DNA from: Vibrio sp. SCSIO 43137
GTDB lineage: Bacteria; Pseudomonadota; Gammaproteobacteria; Enterobacterales; Vibrionaceae
Direction of reading: 5' to 3'
NCBI RefSeq assembly: GCF_028201475.1
Contig: NZ_CP116384.1
Coordinates: 496,001 to 560,000, forward strand
DNA length: 64,000 nt
Positions within the stretch are counted from its first letter, which is position 1; the number at the start of each line of letters is the position of its first letter. Of the stretch, positions 1 through 64,000 are shown piece by piece. Below the pieces are notes generated by a model. The model did not search any database. It saw only the letters and a program-made list of their open reading frames with translations, and was not told where the DNA came from. The translations under genes and the position numbers were made by a program.

Positions 1-1
1 T

Positions 2-94
2 GAGGGGCTGGAGAATGCACCGGAAGCATTTGCTGGTCTGCTGGAAGGCAAGAACTTCGGTAAGTTGGTTATTAAAGTGAATGAGCCGGTTTAA
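2..94 (+). CDS. CurA/YncB-like NADPH-dependent oxidoreductase, C-terminal end only
   Basis: The first 30 codons visible are the end of a gene that begins before the window. The peptide ends in APEAFAGLLEGKNFGKLVIKV followed by a few residues. This closely resembles the C-terminus of zinc-independent medium-chain dehydrogenases of the CurA/YncB type, which end in a 'F.GLL.GKNFGK..I.V' pattern and reduce alkenal or alkenone bonds with NADPH. The stop codon lies 37 bases before the next gene, a glutathione transferase, so the two may be cotranscribed. The call rests on the tail only, so the family is likely but the substrate cannot be judged. Confidence 0.6.
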   Translation, partial: EGLENAPEAFAGLLEGKNFGKLVIKVNEPV

Positions 95-131
95 CCGATT
101 ATTGGTTTAAGGATAATAAGAGGAAATCGCA

Positions 132-752
132 ATGATTACATTACATCACCTTAATAAATCACGTTCTAAACGTATTATCTGGCTGCTGGAAGAGCTTGGC
201 CTTGAATATAACATTCAGCCTTATCAGCGTGATGCTGTCACTTTTCTTGCGCCGCCAGAGTTAAAGGCGGTTCATCCCTTGGGCAAATCTCCGGTGCTGG
301 AAGATAACGGATTAGTTATCGCTGAGTCTGGTGCTATTACCGAGTATCTGATCGATAAGTTTTCTGACGGTAAACTTGCTCCGGAGAAAGGTACTACCGC
401 TTATGTTGAGTACCTGCAATGGATGCATTTTGCCGAGAGTTCGGGAATTCTTCCTCCGCTACTCAAGATATTTGTGCTTAAAGATGGTTGTGACACTAAT
501 TTTCTGGGCGACTACGCCGATGCAGAGCTGGCTAAGGTAATGAGTTACCTGAACAGTTCCCTTGAAGGTAAACGCTATCTGATAGAAGAGCGACTGACGG
601 GCGCAGACATAATGATTTCGTTTATTGTCGAAGCTTTGAAAAATCTGGGTGAAATTGAAAAGTACCCGAATATTCAAGGTTACGCAGCTCAACTGGCGAC
701 ACATCCGGCATTTGTAAAAGCAGATCATATTGAAGCTGACGCGGAAAAGTAA
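132..752 (+). CDS. Glutathione S-transferase family protein
   Basis: This 206-residue protein has the normal GST length and layout. It has an N-terminal thioredoxin-like domain (about 1-80) with an early active-site Ser (HHLNKSRSKRIIWLLEELGL), the cis-proline region near GKSPVLED, and the glutathione-binding pair ESGAI. An all-helical C-terminal domain follows, with the GADIMISF motif in place of the usual 'tADi.m'. It resembles the small GstB/YibF-like cytosolic GSTs of enterics and vibrios, which conjugate or reduce electrophilic compounds. An AGAGGAAA ribosome site precedes the ATG. It sits 37 bases after the oxidoreductase tail, which fits a small detoxification operon ending at the hairpin at 787-834. 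Confidence 0.85.
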   Translation: MITLHHLNKSRSKRIIWLLEELGLEYNIQPYQRDAVTFLAPPELKAVHPLGKSPVLEDNGLVIAESGAITEYLIDKFSDGKLAPEKGTTAYVEYLQWMHFAESSGILPPLLKIFVLKDGCDTNFLGDYADAELAKVMSYLNSSLEGKRYLIEERLTGADIMISFIVEALKNLGEIEKYPNIQGYAAQLATHPAFVKADHIEADAEK

Positions 753-786
753 CAAGTTTATCTTTCTGATTTAAATTTTGATTAAT

Positions 787-834
787 ACGGCCTCTTTTGT
801 ATGGTTAATGCTGGCAAAAGAGGCCGTAGTTTTA
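787..834 (+). terminator. Rho-independent terminator after the GST gene
   Basis: ACGGCCTCTTTT (787-798) pairs perfectly with AAAAGAGGCCGT (816-827) around a 17-base loop, followed by AGTTTTA. It ends the GST transcript and insulates the peptide genes that follow. Confidence 0.85.
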
Positions 835-921
835 TCTGACGCTTATGGAGTATAAATTGAGCTTCTGATGGAAAATATTTAATGAATTTGCAAAAACATT
901 AAAAAATATGTGATTTTGCTC

Positions 922-954
922 TTGATAAACTTCATAAACGTGACTAAAATCACG
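922..954 (+). promoter_or_regulatory. Predicted sigma-70 promoter for the peptide cluster, with a palindrome over the -10
   Basis: TTGATA (922-927) and TAAAAT (945-950) are separated by exactly 17 bases and lie about 46 bases before the first peptide start. The -10 box sits inside a 16-base inverted repeat, CGTGA-N6-TCACG (939-954), which could be an operator. The promoter call is from consensus match only. Confidence 0.6.
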
Positions 955-995
955 CCATAAATGTGAAGCGAAGAAAAAACAGGAGAAAAGAATAT

Positions 996-1145
996 ATGAA
1001 AAATACTATTGCACATGCGTTTATCGGCCAAAAAGCAATGAAAAACATGATTAACGAATCAATCAAGCTTAAAGCAGAGAAAAAGAACACTTTTAAGGCG
1101 TCGCTTTTCTCAGCAATCATGATTAGAAACGCTGTTAGCCTGTAA
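996..1145 (+). CDS. Peptide 1 of a three-member tandem paralogous family (unknown function)
   Basis: This gene encodes 49 residues, starting MKNTIAHAFIGQKAMKNM and ending SLFSAIMIRNAVSL. I do not recognise the family. The start is chosen by homology to the two following peptides and by an AGGAGA ribosome site nine bases upstream; a longer reading from 963 has no such support. The middle is lysine-rich and the end is hydrophobic, and there is no signal peptide or cysteine. A good promoter lies at 922-950. The shared N-terminal block and shared C-terminal S-A-I/V-M/L-x-R pattern across three neighbouring genes argue that it is translated. The function is open: a secreted or leader-type peptide, a small membrane-active peptide or a small regulator are all possible. 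Confidence 0.75.
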   Translation: MKNTIAHAFIGQKAMKNMINESIKLKAEKKNTFKASLFSAIMIRNAVSL

Positions 1146-1418
1146 TCCAGGCAAGCTGCCATCCGGCAAAAAAGAAGTAACTACAAATTTAAGCAATACA
1201 ACCTTCAGGCACCAAACTTCAGACAAACAGCAGGCATCATCTTCTGATGTCAGGCTCTGCCAACAGAGCCGGGAAATAGTGTATGACTCACGACATATCT
1301 GAATGTTTTCTACCCGATAGAACTTAACAAACTACTCAGACACGGACTTCTGAACTTATCTGCTCGATTTAGGAGCGAAGGTTAGATATAGCGCCATTAA
1401 TACTCAGAGGAAAATCAA

Positions 1419-1694
1419 ATGAAAAACAATATAGCTAATGCATACATGGGTCAGAAAGCTGCACAAAAAATGATCAGAGAACAAGCAGAAAAACCGGTGC
1501 AAGTTAAACGCAAAGAGAAAGCGACGCTAATCTCTGCAATCATGCTGAGAAATGGTGTAGGCGGTACCCTTGAATCAAACACTCAGGTTGAATCTGTTGT
1601 TGATTCCATTGAGTCATGTGCAACTAAAGCGGTTGAAAAGCAAGGTAACTTTCTAATCAATCTGCTACGTCGCACTATGCCTCTTGGCCAGTAA
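1419..1694 (+). CDS. Peptide 2 of the tandem family, with a C-terminal extension (unknown function)
   Basis: This is a 91-residue protein. Residues 1-18 (MKNNIANAYMGQKAAQKM) match the other two peptides, and residues about 34-47 (KATLISAIMLRNGV) match the end of peptide 1. After that it carries about 43 extra residues not found in its neighbours, including a Ser/Glu-rich stretch, a single Cys in ESCATKAV, and a basic amphipathic end (INLLRRTMPLGQ). CAGAGGA lies eight bases before the ATG. Codons of the conserved block differ from peptide 3 mainly at silent positions, which points to selection on the protein. No known domain is visible. The extension could be a second functional segment or the result of a lost stop codon. 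Confidence 0.75.
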   Translation: MKNNIANAYMGQKAAQKMIREQAEKPVQVKRKEKATLISAIMLRNGVGGTLESNTQVESVVDSIESCATKAVEKQGNFLINLLRRTMPLGQ

Positions 1695-1762
1695 TCGCAC
1701 GCTACCCAGATAAATAACAGAAGTAAGTCAGACTAATTAAAACAAACTAAAAGGAAATAATG

Positions 1763-1897
1763 ATGAAAAACAGTATCGCAAATGCATATATGGGTCAGAA
1801 AGCAGCAGCTAAAATGGCAGAAACCAGCTCGCGCAAATCTGCGTCTAAACTGTCACTGGTGTCTGTAGTTCTTATGAGCCGTGCAATCAGCGCATAA
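1763..1897 (+). CDS. Peptide 3 of the tandem family (44 residues, unknown function)
   Basis: This is a very short gene starting MKNSIANAYMGQKAAAKM and ending SLVSVVLMSRAISA. AAGGA (1751-1755) sits seven bases before the ATG at 1763; an in-frame ATG at 1760 would add one Met. Of the first 18 codons, 16 encode the same residue as peptide 2 and four of those 16 differ silently, so this is a genuine paralogue rather than chance. A short Ser/Lys-rich linker (TSSRKSASK) separates the conserved head from the hydrophobic tail. No cysteines and no known family. The gap after peptide 2 is only 68 bases, so the two are probably on one transcript. Confidence 0.75.
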   Translation: MKNSIANAYMGQKAAAKMAETSSRKSASKLSLVSVVLMSRAISA

Positions 1898-1965
1898 GTA
1901 ACCTTTTAATCCCCCTGCGAAATCCTGCCCTGAACAGCAGGTAAACAGTCAAAACATCAGCAATA

Positions 1966-2003
1966 AAAAGTTTGAATTGCCCCTACAAAGGGCAATAAAA
2001 CTT
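1966..2003 (-). terminator. Terminator of the Gfo/Idh operon, convergent with the peptide genes
   Basis: ATTGCCC (1976-1982) and GGGCAAT (1990-1996) form the core stem. AAGTTT and AAACTT form an outer stem, and on the minus strand a T-rich run follows. It lies just beyond the stop of the minus-strand oxidoreductase. Confidence 0.6.
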
Positions 2004-2064
2004 GCTGTTATCTTTCCCGGAAAAAAGCCCCGGATTTGTGATAAACCAAGGGCTCTGCGGCTGG

Positions 2065-3072
2065 TTACTCAGAAAGCCCTGCTGCATTCTCAATATCAGT
2101 CAGCATTTGCATAATTTGATAAGAGTCCTCTGCCGAGGCAGAAGTGCCAGACAGTTGTTTATCACCGTTAGCAAGTGCCTCCACAATGTTCTGAACCTGA
2201 TAGTAAAATCCGTCACCGTCAGCAGAATAGCTATAAGCATCGCTTGTTTTCTCATACTCAGTAACAACAAATGAGTTATCTTCTTTATCAGCCAGCCACG
2301 GATTAGACGTCAGGGTTAAGCTTTTTTTACTGCCATTGATAACAAATTCTGAATGCAGGCCGAAGTCTTCCGCACTGTGAACACGCACAACCATCTGGTT
2401 TTTAAAGCGGATAAGGGCAGAAATTTCGCAGAAGTTACCATCACCACCCCTGCGGCCGTAGGCACTAACCTGATAATCCTTTAGCTCTTCATCACTGAGC
2501 TGAGATTTGAGTAACAGGTTAATCAGGGAAACAGGATAGCAGGCGAGGTTGTATAGAGTGCCTTTACTATCCGGATTGACAAACTGGGAGATAGCAGCAC
2601 AGTAACTGGCATTGATGGATTTGATTTCACCCAGTTCACCACTTTTGACCACAGACTCAATTTGTCCGGCAAAAGGATGGTTTAGATACATCAGACCCTC
2701 TGCGAAAAATACGCCGCTCTCTTTGACGGCTTCTAATGCCTGGGTGGTTTTTTCCATATCGACTGACAGTGACTTCTCACACAAGATCGCCTTGTTCGCT
2801 TTAGCGGCTTTCACCACATACTCATGGTGGAGGTGGTTTGGCAGGGCGATATAAACGATATCTACGTTCTCATCCACCAATAGTTCATCATAGCTTGTGT
2901 AGCGGGTTGCAATAGAAAACTGATCGGCAAATGATGTCAGGTTTTGCTCATTTCTTCCTGCTACAGCTGCAATTTCGCTGTTTTGGTTGGCGATAATCGC
3001 TTCAGCCATGGTGCCGGAAATAAAGCTGGTGCCAAGAATACCCCAGCGAAGATTTTTGTTAGGCTGCCTCAT
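2065..3072 (-). CDS. Gfo/Idh/MocA family NAD(P)-dependent oxidoreductase
   Basis: This 335-residue protein has an N-terminal Rossmann fold with the dinucleotide loop WGILGTSFIS (10-18), the AGR strand end, and the ALPNHLHHEY block typical of Gfo/Idh/MocA enzymes. The usual EKP catalytic-region motif is EKS here (about 99-101), a modest departure. The C-terminal alpha/beta domain contains the GTLYNLACYPVSLI segment, where a dimeric-dehydrogenase-like 'G..yd.g.Y' motif is expected. Family members oxidise or reduce sugar and polyol carbonyls with NAD(P); the substrate cannot be told from sequence. It starts three bases after a small monooxygenase gene, so the two form an operon divergent from a LysR gene. 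Confidence 0.85.
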   Translation of the reverse strand: MRQPNKNLRWGILGTSFISGTMAEAIIANQNSEIAAVAGRNEQNLTSFADQFSIATRYTSYDELLVDENVDIVYIALPNHLHHEYVVKAAKANKAILCEKSLSVDMEKTTQALEAVKESGVFFAEGLMYLNHPFAGQIESVVKSGELGEIKSINASYCAAISQFVNPDSKGTLYNLACYPVSLINLLLKSQLSDEELKDYQVSAYGRRGGDGNFCEISALIRFKNQMVVRVHSAEDFGLHSEFVINGSKKSLTLTSNPWLADKEDNSFVVTEYEKTSDAYSYSADGDGFYYQVQNIVEALANGDKQLSGTSASAEDSYQIMQMLTDIENAAGLSE

Positions 3073-3075
3073 GGT

Positions 3076-3372
3076 TTACTCCTCTGCTGCTGTTGTCTCA
3101 TATGCCTGAACGAGTGTCGTAACTCCTGAGCGGATAAACGCCTGAGTATGTTCGGCATTAAAGTGTGCTTCAAACGCTTCCGGGCTCTGGTACTTTTCCC
3201 ATAGAATAAAACGGCGCGGGTTATCTTTTACTGCCATAGGTTTGGCCATATCGCAGCCCGGTTCACTTTCCATATCCGCACAAAACTGAATGATGGCTTT
3301 GCGACCCTCAGTTGTATCGATTTGTTCACTGATTTCCAGCTCAGCAGTAATAAAAATAGCAGTTTCTGACAC
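3076..3372 (-). CDS. Antibiotic-biosynthesis-monooxygenase-like (ABM/YgiN) protein
   Basis: This is a 98-residue single-domain ferredoxin-like protein. The patterns ARFILWEKYQSPEAFEAHFN-like (here RRFILWEKYQSPEAFEAHFN) and EHTQAFI are characteristic of the ABM/YgiN superfamily, whose dimeric members act as quinol monooxygenases or bind small aromatic substrates without cofactor. It begins the operon with the Gfo/Idh oxidoreductase (three-base gap) and is divergent from the LysR regulator at 3477, a common arrangement for regulator-controlled redox or stress genes. The function beyond the fold is inferred. Confidence 0.75.
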   Translation of the reverse strand: MSETAIFITAELEISEQIDTTEGRKAIIQFCADMESEPGCDMAKPMAVKDNPRRFILWEKYQSPEAFEAHFNAEHTQAFIRSGVTTLVQAYETTAAEE

Positions 3373-3426
3373 TTGTAATACCTCAATTTATTTCAGACCT
3401 TTTATTCTATAGCTTCGTGTATATTG

Positions 3427-3447
3427 ATAAACTCAGTAAAAGTTTAT
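3427..3447. promoter_or_regulatory. LysR-type operator candidate in the divergent promoter region
   Basis: ATAAACT-CAGTAAA-AGTTTAT is a perfect 7-base inverted repeat with a 7-base spacer. It lies 30 bases before the LysR start and 55 bases from the divergent monooxygenase start. The size and T-N11-A geometry suit a LysR-family binding site. Confidence 0.5.
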
Positions 3448-3476
3448 TGTTTATTAACTATGAGTGGATAATTGCC

Positions 3477-4349
3477 ATGGATAAGCTTCGTAGTATGCAG
3501 ATCTTTGTTTATGTGGTGGATAACGGCAGTTTCCGCAGCGCCTGTGGTTACTTTAATTTGTCGGCAACCATGGTGGGAAAACATATCCAGTTTCTTGAAT
3601 CCAGTCTGGGCACTAAGTTAATTAACCGTACCACCCGCAAGCAGTCCCTGACAGAGTCAGGTGAGCTGTACTATCTGGAGTGCCGCAGGATTCTGGATGA
3701 TATTGCCAATGCAGAAAACCAGATCCAGACTCTGGAAAACAGCCCACAGGGGACAGTAAGGATAAACTCTCCGGTTACATTTGGTAATAAAGTTCTCGCG
3801 CCTATTGTGGTGGACTTTCTCAGGCAGTACCCGTCTATTAATGTTGAGCTGACCCTTAACAACCACCTGATTGATCCTATGCATGAGCAGTATGATCTGG
3901 TGGTCAGGATAGGAGAACTGACGGACTCCTCCCTTATTGCACGGCATCTGGGAGATTACCAGATGATCTATTGTGCCTCACAAGATTACCTGAACCAGCA
4001 TCCGCCAATATCTCACCCTGATGACCTCAGGCAGCATAACTGTCTGGGCTTTCAGTACAGCGAAAGCGGAAGGTATTCAGAGTTACTGACAGAAGATAAC
4101 CGCGGCTTCCGTCTTAGCTCTAATAACGGCGATATTCTCAAATATGCCGCAATAAATGGATTAGGTGTGACCTTGCAACCTGAGCTGTTGCTGACTGAAG
4201 AGCTGGAGAGTGGCCGTCTGACTCAGATATTAACCAGCCATACCCCAAAACCTTCCCCCATTCATCTGCTATATAAAGATAAACAGCTATCGGTAAAAAA
4301 CCGTACTTTTGTCGAGTTTGTGTTGGCGTCAATCCGGGAGAACAAATGA
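3477..4349 (+). CDS. LysR family transcriptional regulator (divergent from the Gfo/Idh operon)
   Basis: This 290-residue regulator has an N-terminal winged helix-turn-helix (MDKLRSMQIFVYVVDNGSF, then LSATMVGKHIQFLESSLG and LINRTTRK) and a periplasmic-binding-like effector domain from about 90 to the end. The start at 3477 fits the conserved LysR N-terminus; an upstream in-frame start at 3417 would add an unrelated 20 residues. It resembles the CrgA/AaeR-like group, where a regulator usually controls a divergent oxidoreductase, so the neighbouring genes at 2065-3372 are its likely target. The palindrome at 3427-3447 may be its operator. The FAN1-like nuclease follows 17 bases later. Confidence 0.88.
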   Translation: MDKLRSMQIFVYVVDNGSFRSACGYFNLSATMVGKHIQFLESSLGTKLINRTTRKQSLTESGELYYLECRRILDDIANAENQIQTLENSPQGTVRINSPVTFGNKVLAPIVVDFLRQYPSINVELTLNNHLIDPMHEQYDLVVRIGELTDSSLIARHLGDYQMIYCASQDYLNQHPPISHPDDLRQHNCLGFQYSESGRYSELLTEDNRGFRLSSNNGDILKYAAINGLGVTLQPELLLTEELESGRLTQILTSHTPKPSPIHLLYKDKQLSVKNRTFVEFVLASIRENK

Positions 4350-4366
4350 GCATAGAGAGGCGTTAA

Positions 4367-5998
4367 GTGGCTGAGCAAAAATTGCAGTTAATCGCTGACT
4401 ATTATCGCAGCAATTTTGACAGGCTGGTTGACCATGCCCGCCACTGGTATGCCGATCTGCTTACCACAGAGGAAGCTGACTGGATTGCTAAGTACTCGAA
4501 CCTGACGACAGATGCGCAGTGTCTTTTGGTCAGGTTACTGATACGAAAAGGCGAGTGGTTTCGCAGTGACAAACTTAGATATGACGAGATATCCGATGTG
4601 AGTGCTGCTGCGCGGGAATTGGATCAGTGCGGGTTTATCGATATCAATCCGGCTATTAGTGAACAGCAACTGGCTGCCAGCTTGCTGACCCGCCCAGAGC
4701 TGATCCGGCTGTTTGTCCCGAATAATAAAACATTGCGAAAAGCTGAATTGGTCGAGCAGCTCTCTTCTGAACCGATTTCTCCTGAGTTAGATGTTAATTT
4801 TGAAATCTTCTATCTGAACAACTCACGGGTTATTGAACTACTAACGCTGTTATTTTTTGCCAATACCCGACAGGATATCAGCCAGTTTGTCACAGAAGAT
4901 TTGGGGCTTCACCAGTTTGAAAATTATCAGCTAAGTCGTGAAAGGCGCTTTTTCAATGTCAGGGAGCAGGTTGATAGTTTACTGCAAATCGCCCGTCTCA
5001 GTAATCAACATGAAAACATCACCGGGCGTAACAAAGAGGGGTTAACTGCAATACTACAATCGGTTCCTCAACTGTGCGTTCACAGCTATATTGACAGAAA
5101 ACGGGCACAATTGATCAACAGGCTTGCCCGAGATCTTGAGAGGTGCGGAGAGGAGGAGCTGGCTCTGCAGTGGTATAGCCAAGTGAAGTTAGCCCCCAGC
5201 AGAGAGCGCCGGATAAGAATTCTGCATAAGCAGGAAAAACTGGATAAAGCTGAGCAGATTCTGAAAGAGATGCAGCAGCAGCCACAAGATGTCAGTGAAC
5301 AGGAGATGGCTGAACGTCTTGCCCTGAAAATAAAAAGGAGCAGGGGAGAGAAAACCCGTAGGGCGGTTAAACCGCAATATCGTGAAAACCACCTCACTTT
5401 GGAACTGCAGGGTAAGCGGGTTGAGTTAGCAGTAAAGGAAGAGTACGAACAGCAGGGTTGGCAAGTCTATTTTATTGAAAATCAATTGCTTAATGCTTTG
5501 TTTGGTCTGGCGTTCTGGGATATTATTTTTGCCCCTGTTGACGATGCCTTTATCAACGCTTATCAGACTGCCCCTTTGGATCTTTACACGCAGGAGTTTA
5601 GTCAAAAACGAAAGGCTGAGCTGGAGAAGCGGCTGCAACAACTGAGAGAGGGCGATATAGAGTGTATCGAACGCCACTATCACCAGAAACAGGGAACAGC
5701 GAACAACTTTGTACACTGGCCTTTAATTGATGAAGAGCTATTAAAACTAGCCCTGAACAGCATAAAGGGAGAACTACTGGCTGATCTATTTGAAGTGATG
5801 CTGTCGGACTTAAAATTGTATCGCAGCGGGATGCCGGATCTGATCGCTTTTAAACAGAACCGCTTTCTATGGATTGAGGTTAAAGGGCCGGGCGATAAGT
5901 TACAGGATAGTCAGTGGCGCTGGATAAATGAGTTTAACCGGCTACAGGTGCCATTTTCAGTCTGTTATGTTAACCATGAAAAGAAAAAAGTTGGCTGA
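4367..5998 (+). CDS. FAN1-type VRR-NUC structure-specific nuclease
   Basis: This 543-residue protein starts at GTG with GAGAGG just upstream. The C-terminal VRR-NUC domain shows the PD-(D/E)xK core: GMPDL (488-492), then WIEVKGPGD (502-510) with Glu504 and Lys506, and Gln516 in DSQW. This is the pattern of FAN1 nucleases, which cut 5' flaps and unhook interstrand DNA crosslinks. The N-terminal part (about 60-200) matches the FAN1 winged-helix/SAP-like region and the middle (about 230-330) has helical TPR-like repeats (EELALQWYSQVKLAPSRERRIRILHK). The length matches bacterial FAN1 proteins. It is co-directional with the preceding LysR gene but probably unrelated in function. Confidence 0.85.
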   Translation: MAEQKLQLIADYYRSNFDRLVDHARHWYADLLTTEEADWIAKYSNLTTDAQCLLVRLLIRKGEWFRSDKLRYDEISDVSAAARELDQCGFIDINPAISEQQLAASLLTRPELIRLFVPNNKTLRKAELVEQLSSEPISPELDVNFEIFYLNNSRVIELLTLLFFANTRQDISQFVTEDLGLHQFENYQLSRERRFFNVREQVDSLLQIARLSNQHENITGRNKEGLTAILQSVPQLCVHSYIDRKRAQLINRLARDLERCGEEELALQWYSQVKLAPSRERRIRILHKQEKLDKAEQILKEMQQQPQDVSEQEMAERLALKIKRSRGEKTRRAVKPQYRENHLTLELQGKRVELAVKEEYEQQGWQVYFIENQLLNALFGLAFWDIIFAPVDDAFINAYQTAPLDLYTQEFSQKRKAELEKRLQQLREGDIECIERHYHQKQGTANNFVHWPLIDEELLKLALNSIKGELLADLFEVMLSDLKLYRSGMPDLIAFKQNRFLWIEVKGPGDKLQDSQWRWINEFNRLQVPFSVCYVNHEKKKVG

Positions 5999-6022
5999 CA
6001 AAATCAATTCGCCAACCAACTT
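5986..6022. terminator. Possible bidirectional terminator between the nuclease and lysE-like genes
   Basis: GTTGGC (5990-5995) pairs with GCCAAC (6011-6016); an alternative pairing is AAAGTTGG with CCAACTTT (6015-6022). It sits at the end of two convergent genes and overlaps the nuclease stop codon. Confidence 0.45.
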
Positions 6023-6040
6023 TGTGTAATGATTTACCGC

Positions 6041-6670
6041 TTATCGGCTTACGGCAAGGTAGGTTCCGGCCAGAATCATAATGCTACCTGCACCCCGGTT
6101 TAATCTTGTGTGAGCAAGAGGCGTTTTTAACAGGCTGGCCATTCTTGCTGCGCCATAAGCGATAAGCATCAGCCCTGCCATCAGGCCGATCAGAGCCAGT
6201 GTTGCAGCCAGTGCAATATCGTTACTGCTGAGGGTGGTCAGATCCATAAAGGTCGGCAGGAAGGCGATGTAGAACAGAATCACTTTCGGGTTGGATGCAG
6301 AGATAAGAAAACCCTGAATAAAGCCTGACAGAGCGGTATCGGCGGCTTTTTCTGTCACCTCTGAGTCAATGGAGTCTTTTATCTGTGGCAGGGTTTTAAA
6401 CATTTTATAACCAAGGTAAATCAGATAAGCGGCACCCAGATAGCGAATCACAATAAACACTTCAGCCCAGTTTTCTGCAATGGTAGCCAGACCAAAACAG
6501 GCCAGAATCAGATAAACAATATCGCTGATGGCCATTCCCAAGGCCAGCATAGTGCACTTTTTCGCACCGAATACCAATGCCCGAGCCAGAATAGCAAATA
6601 CCCCCGGCCCCGGTGTTACGCTAAAGACAAAAATAGCAATAAAAAATGTAATAGCACCTTCAAATGTCAT
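6041..6670 (-). CDS. LysE/RhtB family amino acid exporter
   Basis: This 209-residue, very hydrophobic protein has about six membrane segments. It carries the family signature near the start (FSVTPGPGVFAILARAL, about 17-33) and the GAAYLIYLGYKM block (about 98-109), then ISASNPKVILFYIAFLPTF, all typical of LysE/RhtB exporters for amino acids and their derivatives (threonine, homoserine, lysine/arginine, leucine). The substrate cannot be assigned. It is convergent with the nuclease gene and is followed upstream by a separate two-component operon. An ArgP-like regulator lies 3 kb away, but there is no direct evidence that it controls this exporter. Confidence 0.88.
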   Translation of the reverse strand: MTFEGAITFFIAIFVFSVTPGPGVFAILARALVFGAKKCTMLALGMAISDIVYLILACFGLATIAENWAEVFIVIRYLGAAYLIYLGYKMFKTLPQIKDSIDSEVTEKAADTALSGFIQGFLISASNPKVILFYIAFLPTFMDLTTLSSNDIALAATLALIGLMAGLMLIAYGAARMASLLKTPLAHTRLNRGAGSIMILAGTYLAVSR

Positions 6671-6767
6671 ATCGGTACCTTAACTCCATCCAGAGAAAAT
6701 ATGATATATGATTGCTATACAATATCGTTTATATACAAGCCGTCAATATATAAATAACTTAACGGTT

Positions 6768-8054
6768 TTAGTGGGCAGAAAAAGTCACCGAAGCACTAAA
6801 CCGCTGTTGGTTTTGTGAATATTTAAATTGCCAACCCTGCTTGGAACAGATTTTTTCTACCAGAAACAGACCGATACCAAAGCTGACGGTGTTGATATTG
6901 GCAGTGCTCGACCGTTGCTCAATGGTTTGATACGGGTTGGATATCTCGATATATGAGGGGCTAAGTTGTATTTCAACTTTACCGGACTCAGTATGCTGAA
7001 TGGCATTTCTTAGCAAGTTAACTATCACAATACGACTTAACTCAGGAATTTCCCGTTCAAGGCTGGCCTTGTCCTCTTCGTTTATCTCTATTTCAATCTC
7101 TTTACCGGAAATAAGGTGCTGGTGATCGTGAATAACTTCATCGACTAACGACTTTAATACAATACTTTCCGTCTCAAGATCATGGGTATTTTCCCGTGCC
7201 AGCCAGAGCAGAGCCGTCATGGTATCGCGCATACCGGATACAGAGCGGCTAATGCGGTTAATGGCTCTCTGAGTACTTTTAGGCGCTCCTTCACTTACCC
7301 GGTTTAGCATCTCAGTACTGGCCGAAATAATGGTGATGGGAGTGCGCATTTCATGGCTGGCAGCACGCAGAAAGAACTCTTCCCGCTCAACCACTTCCCG
7401 CTGTTTTTTTACGCTAGTGGACAGTTGTCGTGCTAATAAATTTAGTTCCTGGTATCTGAGATTTTTATGATCTGGTGTCTGGTCGAGATCCAGTGTCTTA
7501 GCCCAGTCAGACAGCTTAAAGAAAGGTGAAGTAATACGATGAATCAGTAAGCGTGCCAAAATAAAAACAATCAAAATCAGGGCGCCGGCAAACGTTCCGA
7601 CACCATCGGTTCTGGCAGATTCAGGCGGATACTTTTCGGTAATTTCTGTGACTTGATTAGCACTGTATTCAGAGAGAAAGTAGATAGTGGTATCGCTGCC
7701 ACTCAAAGGATATTTGAAGGCGTATAAATAGAGATAGTCTTCTTCTGTCCAGAAAGAAACCTCTTTGAGGGTATCTGGTTTCAGCTCTTGCCAGTTTACT
7801 TTGTTTTGGTACTTGGCAGGAATATGTTTGATATCGGTGTAAGCTTGTAGGGTATCTCCCTTGGGCAATGGCGGAAGCTGACCTGTCTTCTGGTAGAGCT
7901 TTTCAATGGTGGCAACCTCATAACGAAAAGCATACTCTGCTGATTCGTTCATTCCCAGCTCATAGCTTTTGCTCATCAGCAAGCCATAAACAACACTTAG
8001 CCCGATAGCTAAGCTGAACAGGAAAATATAGATGTCGCGTTTGATACTGGGCAT
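6768..8054 (-). CDS. Membrane sensor histidine kinase
   Basis: This 428-residue kinase has one membrane segment at about 8-28, a periplasmic sensor of about 120 residues with no family I can name, and a second membrane segment at about 152-172. The H-box AASHEMRTPITII follows with phospho-accepting His234, and then an HATPase domain with N-box (LLRNAIQHTE), G-box FGIGLFLVEKIC and a short end. A recognisable HAMP domain is weak between TM2 and the H-box. It starts three bases after the response regulator stop, so the two form one operon transcribed leftward. The stimulus is unknown. Confidence 0.88.
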   Translation of the reverse strand: MPSIKRDIYIFLFSLAIGLSVVYGLLMSKSYELGMNESAEYAFRYEVATIEKLYQKTGQLPPLPKGDTLQAYTDIKHIPAKYQNKVNWQELKPDTLKEVSFWTEEDYLYLYAFKYPLSGSDTTIYFLSEYSANQVTEITEKYPPESARTDGVGTFAGALILIVFILARLLIHRITSPFFKLSDWAKTLDLDQTPDHKNLRYQELNLLARQLSTSVKKQREVVEREEFFLRAASHEMRTPITIISASTEMLNRVSEGAPKSTQRAINRISRSVSGMRDTMTALLWLARENTHDLETESIVLKSLVDEVIHDHQHLISGKEIEIEINEEDKASLEREIPELSRIVIVNLLRNAIQHTESGKVEIQLSPSYIEISNPYQTIEQRSSTANINTVSFGIGLFLVEKICSKQGWQFKYSQNQQRFSASVTFSAH

Positions 8055-8057
8055 GAA

Positions 8058-8729
8058 TCAGCTCTCTTTGATGGCAATGCCGACACCGTGAATGGTGTGA
8101 ATAAGCGGTTTGTCATAGGGTTTATCAATGGCCTGACGAAGCTTAAACAGATGAACTTTTAGGCTGTCGCTGTTGGGAAGATCTTCTCCCCATACACTCT
8201 CAATCAGCTCTTGTTTAGAGACTACATTGGGTGACTTCTGCATAAGGCACACCAGCATTTTCCAGCAGGCGGGAGGCAGGGTGATAGTGTCACCAGCACG
8301 GCTTACGGAATGTTTATCCAGATCGATATTAAGATCACCGACTGACAGTTTCTGTACCGTGCCCAGTGAACGGCGTACCAGAGCCTGAAGCCGCACCCGC
8401 AGCTCTTCCATGGCAAATGGTTTCACCAGATAGTCATCGGTGCCGACAGAGAAGCCTTTTATCTTATCCTCCAGCGTATCTCTGGCGGTCAGCATCAAAA
8501 TCGGGGTACTGATCCCTTTCTCTCTAAGAGTCTGACAAACAGTTAAGCCATCCATTTTCGGCATATTAATATCAAGTAAAATGACCGAGTATTGATTCTC
8601 CATAGCAAAAGTAAGCCCGGATGCGCCGTTATAGGCAAAATCAAACTCATAACCGTCAAGTTCCATAAAGTCGCTGATGGCTTCTGCAAGGTCTCTGTCA
8701 TCTTCAATTATCAAGGCTTCAATGGACAT
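8058..8729 (-). CDS. OmpR/PhoB family response regulator
   Basis: This 223-residue regulator has a receiver domain with acidic pocket (EDD at 9-11), phospho-acceptor Asp53 in LLDINMPKMDG, Thr81 and Lys103 in LVKPF. A C-terminal winged helix carries the standard SPNVVSKQELIESVWG and LKVHLFKLRQAID segments. All key residues are present, so phosphorylation by the kinase encoded three bases downstream is expected. The promoter region to its right (8730-8829) contains repeated TTTATC elements and an 8-base inverted repeat, TTTATCAG/CTGATAAA, that might serve autoregulation. Which genes it controls beyond its own operon is not visible. Confidence 0.9.
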   Translation of the reverse strand: MSIEALIIEDDRDLAEAISDFMELDGYEFDFAYNGASGLTFAMENQYSVILLDINMPKMDGLTVCQTLREKGISTPILMLTARDTLEDKIKGFSVGTDDYLVKPFAMEELRVRLQALVRRSLGTVQKLSVGDLNIDLDKHSVSRAGDTITLPPACWKMLVCLMQKSPNVVSKQELIESVWGEDLPNSDSLKVHLFKLRQAIDKPYDKPLIHTIHGVGIAIKES

Positions 8730-8741
8730 GATTTTCCTTTT

Positions 8742-8808
8742 TTTATCAGGTTTATCTGGTCGTTAGTTTAGTACAGCCATACTGGCTAAACTAGCTTGGT
8801 CTGATAAA
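8742..8808. promoter_or_regulatory. Inverted repeat upstream of the two-component operon
   Basis: TTTATCAG (8742-8749) recurs inverted as CTGATAAA (8801-8808), and a second direct TTTATC lies at 8751-8756. A further palindrome with AGTTTA/TAAACT arms lies between them. The location just upstream of the response regulator start suggests autoregulatory sites; this is inference. Confidence 0.3.
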
Positions 8809-8829
8809 TTCGTGCAGAGAACAGATGAG

Positions 8830-9714
8830 TCAGGTCACAGCCGCTGAAGACTCTTCATCAGCCTGTTCAATCTGGTTTAGCCGGCTACTGATTTCCCATA
8901 ACCTGCTCAGGTTTTGCAGCACCATCGGCAGTATAAGGCCGGCTTCGGCAAACTCCCATGAGTAGCTGATGATGGTGAAAATCTTGCCAGGTTGAGGCGA
9001 AGGCAGGGAGGCGCTTTCAATCAGGTTATAGCCCATAAAAATGGCAATAAGGACAAAAATGGCACCATAGACAAGGGCTTCTGTATCGGAAATCTGAATC
9101 TCCCGCAGTCTAAGCTTATTCAGGTGGCGTTTTAGCTGATAGCCGGTTTTTCTATTTAGAATAGAAACCTGTTTTTCCTGCTGAGTATTTAAACTGGCAT
9201 TCAGGTGATAAAACCTGTGATGAGAAAGGCTGTAAATCAACATCATTCCGCAAATAAGGGCAATGGATGCCAGCCCGAACTCCAGTTTAAGGCTTAACAA
9301 AATAATAAAACCCACAACCAACTGAATCAGGGCGGAAAAGAGCTCGGGTAACTCATTTTCCAGAAAATCTACTAACTCTCTGGAGAGGTCAATTCGGGCG
9401 TTTTGTACTGAGACCGACAGTTGTTTAAAACGCTTCTCAACTTCGACGCCCAAATCAACCCGTATGGAACCAAATACACGGGTGTCGTACATACGGCGTA
9501 AGGCTGAAATAACGATTAGCACCAGCATAATGGCAGCAAAATAGAAGATAGCCTGAGTTTTGCCTGCTAACAGCTGATCAATAGCTATACCGATCACTAG
9601 AGGAATGGAGGCCATAAGAATATTTTCCAGTACGACCATAGACCATGTGATGGCGAGTTTTATCCTGTACGCTTTCGCGATTGAAAGTAAGCCAAGCTTG
9701 CCGTTTAACCCCAT
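8830..9714 (-). CDS. ABC-transporter-type six-helix membrane protein without an ATPase domain
   Basis: This 294-residue protein begins like a type I ABC exporter membrane domain (YRIKLAITWSMVVLENILMAS, then PLVIGIAIDQLLAG) and keeps the long cytoplasmic helices (RRMYDTRVFGSIRVDLGVEVEKRF) expected of that fold. It stops after the last membrane helix, with no Walker A, signature or Walker B motif, and no nucleotide-binding gene is adjacent. Proteins with only this domain occur in vibrios as 'ABC transporter six-transmembrane domain' proteins. It may pair with an ATPase encoded elsewhere or have lost transport. It lies upstream of the two-component operon in the same direction, separated by about 100 bases. 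Confidence 0.75.
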   Translation of the reverse strand: MGLNGKLGLLSIAKAYRIKLAITWSMVVLENILMASIPLVIGIAIDQLLAGKTQAIFYFAAIMLVLIVISALRRMYDTRVFGSIRVDLGVEVEKRFKQLSVSVQNARIDLSRELVDFLENELPELFSALIQLVVGFIILLSLKLEFGLASIALICGMMLIYSLSHHRFYHLNASLNTQQEKQVSILNRKTGYQLKRHLNKLRLREIQISDTEALVYGAIFVLIAIFMGYNLIESASLPSPQPGKIFTIISYSWEFAEAGLILPMVLQNLSRLWEISSRLNQIEQADEESSAAVT

Positions 9715-9766
9715 TTTACTAACCCATTGCGACTCATTAACCCTAACGAGTGTAGTCCGGTAAAGG

Positions 9767-10660
9767 TTAACTTCTGGTAAAGCTGAGAGACTGACGACTT
9801 ACAGACAGTACATGTTGTTCAACTTTTGCCATGGTCGATGAAATCTGATCCCAACAGTTCCAGTAGAGATCAATATAGACAGCATTGGTGTGCAAAATCA
9901 CTATATTGTCACTGTCACAAAATTTATCGATTAATGGCTTAGCAACAAGCGTCCAGCCCATACCTTTTTTAACCGCGTTGAGCAGGCTGTAGGAGCATGG
10001 CAGATAATGAGTTATGCCTGTTTTGCTGTCATGGCCCTCTTGTTGCATAAACAGGCTGACAAGGTTGTCTTCATGGTCAAATGCCAGAGAGGGCGCTTTG
10101 CTAAGTCGGGCTGAACTCACGCCATCAGAAAAGTAGCGCTGATAGAAGTCCTGACTGCAGACCGCATAGTATTCAAGTTTACCTAAATAGCGGCTTTTAC
10201 AACCGGCTATCTGGTTTGCTTTGGATGTCACTGCTGCCATCACTTCTCCGGTTTTTAACAGAGATTGAGTGGTGACGGTATCGGAGGCGCGAATATCAAA
10301 GCGGTAAGGTGTGTTTTCAGCCAGACGGGTTACGACATCGCCAAACCAGCAGCTTAATGAGTCGTGATTCACGGCTATGGTCAGGGGAACCGCAGCTGAA
10401 CAATGACCATCCTCCAGGGCCTGTTCCATCTCATTGTGGATCAGCAGCAGCCTGCGGGCGTAGGCTAACACTTTCTTACCTGTCTCTGTTGTAACTGGGG
10501 GAGTACTGCGAATTAATACTGTACTTCCGACCCGGTTTTCCAGTGATTTCACTCTCTGAGATACCGCACCCGGAGAGACATTCAACTGTCTGGCGGCTTT
10601 ATCAAAGCTCTGCTCATCAACGATGGCGATTAAGGTTTCAAGTTCTTTGTTATCCAGCAT
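9767..10660 (-). CDS. LysR family regulator of the ArgP/IciA type
   Basis: This 297-residue regulator has the N-terminal helix-turn-helix LDNKELETLIAIVDEQSFDKAA...LNVSPGAVSQRVKSLE, which closely follows ArgP/IciA proteins, including the 'GAVSQRIK.LE' and 'R..PP..T..G' (RSTPPVTTETG) patterns. ArgP proteins sense lysine or arginine and control exporters and amino-acid metabolism. Here the gene is divergent from an agmatinase-family gene at 10808, across a 147-base AT-rich gap, so the enzyme gene is its most likely target. A LysE-type exporter lies 3 kb away. The regulatory link is inferred from position only. Confidence 0.82.
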   Translation of the reverse strand: MLDNKELETLIAIVDEQSFDKAARQLNVSPGAVSQRVKSLENRVGSTVLIRSTPPVTTETGKKVLAYARRLLLIHNEMEQALEDGHCSAAVPLTIAVNHDSLSCWFGDVVTRLAENTPYRFDIRASDTVTTQSLLKTGEVMAAVTSKANQIAGCKSRYLGKLEYYAVCSQDFYQRYFSDGVSSARLSKAPSLAFDHEDNLVSLFMQQEGHDSKTGITHYLPCSYSLLNAVKKGMGWTLVAKPLIDKFCDSDNIVILHTNAVYIDLYWNCWDQISSTMAKVEQHVLSVSRQSLSFTRS

Positions 10661-10807
10661 AAACCATTACTGTCCCGTCTTTAGAGTTGCTAAAGATATA
10701 ATAGTTTTTTTAGTTTTATTCAATTTTCGGTTCTGCATATGATGGGTTAAGCATATTTTTCTAATCCAGTAACATCCGTTTTACTCCGGAAAAGCAGAGG
10801 AACAACC

Positions 10808-11785
10808 ATGAGTGATAATAACAAATCCGAATTGCTTACCGAGGCGCCCGTCAAGGCGCCACACACCTTTCTGAACTTCCCGTTAGTCACAAGTTTTGAC
10901 CATTTTGGAGCCGATATTGCGGTGCTCGGTGTGCCTTTTGGTATGCCCTATAGCGTTGACGGCATGGCGAATGATCAGAGTCTGGCTCCCGACCATATCC
11001 GCCAGTGGTCAACACGAACAGAAATAGATATGACATTGGGCAATTATGATTTCGATTTAGGCGGTACCCTGCTGGATGAACAAGAGGTTAGGGTGGTTGA
11101 CTGTGGAAACGTAGCGGCCAGTCGCAGCGATCACGAACTGCATTACCGTAATGCAGAACAGGTTGCCCGTTCAGTATTCTCTTCCGGCTCACTATTGATC
11201 ACGCTAGGTGGTGATCACGGTGTTCCTGTTCCGGTTATCAGGGCGCTCGAAGTGCTGGAGCAAGATATTACCCTGATCCATATTGATGCTCATCTTGACT
11301 GGCGTGACGAGATAAACGGGGAGAAGAACGGCTATTCCAGTGTTATTCGCAGGGCATCGGAGCTGCCGTTTGTTAAGGGAATTCACCAGATTGGTATGCG
11401 CGGGATTGGCAGTGCCAGAACAGCAGAGGTGAAGGATGCCATTGACCATGGCTGCTCAATAATAACGGCTTATCAGCTACACGACATGGGTATGGAAGAG
11501 GTGTTAAAGAGCATCCCTGACGGCGGAACCTATTATCTCACTATAGATGCCGACGGTATCGACCCGACCATTATGCCGGCCGTGCTGGCGCAGACACCGG
11601 GTGGGCTTAACTGGCCGCAACTGCACAAGCTGATTCATGGCTTAGTAAATAAAGGGCGGGTAGTTGGAATGGATCTGGTGGAGATAACGCCTTCAGCCGA
11701 TGTCGGCAATATCTCAATGATTCATGCAGAAAGACTTTTGTGTAACTTTATTGGTGCAACCGTAAGGGCGGGGTATTTCCGGTAA
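10808..11785 (+). CDS. Agmatinase/arginase family ureohydrolase
   Basis: This 325-residue enzyme carries all manganese-binding motifs of ureohydrolases: GGDH with His137, DAHLDW with Asp160, His162 and Asp164, and TIDADGIDP with Asp247 and Asp249. Family members remove urea or a related group from arginine, agmatine, guanidinobutyrate, guanidinopropionate or formiminoglutamate. The MDLVEITPSAD ending and general layout favour agmatinase-like over arginase-like members, but the substrate is not certain. It would connect arginine breakdown to putrescine and polyamines if an agmatinase. It is divergent from an ArgP-like regulator and ends at the hairpin at 11795-11840. Confidence 0.85.
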   Translation: MSDNNKSELLTEAPVKAPHTFLNFPLVTSFDHFGADIAVLGVPFGMPYSVDGMANDQSLAPDHIRQWSTRTEIDMTLGNYDFDLGGTLLDEQEVRVVDCGNVAASRSDHELHYRNAEQVARSVFSSGSLLITLGGDHGVPVPVIRALEVLEQDITLIHIDAHLDWRDEINGEKNGYSSVIRRASELPFVKGIHQIGMRGIGSARTAEVKDAIDHGCSIITAYQLHDMGMEEVLKSIPDGGTYYLTIDADGIDPTIMPAVLAQTPGGLNWPQLHKLIHGLVNKGRVVGMDLVEITPSADVGNISMIHAERLLCNFIGATVRAGYFR

Positions 11786-11794
11786 ACTTGTTTA

Positions 11795-11840
11795 GTTCCC
11801 CTAAGGCTTGTCAAATTACGGCTTTAGGGGAACCTTATTT
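11795..11840 (+). terminator. Terminator after the agmatinase-family gene
   Basis: GTTCCCCTAAGGC (11795-11807) pairs with GCTTTAGGGGAAC (11821-11833) with one mismatch, followed by CTTATTT. Confidence 0.7.
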
Positions 11841-11842
11841 CG

Positions 11843-12805
11843 CTAGAATGAGAACTTCACTCCCATTCCCAGCCTATAGCCATTTTCGTCATAGAAATCG
11901 ATATTTGAATCAATATCTTCATAGCCTGCCATCACGTTGAAGCTTGCGTTCTGCCATCCCATCAGCCCCATATATTCATAGGCCAGATTGACAGAGTAGC
12001 TGTTATCTTTCTGCTTTTTATTAAACAGCGGATTAATGGCTTCAAAGTCACTGTTGCTGTAGTTGCCGTTAAGCGATACTTTGCCGTTACCCACCATTTG
12101 CATAACAGAAAGCGCAAACCCGAGTTCATCATATGACATCGCTTTGCCGTCAGCAGAATAGCTGTGATAGGTAACGGCAGGCATTAAAAATGTTGACTGA
12201 CTAAGAGGAAGTCCCCCGGATACTTTAAAACGGTAGCCATTTCCGTCTCTGCGGAGCAGTTTATCTCCCGAGCCCGATTGTTCGTTTTCAATCTCTTTAT
12301 CGTAATAGGCCAGGTCTGTATCAATACCGATGCCTGCAATATTTCTGACCTGTATACGATAGGCGTTTCCGCTGATATCTGTTTTTTGCCGGGCAGTGTT
12401 AAGCAGATAAGGATCTTGCCATGTTTCGCCTTTCACGATGGTTGGCAGATAAGAGAGTGAAAGAACAGTACCACTGTCTAGTTCAAATGCGTAACCGGCC
12501 TCAAGAGCGAAAACACCCTCTACGATATCTTCCTGTGCCATACCTAAAAACAGCTGTTGAGTACCAAAGGTGTAGCGAACCTGACCAATTGGGGCGAACA
12601 TAACATCAGAGTCAGATTCGCCTTCACTATTCAGTGTACCCGTTTTGGTGCTGTTTTCCGTATTGAAGTTACTTGTCCGGCTTGAGTAACCCGCCATCAG
12701 GCTAAGATCACCGGAAAGGCCTTGTCTGTCAAAAGGGCCTTCCATCATATTGGCAAAGGCAGTACCGCTGACCAACAGGCCTGCGATTAAAAGGTGTTTG
12801 TTCAT
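11843..12805 (-). CDS. DUF2860-type outer membrane protein
   Basis: This 320-residue protein has a signal peptide (MNKHLLIAGLLVSGTAFA, cleavage after about residue 18) and a body of alternating beta strands, ending in GMGVKFSF with a C-terminal Phe, the usual outer-membrane barrel assembly signal. The composition and the early GLSGDLSLMAGYSS segment match DUF2860 proteins found in vibrios. No function is established for the family that I know of. It is convergent with the agmatinase-family gene and divergent from the DM13-domain gene at 12974. Confidence 0.75.
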   Translation of the reverse strand: MNKHLLIAGLLVSGTAFANMMEGPFDRQGLSGDLSLMAGYSSRTSNFNTENSTKTGTLNSEGESDSDVMFAPIGQVRYTFGTQQLFLGMAQEDIVEGVFALEAGYAFELDSGTVLSLSYLPTIVKGETWQDPYLLNTARQKTDISGNAYRIQVRNIAGIGIDTDLAYYDKEIENEQSGSGDKLLRRDGNGYRFKVSGGLPLSQSTFLMPAVTYHSYSADGKAMSYDELGFALSVMQMVGNGKVSLNGNYSNSDFEAINPLFNKKQKDNSYSVNLAYEYMGLMGWQNASFNVMAGYEDIDSNIDFYDENGYRLGMGVKFSF

Positions 12806-12973
12806 ACTGGTTCTCTATCTGGGTGAATGAAATTTTCACCTTAGGCAGCGCACGGTTAACGGAGGGTAAAAGAATGAAAAAAATTAATAATTTCCATACA
12901 TTGCAAGTGGAAATAACCAGATAGCCTTGTAAACTATAAGTTTTCTGCCACACCTTTTAAAACAGGACGTTTT

Positions 12974-13450
12974 ATGAAACTACGTACAATAATTTTACTT
13001 TTGGCCTCCCATTTTCTGGTGGGTGCATTTGGATTTGGTGTGGGTATCTATGCACTGCCGATATTGATTGCACCGCCGGCACCAAGTGTGTCTGATGTGC
13101 AGGCGAGCTCATCACAGGCTGAGTTTAGCGGAGTGTTTAAGAAGGATTTGCAGGACAGCGATCGCTTTCACTGGGGTGAAGGCAAAGTTACCGTCGGCAA
13201 AGATTTTGTTACCCTGATGGGTGAGCTGGCTCCGGGGCCGGACTATAAGCTCTATTTATCTCCGCAGTTTGTAGAAACAGAAGCTGATTTTAATCGTATT
13301 AAACCCAATATGGTTCGGGTTGGTGATGTAAAAACCTTTGAAAACTTCGTCGTTAATGTCCCTGCGGATATCGACCCGGCTAAGTACAACAGTGTTATTA
13401 TCTGGTGCGAAACCTTTGGTGAGTTTATAACAGCAGCCAAATATAAATAA
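12974..13450 (+). CDS. Secreted or membrane-anchored DM13-domain protein
   Basis: This 158-residue protein has an N-terminal hydrophobic segment (about 5-32) that is either a signal anchor or an uncleaved signal. The DM13 domain covers about 50-158. Visible family features are FHWGEGKVTV, the LAPGPDYKLYLSP strand, and the conserved near-terminal Cys in SVIIWCETFGEFITAA. DM13 domains are predicted to have a redox or electron-transfer role, with that cysteine proposed as functional; this is a family prediction and not shown here. The gene stands alone between a DUF2860 gene on the other strand and a strong terminator at 13477-13506. Confidence 0.8.
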   Translation: MKLRTIILLLASHFLVGAFGFGVGIYALPILIAPPAPSVSDVQASSSQAEFSGVFKKDLQDSDRFHWGEGKVTVGKDFVTLMGELAPGPDYKLYLSPQFVETEADFNRIKPNMVRVGDVKTFENFVVNVPADIDPAKYNSVIIWCETFGEFITAAKYK

Positions 13451-13476
13451 TAATAAGCACTTATTTAGAGTTAATG

Positions 13477-13506
13477 AAGACTGGCATTATTGCCAGTCTT
13501 TTTTAT
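13477..13506 (+). terminator. Rho-independent terminator after the DM13 gene
   Basis: AAGACTGGC (13477-13485) pairs perfectly with GCCAGTCTT (13492-13500) around ATTATT, followed directly by TTTT. Confidence 0.9.
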
Positions 13507-13713
13507 GTCAAAACTACACAAGTGCGCTTTAATATCCTTTAATGCTCCATTAATAATTTATAATAAAATATCTATTAAATTCATAACCATAGCTTTGTGA
13601 CATAAGCGTGAATATCATCACAGCGATTAGATCATATATAAACGAAAAATAAATAGAGTTGTATTGCCTGAGCGTTAAAATATTATTGATATTAAAATCA
13701 GAAAGGCTGGAAT

Positions 13714-15621
13714 ATGAAGAAGATTGGTTTTAAAGGCTCTCTTTTGACTGCCGCATTTATCGTTTTGACCGGTACGGTATTAACGAATAGCTTTATTTCT
13801 TATTACAATCAAAAAAATTTACTGAAAGAGAAAATTACCCAACATACTCAAGAGTATGCCACTGAGCAGGCTGAGCTCATCGGAGGATTTCTTGATGAAA
13901 AAGTCTCCGGTATACATAGGTTAACTAAGCACTATAGAGACGGGATAGGCACAGACGACCCTGATAAAATTATTGAACTGACCAAGGTGTTCGCCGAGGC
14001 AATGAACATTTATGGTACGGTTATCGCCTTTAAAAATGGCGATGCTTACTGGACCTATAGTACGGCCTGGTATCCAGATCATAAGTATAAAGATGATATC
14101 AATACGGTTGGCTGGTACAAACAGTCGCAGCAAAAGTCCGGCACCACTATCACCAAACCTTATCTGGGCGCTGACGGCGCTACTCTGTGGGTTAGTATTG
14201 TTGAGAAGACCAATTTCGGTGCTATTGCTGGTTATCCGAGCATGGCCTTGATGAGTGATATTGTTGCGGGTACTTCTCTAAAAGGTTCTCAGGCAATGGT
14301 GTTTATTGACGACTCTACCGTGCTGGCATCCTCAAGCGAAGAGATAATTCCGAACTCCAAACTTGACGACCTTCCATGGTATGTTGCCGAAAGAGACAAC
14401 ATCCTCAGCAACGATGCTTATACAGGCCAGTTCACTCAGGATGATAGACAGAAACTTTTCTTCTCCAAGCAGATCAAGTTTGGTGATACGACTTGGTATT
14501 ACCTGATCACCATAGATGAGTCTATTGTATTTGCGCCTTTACAGGGTGTCGTCTGGCAATCATCGATCACAGGAACAACATCTATAGTGCTTGGCTGCCT
14601 GATTATCTTGTTGGTCATTCAGTGGTTGTATAAGCCAATTCTCTCCCTGAAGGAGACAATTTCTGCCCTGTCACAGGGGGAGGGAGATTTAACCCGCAGG
14701 CTGGATGTTCATTCAAAAGATGATCTTGGACAGATTGCCATGGGGGTTAACCAGTTTATAGAAAGCCTGCAGAGCATGATGCTAAAGATACAGAGTTCGA
14801 CGCATCAGCTAGAGGACAATATTGCTTCGTTACATAAGCAGACCGCTAGCAGCTCGGCAACCATTCAGAACCATCGTAGTGAAATGGAACAGATTGTCAC
14901 TGCCGTGACTCAGATGAATGCTACAGCAGAGGCAGTAGCAACGGATGCCGCTAATTCTGCAGGCAGCACCAGAGACGCTGTCAGTGCCGGTGTAGACTCA
15001 CAGAGCAAAGCTTCCCAGACGCAACATACGGTATCTTCTTTGGTTGAAGATGTTTCGGTTGCTTCTGAACATGTGCAGCAGATGAGTGAACAGTCGAGCA
15101 ATACAATATCCATTCTTAGTGTGATTGAAGAGATTGCAGAGCAAACTAACCTGCTGGCACTTAACGCTGCTATTGAAGCTGCCCGTGCCGGTGAGCACGG
15201 CAGAGGTTTTGCCGTTGTGGCTGACGAAGTGCGCAATCTGGCTACCCGCTCTAAGAGTTGTACTGAAGAGATTGAAAGTGCCCTGACTCAACTGACCAAT
15301 GGTAGCAGCGCCATTGTGGCGGCAATGGATAAAACTAAAGCCCGTTGTGAAGAAACCGCAATTGAAGCGGGAAGTGCTGTGGATAGCCTGAACTCTATGT
15401 CAAATCACGTTTCTGAAGTTGATAAATTAACTACACAGATAGCCGCTGCTGCGCAGGAGCAAAGTGCCGTGACCCATGAGATTAGCCAGAACATGAATGC
15501 GATAAATCAAATCGTGACAGAGCTTGACCAGTCAGGGCAGTCTGTTGTTAATGAGGCAGGAAAAATTGAACAGATCAATTCAGATCTGGTGAACATAGTA
15601 AATAAGTTTAAGTTGACTTAG
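13714..15621 (+). CDS. Methyl-accepting chemotaxis protein with periplasmic Cache sensor
   Basis: This 635-residue receptor has a membrane segment at about 8-28, a large periplasmic sensor (about 35-280) with double-Cache features ([18 protein letters not shown], then [12 protein letters not shown] and PWYVAERD), and a second membrane segment at about 285-307. A HAMP domain and the cytoplasmic signalling hairpin follow, with the invariant tip [19 protein letters not shown]. It detects a small ligand, often an amino or organic acid for this sensor class, and signals to CheA/CheW. There is no C-terminal CheR-tethering pentapeptide. It is monocistronic, with AAAGG before the ATG, followed by a GST gene. 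Confidence 0.92.
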
Positions 15622-15694
15622 TATCGTATATAAGACTTCTTACCATTTGCTCCTGCGTTTGTGGGAGCAAAACAGAGTTAATACGGACTACCTT

Positions 15695-16330
15695 ATGAAA
15701 GAGATAAAGCTATACAGCGCCCAAGGATCAAATTGCTCAGAGCGGGTTGAGTGGTTGCTGAACTTTAAAGGTCTTTTATATGAGAGAGTGGAAGTGGATG
15801 ACTTGCAACCGGGTAGCCACTTTCGCTCAATTAATCCCTTTGGTTATGTACCGGCAATTTCTCTGGATGGTTATCTTATTGCGGAATCAATGGCTATCGC
15901 GGAGTGCGTTGAAGAGTTATATCCGTTGCCGGTTTTATTTGGAGATAATTGGCAACAAAGGGCACTGACAAGGGAGATATGTGAGTACGTCAATTCCACT
16001 ATCCATGCGCCCCAAAACAGAAGCGTATTATCTGCATTAAGGCCTGAACTCGCGGATACGGCAAAGAGGGTGCTAAGGGGAGAATGGATATCTGCCAAGC
16101 TGGAAATCCTGAAACCTAAGCTATGGAAAGAGTCAAATTTCGCCGTAGGTAATCGCTTTTCGCTGGCAGATATTTTTGTGGCAACAATATACAAAAAAGC
16201 CATTCAACATGGTGCTGCTCCGATAGCCGGTTATAAATCTCACCTTGAATGGTTGCGTACTGATGAAGCAATCGCCCGAGCCGATAAGTTCATCAACCAG
16301 TGTTTAACGGGTTTGGCGATTATTTACTAA
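15695..16330 (+). CDS. Glutathione S-transferase family protein
   Basis: This is a 211-residue GST-fold protein. The thioredoxin-like half starts MKEIKLYSAQGSNCSERVEWLL, with Ser/Cys at the usual catalytic position, contains INPFGYVPAISLDG with the cis-proline, and ends with the glutathione-binding ESMAI. The helical half carries NRFSLADIFVATIY, the conserved 'SLADI' N-capping motif. The start at 15695 aligns with GST N-termini; an upstream ATG at 15647 would add 16 unrelated residues. The layout resembles maleylacetoacetate-isomerase-like or zeta GSTs, but the neighbours give no pathway. The ribosome site is weak. Confidence 0.8.
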   Translation: MKEIKLYSAQGSNCSERVEWLLNFKGLLYERVEVDDLQPGSHFRSINPFGYVPAISLDGYLIAESMAIAECVEELYPLPVLFGDNWQQRALTREICEYVNSTIHAPQNRSVLSALRPELADTAKRVLRGEWISAKLEILKPKLWKESNFAVGNRFSLADIFVATIYKKAIQHGAAPIAGYKSHLEWLRTDEAIARADKFINQCLTGLAIIY

Positions 16331-16648
16331 ATTATAATGATCTAGAAGTAGGTGGTATTAAGGTTTCAAGTAGTAAACCTGTCAGAAGCAACCAATGCTA
16401 CTGCTCAGCAAAGCAGAATAAAACTGCTTACATGCAAATATATGCCCAGCTGCCCTAACCAATGATATTGACAACTGAAGCAGACTATCCATTGGATGCT
16501 CTTTAATAAAAGCCGCGAACGGGTCATAAGCATTGTTACACACTCTTACAAAACCCATCATTATGTGTGATGTACATCCCAAAAAACACCTTTGTTTTCA
16601 TTAATCTACATAACAGAAGTAAATACAGTAAACAAAAGGAAAATAGTA
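16331..16648. other. Intergenic stretch with no convincing gene
   Basis: These 318 bases separate the GST and DUF6506 genes. A 66-codon minus-strand reading (16382-16582) exists but has no ribosome site or recognisable family. Only the ribosome site AAAGGA for the next gene (16635-16640) is clear. Confidence 0.5.
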
Positions 16649-16948
16649 ATGAAATTAACAAAATACGCATTTATGATGATTGGCGAAGGTTATACTCCTG
16701 CGCAAGTTGCCACGCTGGATTCAGGCTCATTCTCGACCACTGTGGTGTGTATAGAAAACATTGAAATGGCTTGTGAAGAAGCTAAGAAGCTAGTGCCGCA
16801 GGGCATTCAGTTAATTGAGTTATGCGGTGCATTTAAAGGCGACATGATAGACGCTGTTATTAATGCCGTAGATGGTCAGATTCCTGTTGGTAATATGGGC
16901 ATGAGAGAGGAAGAAAGAGCTAAATTTATAAGCTTCATCCAAAGCTGA
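16649..16948 (+). CDS. DUF6506 family protein
   Basis: This 99-residue protein starts MKLTKYAFMMIGEGYTPAQ, has a central TTVVCIENIEMACEEAKKLVPQGIQLIELCGAF block and ends in short helices. This pattern fits DUF6506, small cytosolic proteins of unknown function seen in many bacteria. The start at 16649 is supported by AAAGGA nine bases upstream; the longer reading from 16592 lacks support. No signal peptide or membrane segment. It precedes the double binding-protein gene by about 115 bases, and a functional link is not evident. Confidence 0.75.
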   Translation: MKLTKYAFMMIGEGYTPAQVATLDSGSFSTTVVCIENIEMACEEAKKLVPQGIQLIELCGAFKGDMIDAVINAVDGQIPVGNMGMREEERAKFISFIQS

Positions 16949-17064
16949 CAAGGTTTCTTTTCCGGGCAGGTTGAGCCTAATCTGCCCGGTAGTTGTTTGG
17001 TTATCCTCAGTTTAGCAACCGGATTATGCTCTTAGCCGGTAGATCGATGTGCTATAACTATTTT

Positions 17065-18996
17065 ATGTTGATGAGTAAAATGGTCAGAATGCGCCTAATT
17101 ATTGCTACACTTTGTGTTATGTGGGGAACGGTACGTCCCTCTCTTGCCAGTGAAGACTTGCAAGTCATTGCTTTTAATGTCCCTCCCTACAGTATTGTCT
17201 CAGAGAAAGAAAATACAGGCTATGTAACCGAACTTGTAAAAGCCGCTACAGCAGCAATGTCCCACAACGTGTCCATTGAAACCTATCCGGTTTTACGCGG
17301 AATTTATAAAGCAAAAACGACTAAGAATATTTTGCTTTATCCTCTTATGAGGCAACCGCACCTTGAAGAGCATTTTCATTGGCTGGAGCAGGTGTCTTCG
17401 TCTAATAGTTACCTATTTAAGTTTCATTCCAGAAACGATATTCAAATTTTATCCTTATCCGAAGTAAAGGATTTACGCGTAGGTGTTGTGCGTGGAAGCA
17501 CTCTTATCCAGAGCCTGAAGAATAATGCTGTTAATAACATTAATACCGTGAATGATGGTGTTCAAAATATTTTAAAACTGGAAAAAGGCAGGATTGATTT
17601 GTTGGCCAGTGACGAGTTGATGCTAAGCCACATTATTGACCTCTACAATAGGGAGAATAGAGAAAATAAGCTTGATTTAAGTATGTTTGTTAAGGTTGTT
17701 GCTATCCCTGTCAAGAATAATGAGATGTATATCGCAATGGGCAAGAACAGTTCTCCTGAGTTAGTAAGCGAGGTTAAAGCATCCTTTCGGTCTGTTCGTC
17801 AATCGGGAAAGCTCATTGAGGTTGCACATTTCTGGACAAATGAACATGAACAAGCTCAGGTCAATGTGTATAAAAAACAGTTGGCTTCTAAGGGATACCA
17901 ATGGGTTGACTATACCTATGATGGCGGAGGGGGTGAAAACTTGTCTAAAGTATTAGAAGCCAGAAAGCAAATTGACCATTTTCCACATGCGATACAGCAT
18001 TACGTCGGACCACAGATAAAGTCTTGGGCCAAAATGGGTTTGTTGCTGCCCCTGGATAGAATAGCCAAGCAGCAAGACTGGGACTCTAACCTGACTCGGT
18101 CTGTGCGGGATAGTATTTCTTATCAGGGAAGCTACTATGCTGCACCAGCAAATTTTCAAAGAGTTAACTGGATGTGGCTGAACACTAAATTGTTCAAAGA
18201 TGCGGGTTTAGAGATCCCAACTACCTGGGATGCCTTTTTCAGTGCAGCTGAAAAGCTTATGGAAAACGGAATTAACCCTGTTGCATTGGGCGGATATCCT
18301 TGGCAGGAAGGAACACTTTTTGAGTCAATGGTTTTAGGTTTAGGTGGTGTTGAGTTTCACAGGAAACTGTTTATAGAGTTAGATGCTGAAGCTTTTCGTT
18401 CGGACACAATGGCGGAAATACTGAGTAAACTGAAAAAAGTTATTGGCTATACTGGCAAAAATCGAGCAGGACGAACCTGGGTACAGGCCACCGAAATGAT
18501 TATTAACGGTGATGCTGCTGTGTATTTTATGGGGGACTGGGTAAAAACTATCTTCGATGAGCGTCAATTCCCATACGGAGACAATGGCTATATCTGTGTT
18601 CCGGTGCCGGGCACGAGTCATGTGTTTCTTTCAAATGTAGATTCATTTGTCTTTCCTGACTCTGGAATGACTCACCGAGAGGGACAAATGGCTTTGGCAA
18701 GTACCATTATGAGTAAAAAAAGTCAGGAAGAGTTTAATTTGTTCAAAGGATCTATTCCTGCCAGACTTGATACTCCTTTAACTAAGTTCGATGACTGTTC
18801 TAAGCTCTCATCTGAGGCAGCGTTTAAGTATGAAGCTATTCCGTCATTCAATTTTATTCAGGTGCAACCTAAAGAGATACAAAAGCCAGTTATTGATATT
18901 GTAAGTCGTTTTATTAATACAGATTTAAGTGTCGAAGGGACTGTTGCCGAGTTGTACACCACAGTAAATAAATACAATAAGAAAGTTTCTGAATAA
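17065..18996 (+). CDS. Fusion of two solute-binding proteins (SBP_bac_3-like plus SBP_bac_1/GtsA-like)
   Basis: This protein has about 643 residues. A signal peptide (RMRLIIATLCVMWGTV, cleavage near SLAS-ED) leads a first domain of about 240 residues with amino-acid-type binding-protein features (VIAFNVPPYSIV, LRVGVVRGS, GRIDLLASDE). A second domain of about 390 residues follows without its own signal. It begins EVAHFWTNEHEQ and closely follows sugar-binding proteins of the GtsA type: WVDYTYDGGGG, NFQRVNWMWLNTKLFKDAG, PTTWDAFF, YPWQEGTLFE, VYFMGDWVK. No permease or ATPase gene is nearby. The start is uncertain among several Met codons between 17065 and 17089. A sensory rather than transport role is plausible; this is inference. 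Confidence 0.8.
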   Translation: MLMSKMVRMRLIIATLCVMWGTVRPSLASEDLQVIAFNVPPYSIVSEKENTGYVTELVKAATAAMSHNVSIETYPVLRGIYKAKTTKNILLYPLMRQPHLEEHFHWLEQVSSSNSYLFKFHSRNDIQILSLSEVKDLRVGVVRGSTLIQSLKNNAVNNINTVNDGVQNILKLEKGRIDLLASDELMLSHIIDLYNRENRENKLDLSMFVKVVAIPVKNNEMYIAMGKNSSPELVSEVKASFRSVRQSGKLIEVAHFWTNEHEQAQVNVYKKQLASKGYQWVDYTYDGGGGENLSKVLEARKQIDHFPHAIQHYVGPQIKSWAKMGLLLPLDRIAKQQDWDSNLTRSVRDSISYQGSYYAAPANFQRVNWMWLNTKLFKDAGLEIPTTWDAFFSAAEKLMENGINPVALGGYPWQEGTLFESMVLGLGGVEFHRKLFIELDAEAFRSDTMAEILSKLKKVIGYTGKNRAGRTWVQATEMIINGDAAVYFMGDWVKTIFDERQFPYGDNGYICVPVPGTSHVFLSNVDSFVFPDSGMTHREGQMALASTIMSKKSQEEFNLFKGSIPARLDTPLTKFDDCSKLSSEAAFKYEAIPSFNFIQVQPKEIQKPVIDIVSRFINTDLSVEGTVAELYTTVNKYNKKVSE

Positions 18997-19120
18997 GCCA
19001 AATTCTTAAACTAAAGGCAGGACAGTTCTCCTGATGCATATCTTCTGCTGCTGAGAAGCCCATTTGCAGCCAACAAAGTCAGCAACTAGACTTTACTGAG
19101 ATCTCTGGAGATAAAGTATT

Positions 19121-19861
19121 GTGAAAGTTACTAGGCTGGTTATTGTTTTAAGTCTTTTTGCCGCACAGGCGGTTTCAGAGGATCTTCCGGAAAAAGTAAT
19201 ACTGGCCAGTCCGATAGATTTTTTACCTGTGACAATAAGCCGCGATGTCCTGAATGTCGCCTACCAAAGAGCCGGTATTGCAGTCGAATATGTTGTGTTG
19301 CCGGCAAAACGCTCAGTTGTGCAGGTCAATCAGGGATTGTTTGATGGCGAGGTTAGCCGGATATGGTCAATTACAGATACTTATCCAAATCTCATCAGAG
19401 TTCCTACTCCGATCAATTACATTAATCAGGTGTTGTACTCAAATCGTGATCTTAAGGTGAATTCCTGCGAAGCACTCGCAGGGTTTAGTGTAGGGGTCAG
19501 GCGTGGGGTAAAACATGCAGAAGTATGCAGTCAGCATGCTGGTCAGGTTAATGTTTTCAATAAGACTGACAGAATGATGAAAGTGTTGAGTGAAGGGCGT
19601 ATAGATTTAGTGATCACCTCTAGACTCAGCGGTCTGCCATTTGAGGACAACAAAGATTATCCGCATGTTACCTTATTAGAGCCTCCCCTCAGCCACATCC
19701 ATCTTTACCATTTTCTACATAAATCTAATGCTGATTTAGTCAACAAACTGGATGCGGAACTTAGTAAAATGGAACAGTCGGGCGAAATAGAAACGATACG
19801 CAACCAGACAATCGCAAACTATATGAAACGTCTGAATACAGGTGCCCTTAAGTTCTGGTAG
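19121..19861 (+). CDS. Periplasmic amino-acid-type substrate-binding protein (orphan)
   Basis: This 246-residue protein starts at GTG with GGAG upstream. It has a short signal peptide (VTRLVIVLSLFAAQAVS) followed by one PBPb-like domain: ILASPIDFLPVTISRDVL, VLPAKRSVVQVNQGLFDGEVSRI, FSVGVRRGVKH and GRIDLVITSR. The 'PA.RS...v..G..DGe' block is common in the orphan transporter-substrate-binding proteins of vibrios and shewanellas, which often act as ligand sensors. There is no transport gene beside it. It lies between the fused binding protein and a PAS chemoreceptor. Confidence 0.8.
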   Translation: MKVTRLVIVLSLFAAQAVSEDLPEKVILASPIDFLPVTISRDVLNVAYQRAGIAVEYVVLPAKRSVVQVNQGLFDGEVSRIWSITDTYPNLIRVPTPINYINQVLYSNRDLKVNSCEALAGFSVGVRRGVKHAEVCSQHAGQVNVFNKTDRMMKVLSEGRIDLVITSRLSGLPFEDNKDYPHVTLLEPPLSHIHLYHFLHKSNADLVNKLDAELSKMEQSGEIETIRNQTIANYMKRLNTGALKFW

Positions 19862-20111
19862 CTTGGAAATTACGGTACTTTCAGCTGCCAGTTTATGTTG
19901 TCACTATTACCACTTCAGTCACTAACAGAACAAAAATTCCACTCTAAACGTATGACATCCTGTATTTGATACCGTCCTAATGACCTCGATCAATCCATTT
20001 CTTGTGCAACTAGAGCATTATAGCCCCGAAGTTAGTTGGCTTAAATAATATTCAAATAAACAAATAGTTAGTAAAAACTATAAAAAATTATTTAAGGACT
20101 TTAAGTAAAGT

Positions 20112-21719
20112 ATGTCTAGTCAAGAAAGAAAGTTTGCTGAGAACGCAACACTTGTATCAGTTACAAATCTTGAAGGTGTTATTCAGTATGCCAACCGGGA
20201 TTTTATTGTTATATGCGGTTACTCAGAAGAAGAGCTGGTGGGGGCAAACCACAATATCGTTCGTCATGAAGATATGCCCAAAGCTGCTTTTGCCGATTTA
20301 TGGGCAACGATTAAAGCAGATAAACCCTGGCAGGGTATGGTAAAAAACCGTTGTAAAAACGGTGACTATTACTGGGTTGATGCTTATGTTACTCCCGTGT
20401 TCGAGAATGGGGTAAAGGTTGGCTACCAATCGGTTCGCAGTTGCCCGACAAGGCAGCAAATCGAAAACGCTGAATCTCTTTACCGCGATTTACGCAGTAA
20501 TCCGGACAAATCACTGCCAAAGCCTAACCCATTAAGTCAGCTCACGTTAGCGACCAAAGTAAGAAGCATTTTGGCGCTGGCCTTTTCCACTGTGGCCTTT
20601 ACTCAGTGGATAGATGGCAAGCTGTTTAGCTCTGATATTCTGCACATTGCCGGCAACCTATGGCTGCTGTTCCTGTTTGGCATGTTACTGCACCTGATTA
20701 ACGGCGATGTGGTTAAGCGGGTTAACCGGCTAACTCACATTCTGAAACGAATTTCCACTGGTGACCTGACTGAGCGGATTGAGATCCTGAAGAAGGATGA
20801 GATTGGCGAAACCGTTATGACGGCCAAAATGTTGCAAGGCAGACTGAAAGCAGTAATAGGCCGCTTTGGTGAATCCTCAGTTGATTTGGTCGTGGCAACA
20901 GATGTGTTGTCAGAAACCAGTAATGCCACCAAAGACAGTATGAATATTCAGCATACTGAGACAGAGCTGGTTGCAACGGCCATGAATGAAATGAGTTCAA
21001 CGGTCGCTGAGATTGCCCAGAATACCTCAAGAACATCAGATCTGGCGGCAAACGCGGATACTGTTGCTCAAAGTGGTAAAGCTATTGTGTCTGAGACCCG
21101 GGAAATGATTCTGGAGCTCTCCGCCAGCCTGACCTCTATTTCAGAATCCATTACTGAACTGGCTGAAGAGTGCCAGCAAATTAAAGATATTACCGATTCC
21201 ATTAACGGTATCTCTGATCAGACTAACCTGTTGGCACTGAATGCGGCTATTGAAGCGGCAAGAGCCGGCGAAGCGGGACGTGGTTTCGCTGTAGTAGCGG
21301 ATGAAGTAAGAACACTGGCTTCCAGAACGCAGGAGTCTACAGTTGAAATTGATACCATGATAGAAAAACTGCAAATGGGAAGTAAGAGTGCTGTGCTTGC
21401 GGTAGAAGATGGTATGCAGAAGGTTTTATCTTCAGTAGAACAGATTCAGAGCACCGAATCAGCCTTTACTGAGATAGTCGAATCTGTGACGGATGTTAAT
21501 GACATGAATATGCAGATTGCTACGGCGGCGGAAGAGCAATCGAGTGTTGCTGAAGAGATGAACCAGAATGTTTCTTCAATCAGCACTCAGTCATATAGTA
21601 CGGCTGACAGGGTTGCTGAACTGGAGAAGAAGGTAGAGGAACTGACCAGAATGTCCAAGTCTCTCAAGCTTCAGATTGCTCAATACGATTTGGGCGAATC
21701 AGTCGCTTCTTATTCTTAG
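20112..21719 (+). CDS. PAS-containing (Aer-like) methyl-accepting chemotaxis protein
   Basis: This 535-residue receptor has an N-terminal PAS domain (about 10-120: [56 protein letters not shown] here [12 protein letters not shown]). A short membrane hairpin follows (about 150-197) with almost no periplasmic loop, then HAMP and the signalling domain with tip [19 protein letters not shown]. This is the Aer arrangement, where the cytoplasmic PAS domain senses redox or energy state, usually through FAD. It ends at the terminator at 21738. It is flanked by orphan binding-protein genes on both sides, though nothing in the receptor would expose a periplasmic docking surface. Confidence 0.9.
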
Positions 21720-21737
21720 TTGGCGGTAACTCCGGTT

Positions 21738-21771
21738 AGAGAAGGGCACCGATATGGTGCTCTTTCTCTTT
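21738..21771. terminator. Terminator between the PAS chemoreceptor and a convergent binding-protein gene
   Basis: AGAGAAGGGCACC (21738-21750) pairs with GGTGCTCTTTCTCT (21756-21769) around GATAT, with small imperfections. It is placed between two convergent genes and probably works in both directions. Confidence 0.65.
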
Positions 21772-21783
21772 GTCACAAACTCG

Positions 21784-22527
21784 TTAATCTTTACCACGAA
21801 GAATTTGTCGGTATTCAGGAGTCTGGCGCACTTTTTTTAGTGCTGCCCTAAGTTGCAGCACCATGGCTGCCGGGGTCTTCTTGTTAGTGACCAGGTAAGC
21901 CTCTCCTGAAATCTCTTCAATGGTTATAAGTCGCTCAAGTTCACTGAATTTATAGTTTTTCAGAGAGGGTTCGTTTGTTAGTTGGTATTTCAGAATATGC
22001 TCATTAGAAGGAATAATATCTACTCTGTTGCGGAACAGTTTTTGAGTAAGTTTTAGCGGGCTATAGCCCAGATCTAAGTTATCTTCTAAGCCAATTGAGC
22101 GGAAATAGTCGTGCTCAATATTTTTGTACAGTGCGCCTATGCTGTAGCGCTGAAAATCTTTAACGTCAGAGATGCTTATATGGGGATTTTTCTTTAACGC
22201 CCATAGATGAATTTCAATGGCAAACAGCTTTCCTACCCAGATATATTGGTTTTCCCTCTGTGGTGTACGAATCATTGAGAACAGAAAGGAGTTAGGTGTT
22301 TTTTCAAGCTGATCGATTGCCCTTGCCCAGGGCAGAATCTTGTAATTGGCGGTATAAGGTGTTTCATTCAGAGCCAGCTCCAGAATCTCTACGGAAATTC
22401 CACTCATGCGCTGGCTATTGCCGGCAACCTGAAAGGGGGGACTTTCTTCAGTATAAAAAGTCAGCTCTGTCGCAGACAGAACGGAAGTTATGAGCAGCAA
22501 TATTGTCGACAGAATAAAAGATTTCAT
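21784..22527 (-). CDS. Periplasmic amino-acid-type substrate-binding protein (orphan)
   Basis: This 247-residue protein has a signal peptide (MKSFILSTILLLITSVLSA) and one PBPb-type domain: LTFYTEESPPFQVAG, MSGISVEILELAL, ILPWARAIDQLEKTPNSFLFSMIRTPQRE, YSIGALYKN and RVDIIPSNEHI. The 'lPWaRa...l......n..lfsm.RTpeRE' segment is typical of orphan polar-amino-acid-like binding proteins in vibrios. It is convergent with the PAS chemoreceptor and has no adjacent permease. It is the third binding-protein gene within 6 kb, and their sequences differ enough that they are not recent duplicates. Confidence 0.82.
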   Translation of the reverse strand: MKSFILSTILLLITSVLSATELTFYTEESPPFQVAGNSQRMSGISVEILELALNETPYTANYKILPWARAIDQLEKTPNSFLFSMIRTPQRENQYIWVGKLFAIEIHLWALKKNPHISISDVKDFQRYSIGALYKNIEHDYFRSIGLEDNLDLGYSPLKLTQKLFRNRVDIIPSNEHILKYQLTNEPSLKNYKFSELERLITIEEISGEAYLVTNKKTPAAMVLQLRAALKKVRQTPEYRQILRGKD

Positions 22528-22645
22528 CGTTCTTTTTTAAGGTCGATACTAGTCAACCCATCAGCCCCTACCTATTGCCAGACATATCTTTAAAGGTAGA
22601 AGAGTCTGTATTTGTTGTCACTATTTCAGAATGGCTTTACTCCTT

Positions 22646-23989
22646 TCAGAAAATTGCCTTCTGTTTATCTTTAATAAAGAAAAACAGACTGACCGCCACA
22701 AACAAAAAGGTGAAATAGTAGAAGAACGAAGAGAGTGAGGCTAGAAAGTCGAGATTTTGCTCGATTTGATCTTCGCTGTAGCCCTGAGATATCAACTTAT
22801 AGTAGTAGGCGTATAACATGCCTATCAAGCCGTAACCTAAGTTAAACATCAGCCCCTTAAAGCTGAGAACCGTTGCTCTGTTATGGGACTCGGTCTTTTT
22901 ATTCAGGTGATAACTGATAAAGATATTCATGGTCATAATAATAAAGATCAGCATCAGCGCGGGTATGACCCCATAGATAGGCCAGCCAAGGCTAATACAG
23001 TAATAGGTTGCCATAGTCGCTAAACCCATAGCGGCAATAAAGGGTTTTGGTGCGATACTTTCTGCCAGCCGGCGGCTTTGCCCTGCCAGTAATATCTGAA
23101 AAACGCTTACCCCGGCACCAATTAAACCAAAGTAAATAATGGGGATGTCGATAGCGCGATAATACTGGCTGTTCATGGTTAGAAACATACGGGAAGTGTG
23201 CTCAAACAGGCTGTAGTAAAGCAGAATAAAAAGTACATAAGGGGTTGAAAGTACCCACTTTCCCGTGTTGAGGGTGAGCTTCATACTTGCCACAGTGGTT
23301 TCCCAGTTACTGCTCTCTTTCGGCCGCTGCTTTTTCTTTTCCCGCATACTGGTTGCGGCAAAAATGGCCACCATGGCAACAAGTAAGGTGGCATAGACAG
23401 GGATGCGCATAATGTCCTGTGTGGTTTCCGGCTCAGCGAAGCCAAGGGCGGAATAGAGGCCAGCCATAAAGTTCACATCGTACATGGCGGCACCCAACAG
23501 AGTAACGAAAATGCCGACGCCAGAAGCGATACGGATCTGGATTTGTAACACCTGAGGCCAGATATCTTCTTTGCCTTGCTCCTTTAACGTGTCATAAGCC
23601 AGCGCTTCATCAGCACCACTTGCCAGAGCCATTGCTAAGCCACTTAATACCCGGTTGACCAGAAAGACCATAAATACCAGAGTAGGGTTGCCGGTGGGAA
23701 CAAAAGCGATCATGGCGATCTCAATAAACATAACCAGCGAGGAGAGCACCACCAGTTTTTTGCGGCCAAGGGTGTCAGCAAAGGCGCCGGAGGGCACTTC
23801 AGCCAGCACAATGGTTGCTGCCCAGACCACATTAAGCATGGCAAACTGAGAGAGTGTCAGGCCATAATCTAAGTAGAGTAGGGTGAAAACCGGATAGTAA
23901 AAACGCGCAAAGTAGCTACAACGGAACATTAAAAAGTAGCGGACATTCCGTACCTGAAGGATCTCTCTGAGCGTCATATAACTGTCCAT
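22646..23989 (-). CDS. MFS transporter
   Basis: This 447-residue hydrophobic protein has about twelve membrane segments in two halves. The loop between helices 2 and 3 carries the major facilitator motif ADTLGRKKLVVLSS, and the preceding segment AEVPSGAFADTLGRK resembles MFS members related to putative drug or small-molecule carriers. A central cytoplasmic loop (SMREKKKQRPKESSNWE) separates the halves. The substrate is not predictable. It stands alone, divergent from a gamma-glutamylcyclotransferase-like gene across 135 bases. Confidence 0.85.
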   Translation of the reverse strand: MDSYMTLREILQVRNVRYFLMFRCSYFARFYYPVFTLLYLDYGLTLSQFAMLNVVWAATIVLAEVPSGAFADTLGRKKLVVLSSLVMFIEIAMIAFVPTGNPTLVFMVFLVNRVLSGLAMALASGADEALAYDTLKEQGKEDIWPQVLQIQIRIASGVGIFVTLLGAAMYDVNFMAGLYSALGFAEPETTQDIMRIPVYATLLVAMVAIFAATSMREKKKQRPKESSNWETTVASMKLTLNTGKWVLSTPYVLFILLYYSLFEHTSRMFLTMNSQYYRAIDIPIIYFGLIGAGVSVFQILLAGQSRRLAESIAPKPFIAAMGLATMATYYCISLGWPIYGVIPALMLIFIIMTMNIFISYHLNKKTESHNRATVLSFKGLMFNLGYGLIGMLYAYYYKLISQGYSEDQIEQNLDFLASLSSFFYYFTFLFVAVSLFFFIKDKQKAIF

Positions 23990-24124
23990 AGTTTGAGTGG
24001 TATAAGACTATTTATATACCATTTACCCTGAAAAATCAGAGAGTTTTCAGCAGCCTCTTTGACATCGTATTGATTCACGGGTAATTTTTCCCGTTACGGA
24101 TTAGAAAAAACGGAATGATGTTTA

Positions 24125-24547
24125 ATGGAAAAGGATAAAGTTTTTGTTTACGGCACGCTTAAAGCAGGCTTCCCGAATCACCATATAAATAAAGGCCTTC
24201 GCTTCAGGAGTAGTTTCCGCACCACGGAGTCATTTCCTCTTTATCTTGAAGGGGAAAGGTACACACCCTGGATGGTTCTGGATGTAGGGAAAGGGCACAG
24301 AATCAGAGGTGAAGTCTATCTGGCGAATGCTGAAGAGCTGGCTGAGATGGATGTACTTGAACGCATAACTGAGCCGGATGGTTATCACAGAGTGGTGACT
24401 AAAGTTGAGTGTGACGAAACCGGTGAGCTTATCGATGTGTACGTTTACGGAAAACCTGTAGAGCAGCTGGAGAATGCTGATATTCGTCAGCAACTTGGTG
24501 ATGAGTATCTTCCGGAACATGGTGAACTTTACAGCCGGAGAAGCTGA
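24125..24547 (+). CDS. Gamma-glutamylcyclotransferase-like (AIG2/GGCT fold) protein
   Basis: This 140-residue protein begins KVFVYGTLKAGFPNHH, the 'VYGTLk.G..n' substrate-binding loop of the GGCT/AIG2 fold. The central IRGEVYLANAEELAEMDVLE carries the usual 'GevY.......l..lD..E' motif, with the catalytic-type Glu expected in that segment. Members cyclise gamma-glutamyl amino acids or gamma-glutamylamines. A link with the neighbouring polyamine operon, for example handling gamma-glutamylated polyamines, is possible, but they are convergent genes separated by a terminator, so this is speculation. Confidence 0.82.
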   Translation: MEKDKVFVYGTLKAGFPNHHINKGLRFRSSFRTTESFPLYLEGERYTPWMVLDVGKGHRIRGEVYLANAEELAEMDVLERITEPDGYHRVVTKVECDETGELIDVYVYGKPVEQLENADIRQQLGDEYLPEHGELYSRRS

Positions 24548-24556
24548 TAATCCGAC

Positions 24557-24588
24557 AAAAGCTCTAAGCAGAGAAAACTGCTTAGAGC
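24557..24588 (-). terminator. Terminator of the norspermidine operon
   Basis: GCTCTAAGCAG (24561-24571) and CTGCTTAGAGC (24578-24588) are perfect 11-base arms around AGAAAA. On the minus strand the stem is followed by TTTTG, just after the nspC stop. Confidence 0.85.
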
Positions 24589-24612
24589 CGATGGATAACC
24601 ACAACAGGATAA

Positions 24613-25746
24613 CTAAGAGACGCTCCATTGCGAAAGTGAGCGTTTGAAATCTGAATAATCAAACTCATTCAGTTTCTGAATATCTCCATTTGAACGCTCA
24701 CAATACACAGATGGCATGCGCAGACCGTTAAACCAGTTTAGTTTCACCATGGTGTAACCGGCGCTGTCGAGTATGTGTAGCCGCTGACCAATCTCTAATG
24801 GTTGCTCAAAGCTTGCTTCGCAGAACTGATCGCCGGCAAGGCAGGAACAAGAACCGATAACGTACTCATGCTCTCCATTCTTAGAGGCTTGCAGAATGGA
24901 CGCCGGTTCGTTGTAGATCAACGTATCCAGACGATGTGCCTCGGTCGCTGAATCAACAATAGCGGTTGTTTTGCCGTTCTCAACGATATCTACCACAGTC
25001 ACCACAAGATCCGTGGTTTTGGTGATGATGGCTTCGCCCGGCTCCAGATACAGCTGCACGTCATGCTTTTGGGAGAATGCTTTCAGTGCCTGACCCAGTT
25101 TTTCAATATCATAGCCCGGCCAGGTAAAGAACACTCCGCCGCCCATACTTACCCAGTCCAGCTTATCCAGATAGTGACCAAACTGATCAGAAATGGAATC
25201 GAGCAATCGAATAAAGGCATCCACATCTTTGTTCTCACAGTTTATATGGAACATAGCACCATCAATGCTTTCAAACACTTGCGGATCAATATGGTCGGCT
25301 TGAACCCCGAGACGAGAGAACTGGCGGGCCGGATTGGCTAAATCCTGACCGGCATAGCTTACTCCGGGGTTTAGACGAAGCCCCAGTGATGCTTTACCTT
25401 CCACAATATGGCGGTAAGCGGCAAGTTGCGATTGCGAGTTAAAGATCATCTTGTCACAGATATCAGCCACATCACGAACATCCGCTTCACTGTAGCCGAC
25501 ACTGTAGGCGTGGGTTTCTCCGCCAAAGGTTTCGTGACCAAGCTTTACTTCAAATGGGCCTGAGCTGGTGGTGCCGTCCAGATAGGGTTTGATAATGTCA
25601 AACACTCCCCAGGTTGAGAAGCACTTTAGCGCCAATACAAGCTTAACGCCTGAGCTCTCCTTTAACTGTCTGGCTTTTTCCAGATTTTCAATCAACTTAT
25701 CTTCATTGATCATAAAGTAAGGGGTTTTTAGCTGCTCTTTGTCCAT
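24613..25746 (-). CDS. nspC: Carboxynorspermidine decarboxylase
   Basis: This 377-residue, PLP-dependent, alanine-racemase-fold decarboxylase starts [20 protein letters not shown] and has [13 protein letters not shown], with the PLP-binding lysine in the KCFS motif. It also carries [14 protein letters not shown] and [11 protein letters not shown], all characteristic of NspC. The enzyme removes CO2 from carboxynorspermidine to give norspermidine, a triamine that vibrios use in biofilm signalling. The conserved [18 protein letters not shown] region ([14 protein letters not shown]) supplies the active-site Cys near the C-terminus. It is the last gene of a three-gene minus-strand operon, but a terminator-like hairpin at 25778-25809 separates it from the dehydrogenase. 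Confidence 0.95.
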
Positions 25747-25777
25747 AGCTACAGTTCAACTCTATCCTTTAAATGGC

Positions 25778-25809
25778 AAAAACAGCCTGAGTGGCTATCA
25801 GGCTGCTTG
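25778..25809 (-). terminator. Intra-operon terminator or attenuator before nspC
   Basis: CAGCCTGA (25783-25790) pairs with TCAGGCTG (25798-25805) around a 7-base loop, followed on the minus strand by TTTTTG. It lies in the 91-base gap between the carboxynorspermidine dehydrogenase stop and the nspC start, and so should lower nspC expression relative to the upstream genes. Confidence 0.7.
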
Positions 25810-25837
25810 TCTTAATTAAGCAAATTCGTGGTCAGGC

Positions 25838-27082
25838 TTATTTCAGCTTATTGATAACCGGCTGTCCCGGCTCCAGTTCCTGAACATGCCAGTCCAGACC
25901 GATCTCAGGCATGGTTTCAAGGAATGGGTCTGGATCCAACTGTTCCATATTAAACACGCCTTTATCGGCCCATTTACCACGGAAGTATTGCAGTGCAGCT
26001 GTAATAGCAGGAACACCTGTTGTGTATGAGATCGCCTGATGCTCAACGTCTTCGTAGGCAACTTCGTGATCGGCGTTGTTGTAGATAAATACGCTACGCT
26101 CTTTGCCATCTTTTTTGCCCTGAACCCAGGTACCGATGCATGTCAGGCCGGTGTAGCCCGGTGCCAGTGAAGTGGGATCCGGCAGCAATGCCTTAAGTAC
26201 ATGAAGAGGCTGAACCACAGTACCGTCGTTCAGTGTCAGCGGATCTGGACTTAGCAGGCCGATATCACGCATTACGTTAAAGTAGTTCAGGTAACGGTCA
26301 CCAAAGCCCATCCAGAACTCAATGCGTTTAGCCGGGATAAATTCTTTCAGAGAGCGGACTTCATCGTGTGCCATTGAGTACACTTTGTGTGAGCCACAAT
26401 TAGGGAACTCAAACTCAAGCATACGGGAGTGACAAGGAACTTGTTTCCACTCCTCGTTTTCCCAGTAGAAAGAGTCACCCTGAATTTCAAGCATATTGGT
26501 TTCCGGATCGAAGTTAGTAGCGAACTTCTTGCCGTGGTCGCCGGCGTTGACGTCCATAACATCAATGGTGTCGATTTCATCAAATAGGTGCTTAACGGCA
26601 TAGGCAGCGAAGATAGAAACCACACCCGGATCGAAACCGGCACCAAGGATGCCTGTGATGCCTGCCTGTTCGAACTTTTCACGGTAGCCCCATTGCCAGT
26701 CATAAGCCTGAGGAACTTGCTGACCTTCAGAGCAGAGGTCAACGGCCACTGATGTATCCAGATAGGAGACTTTCGCCTGATAACACGCTTCCATAATGGA
26801 CATGTTTACCCAAGGAGGACCAGCATTAATCACCAGATCCGGTTGCACTTCTTTAATCAGGGCAACCAGAGAATCAACATCATCTGCGTTAACTTCACGC
26901 GCTTCCAGCTTCTTTGCTGCGTCTTTCAGATTGTTCTTTTTATGAATCGATTCAATGATTTTTTCACATTTTGCAATGGTTCTTGAGGCCAGAGTGATAT
27001 CACCCAGAACATCGTTATTTTGTGCTGCTTTATGTGCAACAACCCAGCCAACACCGCCGGCACCAATTTGTAGAACTGCCAT
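25838..27082 (-). CDS. Carboxynorspermidine synthase (dehydrogenase, saccharopine-dehydrogenase-like)
   Basis: This 414-residue protein starts with the Rossmann loop MAVLQIGAGGVGWVVAHKAA and the ASRTIAKCEKI segment typical of saccharopine-dehydrogenase-like enzymes. Other features are NAGPPWVNMSIMEAC, GAGFDPGVVSIFAAYA and the C-terminal TGVPAITAALQYF. In vibrios this enzyme condenses aspartate semialdehyde with diaminopropane and reduces the product with NADPH to carboxynorspermidine. Its position between the diaminopropane-forming fusion enzyme (17-base gap) and nspC makes the assignment firm. It is of standard length, with no broken motif. Confidence 0.93.
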   Translation of the reverse strand: MAVLQIGAGGVGWVVAHKAAQNNDVLGDITLASRTIAKCEKIIESIHKKNNLKDAAKKLEAREVNADDVDSLVALIKEVQPDLVINAGPPWVNMSIMEACYQAKVSYLDTSVAVDLCSEGQQVPQAYDWQWGYREKFEQAGITGILGAGFDPGVVSIFAAYAVKHLFDEIDTIDVMDVNAGDHGKKFATNFDPETNMLEIQGDSFYWENEEWKQVPCHSRMLEFEFPNCGSHKVYSMAHDEVRSLKEFIPAKRIEFWMGFGDRYLNYFNVMRDIGLLSPDPLTLNDGTVVQPLHVLKALLPDPTSLAPGYTGLTCIGTWVQGKKDGKERSVFIYNNADHEVAYEDVEHQAISYTTGVPAITAALQYFRGKWADKGVFNMEQLDPDPFLETMPEIGLDWHVQELEPGQPVINKLK

Positions 27083-27099
27083 AATTTATGTTCCCTGTA

Positions 27100-29976
27100 T
27101 TATGCTAGCTCAATGGCTAGCGTGTTGATTTTATTGATTAAAGATTCGAAGTCTGAAGGTTTCAGACAAGGATTTAAAATAGTGAATTTAAGTGCGGATT
27201 TACCATCTACGATGGTTTCTCCCAAAACAGCGACTCCGCGGGTCAGCGCTTCAAGGCGGACGGCTTTATTCAACTCATCAAGGTCAGCAGATTCGTGGGT
27301 TACACGGAACAGAACCGTTGAAAGTGAGGGTTCAACCAGCAACTCAAACTGGTCATTTGAGCGAATCATCTCTGCGACCTGCTGAGTTTGTGTCAGCAGG
27401 TGATCGACCATTTCACCTAATGCCTGCGGGCCGACGTTTTGCATGGTCATAAAGACTTTTAATGCATCAAAACGTTTGGTAGTCGCAATGGATTTATCTA
27501 CCAGATTCGGCAGTTCATCATGCTCGCGATTCAGATAATCGGCGTGATGAAGCAGGAAGCGGAAGTTAGATCTGTCATTGACCAGCAGACTGCCGCAGCT
27601 AATTGTCTGATAGAAGAGCTTGTGGAAATCGACGCTGACGGAATCGGCACGTTCAATACCTTTCAGACGTGATTTATGGCTGCTGAGTATCAATGCTCCG
27701 CCATAAGCGCCATCAACGTGCATCCACATCTGGTGTCTGGCGGCAATATCTGCAATAACCTCAAGGTCATCAATTGCACCGTGATCCGTGGTACCGGCCG
27801 TGCCTACAATGGCGAACGGAATCAGCCCGTCCTGTTTTGCCTGCGTCAGCACGTGTTCCAGACAGGTCACATCCATAGTGCCGTCAGGGTTAGCTTTAAC
27901 CGTTATTACTGCTTTCTCGCCAAGCCCCATCCAAGACGCTGATTTTTGCACAGTAAAGTGCGATTTCTCAGAACAGACAATACGTAATTTATCTGCGTAA
28001 TCAGGAAGCCCTAGCTGCTGAATCGAGTGGCTACTTAGCTTATCGGCTATCCAGTCGCGGGCCAGCATGAGCCCCATCTGGTTACTCTGGGTTCCGCCGC
28101 TGGTGAAAATGCCGTCCGCTTTATCACTCATCTCATACTTATCACATAGCCAGTTCACCACTTTCTGTTCAACGTAAGTGGCAGAAGAGGCTTGATCCCA
28201 TGAGTCCATCGACTGATTCAGTGCCGCAATCATAGCTTCTGCGGCAATGGCAGGCATTAAAGGAGGCGTGTGCAGGTGAGCGATACAGTCAGGATGCTGA
28301 GTGAAGATGGCGTTTCTGGCTACCAGATCAGCGGTTTCATCAATCACTGACTTAATTGATGCATTTTTATTATCCAGATCAACGGCATTAATTGCTGCTT
28401 CTAGTTGCAGCGGATCAAGGCCGGAGTAGGGGGCATTGACCTGCTCAAACACCGACTTCATCGCAGAGGTGGTGTGATTCATTACCGAAGCAAACTCATG
28501 GCTGCCCAGCTCGCCTGTCTGGATAAAGTGCTGCTTCCACTCTTGCTGAGGTTCGCTTTCAACATAGCTTCCGCCAGCGGCGATAATAGCGTCTTCAAGC
28601 GCACGCAGGGCGAAATCAATTTGGTCGAAAGAGATAATTAGTGGCGGTAAGAAACGGATAACCGAGCCGTCGCGACCACCTTTTTCAACCATCAGACCGC
28701 GTTCAAGAGCGGCGCGTTGAACTGCCAGCGTTAACTCTCCATCGGCAAGAGGTTCGCCGAACTTGTTTAACTTGCTGTGCGGGTTTTGAATCTCAACGCC
28801 AAGCATTAATCCCTTGCCACGAACTTCAGCAATGCAATTTACCCGCTGCTGAAGGTTTTCAAGGCCTAAGCGCAGGTACTGACCGGCAACATTTGCGTGC
28901 TCAACAAGCTTGTCCCGCTGGATAATTTCCAGTGCTTTTGCACCGGAAACCATAGCTAACTGGTTTCCCCGGAAAGTACCTGTGTGCTCACCCGGCTTCC
29001 ATGTGTCGTGTTGCTTGTTGATCACCAGCAGGGACATCGGCATACCGCCGCCAATGGCTTTAGACAGACAGAGAATATCCGGCACAATGCCCGCTTCTTC
29101 GAAGGCAAAGTTATAGCCGGATTTACCGACACCACATTGAATTTCATCAAAAATCAGCAAAATATTGTGCTCATCGCAGATACGGCGTAGCTCGCGTAGC
29201 CAGAATGCCGGAGCCGGAATCACTCCGCCTTCGCCCTGCACCGGCTCCACGATGATAGCGGCAGGCTTCATAATGCCTGCTTCATCATCGTTCAGCAGAC
29301 GTTCGATATAGCGAATGCCGGCTTTTGCACCTTCATCACCACCTAAACCAAACGGGCAGCGCAGGCTATACGGGAATGGCATAAAATGAACATCTGACAT
29401 TAAGCCGCTGCGACGGGCTTTGGTATCCAGATTACCCATCATTGCCATGGTGCCGTTGGTCATCCCATGGTAGGCACCGCGGAAGGCAAACATGGTATTC
29501 CGGCCGGTGGTTTGCTTTGCCAGTTTGATGGCGGCTTCAACGGCATCAGCACCGGAAGGGCCGCAGAACTGGATAACAGAGTTATCACTGAGCTCTTGTG
29601 GCAGAAACGCTTTGACAGACTTAATAAAATTGTTTTTGGCAGAAGTGGCGATATCCAGCGTCTGATAGGGCAGGCCGGAATCCAACTGATCTTTTAGTGC
29701 CTGATTGATTTCCGGGTGGTTATAACCCAGAGCTAAAGTGCCCGCACCGGCAAGACAGTCGAGAAAGATCTGCCCGCGTGTATCTTCCACTAAGCAGCCG
29801 TAGGCCTGCTTAATTGCGAGGGGAAGACGGCGCGGATAAGAGCGAACCTCGGATTCGTGTTCAGCCTGTTCAATAAGAAGCTCGTCAGGTGTTAAGTCAT
29901 AGATGCCTTCTACAACCGGAACCTGAGAGGGAAAGTAATTTGCGATGGTATTATCGACTTCAAAGGCTGTGCTCAT
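27100..29976 (-). CDS. Bifunctional diaminobutyrate-2-oxoglutarate aminotransferase / L-2,4-diaminobutyrate decarboxylase
   Basis: This fusion has 958 residues from the start at 29976 (MSTAFEVDN); an upstream in-frame ATG at 30033 would add 19 residues and is less likely. The first half is a class III aminotransferase: GAGTLALGYNHPE, YHGMTNGTMA, LIFDEIQCGVGKSG and the PLP lysine in LCLSKAIGGGMP. The second half is a group II decarboxylase: TSGGTQSNQ, HVDGAYGGALILS, and the PLP lysine in SVDFHKLFYQTISCG. Together they convert aspartate semialdehyde to diaminobutyrate and then to 1,3-diaminopropane. It is the first gene of the norspermidine operon. The same fusion is known in Vibrio. Confidence 0.95.
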   Translation of the reverse strand: MSTAFEVDNTIANYFPSQVPVVEGIYDLTPDELLIEQAEHESEVRSYPRRLPLAIKQAYGCLVEDTRGQIFLDCLAGAGTLALGYNHPEINQALKDQLDSGLPYQTLDIATSAKNNFIKSVKAFLPQELSDNSVIQFCGPSGADAVEAAIKLAKQTTGRNTMFAFRGAYHGMTNGTMAMMGNLDTKARRSGLMSDVHFMPFPYSLRCPFGLGGDEGAKAGIRYIERLLNDDEAGIMKPAAIIVEPVQGEGGVIPAPAFWLRELRRICDEHNILLIFDEIQCGVGKSGYNFAFEEAGIVPDILCLSKAIGGGMPMSLLVINKQHDTWKPGEHTGTFRGNQLAMVSGAKALEIIQRDKLVEHANVAGQYLRLGLENLQQRVNCIAEVRGKGLMLGVEIQNPHSKLNKFGEPLADGELTLAVQRAALERGLMVEKGGRDGSVIRFLPPLIISFDQIDFALRALEDAIIAAGGSYVESEPQQEWKQHFIQTGELGSHEFASVMNHTTSAMKSVFEQVNAPYSGLDPLQLEAAINAVDLDNKNASIKSVIDETADLVARNAIFTQHPDCIAHLHTPPLMPAIAAEAMIAALNQSMDSWDQASSATYVEQKVVNWLCDKYEMSDKADGIFTSGGTQSNQMGLMLARDWIADKLSSHSIQQLGLPDYADKLRIVCSEKSHFTVQKSASWMGLGEKAVITVKANPDGTMDVTCLEHVLTQAKQDGLIPFAIVGTAGTTDHGAIDDLEVIADIAARHQMWMHVDGAYGGALILSSHKSRLKGIERADSVSVDFHKLFYQTISCGSLLVNDRSNFRFLLHHADYLNREHDELPNLVDKSIATTKRFDALKVFMTMQNVGPQALGEMVDHLLTQTQQVAEMIRSNDQFELLVEPSLSTVLFRVTHESADLDELNKAVRLEALTRGVAVLGETIVDGKSALKFTILNPCLKPSDFESLINKINTLAIELA

Positions 29977-30033
29977 GCTACATAATCCATTGAAATATAA
30001 TGACTCGTTTCCCGTACTTTGCTGGTCAGGCAA

Positions 30034-30699
30034 ATACAGGGTATACAGATGCGCCTCCGCATTTGCTATTGGTTAAATAGCAGATACAGATAGGCCGTCA
30101 CGATAAACGCGACTTATTATTTTGATTGGGGAGTAATCAAGGTTCCGTAATAGACCTGTTTTGTGAAACAGGGCATTTAGGCAGAATAAAGCTGATTAGT
30201 GTGTGTTTGTTTAAAGATGTCACTGTTGGGTTTCCCATAAATATGCTGTTTGGTCACAGCATTAGTATCCCTTCTACCGGCAAATGGCTTTGTCGGTACC
30301 TACCCTACGCAGTGATGCAATCAGCCCGAATGGTCACTACGCGTATCCCCCAGAGAACGATATGTTGCAATCGTGTGCTCCGAGATTGGGCAGGAATCTA
30401 CCATAAACTAAATTCTTTTGGCAATAACTTGGAATAGGTTGCATATTGAAATAATGCACTCGATTTTAATGATATTTAATTATTGATTACTTCTGACTTT
30501 TAAGGCTGTTTATGAATAGTAATTAAAGACGGAGTGGTAGAACTCTGTTTGCGACTTCACCAACCGAAAAGCAACTTTTACCCTGATAATAATGAGCATG
30601 ATGATAGTCAACGAATGGCCTCGGAAGCTATTCGTTGACTAAAAATCACCTTAAAAACGCTTTTATGCAGCCTATTTCCTTTCTGGAAATAACATAAAT
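30034..30699. other. 666-base region upstream of the norspermidine operon, hairpin-rich, no clear gene
   Basis: The only long reading (30126-30437, plus strand) does not look like a protein. Instead the stretch 30155-30374 holds six successive short inverted repeats: CCTGTTT/AAACAGG, TGGG/CCCA, ATGCTGT/ACAGCAT, TACCGGCAAA/TTTGTCGGTA, TACGCAGTGA/TCACTACGCGTA and ACGAT/ATCGT. A weaker GATT/AATC pair follows to 30398. On the minus strand this would be the 5' leader of the diaminopropane-forming gene; on the plus strand it could be a separate RNA. It matches no riboswitch class that I recognise. The remainder (30400-30699) is AT-rich with no feature I can name. Confidence 0.45.
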
Positions 30700-31557
30700 T
30701 TACTTAATAGCGTCACACTCGGAGTAGAGAAAAGTGCTAGATGTGATAAGGCTGTTATTGGTATTGTAAACTTCATATGTTAATGGCACACCGTGAACCC
30801 AAAATGGTTTACCAATTGGTTTGAAGCATAATTTTGTAATTAATTTATTATGCCATTGAGTTTTTTCCACTTCGGTAAGTATTGTTTCTTTGTTCAATAG
30901 AGTATGGGATTTGGTGGTTTCTTTTACAATCATACCCTCCATGTCACCGGACAGTTGTCTTTTATCGGCTTGCTTATTAGGTATAACTGTTACTTTTTTA
31001 TTAAAATCATCAATGTAAGCAGGCATCATGAGCTTTAGTGTCGCTTCAAAACTATCAGATTTAACTGCTTTAGAACATACTGTTTCTTCGTTGTCATCGT
31101 TGACATATTTGTATTGCTGCGAGCTGAGACTATGTAGAGTATCGACCTGTCGGTACCTATCTCTCTTCAATTGTTTCTCAAATGACTTCAAAAACAATTT
31201 AAAGAACTGTTCGGAGAGCTCATTTGCCGCTTCAACATAATAGTAATTAATTGTAGTGTAAATTTTGTTGCTGCTTGAGCGCTTCTCTCCGGACATTATT
31301 ATTTTATATACGAAAGGGCTTTTTATATCCGTCATTTGCCCTGTGAAGACTCCGGTTTCAATGTAAGTATCTTCTGGACCATTTGTAACGTGGCTTTTAT
31401 AGGTTATTTCTTTATCAGGCTCTTGCAGAGTACATTGCCAGTCTCCTTTTAGCTGGTTGTGATCGAATGTCACTTTAGGCACAGCCTTTTCCTTATCTGG
31501 ACTACTGCAACCAAATATTACACTGCTAAATATGGCTATTATAAGTATTCTTATCAC
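30700..31557 (-). CDS. Hypothetical lipoprotein
   Basis: This 285-residue protein starts MIRILIIAIFSSVIFGCSS, a lipoprotein signal peptide with the lipobox VIFGC and Cys17 as the lipidation site. I recognise no domain in the mature part. It contains LKGDWQCTLQEPDKEITYKSH near the start, resembling small 'WxC' lipocalin-like calibrations only loosely, then charged stretches and a C-terminal half rich in Lys and Thr (about 205-285). Two Cys in the C-terminal half (KLCFKP, SECDAIK) could form a disulphide. It stands alone on the minus strand in an AT-rich region with long flanking gaps. Function unknown. Confidence 0.7.
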   Translation of the reverse strand: MIRILIIAIFSSVIFGCSSPDKEKAVPKVTFDHNQLKGDWQCTLQEPDKEITYKSHVTNGPEDTYIETGVFTGQMTDIKSPFVYKIIMSGEKRSSSNKIYTTINYYYVEAANELSEQFFKLFLKSFEKQLKRDRYRQVDTLHSLSSQQYKYVNDDNEETVCSKAVKSDSFEATLKLMMPAYIDDFNKKVTVIPNKQADKRQLSGDMEGMIVKETTKSHTLLNKETILTEVEKTQWHNKLITKLCFKPIGKPFWVHGVPLTYEVYNTNNSLITSSTFLYSECDAIK

Positions 31558-31844
31558 TGATATTTCCTTCTATATTTGACTATTTAAACCCGACCGAGAA
31601 TATGCAACCTAAATCGAATGCTAGGTACTCGATATTAGCCGATTAATATGGTAAGTCTATGATCATTAGTCAAAAATCTATAGTTAAGGAGTCGTTTAGC
31701 GAAGAACTAGTATCATCAGGGACTGTTTATGGAATAAGGCTGCTTAGTAAAAGTATCTCTTTAGCAAGAGCTCCGTGTACTTTTTGAGGTTTTGTGTCAT
31801 GTACTTCTGTCCAGAAGGTGATATCTGTCGATTTGTAGATGTCA

Positions 31845-32246
31845 TCAGATATGGTTACTTAATCTGAGTTCCCGTCCGCAATGGCCACATACCTTAGGTT
31901 TTGAGAAGAAGTTGTGACCTTCTGACCTGTGGTGGCAGTGCGGACAAAACTCGGTGCGGTAGTTAATAAATTGCAGGGCTAAAATCGCAAATACAAAGGT
32001 AAAGGCGGTTAGTGGGTTGAACAGTTCATTACGTTGTGCGACAACAACAAAAATAATATAGAAGAAAGAAGAGAATTTAAGGATATGCAGTGTCGCAATA
32101 GTAAGCTTGCGGACTCGATAACTAACAGCGTACGAAAGCCATGCATCAGAAAACAGCAGCAGAGAAACTAGCGAACCGATAAAAACAGAGATTACCGTCA
32201 GATCTGTGTATGTAAGTGCTGCCAGTGCAGTGATTAACTCTTTCAT
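31845..32246 (-). CDS. Small membrane protein with C-terminal zinc ribbon (unknown function)
   Basis: From MKELITALAALTYTD at 32246 this protein has 133 residues; a longer reading to 32324 adds an unlikely Ser/Cys-rich leader. It has about three hydrophobic helices (LTVISVFIGSLVSLLLF, HILKFSSFFYIIFVVVA and LTAFTFVFAILALQF). A cytoplasmic tail follows with CPHC and CGHC pairs 20 residues apart, a plausible zinc ribbon. I know no family name for it. It is isolated between the lipoprotein and a divergently transcribed regulator gene. The combination suggests a membrane protein with a metal-bound or nucleic-acid-binding tail, but this is not shown. Confidence 0.6.
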   Translation of the reverse strand: MKELITALAALTYTDLTVISVFIGSLVSLLLFSDAWLSYAVSYRVRKLTIATLHILKFSSFFYIIFVVVAQRNELFNPLTAFTFVFAILALQFINYRTEFCPHCHHRSEGHNFFSKPKVCGHCGRELRLSNHI

Positions 32247-32575
32247 ATTGCGCATCCTATACCACTTTATGCAACTGTAATGGTACAACACGTTTGAACT
32301 GCAACTCTTTGAGCTTATTCTCATTAATCAACTGAAAAATAAGAAACCAGTTTTATTGCGGCTCCGGAGTAAAGGCAGTTAGGTGTGACGGGCAACAGTT
32401 TTTCCCTTTCAGCTCAGTTATGAGAGCGTATGCAGCAACCTTTTAACCTTCCGGCTTCGGAATATGCTTCACACTGTTGTAATAAACAGCGATAAATGAC
32501 AAAAAAACACTAACACTGTTGCTGTAAAGCATTTACTCTATCAGGCTGAGTTATATGTGGTAATCCGGTTGTAGT
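32247..32575. other. Intergenic divergent promoter region
   Basis: These 329 bases separate two divergent genes. I see AT-rich promoter-like sequence but no ORF, strong hairpin or recognised operator. Confidence 0.4.
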
Positions 32576-33919
32576 GTGTACGATATGATTAAAATTAGTG
32601 AAGCGAGAGTACTTATCATTAGTAGTACTATCAAAGATATCAATACCATCTCTATCGCTTTGCAGTCGCTTGGTGTTGCTGAACATAATATCCAGTCAAC
32701 TCATAACTTTAAGCTCGCCTTACGCCGTATTACTCAGCCCGCGTTTGATATCTATGTAATGGATTATGATCAGAGTGAGGTAAGAGAAGAGTTTTATCAT
32801 ACGGCTCAGCAAACCGGATTTATGAGTGATGTTTCGGTAAAAATATTTGTCACCTCAGATAAAAAGTCACTCTACGGCATTATGGATCTGGAACCGGACG
32901 GCTTTTTGATGCGCCCGTTTTCTGCCTCGAAAATGAAAGCGAAAATTTCTACTGTTTGTGAAGAGAAAAATAAGCTGAGTAGCCTTTTAGTTCTGGCCAA
33001 CGAACCTAATCAGAATAAGCTATTGTCAGCGTGTAACTTGTCTGAAATATACCACCCTAAGTTTTACTATCAGATAATGGAAACCCGTGGGCGTGTATTC
33101 GAAAATATGGGTGAGCAGGAGGTTGTGCTCAACCTGTACGAATCCATGATCAAGCGTATCGACAATAAAGTGAGTCACCCTTGGTTATATGCCCGTTATC
33201 TTAAGTCTCTGATACAGGCCAAGAAGATTAAGAAAGCCGATGCCATTCGTAAACATATTCTGGCCAATAAAGTGCGTATGTCTCCCGAGCTCTACGACAC
33301 CATTATTGATTTGGATATCTGTATTGGTGATATCGAAAATGCCCAGAGTGTCGCTGAATCCCTGTGTGCTTTAACCCCGGCCAACTTTGAGCGCAAAGCG
33401 GTATTGTCTACCTTGTATCTTATTCAGGGTGAATACTTTAAGGCGATGAAGCTGAACAACGAAAGCTACCAGACAAATAAAGATGGTTATCTGGATAAAC
33501 CTCTTAATCTTCTCGACTATCTTAAATCCATTCTGTATGTGGCTCAGCAGGATGAAGAGTCCCGTCACCTTTACCTTACTAAGTTTGACTTGCAGATAAA
33601 GTTTTTTAAGTACAAGAAGCTATCCGATAATGATAAATGGCGCCTTGAGTTACTTCAGATGCACAAGCGGTTACTGGAAGGGCATACCGGCGAAGCCGCT
33701 AAAAAATTGTCCGCTATGAAATCGAACCTTGGGCAGATGACACTGAAAACCCTTCACCACTATCTGACTTTAATTGGCTTATTAGAGATAGAAGCCGATC
33801 TGGATGATGTTTATGAACTCGCTCTGAAAAAGTTCAGGGAAGGTGAGACAAACTCCCTTGCCAGGGCTCAGATATATCTGATAGATGGTACATTCCGTTC
33901 ATTTAAGCAGGCCAGTTAG
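32576..33919 (+). CDS. Response-regulator-like protein with C-terminal helical (TPR-like) repeats
   Basis: This 447-residue protein starts at GTG 32576 or ATG 32585. Residues about 10-125 form a receiver domain: phospho-acceptor-like Asp63 in DIYVMDYD, Thr93 in KIFVTSD, but Arg113 in LMRPF where a Lys is almost invariant. Residues about 150-440 are helical repeats with TPR-like periodicity (VLNLYESMIKRID, ARYLKSLIQAKKIKKADAIRKHIL, AQSVAESLCALTPANFERKAVLS). There is no DNA-binding or enzymatic domain, so it probably acts through protein contacts. No kinase gene is adjacent. A weak AAACCC/GGGTTT hairpin (33924-33940) follows. Confidence 0.75.
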   Translation: MYDMIKISEARVLIISSTIKDINTISIALQSLGVAEHNIQSTHNFKLALRRITQPAFDIYVMDYDQSEVREEFYHTAQQTGFMSDVSVKIFVTSDKKSLYGIMDLEPDGFLMRPFSASKMKAKISTVCEEKNKLSSLLVLANEPNQNKLLSACNLSEIYHPKFYYQIMETRGRVFENMGEQEVVLNLYESMIKRIDNKVSHPWLYARYLKSLIQAKKIKKADAIRKHILANKVRMSPELYDTIIDLDICIGDIENAQSVAESLCALTPANFERKAVLSTLYLIQGEYFKAMKLNNESYQTNKDGYLDKPLNLLDYLKSILYVAQQDEESRHLYLTKFDLQIKFFKYKKLSDNDKWRLELLQMHKRLLEGHTGEAAKKLSAMKSNLGQMTLKTLHHYLTLIGLLEIEADLDDVYELALKKFREGETNSLARAQIYLIDGTFRSFKQAS

Positions 33920-33978
33920 CTTTAAACCCGATAAGGGTTTGTTACCATAGTGACCGGCAATGCATTACGAGACAGCAA

Positions 33979-34524
33979 ATGAGTCATGACCATTTTAACG
34001 GTAAGTTCGAAGTAGAACTTAAGTACCGTATTCGATCGAAAACAGCCTTTCTACAACATTTAAATACCCTCGATTATCAGGTGATGTTGGAAGACAACAC
34101 TGAGTTTGATCAGTACTTTGACTTTCCCGATCGCAGACTTAAGCGAGAGAACAAAAGTGTATGCCTGCGTGAAATGCAACCTTCCGGTATTAAACTCTGG
34201 ATCGTAAAAGGGCCGGAAACTGACCGCTGTGAAGCGGTCAATGTTTCAGATGTTAATAAATCCGTTAAGATGTTATCAACAATGGGATATTTGCCAGTGT
34301 TCCGGATGGAAAAAATGCGTAGTATCTACTTCGTAAACAAATACCATATCACGCTGGATCATTTACAGGGGTTGGGGGACTTTGCCGAGTTCGCCATTAT
34401 GACTGATGATGAGTCCCTGCTAGAGAGTTACCGCAGAGAGCTGATTCAACTGGCGTCGGGTTTTGGACTGTCAGATGAGGATTTGGAGCACCGCTCTTAT
34501 AAAGAGCTGGCGGGTATGGACTAA
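33979..34524 (+). CDS. cyaB: Class IV adenylate cyclase / CYTH-domain protein
   Basis: This 181-residue protein carries the CYTH signature ExExK near the start (FEVELKYRI, Glu11, Glu13, Lys15), charged strands DQYFDFPDRRLKRENKSVCLRE and IKLWIVKGPE, and the C-terminal ITLDHLQGLGDFAEFAI, where the last acidic residues bind metal. It matches class IV adenylate cyclases (CyaB), which form a small closed tunnel and can turn ATP into cAMP. Some relatives instead bind thiamine triphosphate or polyphosphate, so the activity is probable but not proved. It is 27 bases before the hupE-like gene and may head that operon. Confidence 0.85.
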   Translation: MSHDHFNGKFEVELKYRIRSKTAFLQHLNTLDYQVMLEDNTEFDQYFDFPDRRLKRENKSVCLREMQPSGIKLWIVKGPETDRCEAVNVSDVNKSVKMLSTMGYLPVFRMEKMRSIYFVNKYHITLDHLQGLGDFAEFAIMTDDESLLESYRRELIQLASGFGLSDEDLEHRSYKELAGMD

Positions 34525-34551
34525 ACAAAAAAGCAATAATAAAGAGAAACT

Positions 34552-35121
34552 ATGAAAAAATTAATTCTTACTCTGGCCCTATTCATTCCTAACTTAGCTT
34601 ATGCTCACGCCGATGCGTCAGGCACTGGTTTCTGGGCGGGTTTAAATCACCCTGTGCTCGGGCTTGACCACCTTTTAGCCATGATCTGCGTGGGTATATT
34701 GAGTGCTCAAATGGGCGGCAAGGCTATCTGGTCCGTCCCTGTTACTTTCGTTGTGGTGATGCTGCTAGGCGGCATTCTTGGCATGATGGGGATCCCTCTG
34801 ATATCTGTAGAGCTGGGGATTGCTGTGTCTGTCCTTGCCCTTGGTGCGGCTATTGCAGCGAACAAGCACTTTTCTGCTCTTTGGACCATGATGTTTGTGG
34901 CTCTGTTTGCCGTATTCCATGGCCATGCTCACGGCGTTGAAATGCCGGGGTTAGCCAGCCCGATAATGTATGCCTTAGGCTTTATCTGCGGAACGGCAGC
35001 AATTCATATTGCCGGCGTGGTCATCGGTACCTTTGCCAAAAACAATCAGTACGGTGACAAATTTATGCGTCTGTCGGGTACTGCTATTGCTGGTATGGGC
35101 CTCTACTTTGTGGTTGCCTGA
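34552..35121 (+). CDS. HupE/UreJ family membrane protein
   Basis: This 189-residue protein has a signal-like first helix (MKKLILTLALFIPNLAYAHA) followed by the family's HPVLGLDHLLAMICVG motif (about 33-48), whose His and Asp residues are implicated in nickel or cobalt handling. The second HGHAHG motif is at about 123-128. Five further membrane segments are visible. HupE/UreJ proteins are secondary nickel carriers usually found with hydrogenase or urease genes; neither is present here, as is common for orphan vibrio members. Its stop codon overlaps the next start (TGATG), so translation is coupled to the patatin gene. Confidence 0.88.
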   Translation: MKKLILTLALFIPNLAYAHADASGTGFWAGLNHPVLGLDHLLAMICVGILSAQMGGKAIWSVPVTFVVVMLLGGILGMMGIPLISVELGIAVSVLALGAAIAANKHFSALWTMMFVALFAVFHGHAHGVEMPGLASPIMYALGFICGTAAIHIAGVVIGTFAKNNQYGDKFMRLSGTAIAGMGLYFVVA

Positions 35122-35987
35122 TGAGGGACAAAATCGATCAGGTCGGAGCTAACGCCCTGATAGTAGAAGGCGGCGCCATGCGCGCCGTTTTTTCTTGCGG
35201 CATTCTTGACACCTTTCTGGCTGACAATTTCAACCCGTTTGACAGTTTCTGGGGCGTCTCCGCAGGTGCGTCTAATCTGGCGGCCTTTCTGGCTAATATG
35301 CCGGGCAGAAACCTCAAGATTTATACTGACTACAGTTGCCGTAAAGAGTTTATTCGCCCGTTAAGGTTTATCACCGGCAAAAATATGATGGATCTGGACT
35401 GGTTATGGAAAGTCACCATAGCAGAGCTGGGGCTAGATATTGACACCATCCAGTCTCACCAACGTCCTTTCTATCTTGCCGTAACTGAACAGCAAACAGG
35501 CAAAGCAGAGTATCTTCTGGCTGAACCTGACAGCCTTGTTGAAACCATGAAAGCCAGCAGTGCACTTCCGGTTCTTTATCGTAATGGCGTTGTTCTGCCG
35601 GACGGAAAACGTTATGTCGATGGCGGAGTGGCTGATGCTATACCGGTAGCAGAGGCAATACGGCGTGGTGCAAAACGTATTATGGTGCTGCGAAGCAGGC
35701 CGTTTAGCTATGTTAAAGCTGAAGAGAAGTCCTCCGCTTTGCTGAAGCGACTGTTAAAGAACACACCTGAATTAATAGAACCTATGTGTGGCAGAGCTTC
35801 CCGTTACAACCAGACGATTGAACTTATGCGCAATCCTCCGCAAGGGGTGGAAATTGTCGAGATATGCCCGCCGGAGTCTTTTCGTCTGAAGAGATTAACC
35901 CGCGAGGCAAAACCTCTTTTTCATGGTTATCAATGTGGCCAGAAGGCTGCGGCGGATGCCATTAAACGCTGGAAGGAGCTGATATGA
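35121..35987 (+). CDS. Patatin-like phospholipase
   Basis: This 288-residue patatin-fold lipid hydrolase has an oxyanion loop near the N-terminus (VEGGAMRAVFSCG, Gly17-Gly18 and Arg21), nucleophile elbow GVSAGAS with Ser47, and the catalytic Asp in VDGGVADAIPV. The layout resembles the YjjU-type bacterial patatins. It has no signal peptide, so it acts in the cytoplasm, probably on phospholipid or lysophospholipid esters. Its ATG overlaps the hupE stop by one base and its own stop overlaps the next start by four (ATGA), so translation is coupled across the operon. Confidence 0.88.
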   Translation: MRDKIDQVGANALIVEGGAMRAVFSCGILDTFLADNFNPFDSFWGVSAGASNLAAFLANMPGRNLKIYTDYSCRKEFIRPLRFITGKNMMDLDWLWKVTIAELGLDIDTIQSHQRPFYLAVTEQQTGKAEYLLAEPDSLVETMKASSALPVLYRNGVVLPDGKRYVDGGVADAIPVAEAIRRGAKRIMVLRSRPFSYVKAEEKSSALLKRLLKNTPELIEPMCGRASRYNQTIELMRNPPQGVEIVEICPPESFRLKRLTREAKPLFHGYQCGQKAAADAIKRWKELI

Positions 35988-36553
35988 AAGCCATAATTGA
36001 AACTTCCCGTTTGATATTAAGGCAGTGGAGATCAGAGGATGCACTGCCTTTTTACCAACTGAACAGTGACCCGAAAGTGATGCAATACTTTCCGGAGTGC
36101 CTATCCCGGGAGCGCAGTGATGCCGTTATCAACCGACTGACTAACATGATTGATGAAAATGGCTGGGGCTTCTGGGCAGTGGAACGAAAAGACAACGCAG
36201 AGTTTATCGGTTTTGTCGGACTTTTGGCTCAGCCTGAGCAGAGTGACATCCCGTTTACTCCTTTTGTCGAGATTGGCTGGCGCTTGTCCCGTTCCAACTG
36301 GGGAATGGGTTTTGCAACTGAAGCGGCACAGGGGGCACTTAGTTACGCCTTTTGTCATCTGGGCGTTGATGCGGTTTACTCTTTTACCGTATTGGAGAAC
36401 TTGCCTTCAAGAAAAGTGATGGAACGTATTGGTATGCAAAATACCGGCAGAGATTTCAACCATCCCAAACTAGAAGCCGGTCATAAACTGGAAAGGCACT
36501 GTCTGTATAGAATCAGTCTGAAAGACTGGAAAGCGCTAAAGGGAGACAAGTAA
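35984..36553 (+). CDS. GNAT family N-acetyltransferase (RimJ/RimL-like)
   Basis: This 189-residue protein starts IIETSRLILRQWRSEDALPFYQLNSDPKVM, the opening of RimJ/RimL-type acetyltransferases, and contains EIGWRLSRSNWGMGFATEAA, where the acetyl-CoA loop R-x-x-x-G-x-G/A region is visible, then YSFTVLENLPSRKVMERIGM. Such enzymes acetylate the N-terminus of ribosomal proteins or small amines. The target here is unknown. The gene overlaps the patatin gene by four bases and the Nudix gene by one, forming a tight operon. Confidence 0.87.
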   Translation: MKAIIETSRLILRQWRSEDALPFYQLNSDPKVMQYFPECLSRERSDAVINRLTNMIDENGWGFWAVERKDNAEFIGFVGLLAQPEQSDIPFTPFVEIGWRLSRSNWGMGFATEAAQGALSYAFCHLGVDAVYSFTVLENLPSRKVMERIGMQNTGRDFNHPKLEAGHKLERHCLYRISLKDWKALKGDK

Positions 36554-37002
36554 TGATTCCAATAAACACTTCTGTTGTGGCAGGTGTAGTTCTTTCTAAG
36601 CAAGATGGTGAAACTAAAATGCTGCTTATGAAGAGAGCGAAAGAGGGCTATTGGTGCCATGTGGCCGGTAAAATTGAATCCGGAGAGGTGGCCGGTCAGG
36701 CTATGCTTCGTGAGCTGAAAGAAGAAACCGGAATTGAAGCCGCTGAACTCTATAATGGCGAGTATCTGGAACAGTTTTATGATGCGAAAAGTAATGAGCT
36801 GTTAATTATTCCCACTTTTGCCATGTTATGCCTTGAAAACCAGCAAGTTGTCCTGAACGAAGAACATACAGAATACCGCTGGTGCTCACTGCAGGAGGCG
36901 ATATCTCTGGTTCCCTTCCCAAATCAGAAGCAGCTGTATCAGCATGTCTGGAAGCTATTTGTTGAAAACACGCCATCAGAGTTTTTAAAGGTCTGTTTGT
37001 AA
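36553..37002 (+). CDS. Nudix hydrolase
   Basis: This 149-residue protein has a complete Nudix box: GKIESGEVAGQAMLRELKEE followed by TGI, matching G-x5-E-x7-REU-x-EE-x-G-U, with the glutamates that bind Mg. An N-terminal strand AGVVLSKQDGETKMLLMKRA fits the fold. Nudix enzymes remove nucleoside diphosphate from a variable group; the group is not predictable here. It is the last gene of the hupE-patatin-GNAT-Nudix set, ending seven bases before a convergent LysR gene, with no clear terminator between. Confidence 0.88.
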   Translation: MIPINTSVVAGVVLSKQDGETKMLLMKRAKEGYWCHVAGKIESGEVAGQAMLRELKEETGIEAAELYNGEYLEQFYDAKSNELLIIPTFAMLCLENQQVVLNEEHTEYRWCSLQEAISLVPFPNQKQLYQHVWKLFVENTPSEFLKVCL

Positions 37003-37009
37003 GCATTTT

Positions 37010-37888
37010 TCAACTGATAAACTGCTGTTTAATGGCATCAATAAACCAGTCGTACCGTTTTGCAGGGACTTGATGTTTTTTGCTAACCAGATAGACAGTT
37101 TCATTCACGATATCGGGAAGAGGAATAACCGCTAGTTTATCTTTTTCCGGGCTGGCCAGATAAGCGCTCACGGGTAAAACCGTAAAACCAATATTGTGGC
37201 TGACTGGTACAAGTATCTGATTTAGCTGATTCACATACCCTTTTGTAGCAATGGTTTCTATAGATTTGGCAAAACCTGTCTGGGTCAATATCTTGCTCAG
37301 GTAGTGTGAGCAGTCAGGATGATCAATTAATCCTATTTGGCTGAGCAGACCCGGCGAAAAAGGTTTATCCTGATGTTGATTAGAGACAATAAGGCAAAGC
37401 TCTTCATTTCCAATCACTTTATAGTCTAAATCAGCGGACGGAAGTTGCTGAGTCATTAAACCTAACTGAATGTGATTATCCAGCAGAAGCTGAGCTATTC
37501 TGCTATTTGGTGCCGCCTCAAGAGAGATAGTCAGTTGCGGGTGTTCAAGCTGCCGTTTTAGTAGCAGAGGATACATCTGCATACTGAGTGAGCCGGACAT
37601 AGCAAAGCGACACTCACCGGAGTAGGGAGAGTCGTTCTGTATTTTCTCTTTGAGGTTTGCCTCTGTTTTTTCCTGCCGGCAGGCGTGCAGGTAGACTTCC
37701 CGTCCTGCTTCGGTCAATTCAAATCTTTTGCCTATTTTGGTCAGCAGGCTGACATTCAGTTCAGTTTCAAGCTTTTTAATATGTTGACTCACTCCCGGCT
37801 GGGTCATAAACAGCTTTTCTGCTGTTTTGGTGAAGTGACCGGTTTCAACCAGTGTTTTATAAGTAATAAGCCAGACAGGATTTAACAT
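37010..37888 (-). CDS. LysR family transcriptional regulator
   Basis: This 292-residue protein has an N-terminal helix-turn-helix (NPVWLITYKTLVETGHFTKTAEKLFMTQPGVSQHIKKLETELN), then a link and an effector domain with two lobes (about 90-290) ending VSKKHQVPAKRYDWFIDAI. It is of full length. The gene to its right is a chemoreceptor 200 bases away in the same direction, and it is convergent with the Nudix operon, so no divergent partner identifies its target. The sequence resembles the group of LysR regulators with short spacer domains controlling transport or stress genes; the specificity is unknown. Confidence 0.88.
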   Translation of the reverse strand: MLNPVWLITYKTLVETGHFTKTAEKLFMTQPGVSQHIKKLETELNVSLLTKIGKRFELTEAGREVYLHACRQEKTEANLKEKIQNDSPYSGECRFAMSGSLSMQMYPLLLKRQLEHPQLTISLEAAPNSRIAQLLLDNHIQLGLMTQQLPSADLDYKVIGNEELCLIVSNQHQDKPFSPGLLSQIGLIDHPDCSHYLSKILTQTGFAKSIETIATKGYVNQLNQILVPVSHNIGFTVLPVSAYLASPEKDKLAVIPLPDIVNETVYLVSKKHQVPAKRYDWFIDAIKQQFIS

Positions 37889-38046
37889 AGTGAAATGATT
37901 AATAATGGTTATTAACTGAAGAATAAATGATAATTTTTCGTTTATCCAGTTGCTTAAAAGTGCTGACAGGTATCGATATGGTAAGTTTTAACGCTGAACT
38001 CTTATCAGGCTCGCTTTTCCGGTTCAATTGTTGCTCTGCCCGTTAA

Positions 38047-38078
38047 AATAAAAAGGCCAACCAATCGGCTGACCTTTT
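38047..38078 (-). terminator. Terminator after the Cache chemoreceptor gene
   Basis: On the minus strand AAAAGGTCAGCC pairs with GGTTGGCCTTTT (positions 38067-38078 and 38051-38062), with two G-U pairs, followed by TATTTT. It lies just past the receptor's stop. Confidence 0.75.
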
Positions 38079-38095
38079 GTGACTTATGCTGTTCG

Positions 38096-39964
38096 TCAGA
38101 CGATAAACTTATTCAGAATACTGCTCTGCTCACGGACATTTTCTGTCTGAACCTGCATGGCCATATTGGCTTCATCAGCACCCTGAGAAACCTGTACTGA
38201 CAGATCTTTAATCTTAACCGTGTTGGCGTTGATCTCTTCTGCGACTAAGCTTTGCTCTTCAGCAGCAGATGCGATCTGCATATTCATATCCGTGATACGC
38301 TGTATAGCGTTACGGATTTTCTCAAGAGCCATATTGGCTTCTTCAGCCTGGGTAACAGTATTACTTGCTGTCTCCTTGCTCAGACCCATGGCTTTGGCAA
38401 CTGAACCGGCACCAGCCTGAAGCTGCTCAATCATATTACGGATCTCAGTGGTCGATTCCTGAGTTCTCTGAGCAAGGGTACGAACCTCATCGGCTACAAC
38501 GGCAAATCCACGACCTTGTTCGCCTGCACGTGCTGCCTCAATTGCGGCGTTAAGTGCCAGCAAATTGGTTTGGTCAGCTATATCGTTAATAACCTGAAGC
38601 ACAGTTTCGATACTGTCTGTGGCATCTTCCAATGCTTTAACTTCGTCAACAGCTGAATCAATACGATCAGACAGCTCGTTAATGGAGTCTGTTGTGCTGT
38701 TTACAACAGCAGAGCCCTGCTGAGTTGCATCGTCAGCTTCTTGTGCTGCCCCGGCTGCCCCCTGAGCATTACCCGCCATATCGGTGGAAGTGGTTGCCAT
38801 CTCGTTCATGGCAGTCGCCAGTTGCTCAAGCTCCTGAAGCTGTTCCTGCATCGCAGAGGCGGCATGAGAAGAACCCTCAGCTGTGCTTTCAGTGCCACGC
38901 ATTATCTCTTCACCAATGCCTTTCAACTGCTTAATCTGACCCTGAAGGTTCTCTGTAAAGACGTTGAATCCTGTGGCCAGTTCAGCGAACTCTTTATCAG
39001 TATTGGTGGCAAGACGCTGGGTTAAGTCACCTTCACCTGAAGCAACATCTTGTATCGCGTGGTTGAGTGAATCGAGCGGCTTCATCAGTTTAGCGATCAG
39101 GCCAAGAAGAACGGCAACACTGACGATAAGGGCGATAACAGTAAAGATAATCGACTGATTACGCATATCAATGACAGAGGCGAAAGCGATATTTTGATCA
39201 AGGGCTACGCCGACATACCAGTCCTGATTTGGGACTTTAACAAAGTCGAAAACATATTCGTCTCCGTTTACCGCTACAGTTTGCATCTTCTGCGTTATCT
39301 GCACATTTGGCTGATAAGAGGAGAATGGCTGACCGTTTTTCTCTTCATCGGGGTGAGCGATAGTGGAACCTGCGCTATCAACGATAAAGACGTAACCAGC
39401 GTCAAACAGCTCTACGTTGTTGACGATCTCTGCAAGGCCAACCAGGCTCACATCGAAAAACAGTGCACCTTTAAATGAACCATTCTCGTTAAGTGGTGTG
39501 GCGATAGAAATCAGAATCTCATTGGTTACCGAATCCGCATACGGCGTAGTGACAAATAAGCCATTAGCCTGTTTAGCACCTTTATACCAAGGACGCGCTC
39601 TGCCGTCCCATGTAGGGCCCGGATCCCAGCTTGCAGTACCGGGAATGGCTTTGCCATCTGTTTCCAAAGCACCACCGACCAATACAAATGGTTTTTTAAG
39701 GGCAGGTTGATCGATAGCGGAAAGAATACCCTCTCTGGAGATGTCGAGTTCAGCCATATTGGTCGTATAACGAGCGACATCTTTACGGCCTTCCATTTCA
39801 GAAACAACGTTATTCTTAACACTTTGCATAATGTCTTTAACGCTGTTTTCAATGGTGGTTTCAAGTTCTGACTGAATCGTCATCACCTGATTAATGGAGA
39901 GTGTACTTACCGTTACTAGCATTAATAGTGCCGAAGCAATAACGATTTTGTGGCTAAATTTCAT
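38096..39964 (-). CDS. Methyl-accepting chemotaxis protein with double Cache sensor
   Basis: This 622-residue receptor has membrane segments at about 8-28 and 273-295, enclosing a periplasmic sensor (about 35-270) with double-Cache features: [49 protein letters not shown] and [17 protein letters not shown] domain with GEGDLTQRL follows, then the signalling hairpin with [19 protein letters not shown]. The WYKxA and YxD-type pocket residues resemble the amino-acid-sensing Cache class, including the Mlp-type vibrio receptors, but the ligand is a guess. It is monocistronic, ending at the terminator at 38047. Confidence 0.92.
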
Positions 39965-40536
39965 ATGTGGTTCCTTTAAGTACTTCCCTGGGATTTAAGG
40001 ATTCAAAAGCGCCAACTTTAAGTACATATGTTAGGCAGTTATGGTGCTAGCTCTCTCTGGAGCTTTTAATAAAGTTTATTTCACGTTCAATATGTCTCGT
40101 GAATAATAAACAGCTTAATCATTAACATACCTATGTATCAGTAATTTTACGTATTTCTTTAAAGTTTAGCATAGCCAAAATTTATCAATGTGTTGATGTA
40201 GTATTTGAGAATCTTCTAATTAATTCTTCGCTAGGGTAAATTCATACCCGTTTTTGCTGTGTAAGTGGAATCAATTTATCCATTTTTTATGTGTGGAAAA
40301 ATTAAATTCTATTTGTGAGAAATAGTCCGTTATTGATAAAAAAGATAAAAATGACAATTTTGTGAATTAAATATGTGGATCAATGGCTCTAATGTTGGCA
40401 GTTTTTTATACAATTTATCAAATGATAACAATAACTTTTCGTAATTAGACTAAAAAGATTCGGAGGATAAAAGCGGCTCTTTAAGCAAATCATTTGTGTT
40501 AAACTGCGCGTTTTAGACCCCCGCAGGCGAAATAAT
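39965..40536. other. 572-base intergenic region, AT-rich
   Basis: These bases separate the divergent chemoreceptor and S4-domain genes. The right end carries CGGAGG (40461-40466) but no ORF. I see a short AGCTC/GAGCT hairpin near 40050-40070 and no other structure. No functional call. Confidence 0.4.
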
Positions 40537-40953
40537 ATGAGTTCACATCAATCAGGCTTTGAAGAAGAGCAAGAAGTTGAAATTGAAGCCATTGGAGTAG
40601 AGATCGCTACGCAACCAATAGAGCTGTATAAAATCTTTAAAATTGCCAATCTGGTTAACGGTGGCGGAGAAGCAAAACACATTATCAGTGAAGGTTATGT
40701 TGCCGTAAATGGTGAAATAGAAACGCGCAAACGCCGAAAAATAGTTGACGGTGATCTGATTGAGTTTAATCAGGAGTTTTATCTGGCGATTTATAATCCT
40801 GATTCCGCCCAGACTTCTGGTGCAGATTCAGGCTATGAAGTTGCTTATGAAGAGACGCTTTCTGAACAGGTTGAACCTGAAAAAGTTGAACATGAACCAA
40901 GTGAGCCGGAACAACCCAAAAGCAAAGGCAGAAAATCCATCCAGTTTCTGTAG
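40537..40953 (+). CDS. S4-domain RNA-binding protein with acidic C-terminal tail
   Basis: This 138-residue protein has an S4 RNA-binding domain covering about 25-90: IELYKIFKIANLVNGGGEAKHIISEGYVAVNG, then ETRKRRKIVDGDLIEF. It resembles the YbcJ-like small S4 proteins that act as standalone RNA binders. The rest (about 95-138) is a long Glu/Pro-rich tail (SEQVEPEKVEHEPSEPEQP) ending in a short basic stretch KGRKSIQFL. The tail is unusual compared with YbcJ, which lacks it. It is monocistronic and starts at ATG 40537. Confidence 0.75.
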   Translation: MSSHQSGFEEEQEVEIEAIGVEIATQPIELYKIFKIANLVNGGGEAKHIISEGYVAVNGEIETRKRRKIVDGDLIEFNQEFYLAIYNPDSAQTSGADSGYEVAYEETLSEQVEPEKVEHEPSEPEQPKSKGRKSIQFL

Positions 40954-41023
40954 TCCGGTTATGCGTCCATATATCAATAGTGGTAATGTTGCCCTACCAT
41001 ACTAGTTTCTATCCAGATGCAGG

Positions 41024-41049
41024 CTCACTATAAGGTAAATTATAGTGAG
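41024..41049. other. Perfect 10-base inverted repeat between S4 and amylosucrase genes
   Basis: CTCACTATAA (41024-41033) and TTATAGTGAG (41040-41049) pair perfectly around GGTAAA. No T-run follows, so it is either a weak terminator of the S4 transcript or an operator for the amylosucrase gene, 100 bases upstream of its start. Confidence 0.6.
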
Positions 41050-41148
41050 TCGCTGTTCACATGTTTTTCTCTGTAATCTATCTTAACCGTTACTTAATCG
41101 TTTAAGTTATCTATATTTTCTTCAGTTATCAGGTTTGTGGAGTGATTT

Positions 41149-43083
41149 ATGTTGTCGCATCTGGAAGGACAGAAGGCCTTAAGACAAGTTTTAGAGTCGG
41201 TGGATTTATCCGCATTAAGCCAGAAAGATCAGAAGACTTTTCTGGCACGTATGGATGAGCACTTTCCTGAGCTGATGGTGAAGTTGCACCATTTATATGG
41301 GGCGCAGTACGACTTTTTCTATTATCTGCAAAAGCTCTCTTCTGAGTTGGCCTCCGCCTTCGGCAGCCGGAAAGTGAAATTGAAAAAACAGGATCAGAAA
41401 AGGCTTAATCAGCCAAACTGGTACCGCAGTGAAAAAATGCTGGGCATGGCGCTTTATGTTGACCTGTTTGCCGGCGATCTGAAAAAGCTTCTGGATAAGA
41501 TTCCTTATCTTAAGGCTCTCGGTGTTAACTATGTTCACCTTATGCCTCTGTATAAATCGCCGGAAGGACGCAGCGACGGCGGCTATGCAGTATCTGATTA
41601 CCGCAGTGTGGATAAGAAGCTAGGTACTGAGAGAGATCTGGTAAAGGTGGCTAATGCGTTTAGCGATGAAGGGATCAGTCTGGTACTCGATTTTGTCTTT
41701 AACCATACCTCCTGTGAACATGAGTGGGCCAAGAGAGCCCTTGCCGGTGAAGAAGAGTATCAAAACTACTATTACTTCTTTTCTGATAAACAAGAGGTAG
41801 ATGAGTACAACCAGACCTGCCGGGAAATCTTCCCTACCGTGCGACGGGGCAGTTTTACCTTCAACGAAGAAGTGGATAAATGGATCTGGACAACCTTTAA
41901 CAGTTTTCAGTGGGATCTTAACTTCTCTAATCCGGCGGTGTTTAATGCTATCACGGCTGAAATGCTGTTTCTGGCCAATATTGGCTGTGAGGGCTTAAGG
42001 CTGGATGCTCTTGCCTTTATCTGGAAAGAGAAGTGGACGCAGTGTGAAAGCCTGCCAAAAGCCCACACTCTTATTCAGGCGTTTAACCTCTGCCTGCAAA
42101 TCGTTGCGCCGTCGGTTCAATTTAAGTCCGAGGCTATCGTGCACCCTGACGAAGTGGCGCAATACATTGATAAAAAAGAGTGCCAGCTCTCTTATAACCC
42201 TCTGATGATGGCGCTAATGTGGGAGTCACTGGCCACAAGGGAAACGAAACTACTGACCGCCTCGCTGAAAAAGAGCTTTCAGATTTCTGCCGATTGTAGT
42301 TGGGTAAACTATATCCGCTGTCATGATGATATCGGCTGGACATTCGATGATGCCGTAGCCGGGCAGTTAGGGATTAACGGTTTTGATCATCGTCGTTTCC
42401 TTAATCAGTTTTATACCGGCCGCTTTGAAGGCTCTTTTGCACACGGTGTTGCGTTTCAGGAGAATCCGGCAACGGGCGACTGCCGGGTATGTGGCTCTCT
42501 CGCCTCCCTTGCCGGGCTGGAAGATGCGATTAAATCAGACGATATTCATAAACTCGATCAGGCAATAAAACGGGTTCGTCTGCTAAACAGCATCAATCTG
42601 AGTATTGGTGGCATTCCTCTTATTTATCAGGGGGATGAGATTGGCATGCTCAATGACTACAGTTTTGTTGGTGATGCGGATAAGTATGATGATGCCCGCT
42701 GGGTGAACCGTCCGGCAATTACTCAGGAAGCGATTGCCCTTGCTGAAGACAGAGCCTCTCCGCAGGGCATTATTCACCGTGAGTTGCTGAATATGATCCA
42801 TATCCGCCAGTCAAATCCTGTGTTTGGCGAGGCAGATACTCAGATCCTAGAAACCTATCAGTCCGGGCTGTTTGCCTATGCAAGAGCCGATCAACAGGGC
42901 AGAAAGCTACTGGCTATTTGCAACTTCAGTGACCAGTCCCAGCAGGTTCCTGCCAGTATTTGCGATATTCTGGCCAGCGATAAGGTGGTGGACTTGCTGA
43001 CTCATAAAGAGGTTCTTACCAAGGGAGACATCAAGTTAAATGGTTATGATGTGCTTTGGTTAACTCCGGATATTAAAGGTTAA
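41149..43083 (+). CDS. Amylosucrase-like alpha-glucosyltransferase (GH13 subfamily 4)
   Basis: This 644-residue enzyme matches the amylosucrase length. The barrel motifs are complete: LVLDFVFNHTS (region I), EGLRLDALAFIWK with the nucleophile Asp286 (region II), FKSEAIVHP with the acid/base Glu328 (region III), and YIRCHDDIGWTFDD with His392 and Asp393 (region IV). These three acid residues have the same numbering I recall for Neisseria amylosucrase. It builds alpha-1,4 glucan from sucrose and releases fructose, or hydrolyses sucrose. It has no signal peptide, so sucrose must be inside the cell; no sucrose transporter is in view. GGAG precedes the ATG. Confidence 0.9.
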   Translation: MLSHLEGQKALRQVLESVDLSALSQKDQKTFLARMDEHFPELMVKLHHLYGAQYDFFYYLQKLSSELASAFGSRKVKLKKQDQKRLNQPNWYRSEKMLGMALYVDLFAGDLKKLLDKIPYLKALGVNYVHLMPLYKSPEGRSDGGYAVSDYRSVDKKLGTERDLVKVANAFSDEGISLVLDFVFNHTSCEHEWAKRALAGEEEYQNYYYFFSDKQEVDEYNQTCREIFPTVRRGSFTFNEEVDKWIWTTFNSFQWDLNFSNPAVFNAITAEMLFLANIGCEGLRLDALAFIWKEKWTQCESLPKAHTLIQAFNLCLQIVAPSVQFKSEAIVHPDEVAQYIDKKECQLSYNPLMMALMWESLATRETKLLTASLKKSFQISADCSWVNYIRCHDDIGWTFDDAVAGQLGINGFDHRRFLNQFYTGRFEGSFAHGVAFQENPATGDCRVCGSLASLAGLEDAIKSDDIHKLDQAIKRVRLLNSINLSIGGIPLIYQGDEIGMLNDYSFVGDADKYDDARWVNRPAITQEAIALAEDRASPQGIIHRELLNMIHIRQSNPVFGEADTQILETYQSGLFAYARADQQGRKLLAICNFSDQSQQVPASICDILASDKVVDLLTHKEVLTKGDIKLNGYDVLWLTPDIKG

Positions 43084-43096
43084 ACGAGTATAAATA

Positions 43097-43660
43097 ATGA
43101 AAACAGAAAAACAGAAAATGTTGGCTGGTGAACCTTATCTGGCCTGGGATGACACCCTTTATGCAGAAAGAATTGCCTGCCGCAGAGTGCTTCAGCAGCT
43201 TAACAACAGCATTCCTGATAGTGATGAGTGGAAGAGTGCTATTCAACAATTAATCCCCGATGCCAAAGGTGAAGTGTATCTGGAACCACCGTTTCGCTGC
43301 GATTACGGAAGTAATATCCATGTCGGCAAGAATTTCTATGCCAATTTTAACTGTGTATTGCTGGACGTAAACCGTATCGATATCGGTGACAATGTCATGC
43401 TGGCGCCTAATGTTCAGATATACACGGCGGGTCACCCCATTGAGGTGAAAGGACGGGTAGAAGAGGGGATAGAGTTCGGTTTGCCGATCAAAATTGGCCA
43501 CAATGTCTGGATTGGTGGCGGGGCGATAATCTGCCCTGGGGTGACCATCGGAGATAACAGTGTTATCGGTGCCGGAGCAGTGGTCACCAAAGATATACCG
43601 GATAACGTGGTTGCGGCCGGTAACCCATGTAAAGTTATCAGGCAAATAGATAACGATTGA
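43097..43660 (+). CDS. Sugar O-acetyltransferase (maltose/galactoside acetyltransferase type)
   Basis: This 187-residue protein has the N-terminal helical cap (MLAGEPYLAWDDTLYAERIACRR) and left-handed beta helix of hexapeptide acetyltransferases: FRCDYGSNIHVGKNFYANFNCVLLDVNRI, DNVMLAPNVQIYTAGHP and the repeat IGGGAIICPGVTIGDNSVIGAGAVV. It matches Maa/LacA enzymes, which acetylate glucose, maltose or galactosides with acetyl-CoA. The catalytic His is in TAGHP. It follows the amylosucrase gene by 13 bases, so the pair is likely one operon and may process sugars released by it. Confidence 0.9.
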   Translation: MKTEKQKMLAGEPYLAWDDTLYAERIACRRVLQQLNNSIPDSDEWKSAIQQLIPDAKGEVYLEPPFRCDYGSNIHVGKNFYANFNCVLLDVNRIDIGDNVMLAPNVQIYTAGHPIEVKGRVEEGIEFGLPIKIGHNVWIGGGAIICPGVTIGDNSVIGAGAVVTKDIPDNVVAAGNPCKVIRQIDND

Positions 43661-43682
43661 TATAGTTAGAAACTTGGAGATA

Positions 43683-43715
43683 AAAAACCGCACTCCGGTG
43701 GGAGTGCGTCGGTTT
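43683..43715 (-). terminator. Terminator of the 73-residue gene
   Basis: GCACTCC (43690-43696) pairs with GGAGTGC (43701-43707) around GGTG, with outer AAACC/GGTTT. The minus strand runs into TTTTTTA, just past the stop of the 73-codon gene. Confidence 0.8.
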
Positions 43716-43719
43716 CAAG

Positions 43720-43941
43720 CTAGTTCAGGTTTAAGTAGTTGATCTGTCGCTCGACCTTTTTACCGGCCTTAGTGATCAGCTCATCAATCAGCTCAAGGTG
43801 AGATAATTCACGGGAATCGGTAAAGGTATCCCAACCCATAACCTGATTACCCTGAACGATATGACCATCGCCATTCCGGGGTACTTTAACAACGACAACG
43901 CCGCCACCCTGAAACTCAATTCGTACAAACTCTCTTGCCAT
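43720..43941 (-). CDS. Conserved-looking small protein of unknown function (73 residues)
   Basis: The protein begins MAREFVRIEFQGGGVVVVKVP and ends KKVERQINYLNLN. I do not recognise the family. It reads as a compact alpha/beta cytosolic domain: two strands, a Gly-rich turn, the QGNQVMGWDTFTDSRELSH loop and a C-terminal helix. GGGAG in the minus-strand leader marks the start, and a strong terminator follows, both supporting a real gene. It lies alone between a sugar acetyltransferase and a MarR gene. The FNR-like palindrome at 44024-44037 may regulate it. Confidence 0.6.
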   Translation of the reverse strand: MAREFVRIEFQGGGVVVVKVPRNGDGHIVQGNQVMGWDTFTDSRELSHLELIDELITKAGKKVERQINYLNLN

Positions 43942-44023
43942 AACACTCTCCCTGTGAGTAGAAAATAACCAGTCGCTGCCTATTAAACATAGCAGGTGAG
44001 CAGTCTATAGGGGCTGGAGAAAA

Positions 44024-44037
44024 TTGATCTAAATCAT
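44024..44037. promoter_or_regulatory. FNR-box-like palindrome upstream of the 73-residue gene
   Basis: TTGATCTAAATCAT matches the FNR consensus TTGAT-N4-ATCAA at nine of ten defined positions. It lies about 83 bases upstream of the start at 43941 on the minus strand. Function inferred from consensus alone; the spacing to a -10 box is not ideal. Confidence 0.4.
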
Positions 44038-44194
44038 GTAAACAAGAGATGCATTGTTAGCTTATTGATAAATATAAAATTAAAAAAACGGGCAAAAATT
44101 ACAAACTAGACTAAAGTACGAGACAGCCTAAAACAAAGTTTCACTATAAGCTCAGTGAACGTATCAGAGACCTTTATTGCTAAGCGGCTTGAGA

Positions 44195-44611
44195 TTAAAA
44201 CTCGCGGTTAATCTTCTCTAAACAAGTGATCAGCATATCTCTCTGCTTAGAGTTGATATGGCGGGTAAGATCCTGAGTCAGCTTCATATGCAGGTCGTTA
44301 TGATGGTGGTGCAGTGCTTCGCCCTCTTCAGTAAGAGTCACCAGTATTGAGCGTCTGTCTTCATGGTGAGGACAACGCTCAATCATGCCCGCTTTAACCA
44401 GCCTCTCTACCTGCACGGTAAGAGTACCAGTGGTGATGCCCAGTTTATCGGCAAGCTCTTTCATGCGCATCGAACCGTGGTTGCCTAGCACTTCAATGGT
44501 ATGTACTTGCGCTAAGGTATATCCGGTCTCTTTTACCACAGACTGCTCCCATGAGGACATCTTGTCGTAAAATTCAATGATTAAATGGTTGAGTTTGGTT
44601 AGCGCCTGCAT
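44195..44611 (-). CDS. MarR family transcriptional regulator
   Basis: This 138-residue protein has the winged helix-turn-helix: VHTIEVLGNHGSMRMKELADKLGITTGTLTVQVERLVKAGMIER, then the wing HHEDRRSILVTLTEEGEALHHHH. The HHHHN run just after the wing and the ECPHH-like RCPHHEDRR region add histidines that could bind metal, as in the AdcR branch, although this is a guess. Its ATG lies one base from the stop of the dmeF-like gene, so the two are cotranscribed with the exporter first. The paired repeats at 45563-45617 are its likely operator. Confidence 0.88.
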   Translation of the reverse strand: MQALTKLNHLIIEFYDKMSSWEQSVVKETGYTLAQVHTIEVLGNHGSMRMKELADKLGITTGTLTVQVERLVKAGMIERCPHHEDRRSILVTLTEEGEALHHHHNDLHMKLTQDLTRHINSKQRDMLITCLEKINREF

Positions 44612-44612
44612 G

Positions 44613-45554
44613 TCAGATTTCCCGGTTCACCTCTATAGTCAGGTGGCTGATTTTATCAAACTTTTCCAGTTCTTGTCGGTAGAAATTTACCGGCTTTTCC
44701 TGCTCACTGATAAGTGAGATAGCGGCAGAGTAATGATCGGCACTGACTTTCCAGATATGAATATCCGCAACTTCTGCGCCTGCTTGCTGCATGCAGAGTA
44801 TCACTTTCTGCTTGTATTCCTGTTCAATACTGGCATCCAGTAGAATAGGGCTGGTTTGACTCATTAATCCTATCGCCCACTTTGTTATTACCAGCGCACC
44901 AACTATCCCCATAATAGGATCCAGCCATGTCCAGCCAAGATATTTGCCGACAATAAGGGCGACGATGGCAAGTAAAGAGGTCAGGGCGTCTGCCAGAACA
45001 TGCATATAAGCCGCCCTGAGATTATGGTCGTGATGATGGTTATGACTGTGATGAGAATGAGAGTGGTCGTGATTGTGACCGTGATGGTGGCCATGGTCAT
45101 GATGCCCGTGAAGCAAAAACATACTGGCAACATTCACAATTAAGCCTACAACGGCAACGCCAATGGCTTCATTAAACTGAATGGCTTGCGGGGAGAAAAG
45201 CCGGCTGACGGATTCAACCACCATCAACAAAGCCACCAAACCAAGGGCAATGGCGCTGGTGTAGCCGCCCAGCACACTTACTTTACCTGTACCGAAAGAG
45301 AATTGATCACTATCAGCATGCTTTTTGGAGTAACGGTAAGCAAACAGAGTGATACAGAAGGCAGCTGCATGTGTGCCCATATGCCAGCCATCGGCCAGCA
45401 GAGCCATGGAGCCAAACGCCATGCCGGCTGCAATCTCCACCGTCATTGTAACTAAAGTGAGTAACAGCACGTAGTAAGTACGCTTTTCGCCCTGATGATT
45501 ATGGCGGCTGAAGTTGTGATCGTGGGGTAAAGAGAGAGCAGATTGTTTTTGCAT
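44613..45554 (-). CDS. dmeF: Cation diffusion facilitator, DmeF-type Co/Ni (divalent metal) exporter
   Basis: This 313-residue CDF transporter has six membrane segments. HDHNFSRHNHQGE sits at the start, and the metal site includes ADGWHMGTHAAAF (the H-x3-D-type motif on helix 2 is ADGWHMG) and HVLADALTS on helix 5. An exceptionally His-rich loop at about 150-182 (HGHHDHGHHHGHNHDHSHSH and onward) and a C-terminal ferredoxin-like domain complete the family layout. This matches DmeF exporters of cobalt and nickel. DmeF is usually paired with an RcnR-type regulator; here the adjacent regulator is a MarR protein instead. Confidence 0.88.
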   Translation of the reverse strand: MQKQSALSLPHDHNFSRHNHQGEKRTYYVLLLTLVTMTVEIAAGMAFGSMALLADGWHMGTHAAAFCITLFAYRYSKKHADSDQFSFGTGKVSVLGGYTSAIALGLVALLMVVESVSRLFSPQAIQFNEAIGVAVVGLIVNVASMFLLHGHHDHGHHHGHNHDHSHSHHSHNHHHDHNLRAAYMHVLADALTSLLAIVALIVGKYLGWTWLDPIMGIVGALVITKWAIGLMSQTSPILLDASIEQEYKQKVILCMQQAGAEVADIHIWKVSADHYSAAISLISEQEKPVNFYRQELEKFDKISHLTIEVNREI

Positions 45555-45562
45555 AGTTATTG

Positions 45563-45617
45563 TAGTTTGAGAATCAAAGTAAATTGAATATATATAGTTT
45601 GATAGCCAAAGTAAATT
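45563..45617. promoter_or_regulatory. Tandem 23-base repeat upstream of dmeF-marR, likely operator pair
   Basis: Positions 45563-45585 and 45595-45617 are direct repeats identical at 20 of 23 bases. Each starts TAGTTTGA and ends CAAAGTAAATT, and the first contains the palindrome TTTGA-N3-TCAAA. The repeats are offset by 32 bases, about three helical turns, on the same face of the DNA. They lie 9 to 63 bases before the dmeF start. The regulator is probably the MarR protein of the same operon. Confidence 0.6.
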
Positions 45618-45709
45618 AATTTTACATTACTTGTTGTACTGACCCCGATATCTGGTTAAGGTGCGCGGTCAATCAACCGACTGCGTTTAATCAGATAAGG
45701 ATCCTTGCC

Positions 45710-47095
45710 TTGAGTAGTTCAGCCTTTAACTCCCTGCCGTTGTCTCCGGCTCTATTAGAAAACCTGGATTCCCTGGGTTATTCAGAGATGACTCCCATTC
45801 AGGCCAGTAGTCTGCCACTTATGCTGTCAGGTAAAGATGTTATTGGTCAGGGCAAGACAGGTTCGGGAAAAACAGCGGCATTTGGTTTAAGCCTGCTGAC
45901 TAACCTGAATGTAAAGCGCTTTCGCGTTCAGTCGCTGGTATTGTGTCCTACCAGAGAGCTGGCTGATCAAGTAGCGAAAGAGATCCGCAAACTGGCAAGA
46001 CGTATTCACAATATTAAGGTGCTTACTTTATGTGGCGGTATGCCGATGGGGCCGCAAATCGGCTCACTGGAGCACGGTGCGCATATTTTGGTAGGTACTC
46101 CGGGCAGAATTCTGGATCACCTTGAGAAGGGAAGAATTAACCTTGATGAGCTGAACACTCTGGTTCTGGACGAAGCTGACCGTATGCTGGAAATGGGCTT
46201 TCAGGACGCGCTGGACGCTATTCTGGATGAGGCGCCAAAGCAGCGTCAGACACTGCTGTTTAGTGCCACTTTCCCCAAACAGATTCAGTCTGTTGCTGAG
46301 CGTGTTATGCAGAAACCTGAGCTGGTTAAGGTAGAGTCTACTCATAGCGGAAACAGCATAGAGCAGAAGTTCTTTAAAGTAGCGGATACTGAAGAGAGGC
46401 TTCAGGCGGTTAAGAGACTGCTACTAGAATATCAGGCTGAGTCGAGTGTTATCTTTTGTAATACCAAAAGAGAAGTTCAGGAGGTAGCCGATGAACTCTA
46501 CCATGCCGGGTTTGATGTTATTGACTTGCATGGTGATTTGGAGCAAAGAGACAGGGATCAGTCACTGGTGCAGTTTGCCAATAAAAGTATCTCTATACTG
46601 ATCGCTACTGACGTAGCTGCGCGCGGGCTGGATGTGGATGATTTAGATATGGTTATCAACTATCAGTTATCGCGGGACCCGGAAGTACACGTACACCGTA
46701 TCGGCAGAACAGGTCGCGCCGGCAGCAAAGGGGTTGCATGCAGTTTGTTTAGTGAAAAAGAGATGTACCGCGTTGCTTTGATTGACGAGTATATGGATAT
46801 GCCAATCGAGCCGGTTGCACTGCCTGACGAAGCGGATCTGCCGTCTAAGCCTTATCAGGCAAAAATGGTGACCATTGAAATTGCCGGCGGTAAAAAACAG
46901 AAGGTCAGACCGGGTGATATTTTGGGTGCACTGACCGGTGATAAAGGTATCGATGCCGGAAAGGTTGGTAAGATCAACCTGTTTGCTATGCGCTCGTATG
47001 TTGCTGTAGAAAGAAGCGTGGCAAAGAAAGCACTAAGCAAAATAGCCAACGGTAAGCTGAAAGGTCGTAATTTCAGGGCAAGAATATTAAAATAG
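45710..47095 (+). CDS. dbpA: ATP-dependent RNA helicase DbpA
   Basis: This 461-residue DEAD-box helicase starts at TTG 45710, eight bases after TAAGGA. It carries the Q motif (MTPIQASSLP), motif I GQGKTGSGKTA, motif II VLDEADRM, motif III SATFP, and the motif VI region HRIGRTGRAG. The last 75 residues (KPYQAKMVTIEIAGGKKQKVR, then NLFAMRSYVAVERS and KIANGKLKGRNFRARIL) form the DbpA RNA-binding domain, which targets helix 92 of 23S rRNA in late 50S assembly. The gene is monocistronic, with a strong terminator at 47145. Confidence 0.95.
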   Translation: MSSSAFNSLPLSPALLENLDSLGYSEMTPIQASSLPLMLSGKDVIGQGKTGSGKTAAFGLSLLTNLNVKRFRVQSLVLCPTRELADQVAKEIRKLARRIHNIKVLTLCGGMPMGPQIGSLEHGAHILVGTPGRILDHLEKGRINLDELNTLVLDEADRMLEMGFQDALDAILDEAPKQRQTLLFSATFPKQIQSVAERVMQKPELVKVESTHSGNSIEQKFFKVADTEERLQAVKRLLLEYQAESSVIFCNTKREVQEVADELYHAGFDVIDLHGDLEQRDRDQSLVQFANKSISILIATDVAARGLDVDDLDMVINYQLSRDPEVHVHRIGRTGRAGSKGVACSLFSEKEMYRVALIDEYMDMPIEPVALPDEADLPSKPYQAKMVTIEIAGGKKQKVRPGDILGALTGDKGIDAGKVGKINLFAMRSYVAVERSVAKKALSKIANGKLKGRNFRARILK

Positions 47096-47144
47096 CCTCA
47101 TATACCTGCTAAACACTGGCAGGATAAAGTCTGAATCTCATCAC

Positions 47145-47174
47145 AAAAAACCTTCCATTCGCGGAAGGTTTTTT
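47145..47174. terminator. Rho-independent terminator after dbpA
   Basis: AAAAAACCTTCC (47145-47156) pairs with GGAAGGTTTTTT (47163-47174) around a 6-base loop. It is nearly symmetric and could work in both directions. Confidence 0.9.
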
Positions 47175-47258
47175 GATCTGAATAATTACTTTAAAGGTGA
47201 TTAGCTTCCCTTTTTTTATGGTTATTTCTATTTTTCTTTCGAACTAAATCACGAAATT

Positions 47259-47279
47259 ATTTGGCGCCGGAAGCCAAAT
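47259..47279. other. Palindrome in the rbs promoter region
   Basis: ATTTGGC (47259-47265) and GCCAAAT (47273-47279) form perfect 7-base arms around GCCGGAA. It lies about 130-150 bases before rbsD, upstream of the RbsR-type operators; a further regulator site is possible. Confidence 0.35.
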
Positions 47280-47301
47280 GAAAAATAGCCGTTATTATTT
47301 G

Positions 47302-47351
47302 TCGAAACGTTTCGATAAAATTTTTTCACGATTCATCGATACGTTTCGATG
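47302..47351. promoter_or_regulatory. Two RbsR-type operators upstream of rbsD
   Basis: TCGAAACGTTTCGA (47302-47315) is a perfect palindrome and CATCGATACGTTTCGATG (47334-47351) is a second with one mismatch. Their centres are 34 bases apart. The CGAAACGTTTCG core matches the LacI-family operator style of E. coli RbsR. They lie 58-107 bases before rbsD, where RbsR, encoded at the end of the operon, would repress in the absence of ribose. Confidence 0.8.
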
Positions 47352-47407
47352 AAGATTTACGACTAAGATAGTATCTCTTTACGCTGTAATCAGTACGGAA
47401 CAAAATT

Positions 47408-47827
47408 ATGAAAAAAACAGAGCTGTTAAATTCTGAACTGTCTTACCTTGTGGCTACCCTTGGCCACACCGATGAGATCACCATTGCCGATGCAGGGCTG
47501 CCTATTCCCCAGCATGTAGAACGTATTGATCTGGCGCTGACTCACGGGGTTCCGGGTTTTATTCAGACCGTTGAGACCATACTGAAAGAGTCACAGATTG
47601 AAGGCGTGGTTATTGCCCACGAAACCAGACAAGTAAGTCCGCAGTTACATGATCAACTGATTCAGGTTATCGAGCAGGAGAGCAAAAACTGCGGAAAACA
47701 GATAGAGATCAGCTACGTATCTCACGAGGAGTTTAAAGCAAGAACTCATGAGAGCCGGTCTGTCGTCAGAACCGGTGAATGTACACCTTATGCCAACGTT
47801 ATTTTTCAGACCGGTGTGGTTTTTTAA
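47408..47827 (+). CDS. rbsD: D-ribose pyranase
   Basis: This 139-residue protein matches RbsD throughout: LLNSELSYLVATLGHTDEITIADAGLPIP, the catalytic His in LGHTD, ALTHGVPGFIQT and the ending RTGECTPYANVIFQTGVVF. It interconverts ribose pyranose and furanose forms so that RbsK can act. It is the first gene of the ribose operon and follows the RbsR-type operators. The length is normal. Confidence 0.95.
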   Translation: MKKTELLNSELSYLVATLGHTDEITIADAGLPIPQHVERIDLALTHGVPGFIQTVETILKESQIEGVVIAHETRQVSPQLHDQLIQVIEQESKNCGKQIEISYVSHEEFKARTHESRSVVRTGECTPYANVIFQTGVVF

Positions 47828-47848
47828 GATAGCGACTGAGGAATCAAA

Positions 47849-49354
47849 ATGACTCAACCCATATTAGAGCTAAGCGGAATAGACAAAGCGTTTCCCGGTG
47901 TAAAGGCACTGGATAACGCCTGCCTGAACGTCTATCCCGGCCGCGTAATGGCGCTGCTGGGGGAGAATGGCGCAGGTAAATCTACCCTTATGAAAGTGCT
48001 GACAGGTATCTACTCCCTTGACGCCGGCTCAATAAAATATCAGGGAGAGAACGCAAAGTTTGAGGGACCCAAACATTCACAGGAAGCAGGGATCAGTATT
48101 ATCCATCAGGAGCTGAACCTGATTCCGGAACTCACTATTGCAGAGAACATTTTCCTTGGCCGGGAAAAAATCTCACCTTTGGGCAGAATACTCTGGGCAG
48201 AGATGTATCAGGAAGCTGATCAACTGCTGGCAAGGCTGAACGTAAAACACAGTTCAAAGAAACAGCTTGGTGAACTGAGTCTGGGTGAGCAGCAGATGGT
48301 AGAAATTGCCAAAGCACTCTCGTTCGAATCCAGAGTCATTATTATGGATGAACCAACGGATGCCCTTACCGATACAGAGACCGAATCCCTGTTCAAAGTT
48401 ATTGAAGAGCTGAGACAGCAAGGCTGCGGAATTGTCTATATCTCACACCGTCTTAAAGAGATTTTCCAGATGTGTGACGATATCACTGTGCTGCGTGACG
48501 GTAAGTTTATCGGCCAGTGTGCGGTTGCCGATACCGACGAGGACCGGTTAATTGAAATGATGGTTGGCCGTAAACTGGAAGAGCAGTATCCGCGCGTTGA
48601 TGCGGTGCACGGCACCACCTGTCTGGAAGTGAACAACTTGTCTGGTTCTGGCGTTAACAATGTCAGCTTTAAGTTGGACAGAGGTGAAATCCTTGGTGTT
48701 TCCGGCTTGATGGGTGCAGGGCGAACTGAGCTGATGAAAGTGATTTACGGCGCACTGGAAAGAACCTCGGGAGAGGTCGTTCTGGACGGCAAGTTGATTA
48801 ATCCCCGCAGCCCTCAGGATGGTTTGTCCAGCGGTATCGCTTATATTTCTGAAGACAGAAAGGGCGACGGTCTGGTGCTGAGTCTTTCAGTAAAAGAGAA
48901 CATGTCGTTAAGTAGTCTGGATCATCTTACTAAAGGACTTCATATCCAGAACAAAGATGAAGCCATTGCGGTAGAAGATTTTATTAAGCTGTTTAATATC
49001 AAAACACCGGGCCGTAATCAGATAATCGGTAATCTGTCTGGTGGTAATCAGCAGAAAGTCGCCATTGCTAAAGGCCTGATGACAAGACCAAAAGTTCTGA
49101 TCCTGGACGAGCCGACCCGTGGTGTCGATGTTGGTGCCAAGAAAGAGATTTACCAGCTGATCAACAAGTTCAAAGCGGACGGAATGAGCATTATTCTGGT
49201 CTCTTCAGAGATGCCTGAAGTTCTCGGAATGAGCGACCGGATTATGGTGATGCATGAAGGCCATATCAGCGGCGAGTTTGATGCAAAAGACGCAGACCAG
49301 GAAAAACTGATGGCTTGTGCTGTAGGTAAACTGAATCAGGAGGCTGCAGCATGA
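47849..49354 (+). CDS. rbsA: Ribose ABC transporter, ATP-binding protein
   Basis: This 501-residue double ATPase has an N-terminal half with Walker [10 protein letters not shown], signature LSLGEQQM and Walker [10 protein letters not shown]. The C-terminal half has the degenerate Walker A region GLMGAGRTE, signature LSGGNQQK and Walker [13 protein letters not shown]. This is the normal RbsA layout, where the second site is modified. It powers ribose uptake with RbsC and RbsB. It lies 21 bases after rbsD and its stop overlaps the rbsC start (ATGA). Confidence 0.95.
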
Positions 49355-50337
49355 ATAACCAATTAACAACCAATAAGACTGAACTGATGCAAGATAGAAA
49401 AATATTGAGTAAAGAGTGGCTTATTGAACAAAAATCACTGATCGCATTACTGTTTTTGATTGCAGTGGTTTCGTTCCTCAACCCAAACTTCTTTACCCTG
49501 GATAACATACTGAACATTCTGAGACAGACTTCAGTAAACGCCATTATTGCCGTTGGTATGACACTGGTTATCCTGACTGCGGGTATTGACCTGAGTGTCG
49601 GCTCGGTATTGGCTTTGTGTGGTGCTTTCGCCGCCAGCCTTGTAGCCATGGAAGTTCCGGTACTTATTGCCGTTCCTACCGCACTGGTTGCTGGTGCAGC
49701 TTTGGGTGCTATCAGCGGAATTATTATTGCCAAAGGTAAGGTACAGGCCTTTATTGCCACACTGGTGACTATGACCTTACTGCGTGGTGTCACCATGGTG
49801 TATACCGATGGTCGTCCTATCTCAACTGGCTTTACCGATACCGCAGATGCTTTTGCATGGTTTGGTACCGGCTACACACTGGGTATCCCTGTTCCGGTAT
49901 GGATTATGGTGATGGTGTTTGCAGCCGCATGGTATGTACTAAACCACACCCGCTTTGGCCGCTATGTTTATGCTCTGGGCGGAAACGAATCGGCTACCCG
50001 CTTGTCAGGCATTGATGTCGACAAAGTAAAAATCGGGGTTTATGCCGTGTGCGGTCTGTTAGCGGCGCTGGCAGGTATTATCGTTACATCACGACTCTCT
50101 TCTGCACAACCGACAGCAGGTATGGCTTATGAGCTAGACGCCATTGCCGCTGTAGTTCTGGGCGGAACCAGCCTGGCAGGTGGCCGTGGACGTATTATGG
50201 GAACCTTGATTGGTGCGCTAATCATTGGCTTCCTGAATAACGCCCTGAACCTGCTCGACGTATCCTCGTACTACCAGATGATTGCAAAAGCGGTCGTAAT
50301 ACTGCTGGCAGTACTGGTAGATAACAAAAACAAGTAA
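49351..50337 (+). CDS. rbsC: Ribose ABC transporter, permease
   Basis: This 328-residue membrane protein has about eight to ten segments and typical RbsC motifs: [49 protein letters not shown] (the coupling loop), and [27 protein letters not shown]. It forms the dimeric channel. It overlaps rbsA by four bases. A 68-base gap to rbsB contains a GGCCAG/CTGGCC hairpin. Confidence 0.95.
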
Positions 50338-50361
50338 CTTCTGTTTAATAACACTACGACA

Positions 50362-50379
50362 GGCCAGCGAAAACTGGCC
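50362..50379 (+). other. Hairpin between rbsC and rbsB
   Basis: GGCCAG (50362-50367) and CTGGCC (50374-50379) flank CGAAAA, with no T-run. Such hairpins between permease and binding-protein genes often mark mRNA processing or stability points that raise binding-protein expression. Confidence 0.5.
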
Positions 50380-50405
50380 ACCCTACGTAACAAAGGACTA
50401 TACAC

Positions 50406-51284
50406 ATGAAAAAGATTGCAACTTATATCTCTGCTGCTGTTCTTACTGCTTCTATGAGTGCATCGGCATTTGCTGAAGATACTCTGGCTGTTGTTGTTTC
50501 GACACTGAACAACCCATTCTTTGTATCAATGAAAGATGGTGCTGAAGCTAAGGCGAAAGAGCTTGGTTATAAATTGATTGTACTGGATTCGCAAAATGAC
50601 CCGAGTAAAGAACTTTCAAATGTGGAAGACCTTACTGTACGTGGTGTGAAAGCGATTCTGATTAACCCGACTGATTCAGACGCGGTATCTAACGCTATCC
50701 GCATGGTAAACCGTTCTAATATCCCTGTTCTTACCCTTGACCGTGGTGCGACACGTGGTGACGTAGTGAGCCATATCGCTTCTGACAACGTAGTTGGTGG
50801 TGAGCTTGCCGGTAACTTTATCGCTGAAGTTGTAGCACCTGACGCAAAAGTTATTCAGCTTGAAGGTATCGCAGGTACTTCTGCAGCGCGTGAGCGTGGT
50901 GAAGGCTTTATGAACGCAGTAAAAGGCAGCAAAATGCAGCTTCTTGCCAGCCAGCCTGCTGACTTTGACCGTACTAAAGGTCTGAACGTAATGGAAAACC
51001 TGCTTGCAGCTAACCCTGATGTTCAGGCAGTATTTGCTCAGAACGATGAGATGGCACTAGGTGCGCTACGTGCGATTCAGGCTTCAGGCAAAGAGGTTGT
51101 TATCGTAGGCTTTGACGGTACTGATGATGGTGTTGCAGCAGTTAAACGTGGCCAGTTAGCAGCAACAGTTGCACAGCAGCCTGAACTGATTGGTGCTCTT
51201 GGCATCGAAACTGCAGATAAAGTACTGAAAGGTGCGGCAGTGGAAGAGTACATTCCTGTTCCTCTGAAAATTGTGGTTGAATAA
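50406..51284 (+). CDS. rbsB: Ribose ABC transporter, periplasmic binding protein
   Basis: This 292-residue protein has signal peptide [23 protein letters not shown] cleaved before EDTLAV. The mature protein matches Rbs[77 protein letters not shown] and [16 protein letters not shown]. It carries ribose to RbsAC and to the Trg-type receptor pathway. The gene is followed by a strong terminator-like hairpin at 51300. Confidence 0.95.
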
Positions 51285-51299
51285 TATCACTATCTGAAT

Positions 51300-51326
51300 G
51301 GGAGGAGCTTCTCCTCCCTTTCTTTT
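51300..51326 (+). terminator. Intra-operon terminator between rbsB and rbsK
   Basis: GGGAGGAG (51300-51307) and CTCCTCCC (51311-51318) are perfect 8-base arms around CTT, followed by TTTCTTTT. Because rbsK and rbsR lie beyond, it probably causes partial termination. Confidence 0.85.
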
Positions 51327-51422
51327 GAATACTATTGGTTTAAACTTTTGAGCCATATCAGCGGTAAGAGCTTAAACCAATAAGATTTCCGGCAGGATTC
51401 TGCTTCTCAACAGGAAAAAGCT

Positions 51423-52352
51423 ATGAGCAAGTTAGTAGTAATGGGCAGCGTGAATGCTGACCATGTGTTAAAGGTGCCTTCTTTCCCTCGTCCCGGTGAA
51501 ACACTGCACGGTGAAGGCTATCAGGTGATTCCGGGTGGTAAAGGTGCCAATCAGGCTGTAGCAGCGGCTCGTCTGGGGGCTGATATTGCCTTTATCGCCA
51601 GCGTAGGTGATGACGCCTTCGGCACAGAAATGAAGCACAGTTTTACAGAGATGGGCATGGATACCTCAGCAGTAATGGCCGAGTCAGGTACGCCTACCGG
51701 TATCGCCATGATTCAGGTTGCCGAGACCGGCGAAAACAGCATCTGTATTTCAGCAGAAGCAAATGGCAAGCTGAACGCTGACAGAATTACCCCGCACCTT
51801 GATCTTGTTAAACAGGCGGATTACCTGCTGATGCAACTGGAAACACCTATTGATGGTGTTGAACTGGCAGCAAAAACAGCAAAAGCAGCACAGACAAAAG
51901 TGGTGCTAAACCCGGCTCCGGCCAGGGAGCTCAGTGATGAACTGCTTAGCTTAGTGGATATTATTACTCCCAATGAGACCGAGGCTGAAATTCTGACCGG
52001 TGTAACGGTGTTTGATGAGCGTTCTGCTCAACTGGCGGCAGATATTCTGCATGCCAAAGGCATTAAGACTGTCATGATAACCCTTGGCGCCAAAGGTGTC
52101 TGGCTAAGCTGTGAAAAAGAGCAAGGTGAGATTGTTGCCGGCTTCCGCGTTGATGCAACGGACACGACAGCTGCAGGCGATACCTATAACGGTGCCTTGG
52201 TAACGGCGCTGATTGAAGAGAAACCAATGAACCAAGCCATTGTGTTTGCTCACGCAGCCGCGGCTATTTCTGTTACCCGCTTTGGTGCTCAGACCTCTAT
52301 TCCGAACCGGGAAGAGACAGACGCTTTTCTTACGCAACAAACTAACGGATAG
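51423..52352 (+). CDS. rbsK: Ribokinase
   Basis: This 309-residue PfkB-family kinase has the N-terminal signature GSVNADHVLKV, GGKGANQAVAAARLGA (PfkB motif 1) and the C-terminal DTTAAGDTYNGALV, where the catalytic Asp follows the anion-hole GAGD-like AAGD motif. It phosphorylates ribose at O5. It is 139 bases after rbsB, across the terminator, and 16 bases before rbsR. Cation-site residues near the C-terminus are not examined in detail. Confidence 0.93.
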   Translation: MSKLVVMGSVNADHVLKVPSFPRPGETLHGEGYQVIPGGKGANQAVAAARLGADIAFIASVGDDAFGTEMKHSFTEMGMDTSAVMAESGTPTGIAMIQVAETGENSICISAEANGKLNADRITPHLDLVKQADYLLMQLETPIDGVELAAKTAKAAQTKVVLNPAPARELSDELLSLVDIITPNETEAEILTGVTVFDERSAQLAADILHAKGIKTVMITLGAKGVWLSCEKEQGEIVAGFRVDATDTTAAGDTYNGALVTALIEEKPMNQAIVFAHAAAAISVTRFGAQTSIPNREETDAFLTQQTNG

Positions 52353-52368
52353 GTAAAGGAGAGATCAT

Positions 52369-53370
52369 ATGGCTACAATGAAAGACATTGCAAAACTGGC
52401 CGGAGTATCCACTTCGACCGTCAGCCATGTGATCAATCAATCCCGCTACGTCAGTGAAGAGATTTCCGCTAAGGTGCAGAGTGCGGCAAAGGAACTTAAC
52501 TACGCGCCTTCCGCTCTTGCCCGAAGTTTAAAGATGAACCGCACCCGAACCATAGGTTTGCTGGTAACTACCTCGACTAACCCGTTTTTTGGTGAGGTGG
52601 TAAAAGGGGTTGAGCGGCGCTGTTATGAGCAGAACTACAACCTGATCCTTTGTAATACGGAAGGTGATGATGCAAGAATGAAGGCCTCCATCAGTACGCT
52701 TCTTGAAAAGCGGGTGGACGGCCTGCTGCTGCTATGCTCGACATTGGAAGGGCAGTATCTGGATATCTTTGAACTTTACCCTAACATTCCTACTGTGGTG
52801 ATGGACTGGGGTGAGACCCATTTCACCAGCGATAAGATCAACGATAACTCAGAACATGGCGGTTATCTGGCAGGCAGACACCTGATTGAAAACGGCCATA
52901 CAGAGATTGGCTGTATTACCGGCCCGCTGAATCGTCATCAGGCTCAGATCCGTTTTGCCGGATTTAAGAAAGCCATGTCAGAAGCTGGTCTGCCGGTGAA
53001 AGATAACTGGGTTGTCGAATCAAACTTTGAATGTGACGGCGGCTATGATGCCTTTAATCAGCTGTTCAATGGTGAAGAGATGCCGTCTGCACTGTTTGTT
53101 TGTAACGATATGATGGCGATGGGGGTAATTAATGCCGCCGCAGAGCATGGCGTCAAAATTCCTCAGGATCTCTCTCTTATCGGTTACGATGATATCTATA
53201 TTTCCAAGTTTATGGTGCCGCCGCTAACCACCATTCACCAGCCTAAGTTCAGGCTGGGCAAGGCCGCGGTCGACCGTCTACTGCAACGTATTGATAACGG
53301 TGAGAGTGACTCTAAGCAGGTTCAGCTGGAGCCGACTTTAGTTACCCGTAATAGTGTGATTAACAAATAA
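52369..53370 (+). CDS. rbsR: Ribose operon repressor, LacI family
   Basis: This 333-residue regulator has an N-terminal LacI helix-turn-helix and hinge: MATMKDIAKLAGVSTSTVSHVIN and ALARSLKMNRTRTIG. A periplasmic-binding-like effector domain of about 270 residues follows. AAAGGAGAG precedes the ATG by about eight bases. It is last in the operon and most likely binds the paired sites at 47302-47351, releasing them when ribose is bound. Unlike E. coli, where the repressor follows rbsK in the same way, nothing unusual is visible. Confidence 0.93.
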   Translation: MATMKDIAKLAGVSTSTVSHVINQSRYVSEEISAKVQSAAKELNYAPSALARSLKMNRTRTIGLLVTTSTNPFFGEVVKGVERRCYEQNYNLILCNTEGDDARMKASISTLLEKRVDGLLLLCSTLEGQYLDIFELYPNIPTVVMDWGETHFTSDKINDNSEHGGYLAGRHLIENGHTEIGCITGPLNRHQAQIRFAGFKKAMSEAGLPVKDNWVVESNFECDGGYDAFNQLFNGEEMPSALFVCNDMMAMGVINAAAEHGVKIPQDLSLIGYDDIYISKFMVPPLTTIHQPKFRLGKAAVDRLLQRIDNGESDSKQVQLEPTLVTRNSVINK

Positions 53371-53382
53371 TAACTATTAGAC

Positions 53383-54282
53383 TCAGCGGTTTTTGGCTGT
53401 TTTAAACCGTTTGCCAACAAAAGCTTTCATAGAAAAACCTGTCACTAACATGGTGCCCGATACGACAAGCAGGGTACCAAAAACCGTATTCCAACCTACA
53501 GCTTCATCCAGAATCAGATGCCCCCAGAAAATACCAAATGCCGGGATTAAAAAGGTAACGGAAAGTGCCGATGCGGCACCAACATCATTAATCAGTTTAA
53601 AGTAGAGCAGATAAGCGACACCGGTACAGAGCACACCCAGCGCCACGACAGAGCTGGCTACTTCCATGCCGACCGACTCACGTACAGGAATAAACGGCAG
53701 CAGAGGCAGAACTATTAATGAAGCGGCCCACATATTGCCGTGAGCGTTATTAAAAGAGGAAATCTGCGGGGCCGTTTTGGTGTAGTTACTGGCGATACCG
53801 TAACAGGCGGCAGCCATAATACCGGCAGTAATTGCCAGGCCGGAACCTTCTCCTAATTGGGCACTGTCCCATCCCACAAGAACTACAACTCCGAGTACAC
53901 CTAAAGCAAGCCCCATAGCCTTTCTGCGGGTTAGGGGGGTCTTAGTCCAGAATACGCCGATGGCGGTTCCCCAGATAGCGGCAGTAGAGTTAAGAACCGC
54001 AAGAGTAGAAGCGTTCAGGGTTTGAACCGCATAAGCAAACAGCAGAAAAGGTAAGGAGGTGTTAAACAGGCCGATAATAAAGAAATGCTTTTTATACTGA
54101 AGCAGGTTCAGTTTTCGTTTCATTACCAGTGCAACAGCAAACAGAAACAGCGCTGCGAGAAGCACCCTTGCTTCAATCATGTAGGCCGGACCCAGCGAAG
54201 GTACCGCTATCCTCATAAAAAGGAATGAACTTCCCCATATGGCGGCTAGAGCGATAAGTTGTAAAGCGCTGGATAGTGGCAT
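53383..54282 (-). CDS. EamA/DMT family transporter
   Basis: This 299-residue protein has ten predicted membrane segments in two repeated EamA halves, starting MPLSSALQLIALAAIWGSSFLFMRIAVPSLGP, the usual 'iWGssF' opening, and ending in a basic cytoplasmic tail KAFVGKRFKTAKNR. Such transporters export amino acids or metabolites; the substrate is unknown. It is convergent with rbsR (12-base gap), and 298 bases separate it from the transaminase gene on the right. Confidence 0.88.
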   Translation of the reverse strand: MPLSSALQLIALAAIWGSSFLFMRIAVPSLGPAYMIEARVLLAALFLFAVALVMKRKLNLLQYKKHFFIIGLFNTSLPFLLFAYAVQTLNASTLAVLNSTAAIWGTAIGVFWTKTPLTRRKAMGLALGVLGVVVLVGWDSAQLGEGSGLAITAGIMAAACYGIASNYTKTAPQISSFNNAHGNMWAASLIVLPLLPFIPVRESVGMEVASSVVALGVLCTGVAYLLYFKLINDVGAASALSVTFLIPAFGIFWGHLILDEAVGWNTVFGTLLVVSGTMLVTGFSMKAFVGKRFKTAKNR

Positions 54283-54580
54283 GGCAGAACTCGCTTATTT
54301 CAGAAAGGTCAGGTTATTCGAATCTATTAATTTTTTCCGGAGAGAAAACAACATAGGAATTAATAGGGGAAAAAATGCAGCTGATATTTACTGTTTTTAT
54401 AATCAACCAGTGGAGCATAATAAAGACATAGCTCAGTAACCTCAAGGAGCATTTGAGTTTACTAAGGTAGGTATCTGTTAAAGTCTATCCAATTTAGTCA
54501 GTTGAATACTATCCGCAAATACGGGGAGCTCTGTTCAGGTTTATCTGATCAGAGCTTCCTTTTTATGGCCAGAAGGCGCG
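54283..54580. other. Intergenic region with an orphan plus-strand terminator
   Basis: No ORF is convincing here. A TATAAT box (54398-54403) lacks a good -35, and TTGAGT (54453-54458) has TGTTAA 17 bases downstream. A terminator hairpin on the plus strand at 54524-54564 has no coding gene upstream in that direction, which suggests a short non-coding RNA. Confidence 0.4.
54524..54564 (+). terminator. Terminator-like hairpin on the plus strand, no gene upstream
   Basis: GGGAGCTCTG (54524-54533) and CAGAGCTTCC (54550-54559) pair with one G-T, followed by TTTTT. On the minus strand no T-run follows, so it is not a good terminator for the transaminase gene. Confidence 0.6.
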
Positions 54581-55438
54581 TTAACGCGACATGGATTTGG
54601 CCATGCTGATATAGATATCCCGAAGTTTTCTGGTGAGTTCACCAGGCTGACCACTGCCTATGGTGGTTCCGTCAATATTAACTACCGGCCAGACAAACGT
54701 GGTCGCTGAGCTGATAAAGGCCTCTTTGGCCTGTTTCGCTTCCTCGACGGTAAACAGCCTTTCTTCAATCTCGATGTTGTTTTGTTCCGCCAGTTGCAGC
54801 AGGCTGGCGCGGGTAATACCGTGCAGAATATGGTTACTTAACGGGCGGGTAACCAGCTTATCGTCCTGAGTGACAATATAAGCATTGCTGGAACCTCCTT
54901 CAGTAACATAACCGTCTTCTGTCAGCCATGCGTCATCAGCTCCTGAGGCCAGGGCAACCTGTTTTGCAAGGCAGGCCGGCAACAAGCTGGTGGTTTTTAT
55001 ATCCCGTCGTTTCCAGCGGATGTCTTCTACGGACACAACGGCGATACCCTTATCCGCCTGCGGACAGGTGACCAGATTTTTCTTCTGGGTAAAAAGCACC
55101 AGAGTCGTTGCAATATCTGCGCTGTAGCCAAAGTCCCGATCGCCATCGTTGCCACGGGTAAGCTGAAGATAGACACCACCTTCATCAAGTTTATTAAGTC
55201 GCACTAACTCTTTATGAATGGAAAACAGCTGTTCTTCACTTAAGGTCAGAGGAAGGCTGAGCTCTTCACATGAACGTTTCAGACGGGCCATATGGCCTTC
55301 GTTATCCACTAACTTTCCATCCAGTACTGAGGTTACTTCATAGGCTGCGTCAGCAAAAAGAAATCCACGGTCAAAAACGGAGATCTTTGCGTCAGATTCG
55401 GGTAAGTAATCACCATTGATATAAACAATACGTTCCAT
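54581..55438 (-). CDS. D-amino acid aminotransferase
   Basis: This 285-residue fold-type IV PLP enzyme starts ERIVYINGDYLPESDAKISVFDRGFLFADAAYEV, the class signature. The PLP lysine is in IRWKRRDIKTTSLLPACLAKQ, and the C-terminal GITRASLLQLAEQNNIEIEERLF and ATTFVWPV blocks follow the branched-chain/D-amino-acid transaminase pattern. The size and the early GFLFADAAYEV favour the D-amino-acid (Dat) group over IlvE or PabC. It would supply D-alanine or D-glutamate. AAGGAG on the minus strand precedes the ATG. It has a long upstream leader with a compound hairpin. Confidence 0.82.
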   Translation of the reverse strand: MERIVYINGDYLPESDAKISVFDRGFLFADAAYEVTSVLDGKLVDNEGHMARLKRSCEELSLPLTLSEEQLFSIHKELVRLNKLDEGGVYLQLTRGNDGDRDFGYSADIATTLVLFTQKKNLVTCPQADKGIAVVSVEDIRWKRRDIKTTSLLPACLAKQVALASGADDAWLTEDGYVTEGGSSNAYIVTQDDKLVTRPLSNHILHGITRASLLQLAEQNNIEIEERLFTVEEAKQAKEAFISSATTFVWPVVNIDGTTIGSGQPGELTRKLRDIYISMAKSMSR

Positions 55439-56028
55439 TCAGGGCTCCTTATGCCTGTTGCTCCGCAGAGCATCTCCTTTAAAAAAACTGAGTCATTTTA
55501 ACAAATAGCGAACACAAACACGCGTAAACCCTCTCTGGCACGGAGGGTTTGTTTATCGCTATTTCTCCGATGACAAGATCCTCTGCACAACTGAGATCAG
55601 CTATTCAGAAAAATGAACACAAACTAGCTTAATTCAGTGAGAACAATTTGTCAGAGATTTAGTTCTGTCGTGGAAAATAATTGGCGCTTTATCATTATTT
55701 GTAGATTCAAATCACATAACGTCATTTTTATAGATAAAAGCTACGAAAGATTAAATCACCAATAAATTTCACTTATTGAGTCATAAATATAGTTTATTTA
55801 ATGAAAGTCTAATGGTTAATCTTGTGTTAATAAAATGTACTAAGATTATAGTTCTGTATGAGGTGGTTTTACTGTCATTTTCAGCTATTGCTATGTGTTA
55901 TGGCATCTATAAAGTTCGTTCTGTAAGCCCGAATACGCCTTGGTTTTCTATGTAAATCAGGTGTATATAAAAATTTAAACTAAAAAAACAGATTTAAAAA
56001 CGAAAAACTATAAAGGAGTACAAGTTAA
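55439..56028. other. 590-base divergent intergenic region, AT-rich, with one compound hairpin
   Basis: It separates the transaminase and AGCS genes. The only strong structure is the double hairpin at 55503-55564. The remainder to 56028 is AT-rich with no ORF, and AAAGGAG (56011-56018 region) serves the symporter start. I see no glycine riboswitch, which precedes AGCS genes in some vibrios. Confidence 0.5.
55503..55564. repeat. Compound hairpin in the leader of the D-amino acid aminotransferase
   Basis: Outer arms AAATAGCGA (55503-55511) and TCGCTATTT (55556-55564) and inner arms AAACCCTC (55526-55533) and GAGGGTTT (55543-55550) are both perfect. They are separated by an asymmetric interior loop. 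The structure could be a repeat element or a leader RNA. Confidence 0.6.
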
Positions 56029-57393
56029 ATGGATTTTGTTACCGAGTTTATTAATAACATCAACGGCATTGTATGGGGTGTCCCTATGCTGGTGATGATA
56101 CTTGGGGTGGGGCTGTTTCTGACCGTCGGCCTTAAGTTTATGCCCATCTTTAATATCGGCCGTGCTTTCCGCCTGTTGTGGAGCAGCAGAGAGTCAGATG
56201 AAAAAGGTGAGATCCCGCCATTTCAGGCACTGATGACCGCCATGTCTGCCACCATAGGTACAGGTAATATTGCCGGGGTGGCAACCGCTGTGTTTATCGG
56301 TGGCCCGGGAGCGCTGTTCTGGATGTGGCTGACGGCTCTGGTTGGTATGGCAACTAAGTTTGCCGAGGCGGTGCTGGCAGTTAAATACCGTGAGAAAGAT
56401 GAAAACGGCGCTTTTGTCGGCGGCCCTATGTACTACATCAAAAACGGTATGGGTGAAAAATGGGCATGGCTGGGAACCCTGTTTGCTCTGTTTGGTGCTG
56501 TGGCCTGTTTTGGTATCGGTAATGCGGTTCAGTCTAACTCCATTGCACAAGTTCTGGAGTCTAATTTCTCATTTTCACCGCTTATTGTTGGTCTGATCAT
56601 TATGGTGCTTGCCGGCGGGGTTATTATTGGCGGTCTTAAGCGGGTTGGTCGTTTTGCCGGTGCTATGGTCCCTATTATGGCCGTTGCCTATATTCTGGCT
56701 GGTCTGGCTATCCTGCTGATGAACATCGGCGAGTTAGGCGGTGCATTTGCATTGGTGTTTGAGTACGCCTTTACTCCGGCGTCTGCCGAAGGTGGTTTTG
56801 CCGGTGCAACGGTATGGATGGCGATTCGCTTTGGTGTTGCCCGTGGTGTTTTCTCAAACGAAGCCGGTTTAGGTTCAGCGCCTATTGCCCACGCCAGTGC
56901 CCAGACGGATGATCCGGTTCGTCAGGGTTTGATTGCTATGCTGGGTACCTTCTTAGATACGCTAGTGATCTGTAGCATTACCGGTTTGGTGATTATTATT
57001 TCCGGAGAGTGGACAGGCGGAGAGTCAGGTGCGGCATTAACATCGGCGGCGTTTGGTGACATTCTTCCGGGCTGGGGTAGTTATCTGGTCGCGGTTAGTC
57101 TGGCGGTGTTTGCCTTTACCACTATTGTTGGTTGGTCGGTTTATGGTGAGCGTTGTGCCGAATACCTGTTTGGCGCTAAGGCGGTAATGCCGTTCAGGGT
57201 TATCTTTGTACTGGCACTTCCTGTCGGCGCCATGGCAGAACTTAACTTTGTCTGGCTGCTGGGTGATACGCTAAACGCTATGATGGCGATTCCTAACCTT
57301 ATTGCTCTGGCGGTACTGAGCCCTGTGGTCTTTAGCCTGACCAAAGCTTATTTCAAGCGCGAAAAAGCGATTAAGAGCGCGGAAGATAAGTAA
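56029..57393 (+). CDS. Sodium:alanine symporter (AGCS) family protein
   Basis: This 454-residue transporter has about ten membrane segments. It shows the AGCS signature GTGNIAGVATAVFIGGPGALFWMWLTALVGM (starting about residue 78), KFAEAVLAVKYR, and VFSNEAGLGSAPIAHA. It matches sodium-coupled alanine or glycine carriers, here likely importing alanine or glycine. AAAGGAG lies about 11 bases before the ATG. It ends at a terminator at 57421. It precedes the citrate lyase cluster, but the intervening terminator suggests independent expression. Confidence 0.9.
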   Translation: MDFVTEFINNINGIVWGVPMLVMILGVGLFLTVGLKFMPIFNIGRAFRLLWSSRESDEKGEIPPFQALMTAMSATIGTGNIAGVATAVFIGGPGALFWMWLTALVGMATKFAEAVLAVKYREKDENGAFVGGPMYYIKNGMGEKWAWLGTLFALFGAVACFGIGNAVQSNSIAQVLESNFSFSPLIVGLIIMVLAGGVIIGGLKRVGRFAGAMVPIMAVAYILAGLAILLMNIGELGGAFALVFEYAFTPASAEGGFAGATVWMAIRFGVARGVFSNEAGLGSAPIAHASAQTDDPVRQGLIAMLGTFLDTLVICSITGLVIIISGEWTGGESGAALTSAAFGDILPGWGSYLVAVSLAVFAFTTIVGWSVYGERCAEYLFGAKAVMPFRVIFVLALPVGAMAELNFVWLLGDTLNAMMAIPNLIALAVLSPVVFSLTKAYFKREKAIKSAEDK

Positions 57394-57414
57394 CACTTAA
57401 TCCAGACCAAATAG

Positions 57415-57449
57415 TAAAAGCCGTTTGCCTTAGGGTAAGCGGTTTTTTT
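57415..57449 (+). terminator. Terminator after the AGCS gene
   Basis: CCGTTTGCC (57421-57429) pairs with GGTAAGCGG (57434-57442), including G-U pairs, followed by seven T. Confidence 0.8.
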
Positions 57450-57571
57450 CTTTCTGACTGCTATAGGCATGTTAACTAAAAGTAATAAACTAATGGAGTT
57501 GTAAATGTGATTTTATTTTAATCAAATGGCTTTATGTGTGAATAATAATAAAAAATAAAGCTTAAGATATA

Positions 57572-57591
57572 AATATGATTTAAATCATATT
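57572..57591. promoter_or_regulatory. 20-base palindrome upstream of citC, FNR-like
   Basis: AATATGATTTAAATCATATT is a perfect palindrome. Its ATGAT-N4-ATCAT core differs from the FNR box at one base per half. It is centred about 73 bases before citC. Anaerobic control would fit citrate fermentation, but a CitB or other site is also possible. Confidence 0.5.
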
Positions 57592-57654
57592 CAATTTAGT
57601 TAAGAAGAGAGACACTTGTAACATCGGGCTGAAAAGCGGGATTTACAGGTATCA

Positions 57655-58758
57655 ATGGCCATCTATTTTGACAAAACAAAAACCAGAGCGGGCAGAAAGC
57701 TGGCGATGGTTAACTCCTTTTTAAACAGTATGGGGCTGGGTATCGATGCTGATGTGGAGTATTTTGTCTGTGCTATTGAGGATGAAGCCGTTGTGGCCTG
57801 TGGTGGCCTGGCTGGTAACACTCTTAAATCTATCGCTGTTTCGCCGCAATATCAGGGCGAAGGCGTCTCTACCCGTCTGCTGACCGAACTGGTCACTCAT
57901 GCCTATGATCTTGGCCGCTATAACCTGTTTATCTATACCAAGCCGGAAAACTACCGCATGTTTCATCAGGCTGGATTCCACTTAATAACCTCAGTAAAAG
58001 ACAGGGTGATACTACTGGAAAACAGCCGCAGCCGGCTGAAAAAGTACTGTAGTAAACTCCGCACACTAAAGCGTGCCGGCGACAAGGTCGGCAGCATCGT
58101 AATGAATGCCAACCCTTTTACCAAAGGGCACCGCTATCTGGTTGAGCATGCGGCAGGCCAATGTGACTGGCTACATCTGTTTGTAGTGAAAGAGGATAGC
58201 TCGTTTTTTACCTATCAGGACCGTATCAATATGATCCGTGCCGGAGTCGAAGACCTTGGCAACGTGATCGTTCATGACGGTTCAGACTATATTATCTCCC
58301 GGGCGACTTTCCCCAGTTATTTTCTTAAAGACGACGGTGTGGTGAACTACTGCCATACCGCAGTGGACTTGCAACTATTCAGAAGCTATATCGGTCCTGC
58401 ACTGGGCATCACACACCGCTTTGTCGGTACTGAGCCCATCTGTACTGTTACCCGATTTTATAATCAGCAGATGCAGACATGGCTTACGACCCAGTCACTG
58501 GATTCTGATCCTATTACCCTGATTGAGATTCCCAGAGCGGAGATAGAGGAGCAGCCAATTTCCGCTTCACTGGTACGTCATTTACTATTTAACAATGAGT
58601 GGGATGAGATAAAGAAACTGGTGCCGGATAGCAGTTATCAATATCTGAAAACTCTATTCAACACTGAAGATTCCATCTATCAACACAGAAAGAGAGACTA
58701 CACAGCCAAGCCGGAAATCGCTATGGCAGCAATGCCTATGCTTAGTGCGGCAGTTTGA
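57655..58758 (+). CDS. citC: Citrate lyase synthetase / acetyl-[citrate lyase] ligase
   Basis: This 367-residue protein has an N-terminal GNAT-like region (VACGGLAGNTLKSIAVSPQYQGEGVSTRLLTELV, about 45-80). A nucleotidyltransferase domain follows, with MNANPFTKGHRYLVEHA, the HxGH-like adenylyl-transfer motif (here TKGH), and RHLLFNNEWDEIKKLVP. It activates citrate lyase by acetylating its phosphoribosyl-dephospho-CoA group with acetate and ATP. It is the first gene of citCDEFXG and begins after an FNR-like palindrome. Confidence 0.93.
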   Translation: MAIYFDKTKTRAGRKLAMVNSFLNSMGLGIDADVEYFVCAIEDEAVVACGGLAGNTLKSIAVSPQYQGEGVSTRLLTELVTHAYDLGRYNLFIYTKPENYRMFHQAGFHLITSVKDRVILLENSRSRLKKYCSKLRTLKRAGDKVGSIVMNANPFTKGHRYLVEHAAGQCDWLHLFVVKEDSSFFTYQDRINMIRAGVEDLGNVIVHDGSDYIISRATFPSYFLKDDGVVNYCHTAVDLQLFRSYIGPALGITHRFVGTEPICTVTRFYNQQMQTWLTTQSLDSDPITLIEIPRAEIEEQPISASLVRHLLFNNEWDEIKKLVPDSSYQYLKTLFNTEDSIYQHRKRDYTAKPEIAMAAMPMLSAAV

Positions 58759-58994
58759 TTCAATTTAATCCGGTTCAGGCCGCTTAAAACCTACCAATAC
58801 CCTTCTGGAGTGATAGCTAATATTTCTCCAATGCTTTGTTATTTCTTACTTTTTATCTCCTTAAAAACGCCTAATAAAAAAATCAAATAAATTTTTCAGT
58901 TTTGTGGTTCAACTTCACTGAGAAGCCCTTTTTCTAGGAGTAATCTCCAAGTTAATTAGTTTTATATTTATCAGATTATCCATAAGGAGCGAGC

Positions 58995-59291
58995 ATGCTT
59001 ATCAGTCGGCGGTCATACGCTGGGACTCTGGAGTCGAGTGATCTGTTGGTGGAGATATCTCCGTCAGAAACAGACGAACTTGATATCGAAGTCACCAGCT
59101 CAGTAGAGAAACAGTTTGGCGTGGCAATAGAGAAGGTAGTGAGGGAAACCTTGTCGCAGATGGGTGTTAAATCGGGTTTTGTCTCGGTGAACGATAAAGG
59201 TGCCCTTGACTGCATTATCCGAGCCCGTGTGCAGGCGGCCGTTATCCGCGCATCGGAAACTCAGGAGATTGAGTGGGGAGGCCTGTCATGA
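58995..59291 (+). CDS. citD: Citrate lyase acyl carrier protein (gamma subunit)
   Basis: This 98-residue acyl carrier subunit starts with [16 protein letters not shown], in which Ser14 is the expected attachment site for the phosphoribosyl-dephospho-CoA group. It also carries [29 protein letters not shown] precedes the ATG. Its stop overlaps the citE start (ATGA). A gap of 236 bases after citC is longer than usual in cit operons. Confidence 0.94.
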
Positions 59292-60163
59292 GCAAGTTAC
59301 GCAGAAGCATGTTATTTGTGCCGGGATCGAATGCGGCCATGTTGAGTAACAGCTTTATCTATCGCCCTGATGCCATCATGTTTGACCTTGAAGACTCTGT
59401 CTCTATCAGAGAAAAAGATACTGCAAGAATGCTGGTATTTAATGCCCTGCAGCATCCTCTGTATGCGGATATTGAAACCATAGTGCGGGTAAATGCCCTT
59501 GATTCCCAATATGGCCGTGATGACGTGAAAGCCATCGTAAAAGCGGGAGTCAATGTGGTTCGGTTAGCGAAAACCGATACGCCTAAGGATGTCGAAGGTA
59601 TGGAGCAGGCGATTGAGAGCGCAGAGCGCGAGTTCGGCCGTCCTGTCGGAAGCACAGCTATGCTGGCGGCCATTGAGTCAGCGGAAGGAATTAATAACGC
59701 AGTCGCCATTGCAAAAGCCTCAAAGCGCCTTATCGGAATTGCCCTTGGTGCGGAAGACTACGTCAGGGATCTGAAAACCCAACGCAGTGCTGAGGGGACT
59801 GAATTGCTGTTTGCCCGCTGTTCTATTCTTCAGGCAGCACGGGCAGCAGGCATTATGGCTTTTGATACCGTCTATTCTGATGCCAATAATGAGCAGGGTT
59901 TTCTTAACGAAGCTTCCCATATTAAATCGCTGGGCTTTGACGGCAAGTCTCTGATTAACCCGCGACAAATCGAGCTTATCCATAATCTGTTTGCACCAAG
60001 CCAGAAAGAGGTGGATCACGCATTTGCGGTGATCGAAGCGGCGGAAGAGGCAGAAGCGCAAGGTATGGGAGTCGCATCGCTGAATGGCAAGATGGTAGAC
60101 GCTCCTGTTATAGAGAGAGCGCGTTGGACTCTTAAGCGTGCAGAATCAGGCATCAGACAGTAA
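59288..60163 (+). CDS. citE: Citrate lyase beta subunit (citryl-ACP lyase)
   Basis: This 291-residue TIM-barrel lyase has [33 protein letters not shown] (metal-binding acidic pair), [22 protein letters not shown] and [18 protein letters not shown], all diagnostic of CitE. It cleaves citryl-ACP to oxaloacetate and acetyl-ACP. The start at 59288 overlaps the citD stop; the longer reading from 59273 lacks a ribosome site. Confidence 0.95.
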
Positions 60164-60177
60164 CAGGCGGACAGATT

Positions 60178-61707
60178 ATGACAATTTTAAATGCAATAGA
60201 GCGTGATATTGAGGCATGCGGTAAAACTGACATCGGCCTGACTCCGTACAAGACAGCGCACCAGTTAACGCCACAGTGCGTTGATAAAAGCAGTGTCGCT
60301 TCGAGAAAGCTGTATAAAACCCTTGAAGAAGCGATAAAAAGCTCCGGACTAAAAGATGGCCAGACCGTCTCGTTCCATCACTCATTCCGCGGTGGTGACC
60401 GAATCATCAATATGGCGATGGATGTGATTGCCAAAATGGGCTTTAAGAACCTGACGCTGGCACCAAGCTCTCTTACTGATGTGCATGCACCTATGGTGGG
60501 GCATATCCGTAATGGAGTTGTTAGTAAGCTTTATACCTCAGGTCTGCGTGGTGAACTGGCAGAAGAGATCTCGCGCGGCTTGTTAGAAGAGCCGGTACAT
60601 ATCCACTCCCATGGCGGCAGGGTTCACCTGTTAGACAGCGGTGAGCTGAACATTGATGTTGCTATTCTCGGTGTCTCAACGGCAGATGAGTTTGGTAACG
60701 CGAACGCTATAAACGGCAAAGCGCGCTGTGGTTCCCTTGGTTACGCGAAAATCGATGCGCAACATGCCGGTTACGTTATTGTGTTAGCTGATGAGTTGGT
60801 TGAGTTCCCAAATATGCCTGCCTCTCTGGAGCAGGATCAGGTTGATGCCGTGGTGGTGGTGGATGAAGTTGGTGACCCATCTAAAATCGGTGGCGATGCC
60901 ACCCGTATGACAACCAATCCGCGAGAGTTACTGATCGCCCGTAAAGCGGCAGATGTTATTGAGCACTCCGGTTATTTCTACGATGGCTTTACTCTGCAGA
61001 CAGGCTCCGGCGGAGCGTCACTGGCAGTAACCCGTTTTCTGGAAGAGAAAATGGTTCGCAATGATATAACCGCCAGTTTTGGCTTGGGGGGAATTACCTC
61101 AACCATGGTGGATCTGCATGAAAAAGGGCTGATTAAAACCCTGTTTGATGTGCAGTCCTTTGATGCTAATGCCGCCGACTCCTTAGCTCGAAACACGAAT
61201 CATATTGAAATCTCCGCCAACCAATACGCCAACCCATCCTCCAAAGGTGCGGTAGTAGAACGGCTGGATGTGGTTATCCTTAGTGCGCTGGAAATTGATA
61301 CCCGCTTTAACGTCAATGTGATCACAGGGTCGGACGGTGTTATTCGTGGTGCATCGGGCGGCCATAGTGACACGGCAGCGTCGGCTAAGATGACCATTGT
61401 GGTTGCGCCTCTGGTGCGGGGCCGAATCCCGACCGTGGTTGAATCAGTGCTTAATGTGGTGACCGTAGGTTCACAGATTGATGTGCTGGTAACCGACCAC
61501 GGTATTGCGGTAAATCCTGAAAGAGCAGATATCAGAGAAAAACTGGAGCAGTCAGGTATTCAGACTATGAGCATAGAAGATTTGCAGCAGAGAGCAGAGA
61601 TGCTGACAGGCCGCCCGCAGCCGATTCAATATCTGGACAATGCCGTGGCTTATATTCGTTATCGCGACGGTTCGGTAATCGATGTTATCCGTCAGATAAA
61701 GGAGTAA
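60178..61707 (+). CDS. citF: Citrate lyase alpha subunit (citrate CoA-transferase)
   Basis: This 509-residue protein contains KDGQTVSFHHSFRGGDRIINMAMDVIAKMG, GVVSKLYTSGLRGELAEEI, VHIHSHGGRVHLL and GVIRGASGGHSDTAASAKM, matching CitF. It swaps the acetyl group of acetyl-ACP for citrate. It starts 14 bases after citE. Full length with no frame damage. Confidence 0.95.
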   Translation: MTILNAIERDIEACGKTDIGLTPYKTAHQLTPQCVDKSSVASRKLYKTLEEAIKSSGLKDGQTVSFHHSFRGGDRIINMAMDVIAKMGFKNLTLAPSSLTDVHAPMVGHIRNGVVSKLYTSGLRGELAEEISRGLLEEPVHIHSHGGRVHLLDSGELNIDVAILGVSTADEFGNANAINGKARCGSLGYAKIDAQHAGYVIVLADELVEFPNMPASLEQDQVDAVVVVDEVGDPSKIGGDATRMTTNPRELLIARKAADVIEHSGYFYDGFTLQTGSGGASLAVTRFLEEKMVRNDITASFGLGGITSTMVDLHEKGLIKTLFDVQSFDANAADSLARNTNHIEISANQYANPSSKGAVVERLDVVILSALEIDTRFNVNVITGSDGVIRGASGGHSDTAASAKMTIVVAPLVRGRIPTVVESVLNVVTVGSQIDVLVTDHGIAVNPERADIREKLEQSGIQTMSIEDLQQRAEMLTGRPQPIQYLDNAVAYIRYRDGSVIDVIRQIKE

Positions 61708-61710
61708 CGG

Positions 61711-62232
61711 GTGCATAAGGGGCCGCAAGTCTCGCTGGCGGAACTGCTGGATAGCCGGGAGTTAAGAGCCGAAACTCAGAAGCAGTGGGCAGACAAGTAT
61801 GGTCTGCCGCTGGTGAGTTTTACTGTCAATATGGTCGGGCCGGTAAAGCGTAATCAACTGGCCTGCATCATCTTTGAGCAGATAAAAGGCGCGATTCTTA
61901 ACTACTGTTGGCGGGAGAATATCACGATAGAACGCTACCAGTGTATTGAGCAGAACAGCGGCTATGAGATGTTGCTTTGCCTGAGTGGTAAAACCGCACG
62001 CCAGATCAAGCGGCTGATGGTAGAGATTGAAGAACGGCATAAACTCGGCCGGCTGGCGGATATTGATGTGCTTAATGAGAAAGGAGAAGCACTTTCACGA
62101 TCCAGCCTTGAACTTCCTGTCCGCTCCTGTCTGATATGCCGGCAGGATGCCAAAGTGTGTGGCAGAAGCCGGGCTCATTCCGTTGAGGAGCTTCTGGGTA
62201 AGATGCAGCAGGTGGTGGCAAGTGCAATATAA
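61711..62232 (+). CDS. citX: Apo-citrate lyase phosphoribosyl-dephospho-CoA transferase
   Basis: This 173-residue protein starts at GTG 61711 with AAAGGAG upstream. The segments VSLAELLDSRELRAETQKQW, FTVNMVGPVKRN and ELPVRSCLICRQDAKVCGRSRAHSVEELL match CitX, which attaches the prosthetic group to CitD. The paired Cys in SCLICRQDAKVC are conserved in the family. It is three bases after citF and its end overlaps the citG start. Confidence 0.93.
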   Translation: MHKGPQVSLAELLDSRELRAETQKQWADKYGLPLVSFTVNMVGPVKRNQLACIIFEQIKGAILNYCWRENITIERYQCIEQNSGYEMLLCLSGKTARQIKRLMVEIEERHKLGRLADIDVLNEKGEALSRSSLELPVRSCLICRQDAKVCGRSRAHSVEELLGKMQQVVASAI

Positions 62233-63130
62233 AAAAGCAGCTCAAACCTATCGGGAAGCGGTTGGAACATTTGCCTATAACGCCATGCTAAAAGAAGCCA
62301 GACTAACACCGAAAGCAGGTTTGGTTGATTCAGTTTCGCAGGGCGCTCATACCGATATGGATATCTCAACCTTTGTAGCAAGTAGTGAGGCGTTAAAGCC
62401 TTATATGCTTGAGTTTGTGTGTGTTGGATATCAGTCAGCTCATATCACCGCAGAAAATTTACTGCCTCAGTTACGTAAAACAGGTTTGCAGGCAGAACAG
62501 GCCATGCTTAAGGCAACCCAAGGGGTAAACACCCATAAAGGGATGATTTTTACTATGGGCTTAATCTGTGGCGCGGCCGGCTGGCTACAAGGTAATAAAC
62601 AGGCTTTTAGCTCCGCAGATATACGCCCGGTTATCGTGGATATGTGCAGGCATCTGGTCAGGGATGAGCTTGTCCGGAAGAAAAATAACGGGAAAAATAA
62701 CGAGGACAGTCCCGTTAGTGCAGGAGAGCGAATTTTTGCCGAGCATGACATAACGGGTATTCGTGGTGAAGCGTCTCAGGGTTATCCTGTTATTTTTAAA
62801 TGCTCACTGCCTTTTTATCGTCAGGCTATGGCGAAACATAATGATGAGCATCTGGCGCTCTCTTACACTCTGCTAAAGTTGATGGCAGAGAACTGCGACA
62901 CCAATCTAATTCATAGGGGAGGTCTTGAAGGCTTGGCTTATGTTAAGCAGCAATCAGCGAAATACCTTAAGCGTAACTACTCTGGTACTGATGAGCTTAA
63001 CAAGTCGATAGAAGCGTTCGATCAGAAGCTGATAAACAGACATCTAAGCCCCGGCGGTAGTGCCGATCTATTGGCGGCAACATGGTTGCTTTATCAGTTA
63101 GATGAATTAAGTCGGGATTTTTGCCGGTAG
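62222..63130 (+). CDS. citG: Triphosphoribosyl-dephospho-CoA synthase
   Basis: This 302-residue protein is read from GTG 62222, overlapping the citX stop; a longer reading from 62147 has an unrelated Trp/Arg-rich leader and is rejected. It shows the CitG motifs AMLKEARLTPKAGLVDSVSQGAHTDMD, NTHKGMIFTMGLICGAAGWL and NLIHRGGLEGLAYV, then LSPGGSADLLAATWLLYQLD. It makes the precursor of the lyase prosthetic group from dephospho-CoA and ATP. It is the last cit gene; no citrate carrier or citAB genes follow within the window. Confidence 0.93.
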   Translation: MQYKKAAQTYREAVGTFAYNAMLKEARLTPKAGLVDSVSQGAHTDMDISTFVASSEALKPYMLEFVCVGYQSAHITAENLLPQLRKTGLQAEQAMLKATQGVNTHKGMIFTMGLICGAAGWLQGNKQAFSSADIRPVIVDMCRHLVRDELVRKKNNGKNNEDSPVSAGERIFAEHDITGIRGEASQGYPVIFKCSLPFYRQAMAKHNDEHLALSYTLLKLMAENCDTNLIHRGGLEGLAYVKQQSAKYLKRNYSGTDELNKSIEAFDQKLINRHLSPGGSADLLAATWLLYQLDELSRDFCR

Positions 63131-63203
63131 AGATTACAAACATTAACTTGCGGAATAGTGCAAATGCGAAGTATTCTTATTGATGTGAATTCTTTATCGG
63201 CTA

Positions 63204-63611
63204 ATGGTGGTGTGTGTGAAAAAGTGGTTTTTATTTTCACTGGGATGGATAGCAACGGCGCTGGGGTTTTTAGGCGTGTTTTTGCCTCTGTTACCCACAG
63301 TACCTTTTATTCTGTTAGCTATGTACTGCTTCGGTAAATCCTCTCCCCGTTTTCAAATCTGGCTGGAAAACAACCGCTATCTGGGCGATACAGTAGTGCG
63401 GATAAAGGCCAGCCTCGGCCTGACCAGTGCTGAGAAGAAACGTATTCTGTTCTTTAGCTGGCTCTCTATCGGGCTGACCATTATCTTTGTACTGGATAGT
63501 GTTCACGCCAGAACCATGCTGTCACTGATTCTGCTTATCGAAACCTGGGTTATCCTGCGTATGAAGACTTATAATCCGGAAGCTCAGGTAGTTAGTTCTT
63601 CCGATGCCTAA
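63204..63611 (+). CDS. DUF454 / YbaN-like inner membrane protein
   Basis: This 135-residue protein shows the DUF454 pattern: LGWIATALGFLGVFLPLLPTVPFILLAMYCFGKSSPRFQIWLENN. Hydrophobic segments and the ending TWVILRMKTY follow. The start is uncertain between ATG 63204 and GTG 63216. The function of the family is unknown. Its last 20 bases overlap the convergent patatin gene. Confidence 0.8.
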   Translation: MVVCVKKWFLFSLGWIATALGFLGVFLPLLPTVPFILLAMYCFGKSSPRFQIWLENNRYLGDTVVRIKASLGLTSAEKKRILFFSWLSIGLTIIFVLDSVHARTMLSLILLIETWVILRMKTYNPEAQVVSSSDA

Positions 63612-64000
63612 AGGCTTTCTGCGCAGCCAGATAGCCAAACTGAATCACTTCTTCTGCCTGATCAAAATCGAAAGTTCCGCATAGGTTTTGCGGGATATCA
63701 ATGCTCATATCCGGCGGATAGGCGGCCAGCTTCTGTCTGGCAATGGTGCCCTGCATAGCATCAAAGGCCTGATTGGCAATTTCAAAGGCATCAAAGTTGA
63801 TATTGACGGAATCAATAATGGAGTCCTGCACTTTATCAATATAGCGGGTAATTCTATTCTGGAATGAAGGGTTTATTTTATGAGGGACTATGGTTGGTTT
63901 CTCAACCTTAGCCATTAAGTCACCACCAAGGTTTACCGCAAGGGTGAGGTCAGTTTTATCGCTGAAGGTCGGGGCAATAGGAACCGGATTTAATACGCCG
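63592..64000 (-). CDS. Patatin-like protein, C-terminal part (continues beyond the window)
   Basis: Read leftward from the window edge, the reading frame is open and shows GVLNPVPIAPTFSDKTDLTLAVNLGG just inside, a segment typical of the patatin C-terminal half (the 'NPvPi.pt' region following the catalytic Asp), and then YPPDMSIDIPQNLCGTFDFDQAEEVIQFGY. An in-frame ATG at 63915 is not the true start. The Ser nucleophile must lie beyond position 64000. It is convergent with, and overlaps by 20 bases, the DUF454 gene. Confidence 0.75.
   Translation of the reverse strand, partial: GVLNPVPIAPTFSDKTDLTLAVNLGGDLMAKVEKPTIVPHKINPSFQNRITRYIDKVQDSIIDSVNINFDAFEIANQAFDAMQGTIARQKLAAYPPDMSIDIPQNLCGTFDFDQAEEVIQFGYLAAQKAFRHRKN

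Follow-up and report, generated by a model that had tools for sequence, protein, structure and literature searches.

A tandem set of three small-protein genes in Vibrio sp. SCSIO 43137 and its Vibrionaceae family with a conserved promoter

The three-gene array and its setting

The window, meaning the whole stretch of 64,000 nucleotides analysed from Vibrio sp. SCSIO 43137, carries near its start three short genes in a row (Table 1). An earlier reading made without database searches (the sequence-only reading) had described them as tandem genes of 49, 91 and 44 codons, each with a ribosome site. ORF reading confirmed the three genes, and the purine-rich stretch before each is, judged by eye, able to serve. 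The head MKNxIAxA(F/Y)(I/M)GQKA, said to be common to all three peptides, was borne out by comparison. The common ending S-A/V-I/V-M/L-x-R is present but looser than claimed, peptide 3 reading SVVLMSRAISA. The added tail of peptide 2 was found as described, and this tail (window 1566-1691) is absent from every other family member read, with searches of other genomes by peptide 2 giving matches that cover only its family part.

Table 1. Features of the array and its promoter, in window positions
Feature	Position	Strand	Remarks
Upstream promoter element TGTGATTTTGCTCTTG	909..924	+	CRP class II-like; its TTG begins the -35 box; exact family element
-35 box TTGATA	922..927	+	Promoter scan, 10/12 matches, 17-nt spacer
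Second CRP-like palindrome CGTGACTAAAATCACG, over the -10 box	939..954	+	Two mismatches to TGTGA-N6-TCACA
-10 box TAAAAT	945..950	+	Promoter scan and family comparison
Peptide 1 ORF	996..1145	+	49 aa, net +7, predicted helical; bears the family promoter
Hairpin GGCTCTG-ccaa-CAGAGCC	1253..1270	+	Between peptides 1 and 2; without T run
Peptide 2 ORF	1419..1694	+	91 aa, of which about 49 form the family domain and 42 the tail
Peptide 3 ORF	1763..1897	+	44 aa; alternative ATG one codon upstream, at 1760

Searched against the whole genome (4.9 Mb, two contigs) with a limit of E<=10, peptide 2 retrieved just the other two peptides (E 2.3e-7 and 6.6e-5), so the likeness among the three is not due to chance. 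Chance similarity is further rejected by the profile matches in other Vibrio genomes described below.

The hairpin between peptides 1 and 2 is GC-rich and strong, and is a possible processing site; lacking a T run, it is not a terminator. It is seen within the computed fold of the gap between the two genes, a fold which is itself unexceptional (z -1.35, with 21 of 200 shuffles folding equally well). Rfam, searched with window 1-5000 only, gave no match either, and a structured RNA was rejected as the explanation of the locus. Terminator-like sites are lacking throughout window 740-2100.

The array is flanked by genes for a glutathione S-transferase and a Gfo/Idh/MocA protein, the Pfam search of its neighbours having covered these two only. 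Among the long ORFs (>=110 aa) of the surrounding 10 kb (G000:C2:490000-500000, G000 being the window genome), permease-like and pilin-like ORFs are present, and no peptidase, exporter or modifying enzyme was recognised by eye.

A conserved small-protein family

The view that the peptides belong to no recognised family stands for the libraries searched. The window peptides have no Pfam match up to E 10, and in NCBIfam peptide 2 has three matches, all sub-threshold (E 0.053-0.087). Two usual copies of the family described below and one copy from Vibrio sp. 99-8-1 gave only chance matches to other Pfam families (E 0.087 and 0.17). Pfam, NCBIfam and PHROGs thus offer no family for these proteins, and a PDB profile search returned weak partial matches at most (best E 0.094). 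Peptide 2 alone gave one locus among the genome contigs. A profile of the three peptides, searched against 227 Vibrio genomes, produced one other strong match, in Vibrio sp. 99-8-1 (G171, locus L004), a genome with three copies, two in tandem and one apart from these, beside a glutaredoxin gene. Weak matches of this window-only profile (E 0.004-0.1) were read at 28 loci (L007-L034). At 26 of them the motif A(Y/F).GQ stands close to the beginning of an ORF, under a filter that itself demanded an A-Y/F-x-G-Q/I core; L010 and L021 hold no motif-bearing ORF. At 24 of the 26 the ORF has 44 aa and a single start, at one 37 aa, and at one a start giving either 49 or 44 aa. With their constant ORF size and shared motif, these loci constitute evidence independent of the wider profile that followed.

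That profile was built on a 12-row alignment of the window peptides, the Vibrio sp. 99-8-1 copies and six weak-match proteins, the invariant columns of which fall mostly within the head. It places the family in 155 of the 227 Vibrio genomes (E<=0.05); the sequence-only reading had named homologues in other genomes beforehand as its test. The remaining 72 genomes have no match at this threshold, and the protein is therefore absent or unrecognised in many species. In a family-level sample, which includes the same Vibrio genomes, 168 of 329 genomes, from 3 of the 13 genera, have a match (E<=0.1), and in an order-level sample 26 of 394 genomes do so, from 2 of the 114 genera (E<=0.01), indicating that the family is confined to Vibrionaceae as far as sampled. 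There is one copy in each of the 155 genomes, except for three each in the window genome and Vibrio sp. 99-8-1 and two in G180. Tandem copies elsewhere, which the sequence-only reading proposed to look for, occur in the Vibrio sp. 99-8-1 pair, but a single copy is the rule in nearly all positive genomes. At L009, in G180, the family gene runs into a different, shorter C-terminus, probably through a frameshift.

The three window peptides match the family profile, though they are among its 12 rows, and they carry the head motif A(Y/F)xGQxxAxxM with a basic C-terminal half that marks the family. A family ORF was found at all 43 loci read in detail, these being loci fetched for matches together with the window. 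The window peptides keep the family head, while their end differs and is less charged than in the usual copies. The glutaredoxin-side copy of Vibrio sp. 99-8-1 (MGHDIATAFIGYKAAQAMLNEQMYG...) is intermediate between the window type and the 44-aa type, a link which rests on short sequences. In the family tree, which has 44 columns and 12 of 59 inner branches well supported, the window peptides group with the tandem pair of Vibrio sp. 99-8-1 in a single clade (100/93), whose sister is the glutaredoxin-side copy (95/94).

Phage or plasmid cargo was rejected, there being no relative among viral contigs with the 12-row profile and none among plasmids with peptide 2. A usual copy gave three plasmid matches, all of them large Vibrio replicons filed as plasmids. 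The sole real gene table among these three records labels the family gene "hypothetical protein", the other two records holding two features each in all. Among the matches listed for the main text of freely readable papers on Vibrio small proteins, CRP and HexR, the family is not described, and four peptide strings and one accession gave no literature match. Of the undescribed peptide system once proposed, the word undescribed thus stands for the literature searched, but the notion of a peptide system is not supported.

Selection on the protein had been suggested from peptides 2 and 3, where four of the six changed codons within the first 18 are silent. This count is correct; inside the window it proves little, however, since peptides 1 and 2 give 7 of 14. 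The wider family bears the suggestion out, and the preference for silent sites over many members is present. For 56 distinct gene-plus-upstream sequences (44 codons), 329 of the 1540 pairs were usable (0<dS<1), those dropped having saturated, zero or undefined dS. Over these pairs, which are non-independent, summed dN over summed dS is 0.17, the median ratio is 0.15, and the ratio reaches 1 or more in a single pair. The family protein is under strong purifying selection. Both halves are equally conserved in 43 distinct 44-aa proteins, with a mean commonest-residue frequency of 0.72 at positions 2-22 and 0.76 at positions 23-44, and the consensus of these relatives is MGYELGAAYLGQMAAKNMMHEALYGKPKPKKKSFIKRMMKKMAK.

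The 59 distinct family proteins outside the window have a median length of 44 aa, a median net charge of +8 (range +2 to +10), a median pI of 10.1 (lowest 9.2) and a highest 19-residue hydropathy of 0.74; the window peptides have net charges of +6 to +7 and highest 19-residue mean hydropathies of 0.76-1.19. With such values and a positive charge, a type I toxin, that is, a short hydrophobic membrane peptide, was rejected. AlphaFold2 gave one helix for peptide 1 in a weak model (pLDDT 76, pTM 0.32) and modelled peptide 2 poorly (pLDDT 63, pTM 0.30), the models being largely helical.

These properties bear on the earlier proposal of a leader plus core, under which the genes would encode exported or antimicrobial peptides. 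Tandem paralogues that are cationic and combine a conserved head with a more variable centre are what such a system would offer. However, the two halves of the usual copies are equally conserved, nearly every positive genome has one copy, no processing or export gene, whether peptidase or ABC exporter, was recognised by eye among the long ORFs near the array, and relatives are lacking in viral contigs (12-row profile) and in plasmids (peptide 2), the usual copy occurring only on the three large replicons mentioned. The promoter, described in the next section, is moreover of a carbon-regulated type. Leader plus core, export and an antimicrobial role are therefore not supported; this whole line of explanation is very improbable.

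Genomic surroundings were compared at 43 loci (L035, L036, L065-L104 and the window), chosen from the matches to spread over scores, with genes of at least 100 aa only and with L035 and L036 from one genome. A glutaredoxin-type gene lies nearby in 37 loci and is the next long gene, in convergent orientation, in 33; its products form one cluster with a length of about 205 aa, and the glutaredoxin domain PF00462 was identified in the member tested. This answers the earlier suggestion to look for a conserved neighbour. The convergent neighbour is frequent in the family, not universal, and the window array is without one. Upstream, a gene of about 116 aa occurs in 30 of the 43 loci, the tested member having no Pfam match. 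This upstream cluster (c2; 115-136 aa, L065-L104; G000:C2:1210240-1210590) represents a second conserved Vibrio protein, and in record L114 its gene comes after genes encoding an isoamylase early-set domain protein and a metalloendopeptidase.

The window genome has its glutaredoxin orthologue just beyond the window end (C2:560622-561242), with 93% identity to the counterpart in Vibrio sp. 99-8-1. The 157 bases between it and a patatin-like gene (C2:560465-560621, L109) hold no family gene; in Vibrio sp. 99-8-1 the patatin-like gene, identified by eye, sits beyond the small family gene. The slot beside the glutaredoxin gene is empty and the array is 63 kb away, from which it follows that the usual copy is missing here and the array is placed elsewhere. 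The array may have moved, or the usual copy may have been lost after duplication; Vibrio sp. 99-8-1 has both arrangements.

That the small protein serves the adjacent glutaredoxin-type protein as partner or regulator is suggested by the frequent adjacency and by the presence of a homologue of the latter in 192 of the 227 Vibrio genomes. Against this, the orientation is convergent, so the two genes are not one transcript, and no such neighbour is present at the two fetched loci of a second genus (L083 and L084), possibly Aliivibrio. Moreover, G005, G032 and G034 have the small protein without a glutaredoxin homologue (E<=1e-30), at least 37 genomes have the homologue without a small-protein match (192 against 155), and the distance of the window array also speaks against a partnership, which is improbable.

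Promoter and transcript

The upstream regions of the family were compared in 72 distinct 140-base sequences outside the window, taken from fetched loci and many of them from related species. The element TGTGA-N6-TCTTG occurs at <=1 mismatch in 70 of the 72 (0.3 in dinucleotide shuffles) and at <=2 mismatches in 71 (shuffles 6.1), the exception being the second gene of the Vibrio sp. 99-8-1 tandem pair. It is exact upstream of peptide 1 and absent upstream of peptides 2 and 3. All 72 element bearers (71 relatives and peptide 1) have a -10 hexamer 16 or 17 nt after TTGNNN, against 0.123 for random anchors. The exact composite TGTGA-N6-TCTTG-N19/20-TANNNT has eight sites in six whole genomes, seven of them, judged by position, at family genes and one elsewhere, and a reversed control pattern has one site in the same genomes; in the 4.9-Mb window genome its single site lies before peptide 1. 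Since the sites of the promoter scan are no more numerous than in shuffles (2 against 2.5), the weight of this promoter rests on the family comparison. The common promoter in turn supports the link between the window type and the 44-aa type, independently of protein sequence. Transcription of peptide 1 would be expected to start near 957.

At class II CRP promoters the CRP site is centred near -41 and overlaps the -35 box. By its position the family element suggests such a layout, in which the TGTGA half-site has its centre about -41 and the -35 box takes the place of the right half. As this right half is TCTTG and not TCACA, the CRP reading draws on the TGTGA half and the spacing. The presumed V. 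cholerae copy (G092) lies in a region whose locus tags are, we assume, VCA1008-VCA1010. No site with the letters of this copy appears in the accessible part of the V. cholerae CRP ChIP-seq table (PMC6050953), and the portion available of PMC10328515 has nothing on the family promoter site.

A second, palindromic site, TGTGA-N6-TCACA, lies over the -10 box at <=1 mismatch in 11 of the 72 upstreams (shuffles 0.2), in the same place relative to the promoter. The palindrome is perfect at L004, L036, L076, L079, L087, L088, L092, L094, L095 and L099, where it stands 29-30 bases downstream of the conserved element. At <=2 mismatches anywhere in the 140 bases it occurs in 16 of the 72 (shuffles 4.7), so that the window palindrome, with two mismatches, is suggestive only. 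CRP bound over the -10 box would be expected to repress.

In addition to CRP, the regulator HexR comes into consideration. The excerpt available of PMC11906056 gives TGTAATTAAATTACA as the HexR consensus motif for V. parahaemolyticus, while that of PMC3223726 gives no motif letters. Sites with <=3 mismatches to this consensus are present in 37 of the 72 upstreams (shuffles 0.3) and absent from 35. Relative to the element they lie at -23 to -20 and at +44 to +55, most often at -21 and +51, with 13 upstreams having the upstream site only, 14 the downstream site only and 10 both. Peptide 1 has no HexR-like site in its upstream region, the best stretch having 4 mismatches, a level at which shuffles also match.

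Of 71 distinct relatives, 54 have a terminator-like hairpin no more than 100 nt past the stop codon (0-5 in five shuffles), and 60 have one when the limit is set at 250 nt (shuffles 3-7). With its own promoter and a hairpin after the stop, the usual gene probably gives a transcript of about 220 nt that carries this gene alone. No such hairpin comes after any of the window genes, and the array is therefore probably a single transcript from the peptide 1 promoter, which peptides 2 and 3, lacking the family promoter, would share. A short transcript ended by a terminator might also act as a base-pairing sRNA, the peptide being a second product, as in VcdRP and SgrS/SgrT. The usual copy is indeed a unit of sRNA size with its own promoter and terminator, and VcdRP of V. 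cholerae is described, in the available part of PMC8672173, as a CRP-controlled transcript of this kind. However, the dN/dS of 0.17 shows a selected protein, the window 1-5000 has no Rfam match and the window array has no terminators, which leaves such a dual-function RNA unlikely.

Interpretation and comparison with known systems

The explanation favoured here, at a probability of roughly 60%, is that the array is a lineage-specific, tandem-duplicated and diverged set of a Vibrionaceae small-protein family whose product would be a small intracellular regulator linked to the carbon state of the cell. The usual member is a single-copy, strongly basic protein of about 44 residues, probably helical and cytosolic, and presumably encoded on a transcript consisting of promoter, a 5' leader of about 30 nt, ORF and terminator, about 220 nt in all. 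CRP would activate from the class II position, a layout from which the protein should be made when preferred carbon sources are short, and HexR would tune expression to sugar flux where HexR-like operators flank the promoter, as they do in about half of the upstreams, around positions -63 and +10. The protein most likely acts inside the cell by binding a partner. This could be a metabolic enzyme, in the way that citrate synthase is bound by VcdP; the charge of the protein also makes RNA and the ribosome candidates. In the window, the array would be governed by the CRP-type promoter of peptide 1, with the second CRP-like palindrome over its -10 box, no HexR-like site and probably one transcript. 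A protein or RNA partner inside the cell is most likely and ranks well above export. Of the three roles offered by the sequence-only reading, the regulatory one is the best, and the exported and antimicrobial ones are not supported.

A more elaborate version, which is tentative, would make the family protein a Vibrio-specific carbon-state switch. Its promoter would combine the input of cAMP-CRP with that of two HexR operators lying about 72 bp from each other, which might form a repression loop. One lineage would have moved and tripled the gene and exchanged HexR for a second CRP site over the -10 box, and its diverged paralogues may form a mixed oligomer. Vibrio genomes contain a widespread, selected small protein that is nameless in the family libraries searched. 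Its promoter indicates carbon limitation as the condition under which a function should be sought, and the composite promoter pattern provides a near-unique tag for locating copies of the family.

The window genes resemble precursors of exported peptides, such as RiPPs and bacteriocins, in being tandem short paralogues with a shared N-terminus. They differ in the conserved C-terminus of the family, in the one copy of most positive genomes and in that no maturation or export genes were recognised by eye. RMF and SRA are small, very basic ribosome proteins linked to starvation. The family protein is likewise small and very basic, as the median charge, pI and low hydropathy given above attest, and would be tied to nutrient limitation by its promoter type. 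A ribosome- or RNA-binding starvation protein of the RMF/SRA kind forms one branch of the favoured explanation and is possible, if doubtful; against it, RMF has a Pfam family, whereas the small proteins described here have no Pfam match beyond chance.

With the HexR regulon of Vibrio, as far as the available part of PMC11906056 describes it, the family shares TGTAATTAAATTACA-type operators at about half of the copies examined, but peptide 1 has no such site. In V. cholerae, VcdP, the 29-aa protein of VcdRP, binds citrate synthase, and vcdRP is repressed by CRP, according to the portion of PMC8672173 available. The two would share the character of a Vibrio small protein under cAMP-CRP, linked to carbon and made from its own short transcript, while differing in length (29 aa against about 44) and in the direction of control, the family layout suggesting activation in place of repression. 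Compared by description and not by sequence, VcdP would be the closest studied analogue of the family, a likeness in kind and not of descent.
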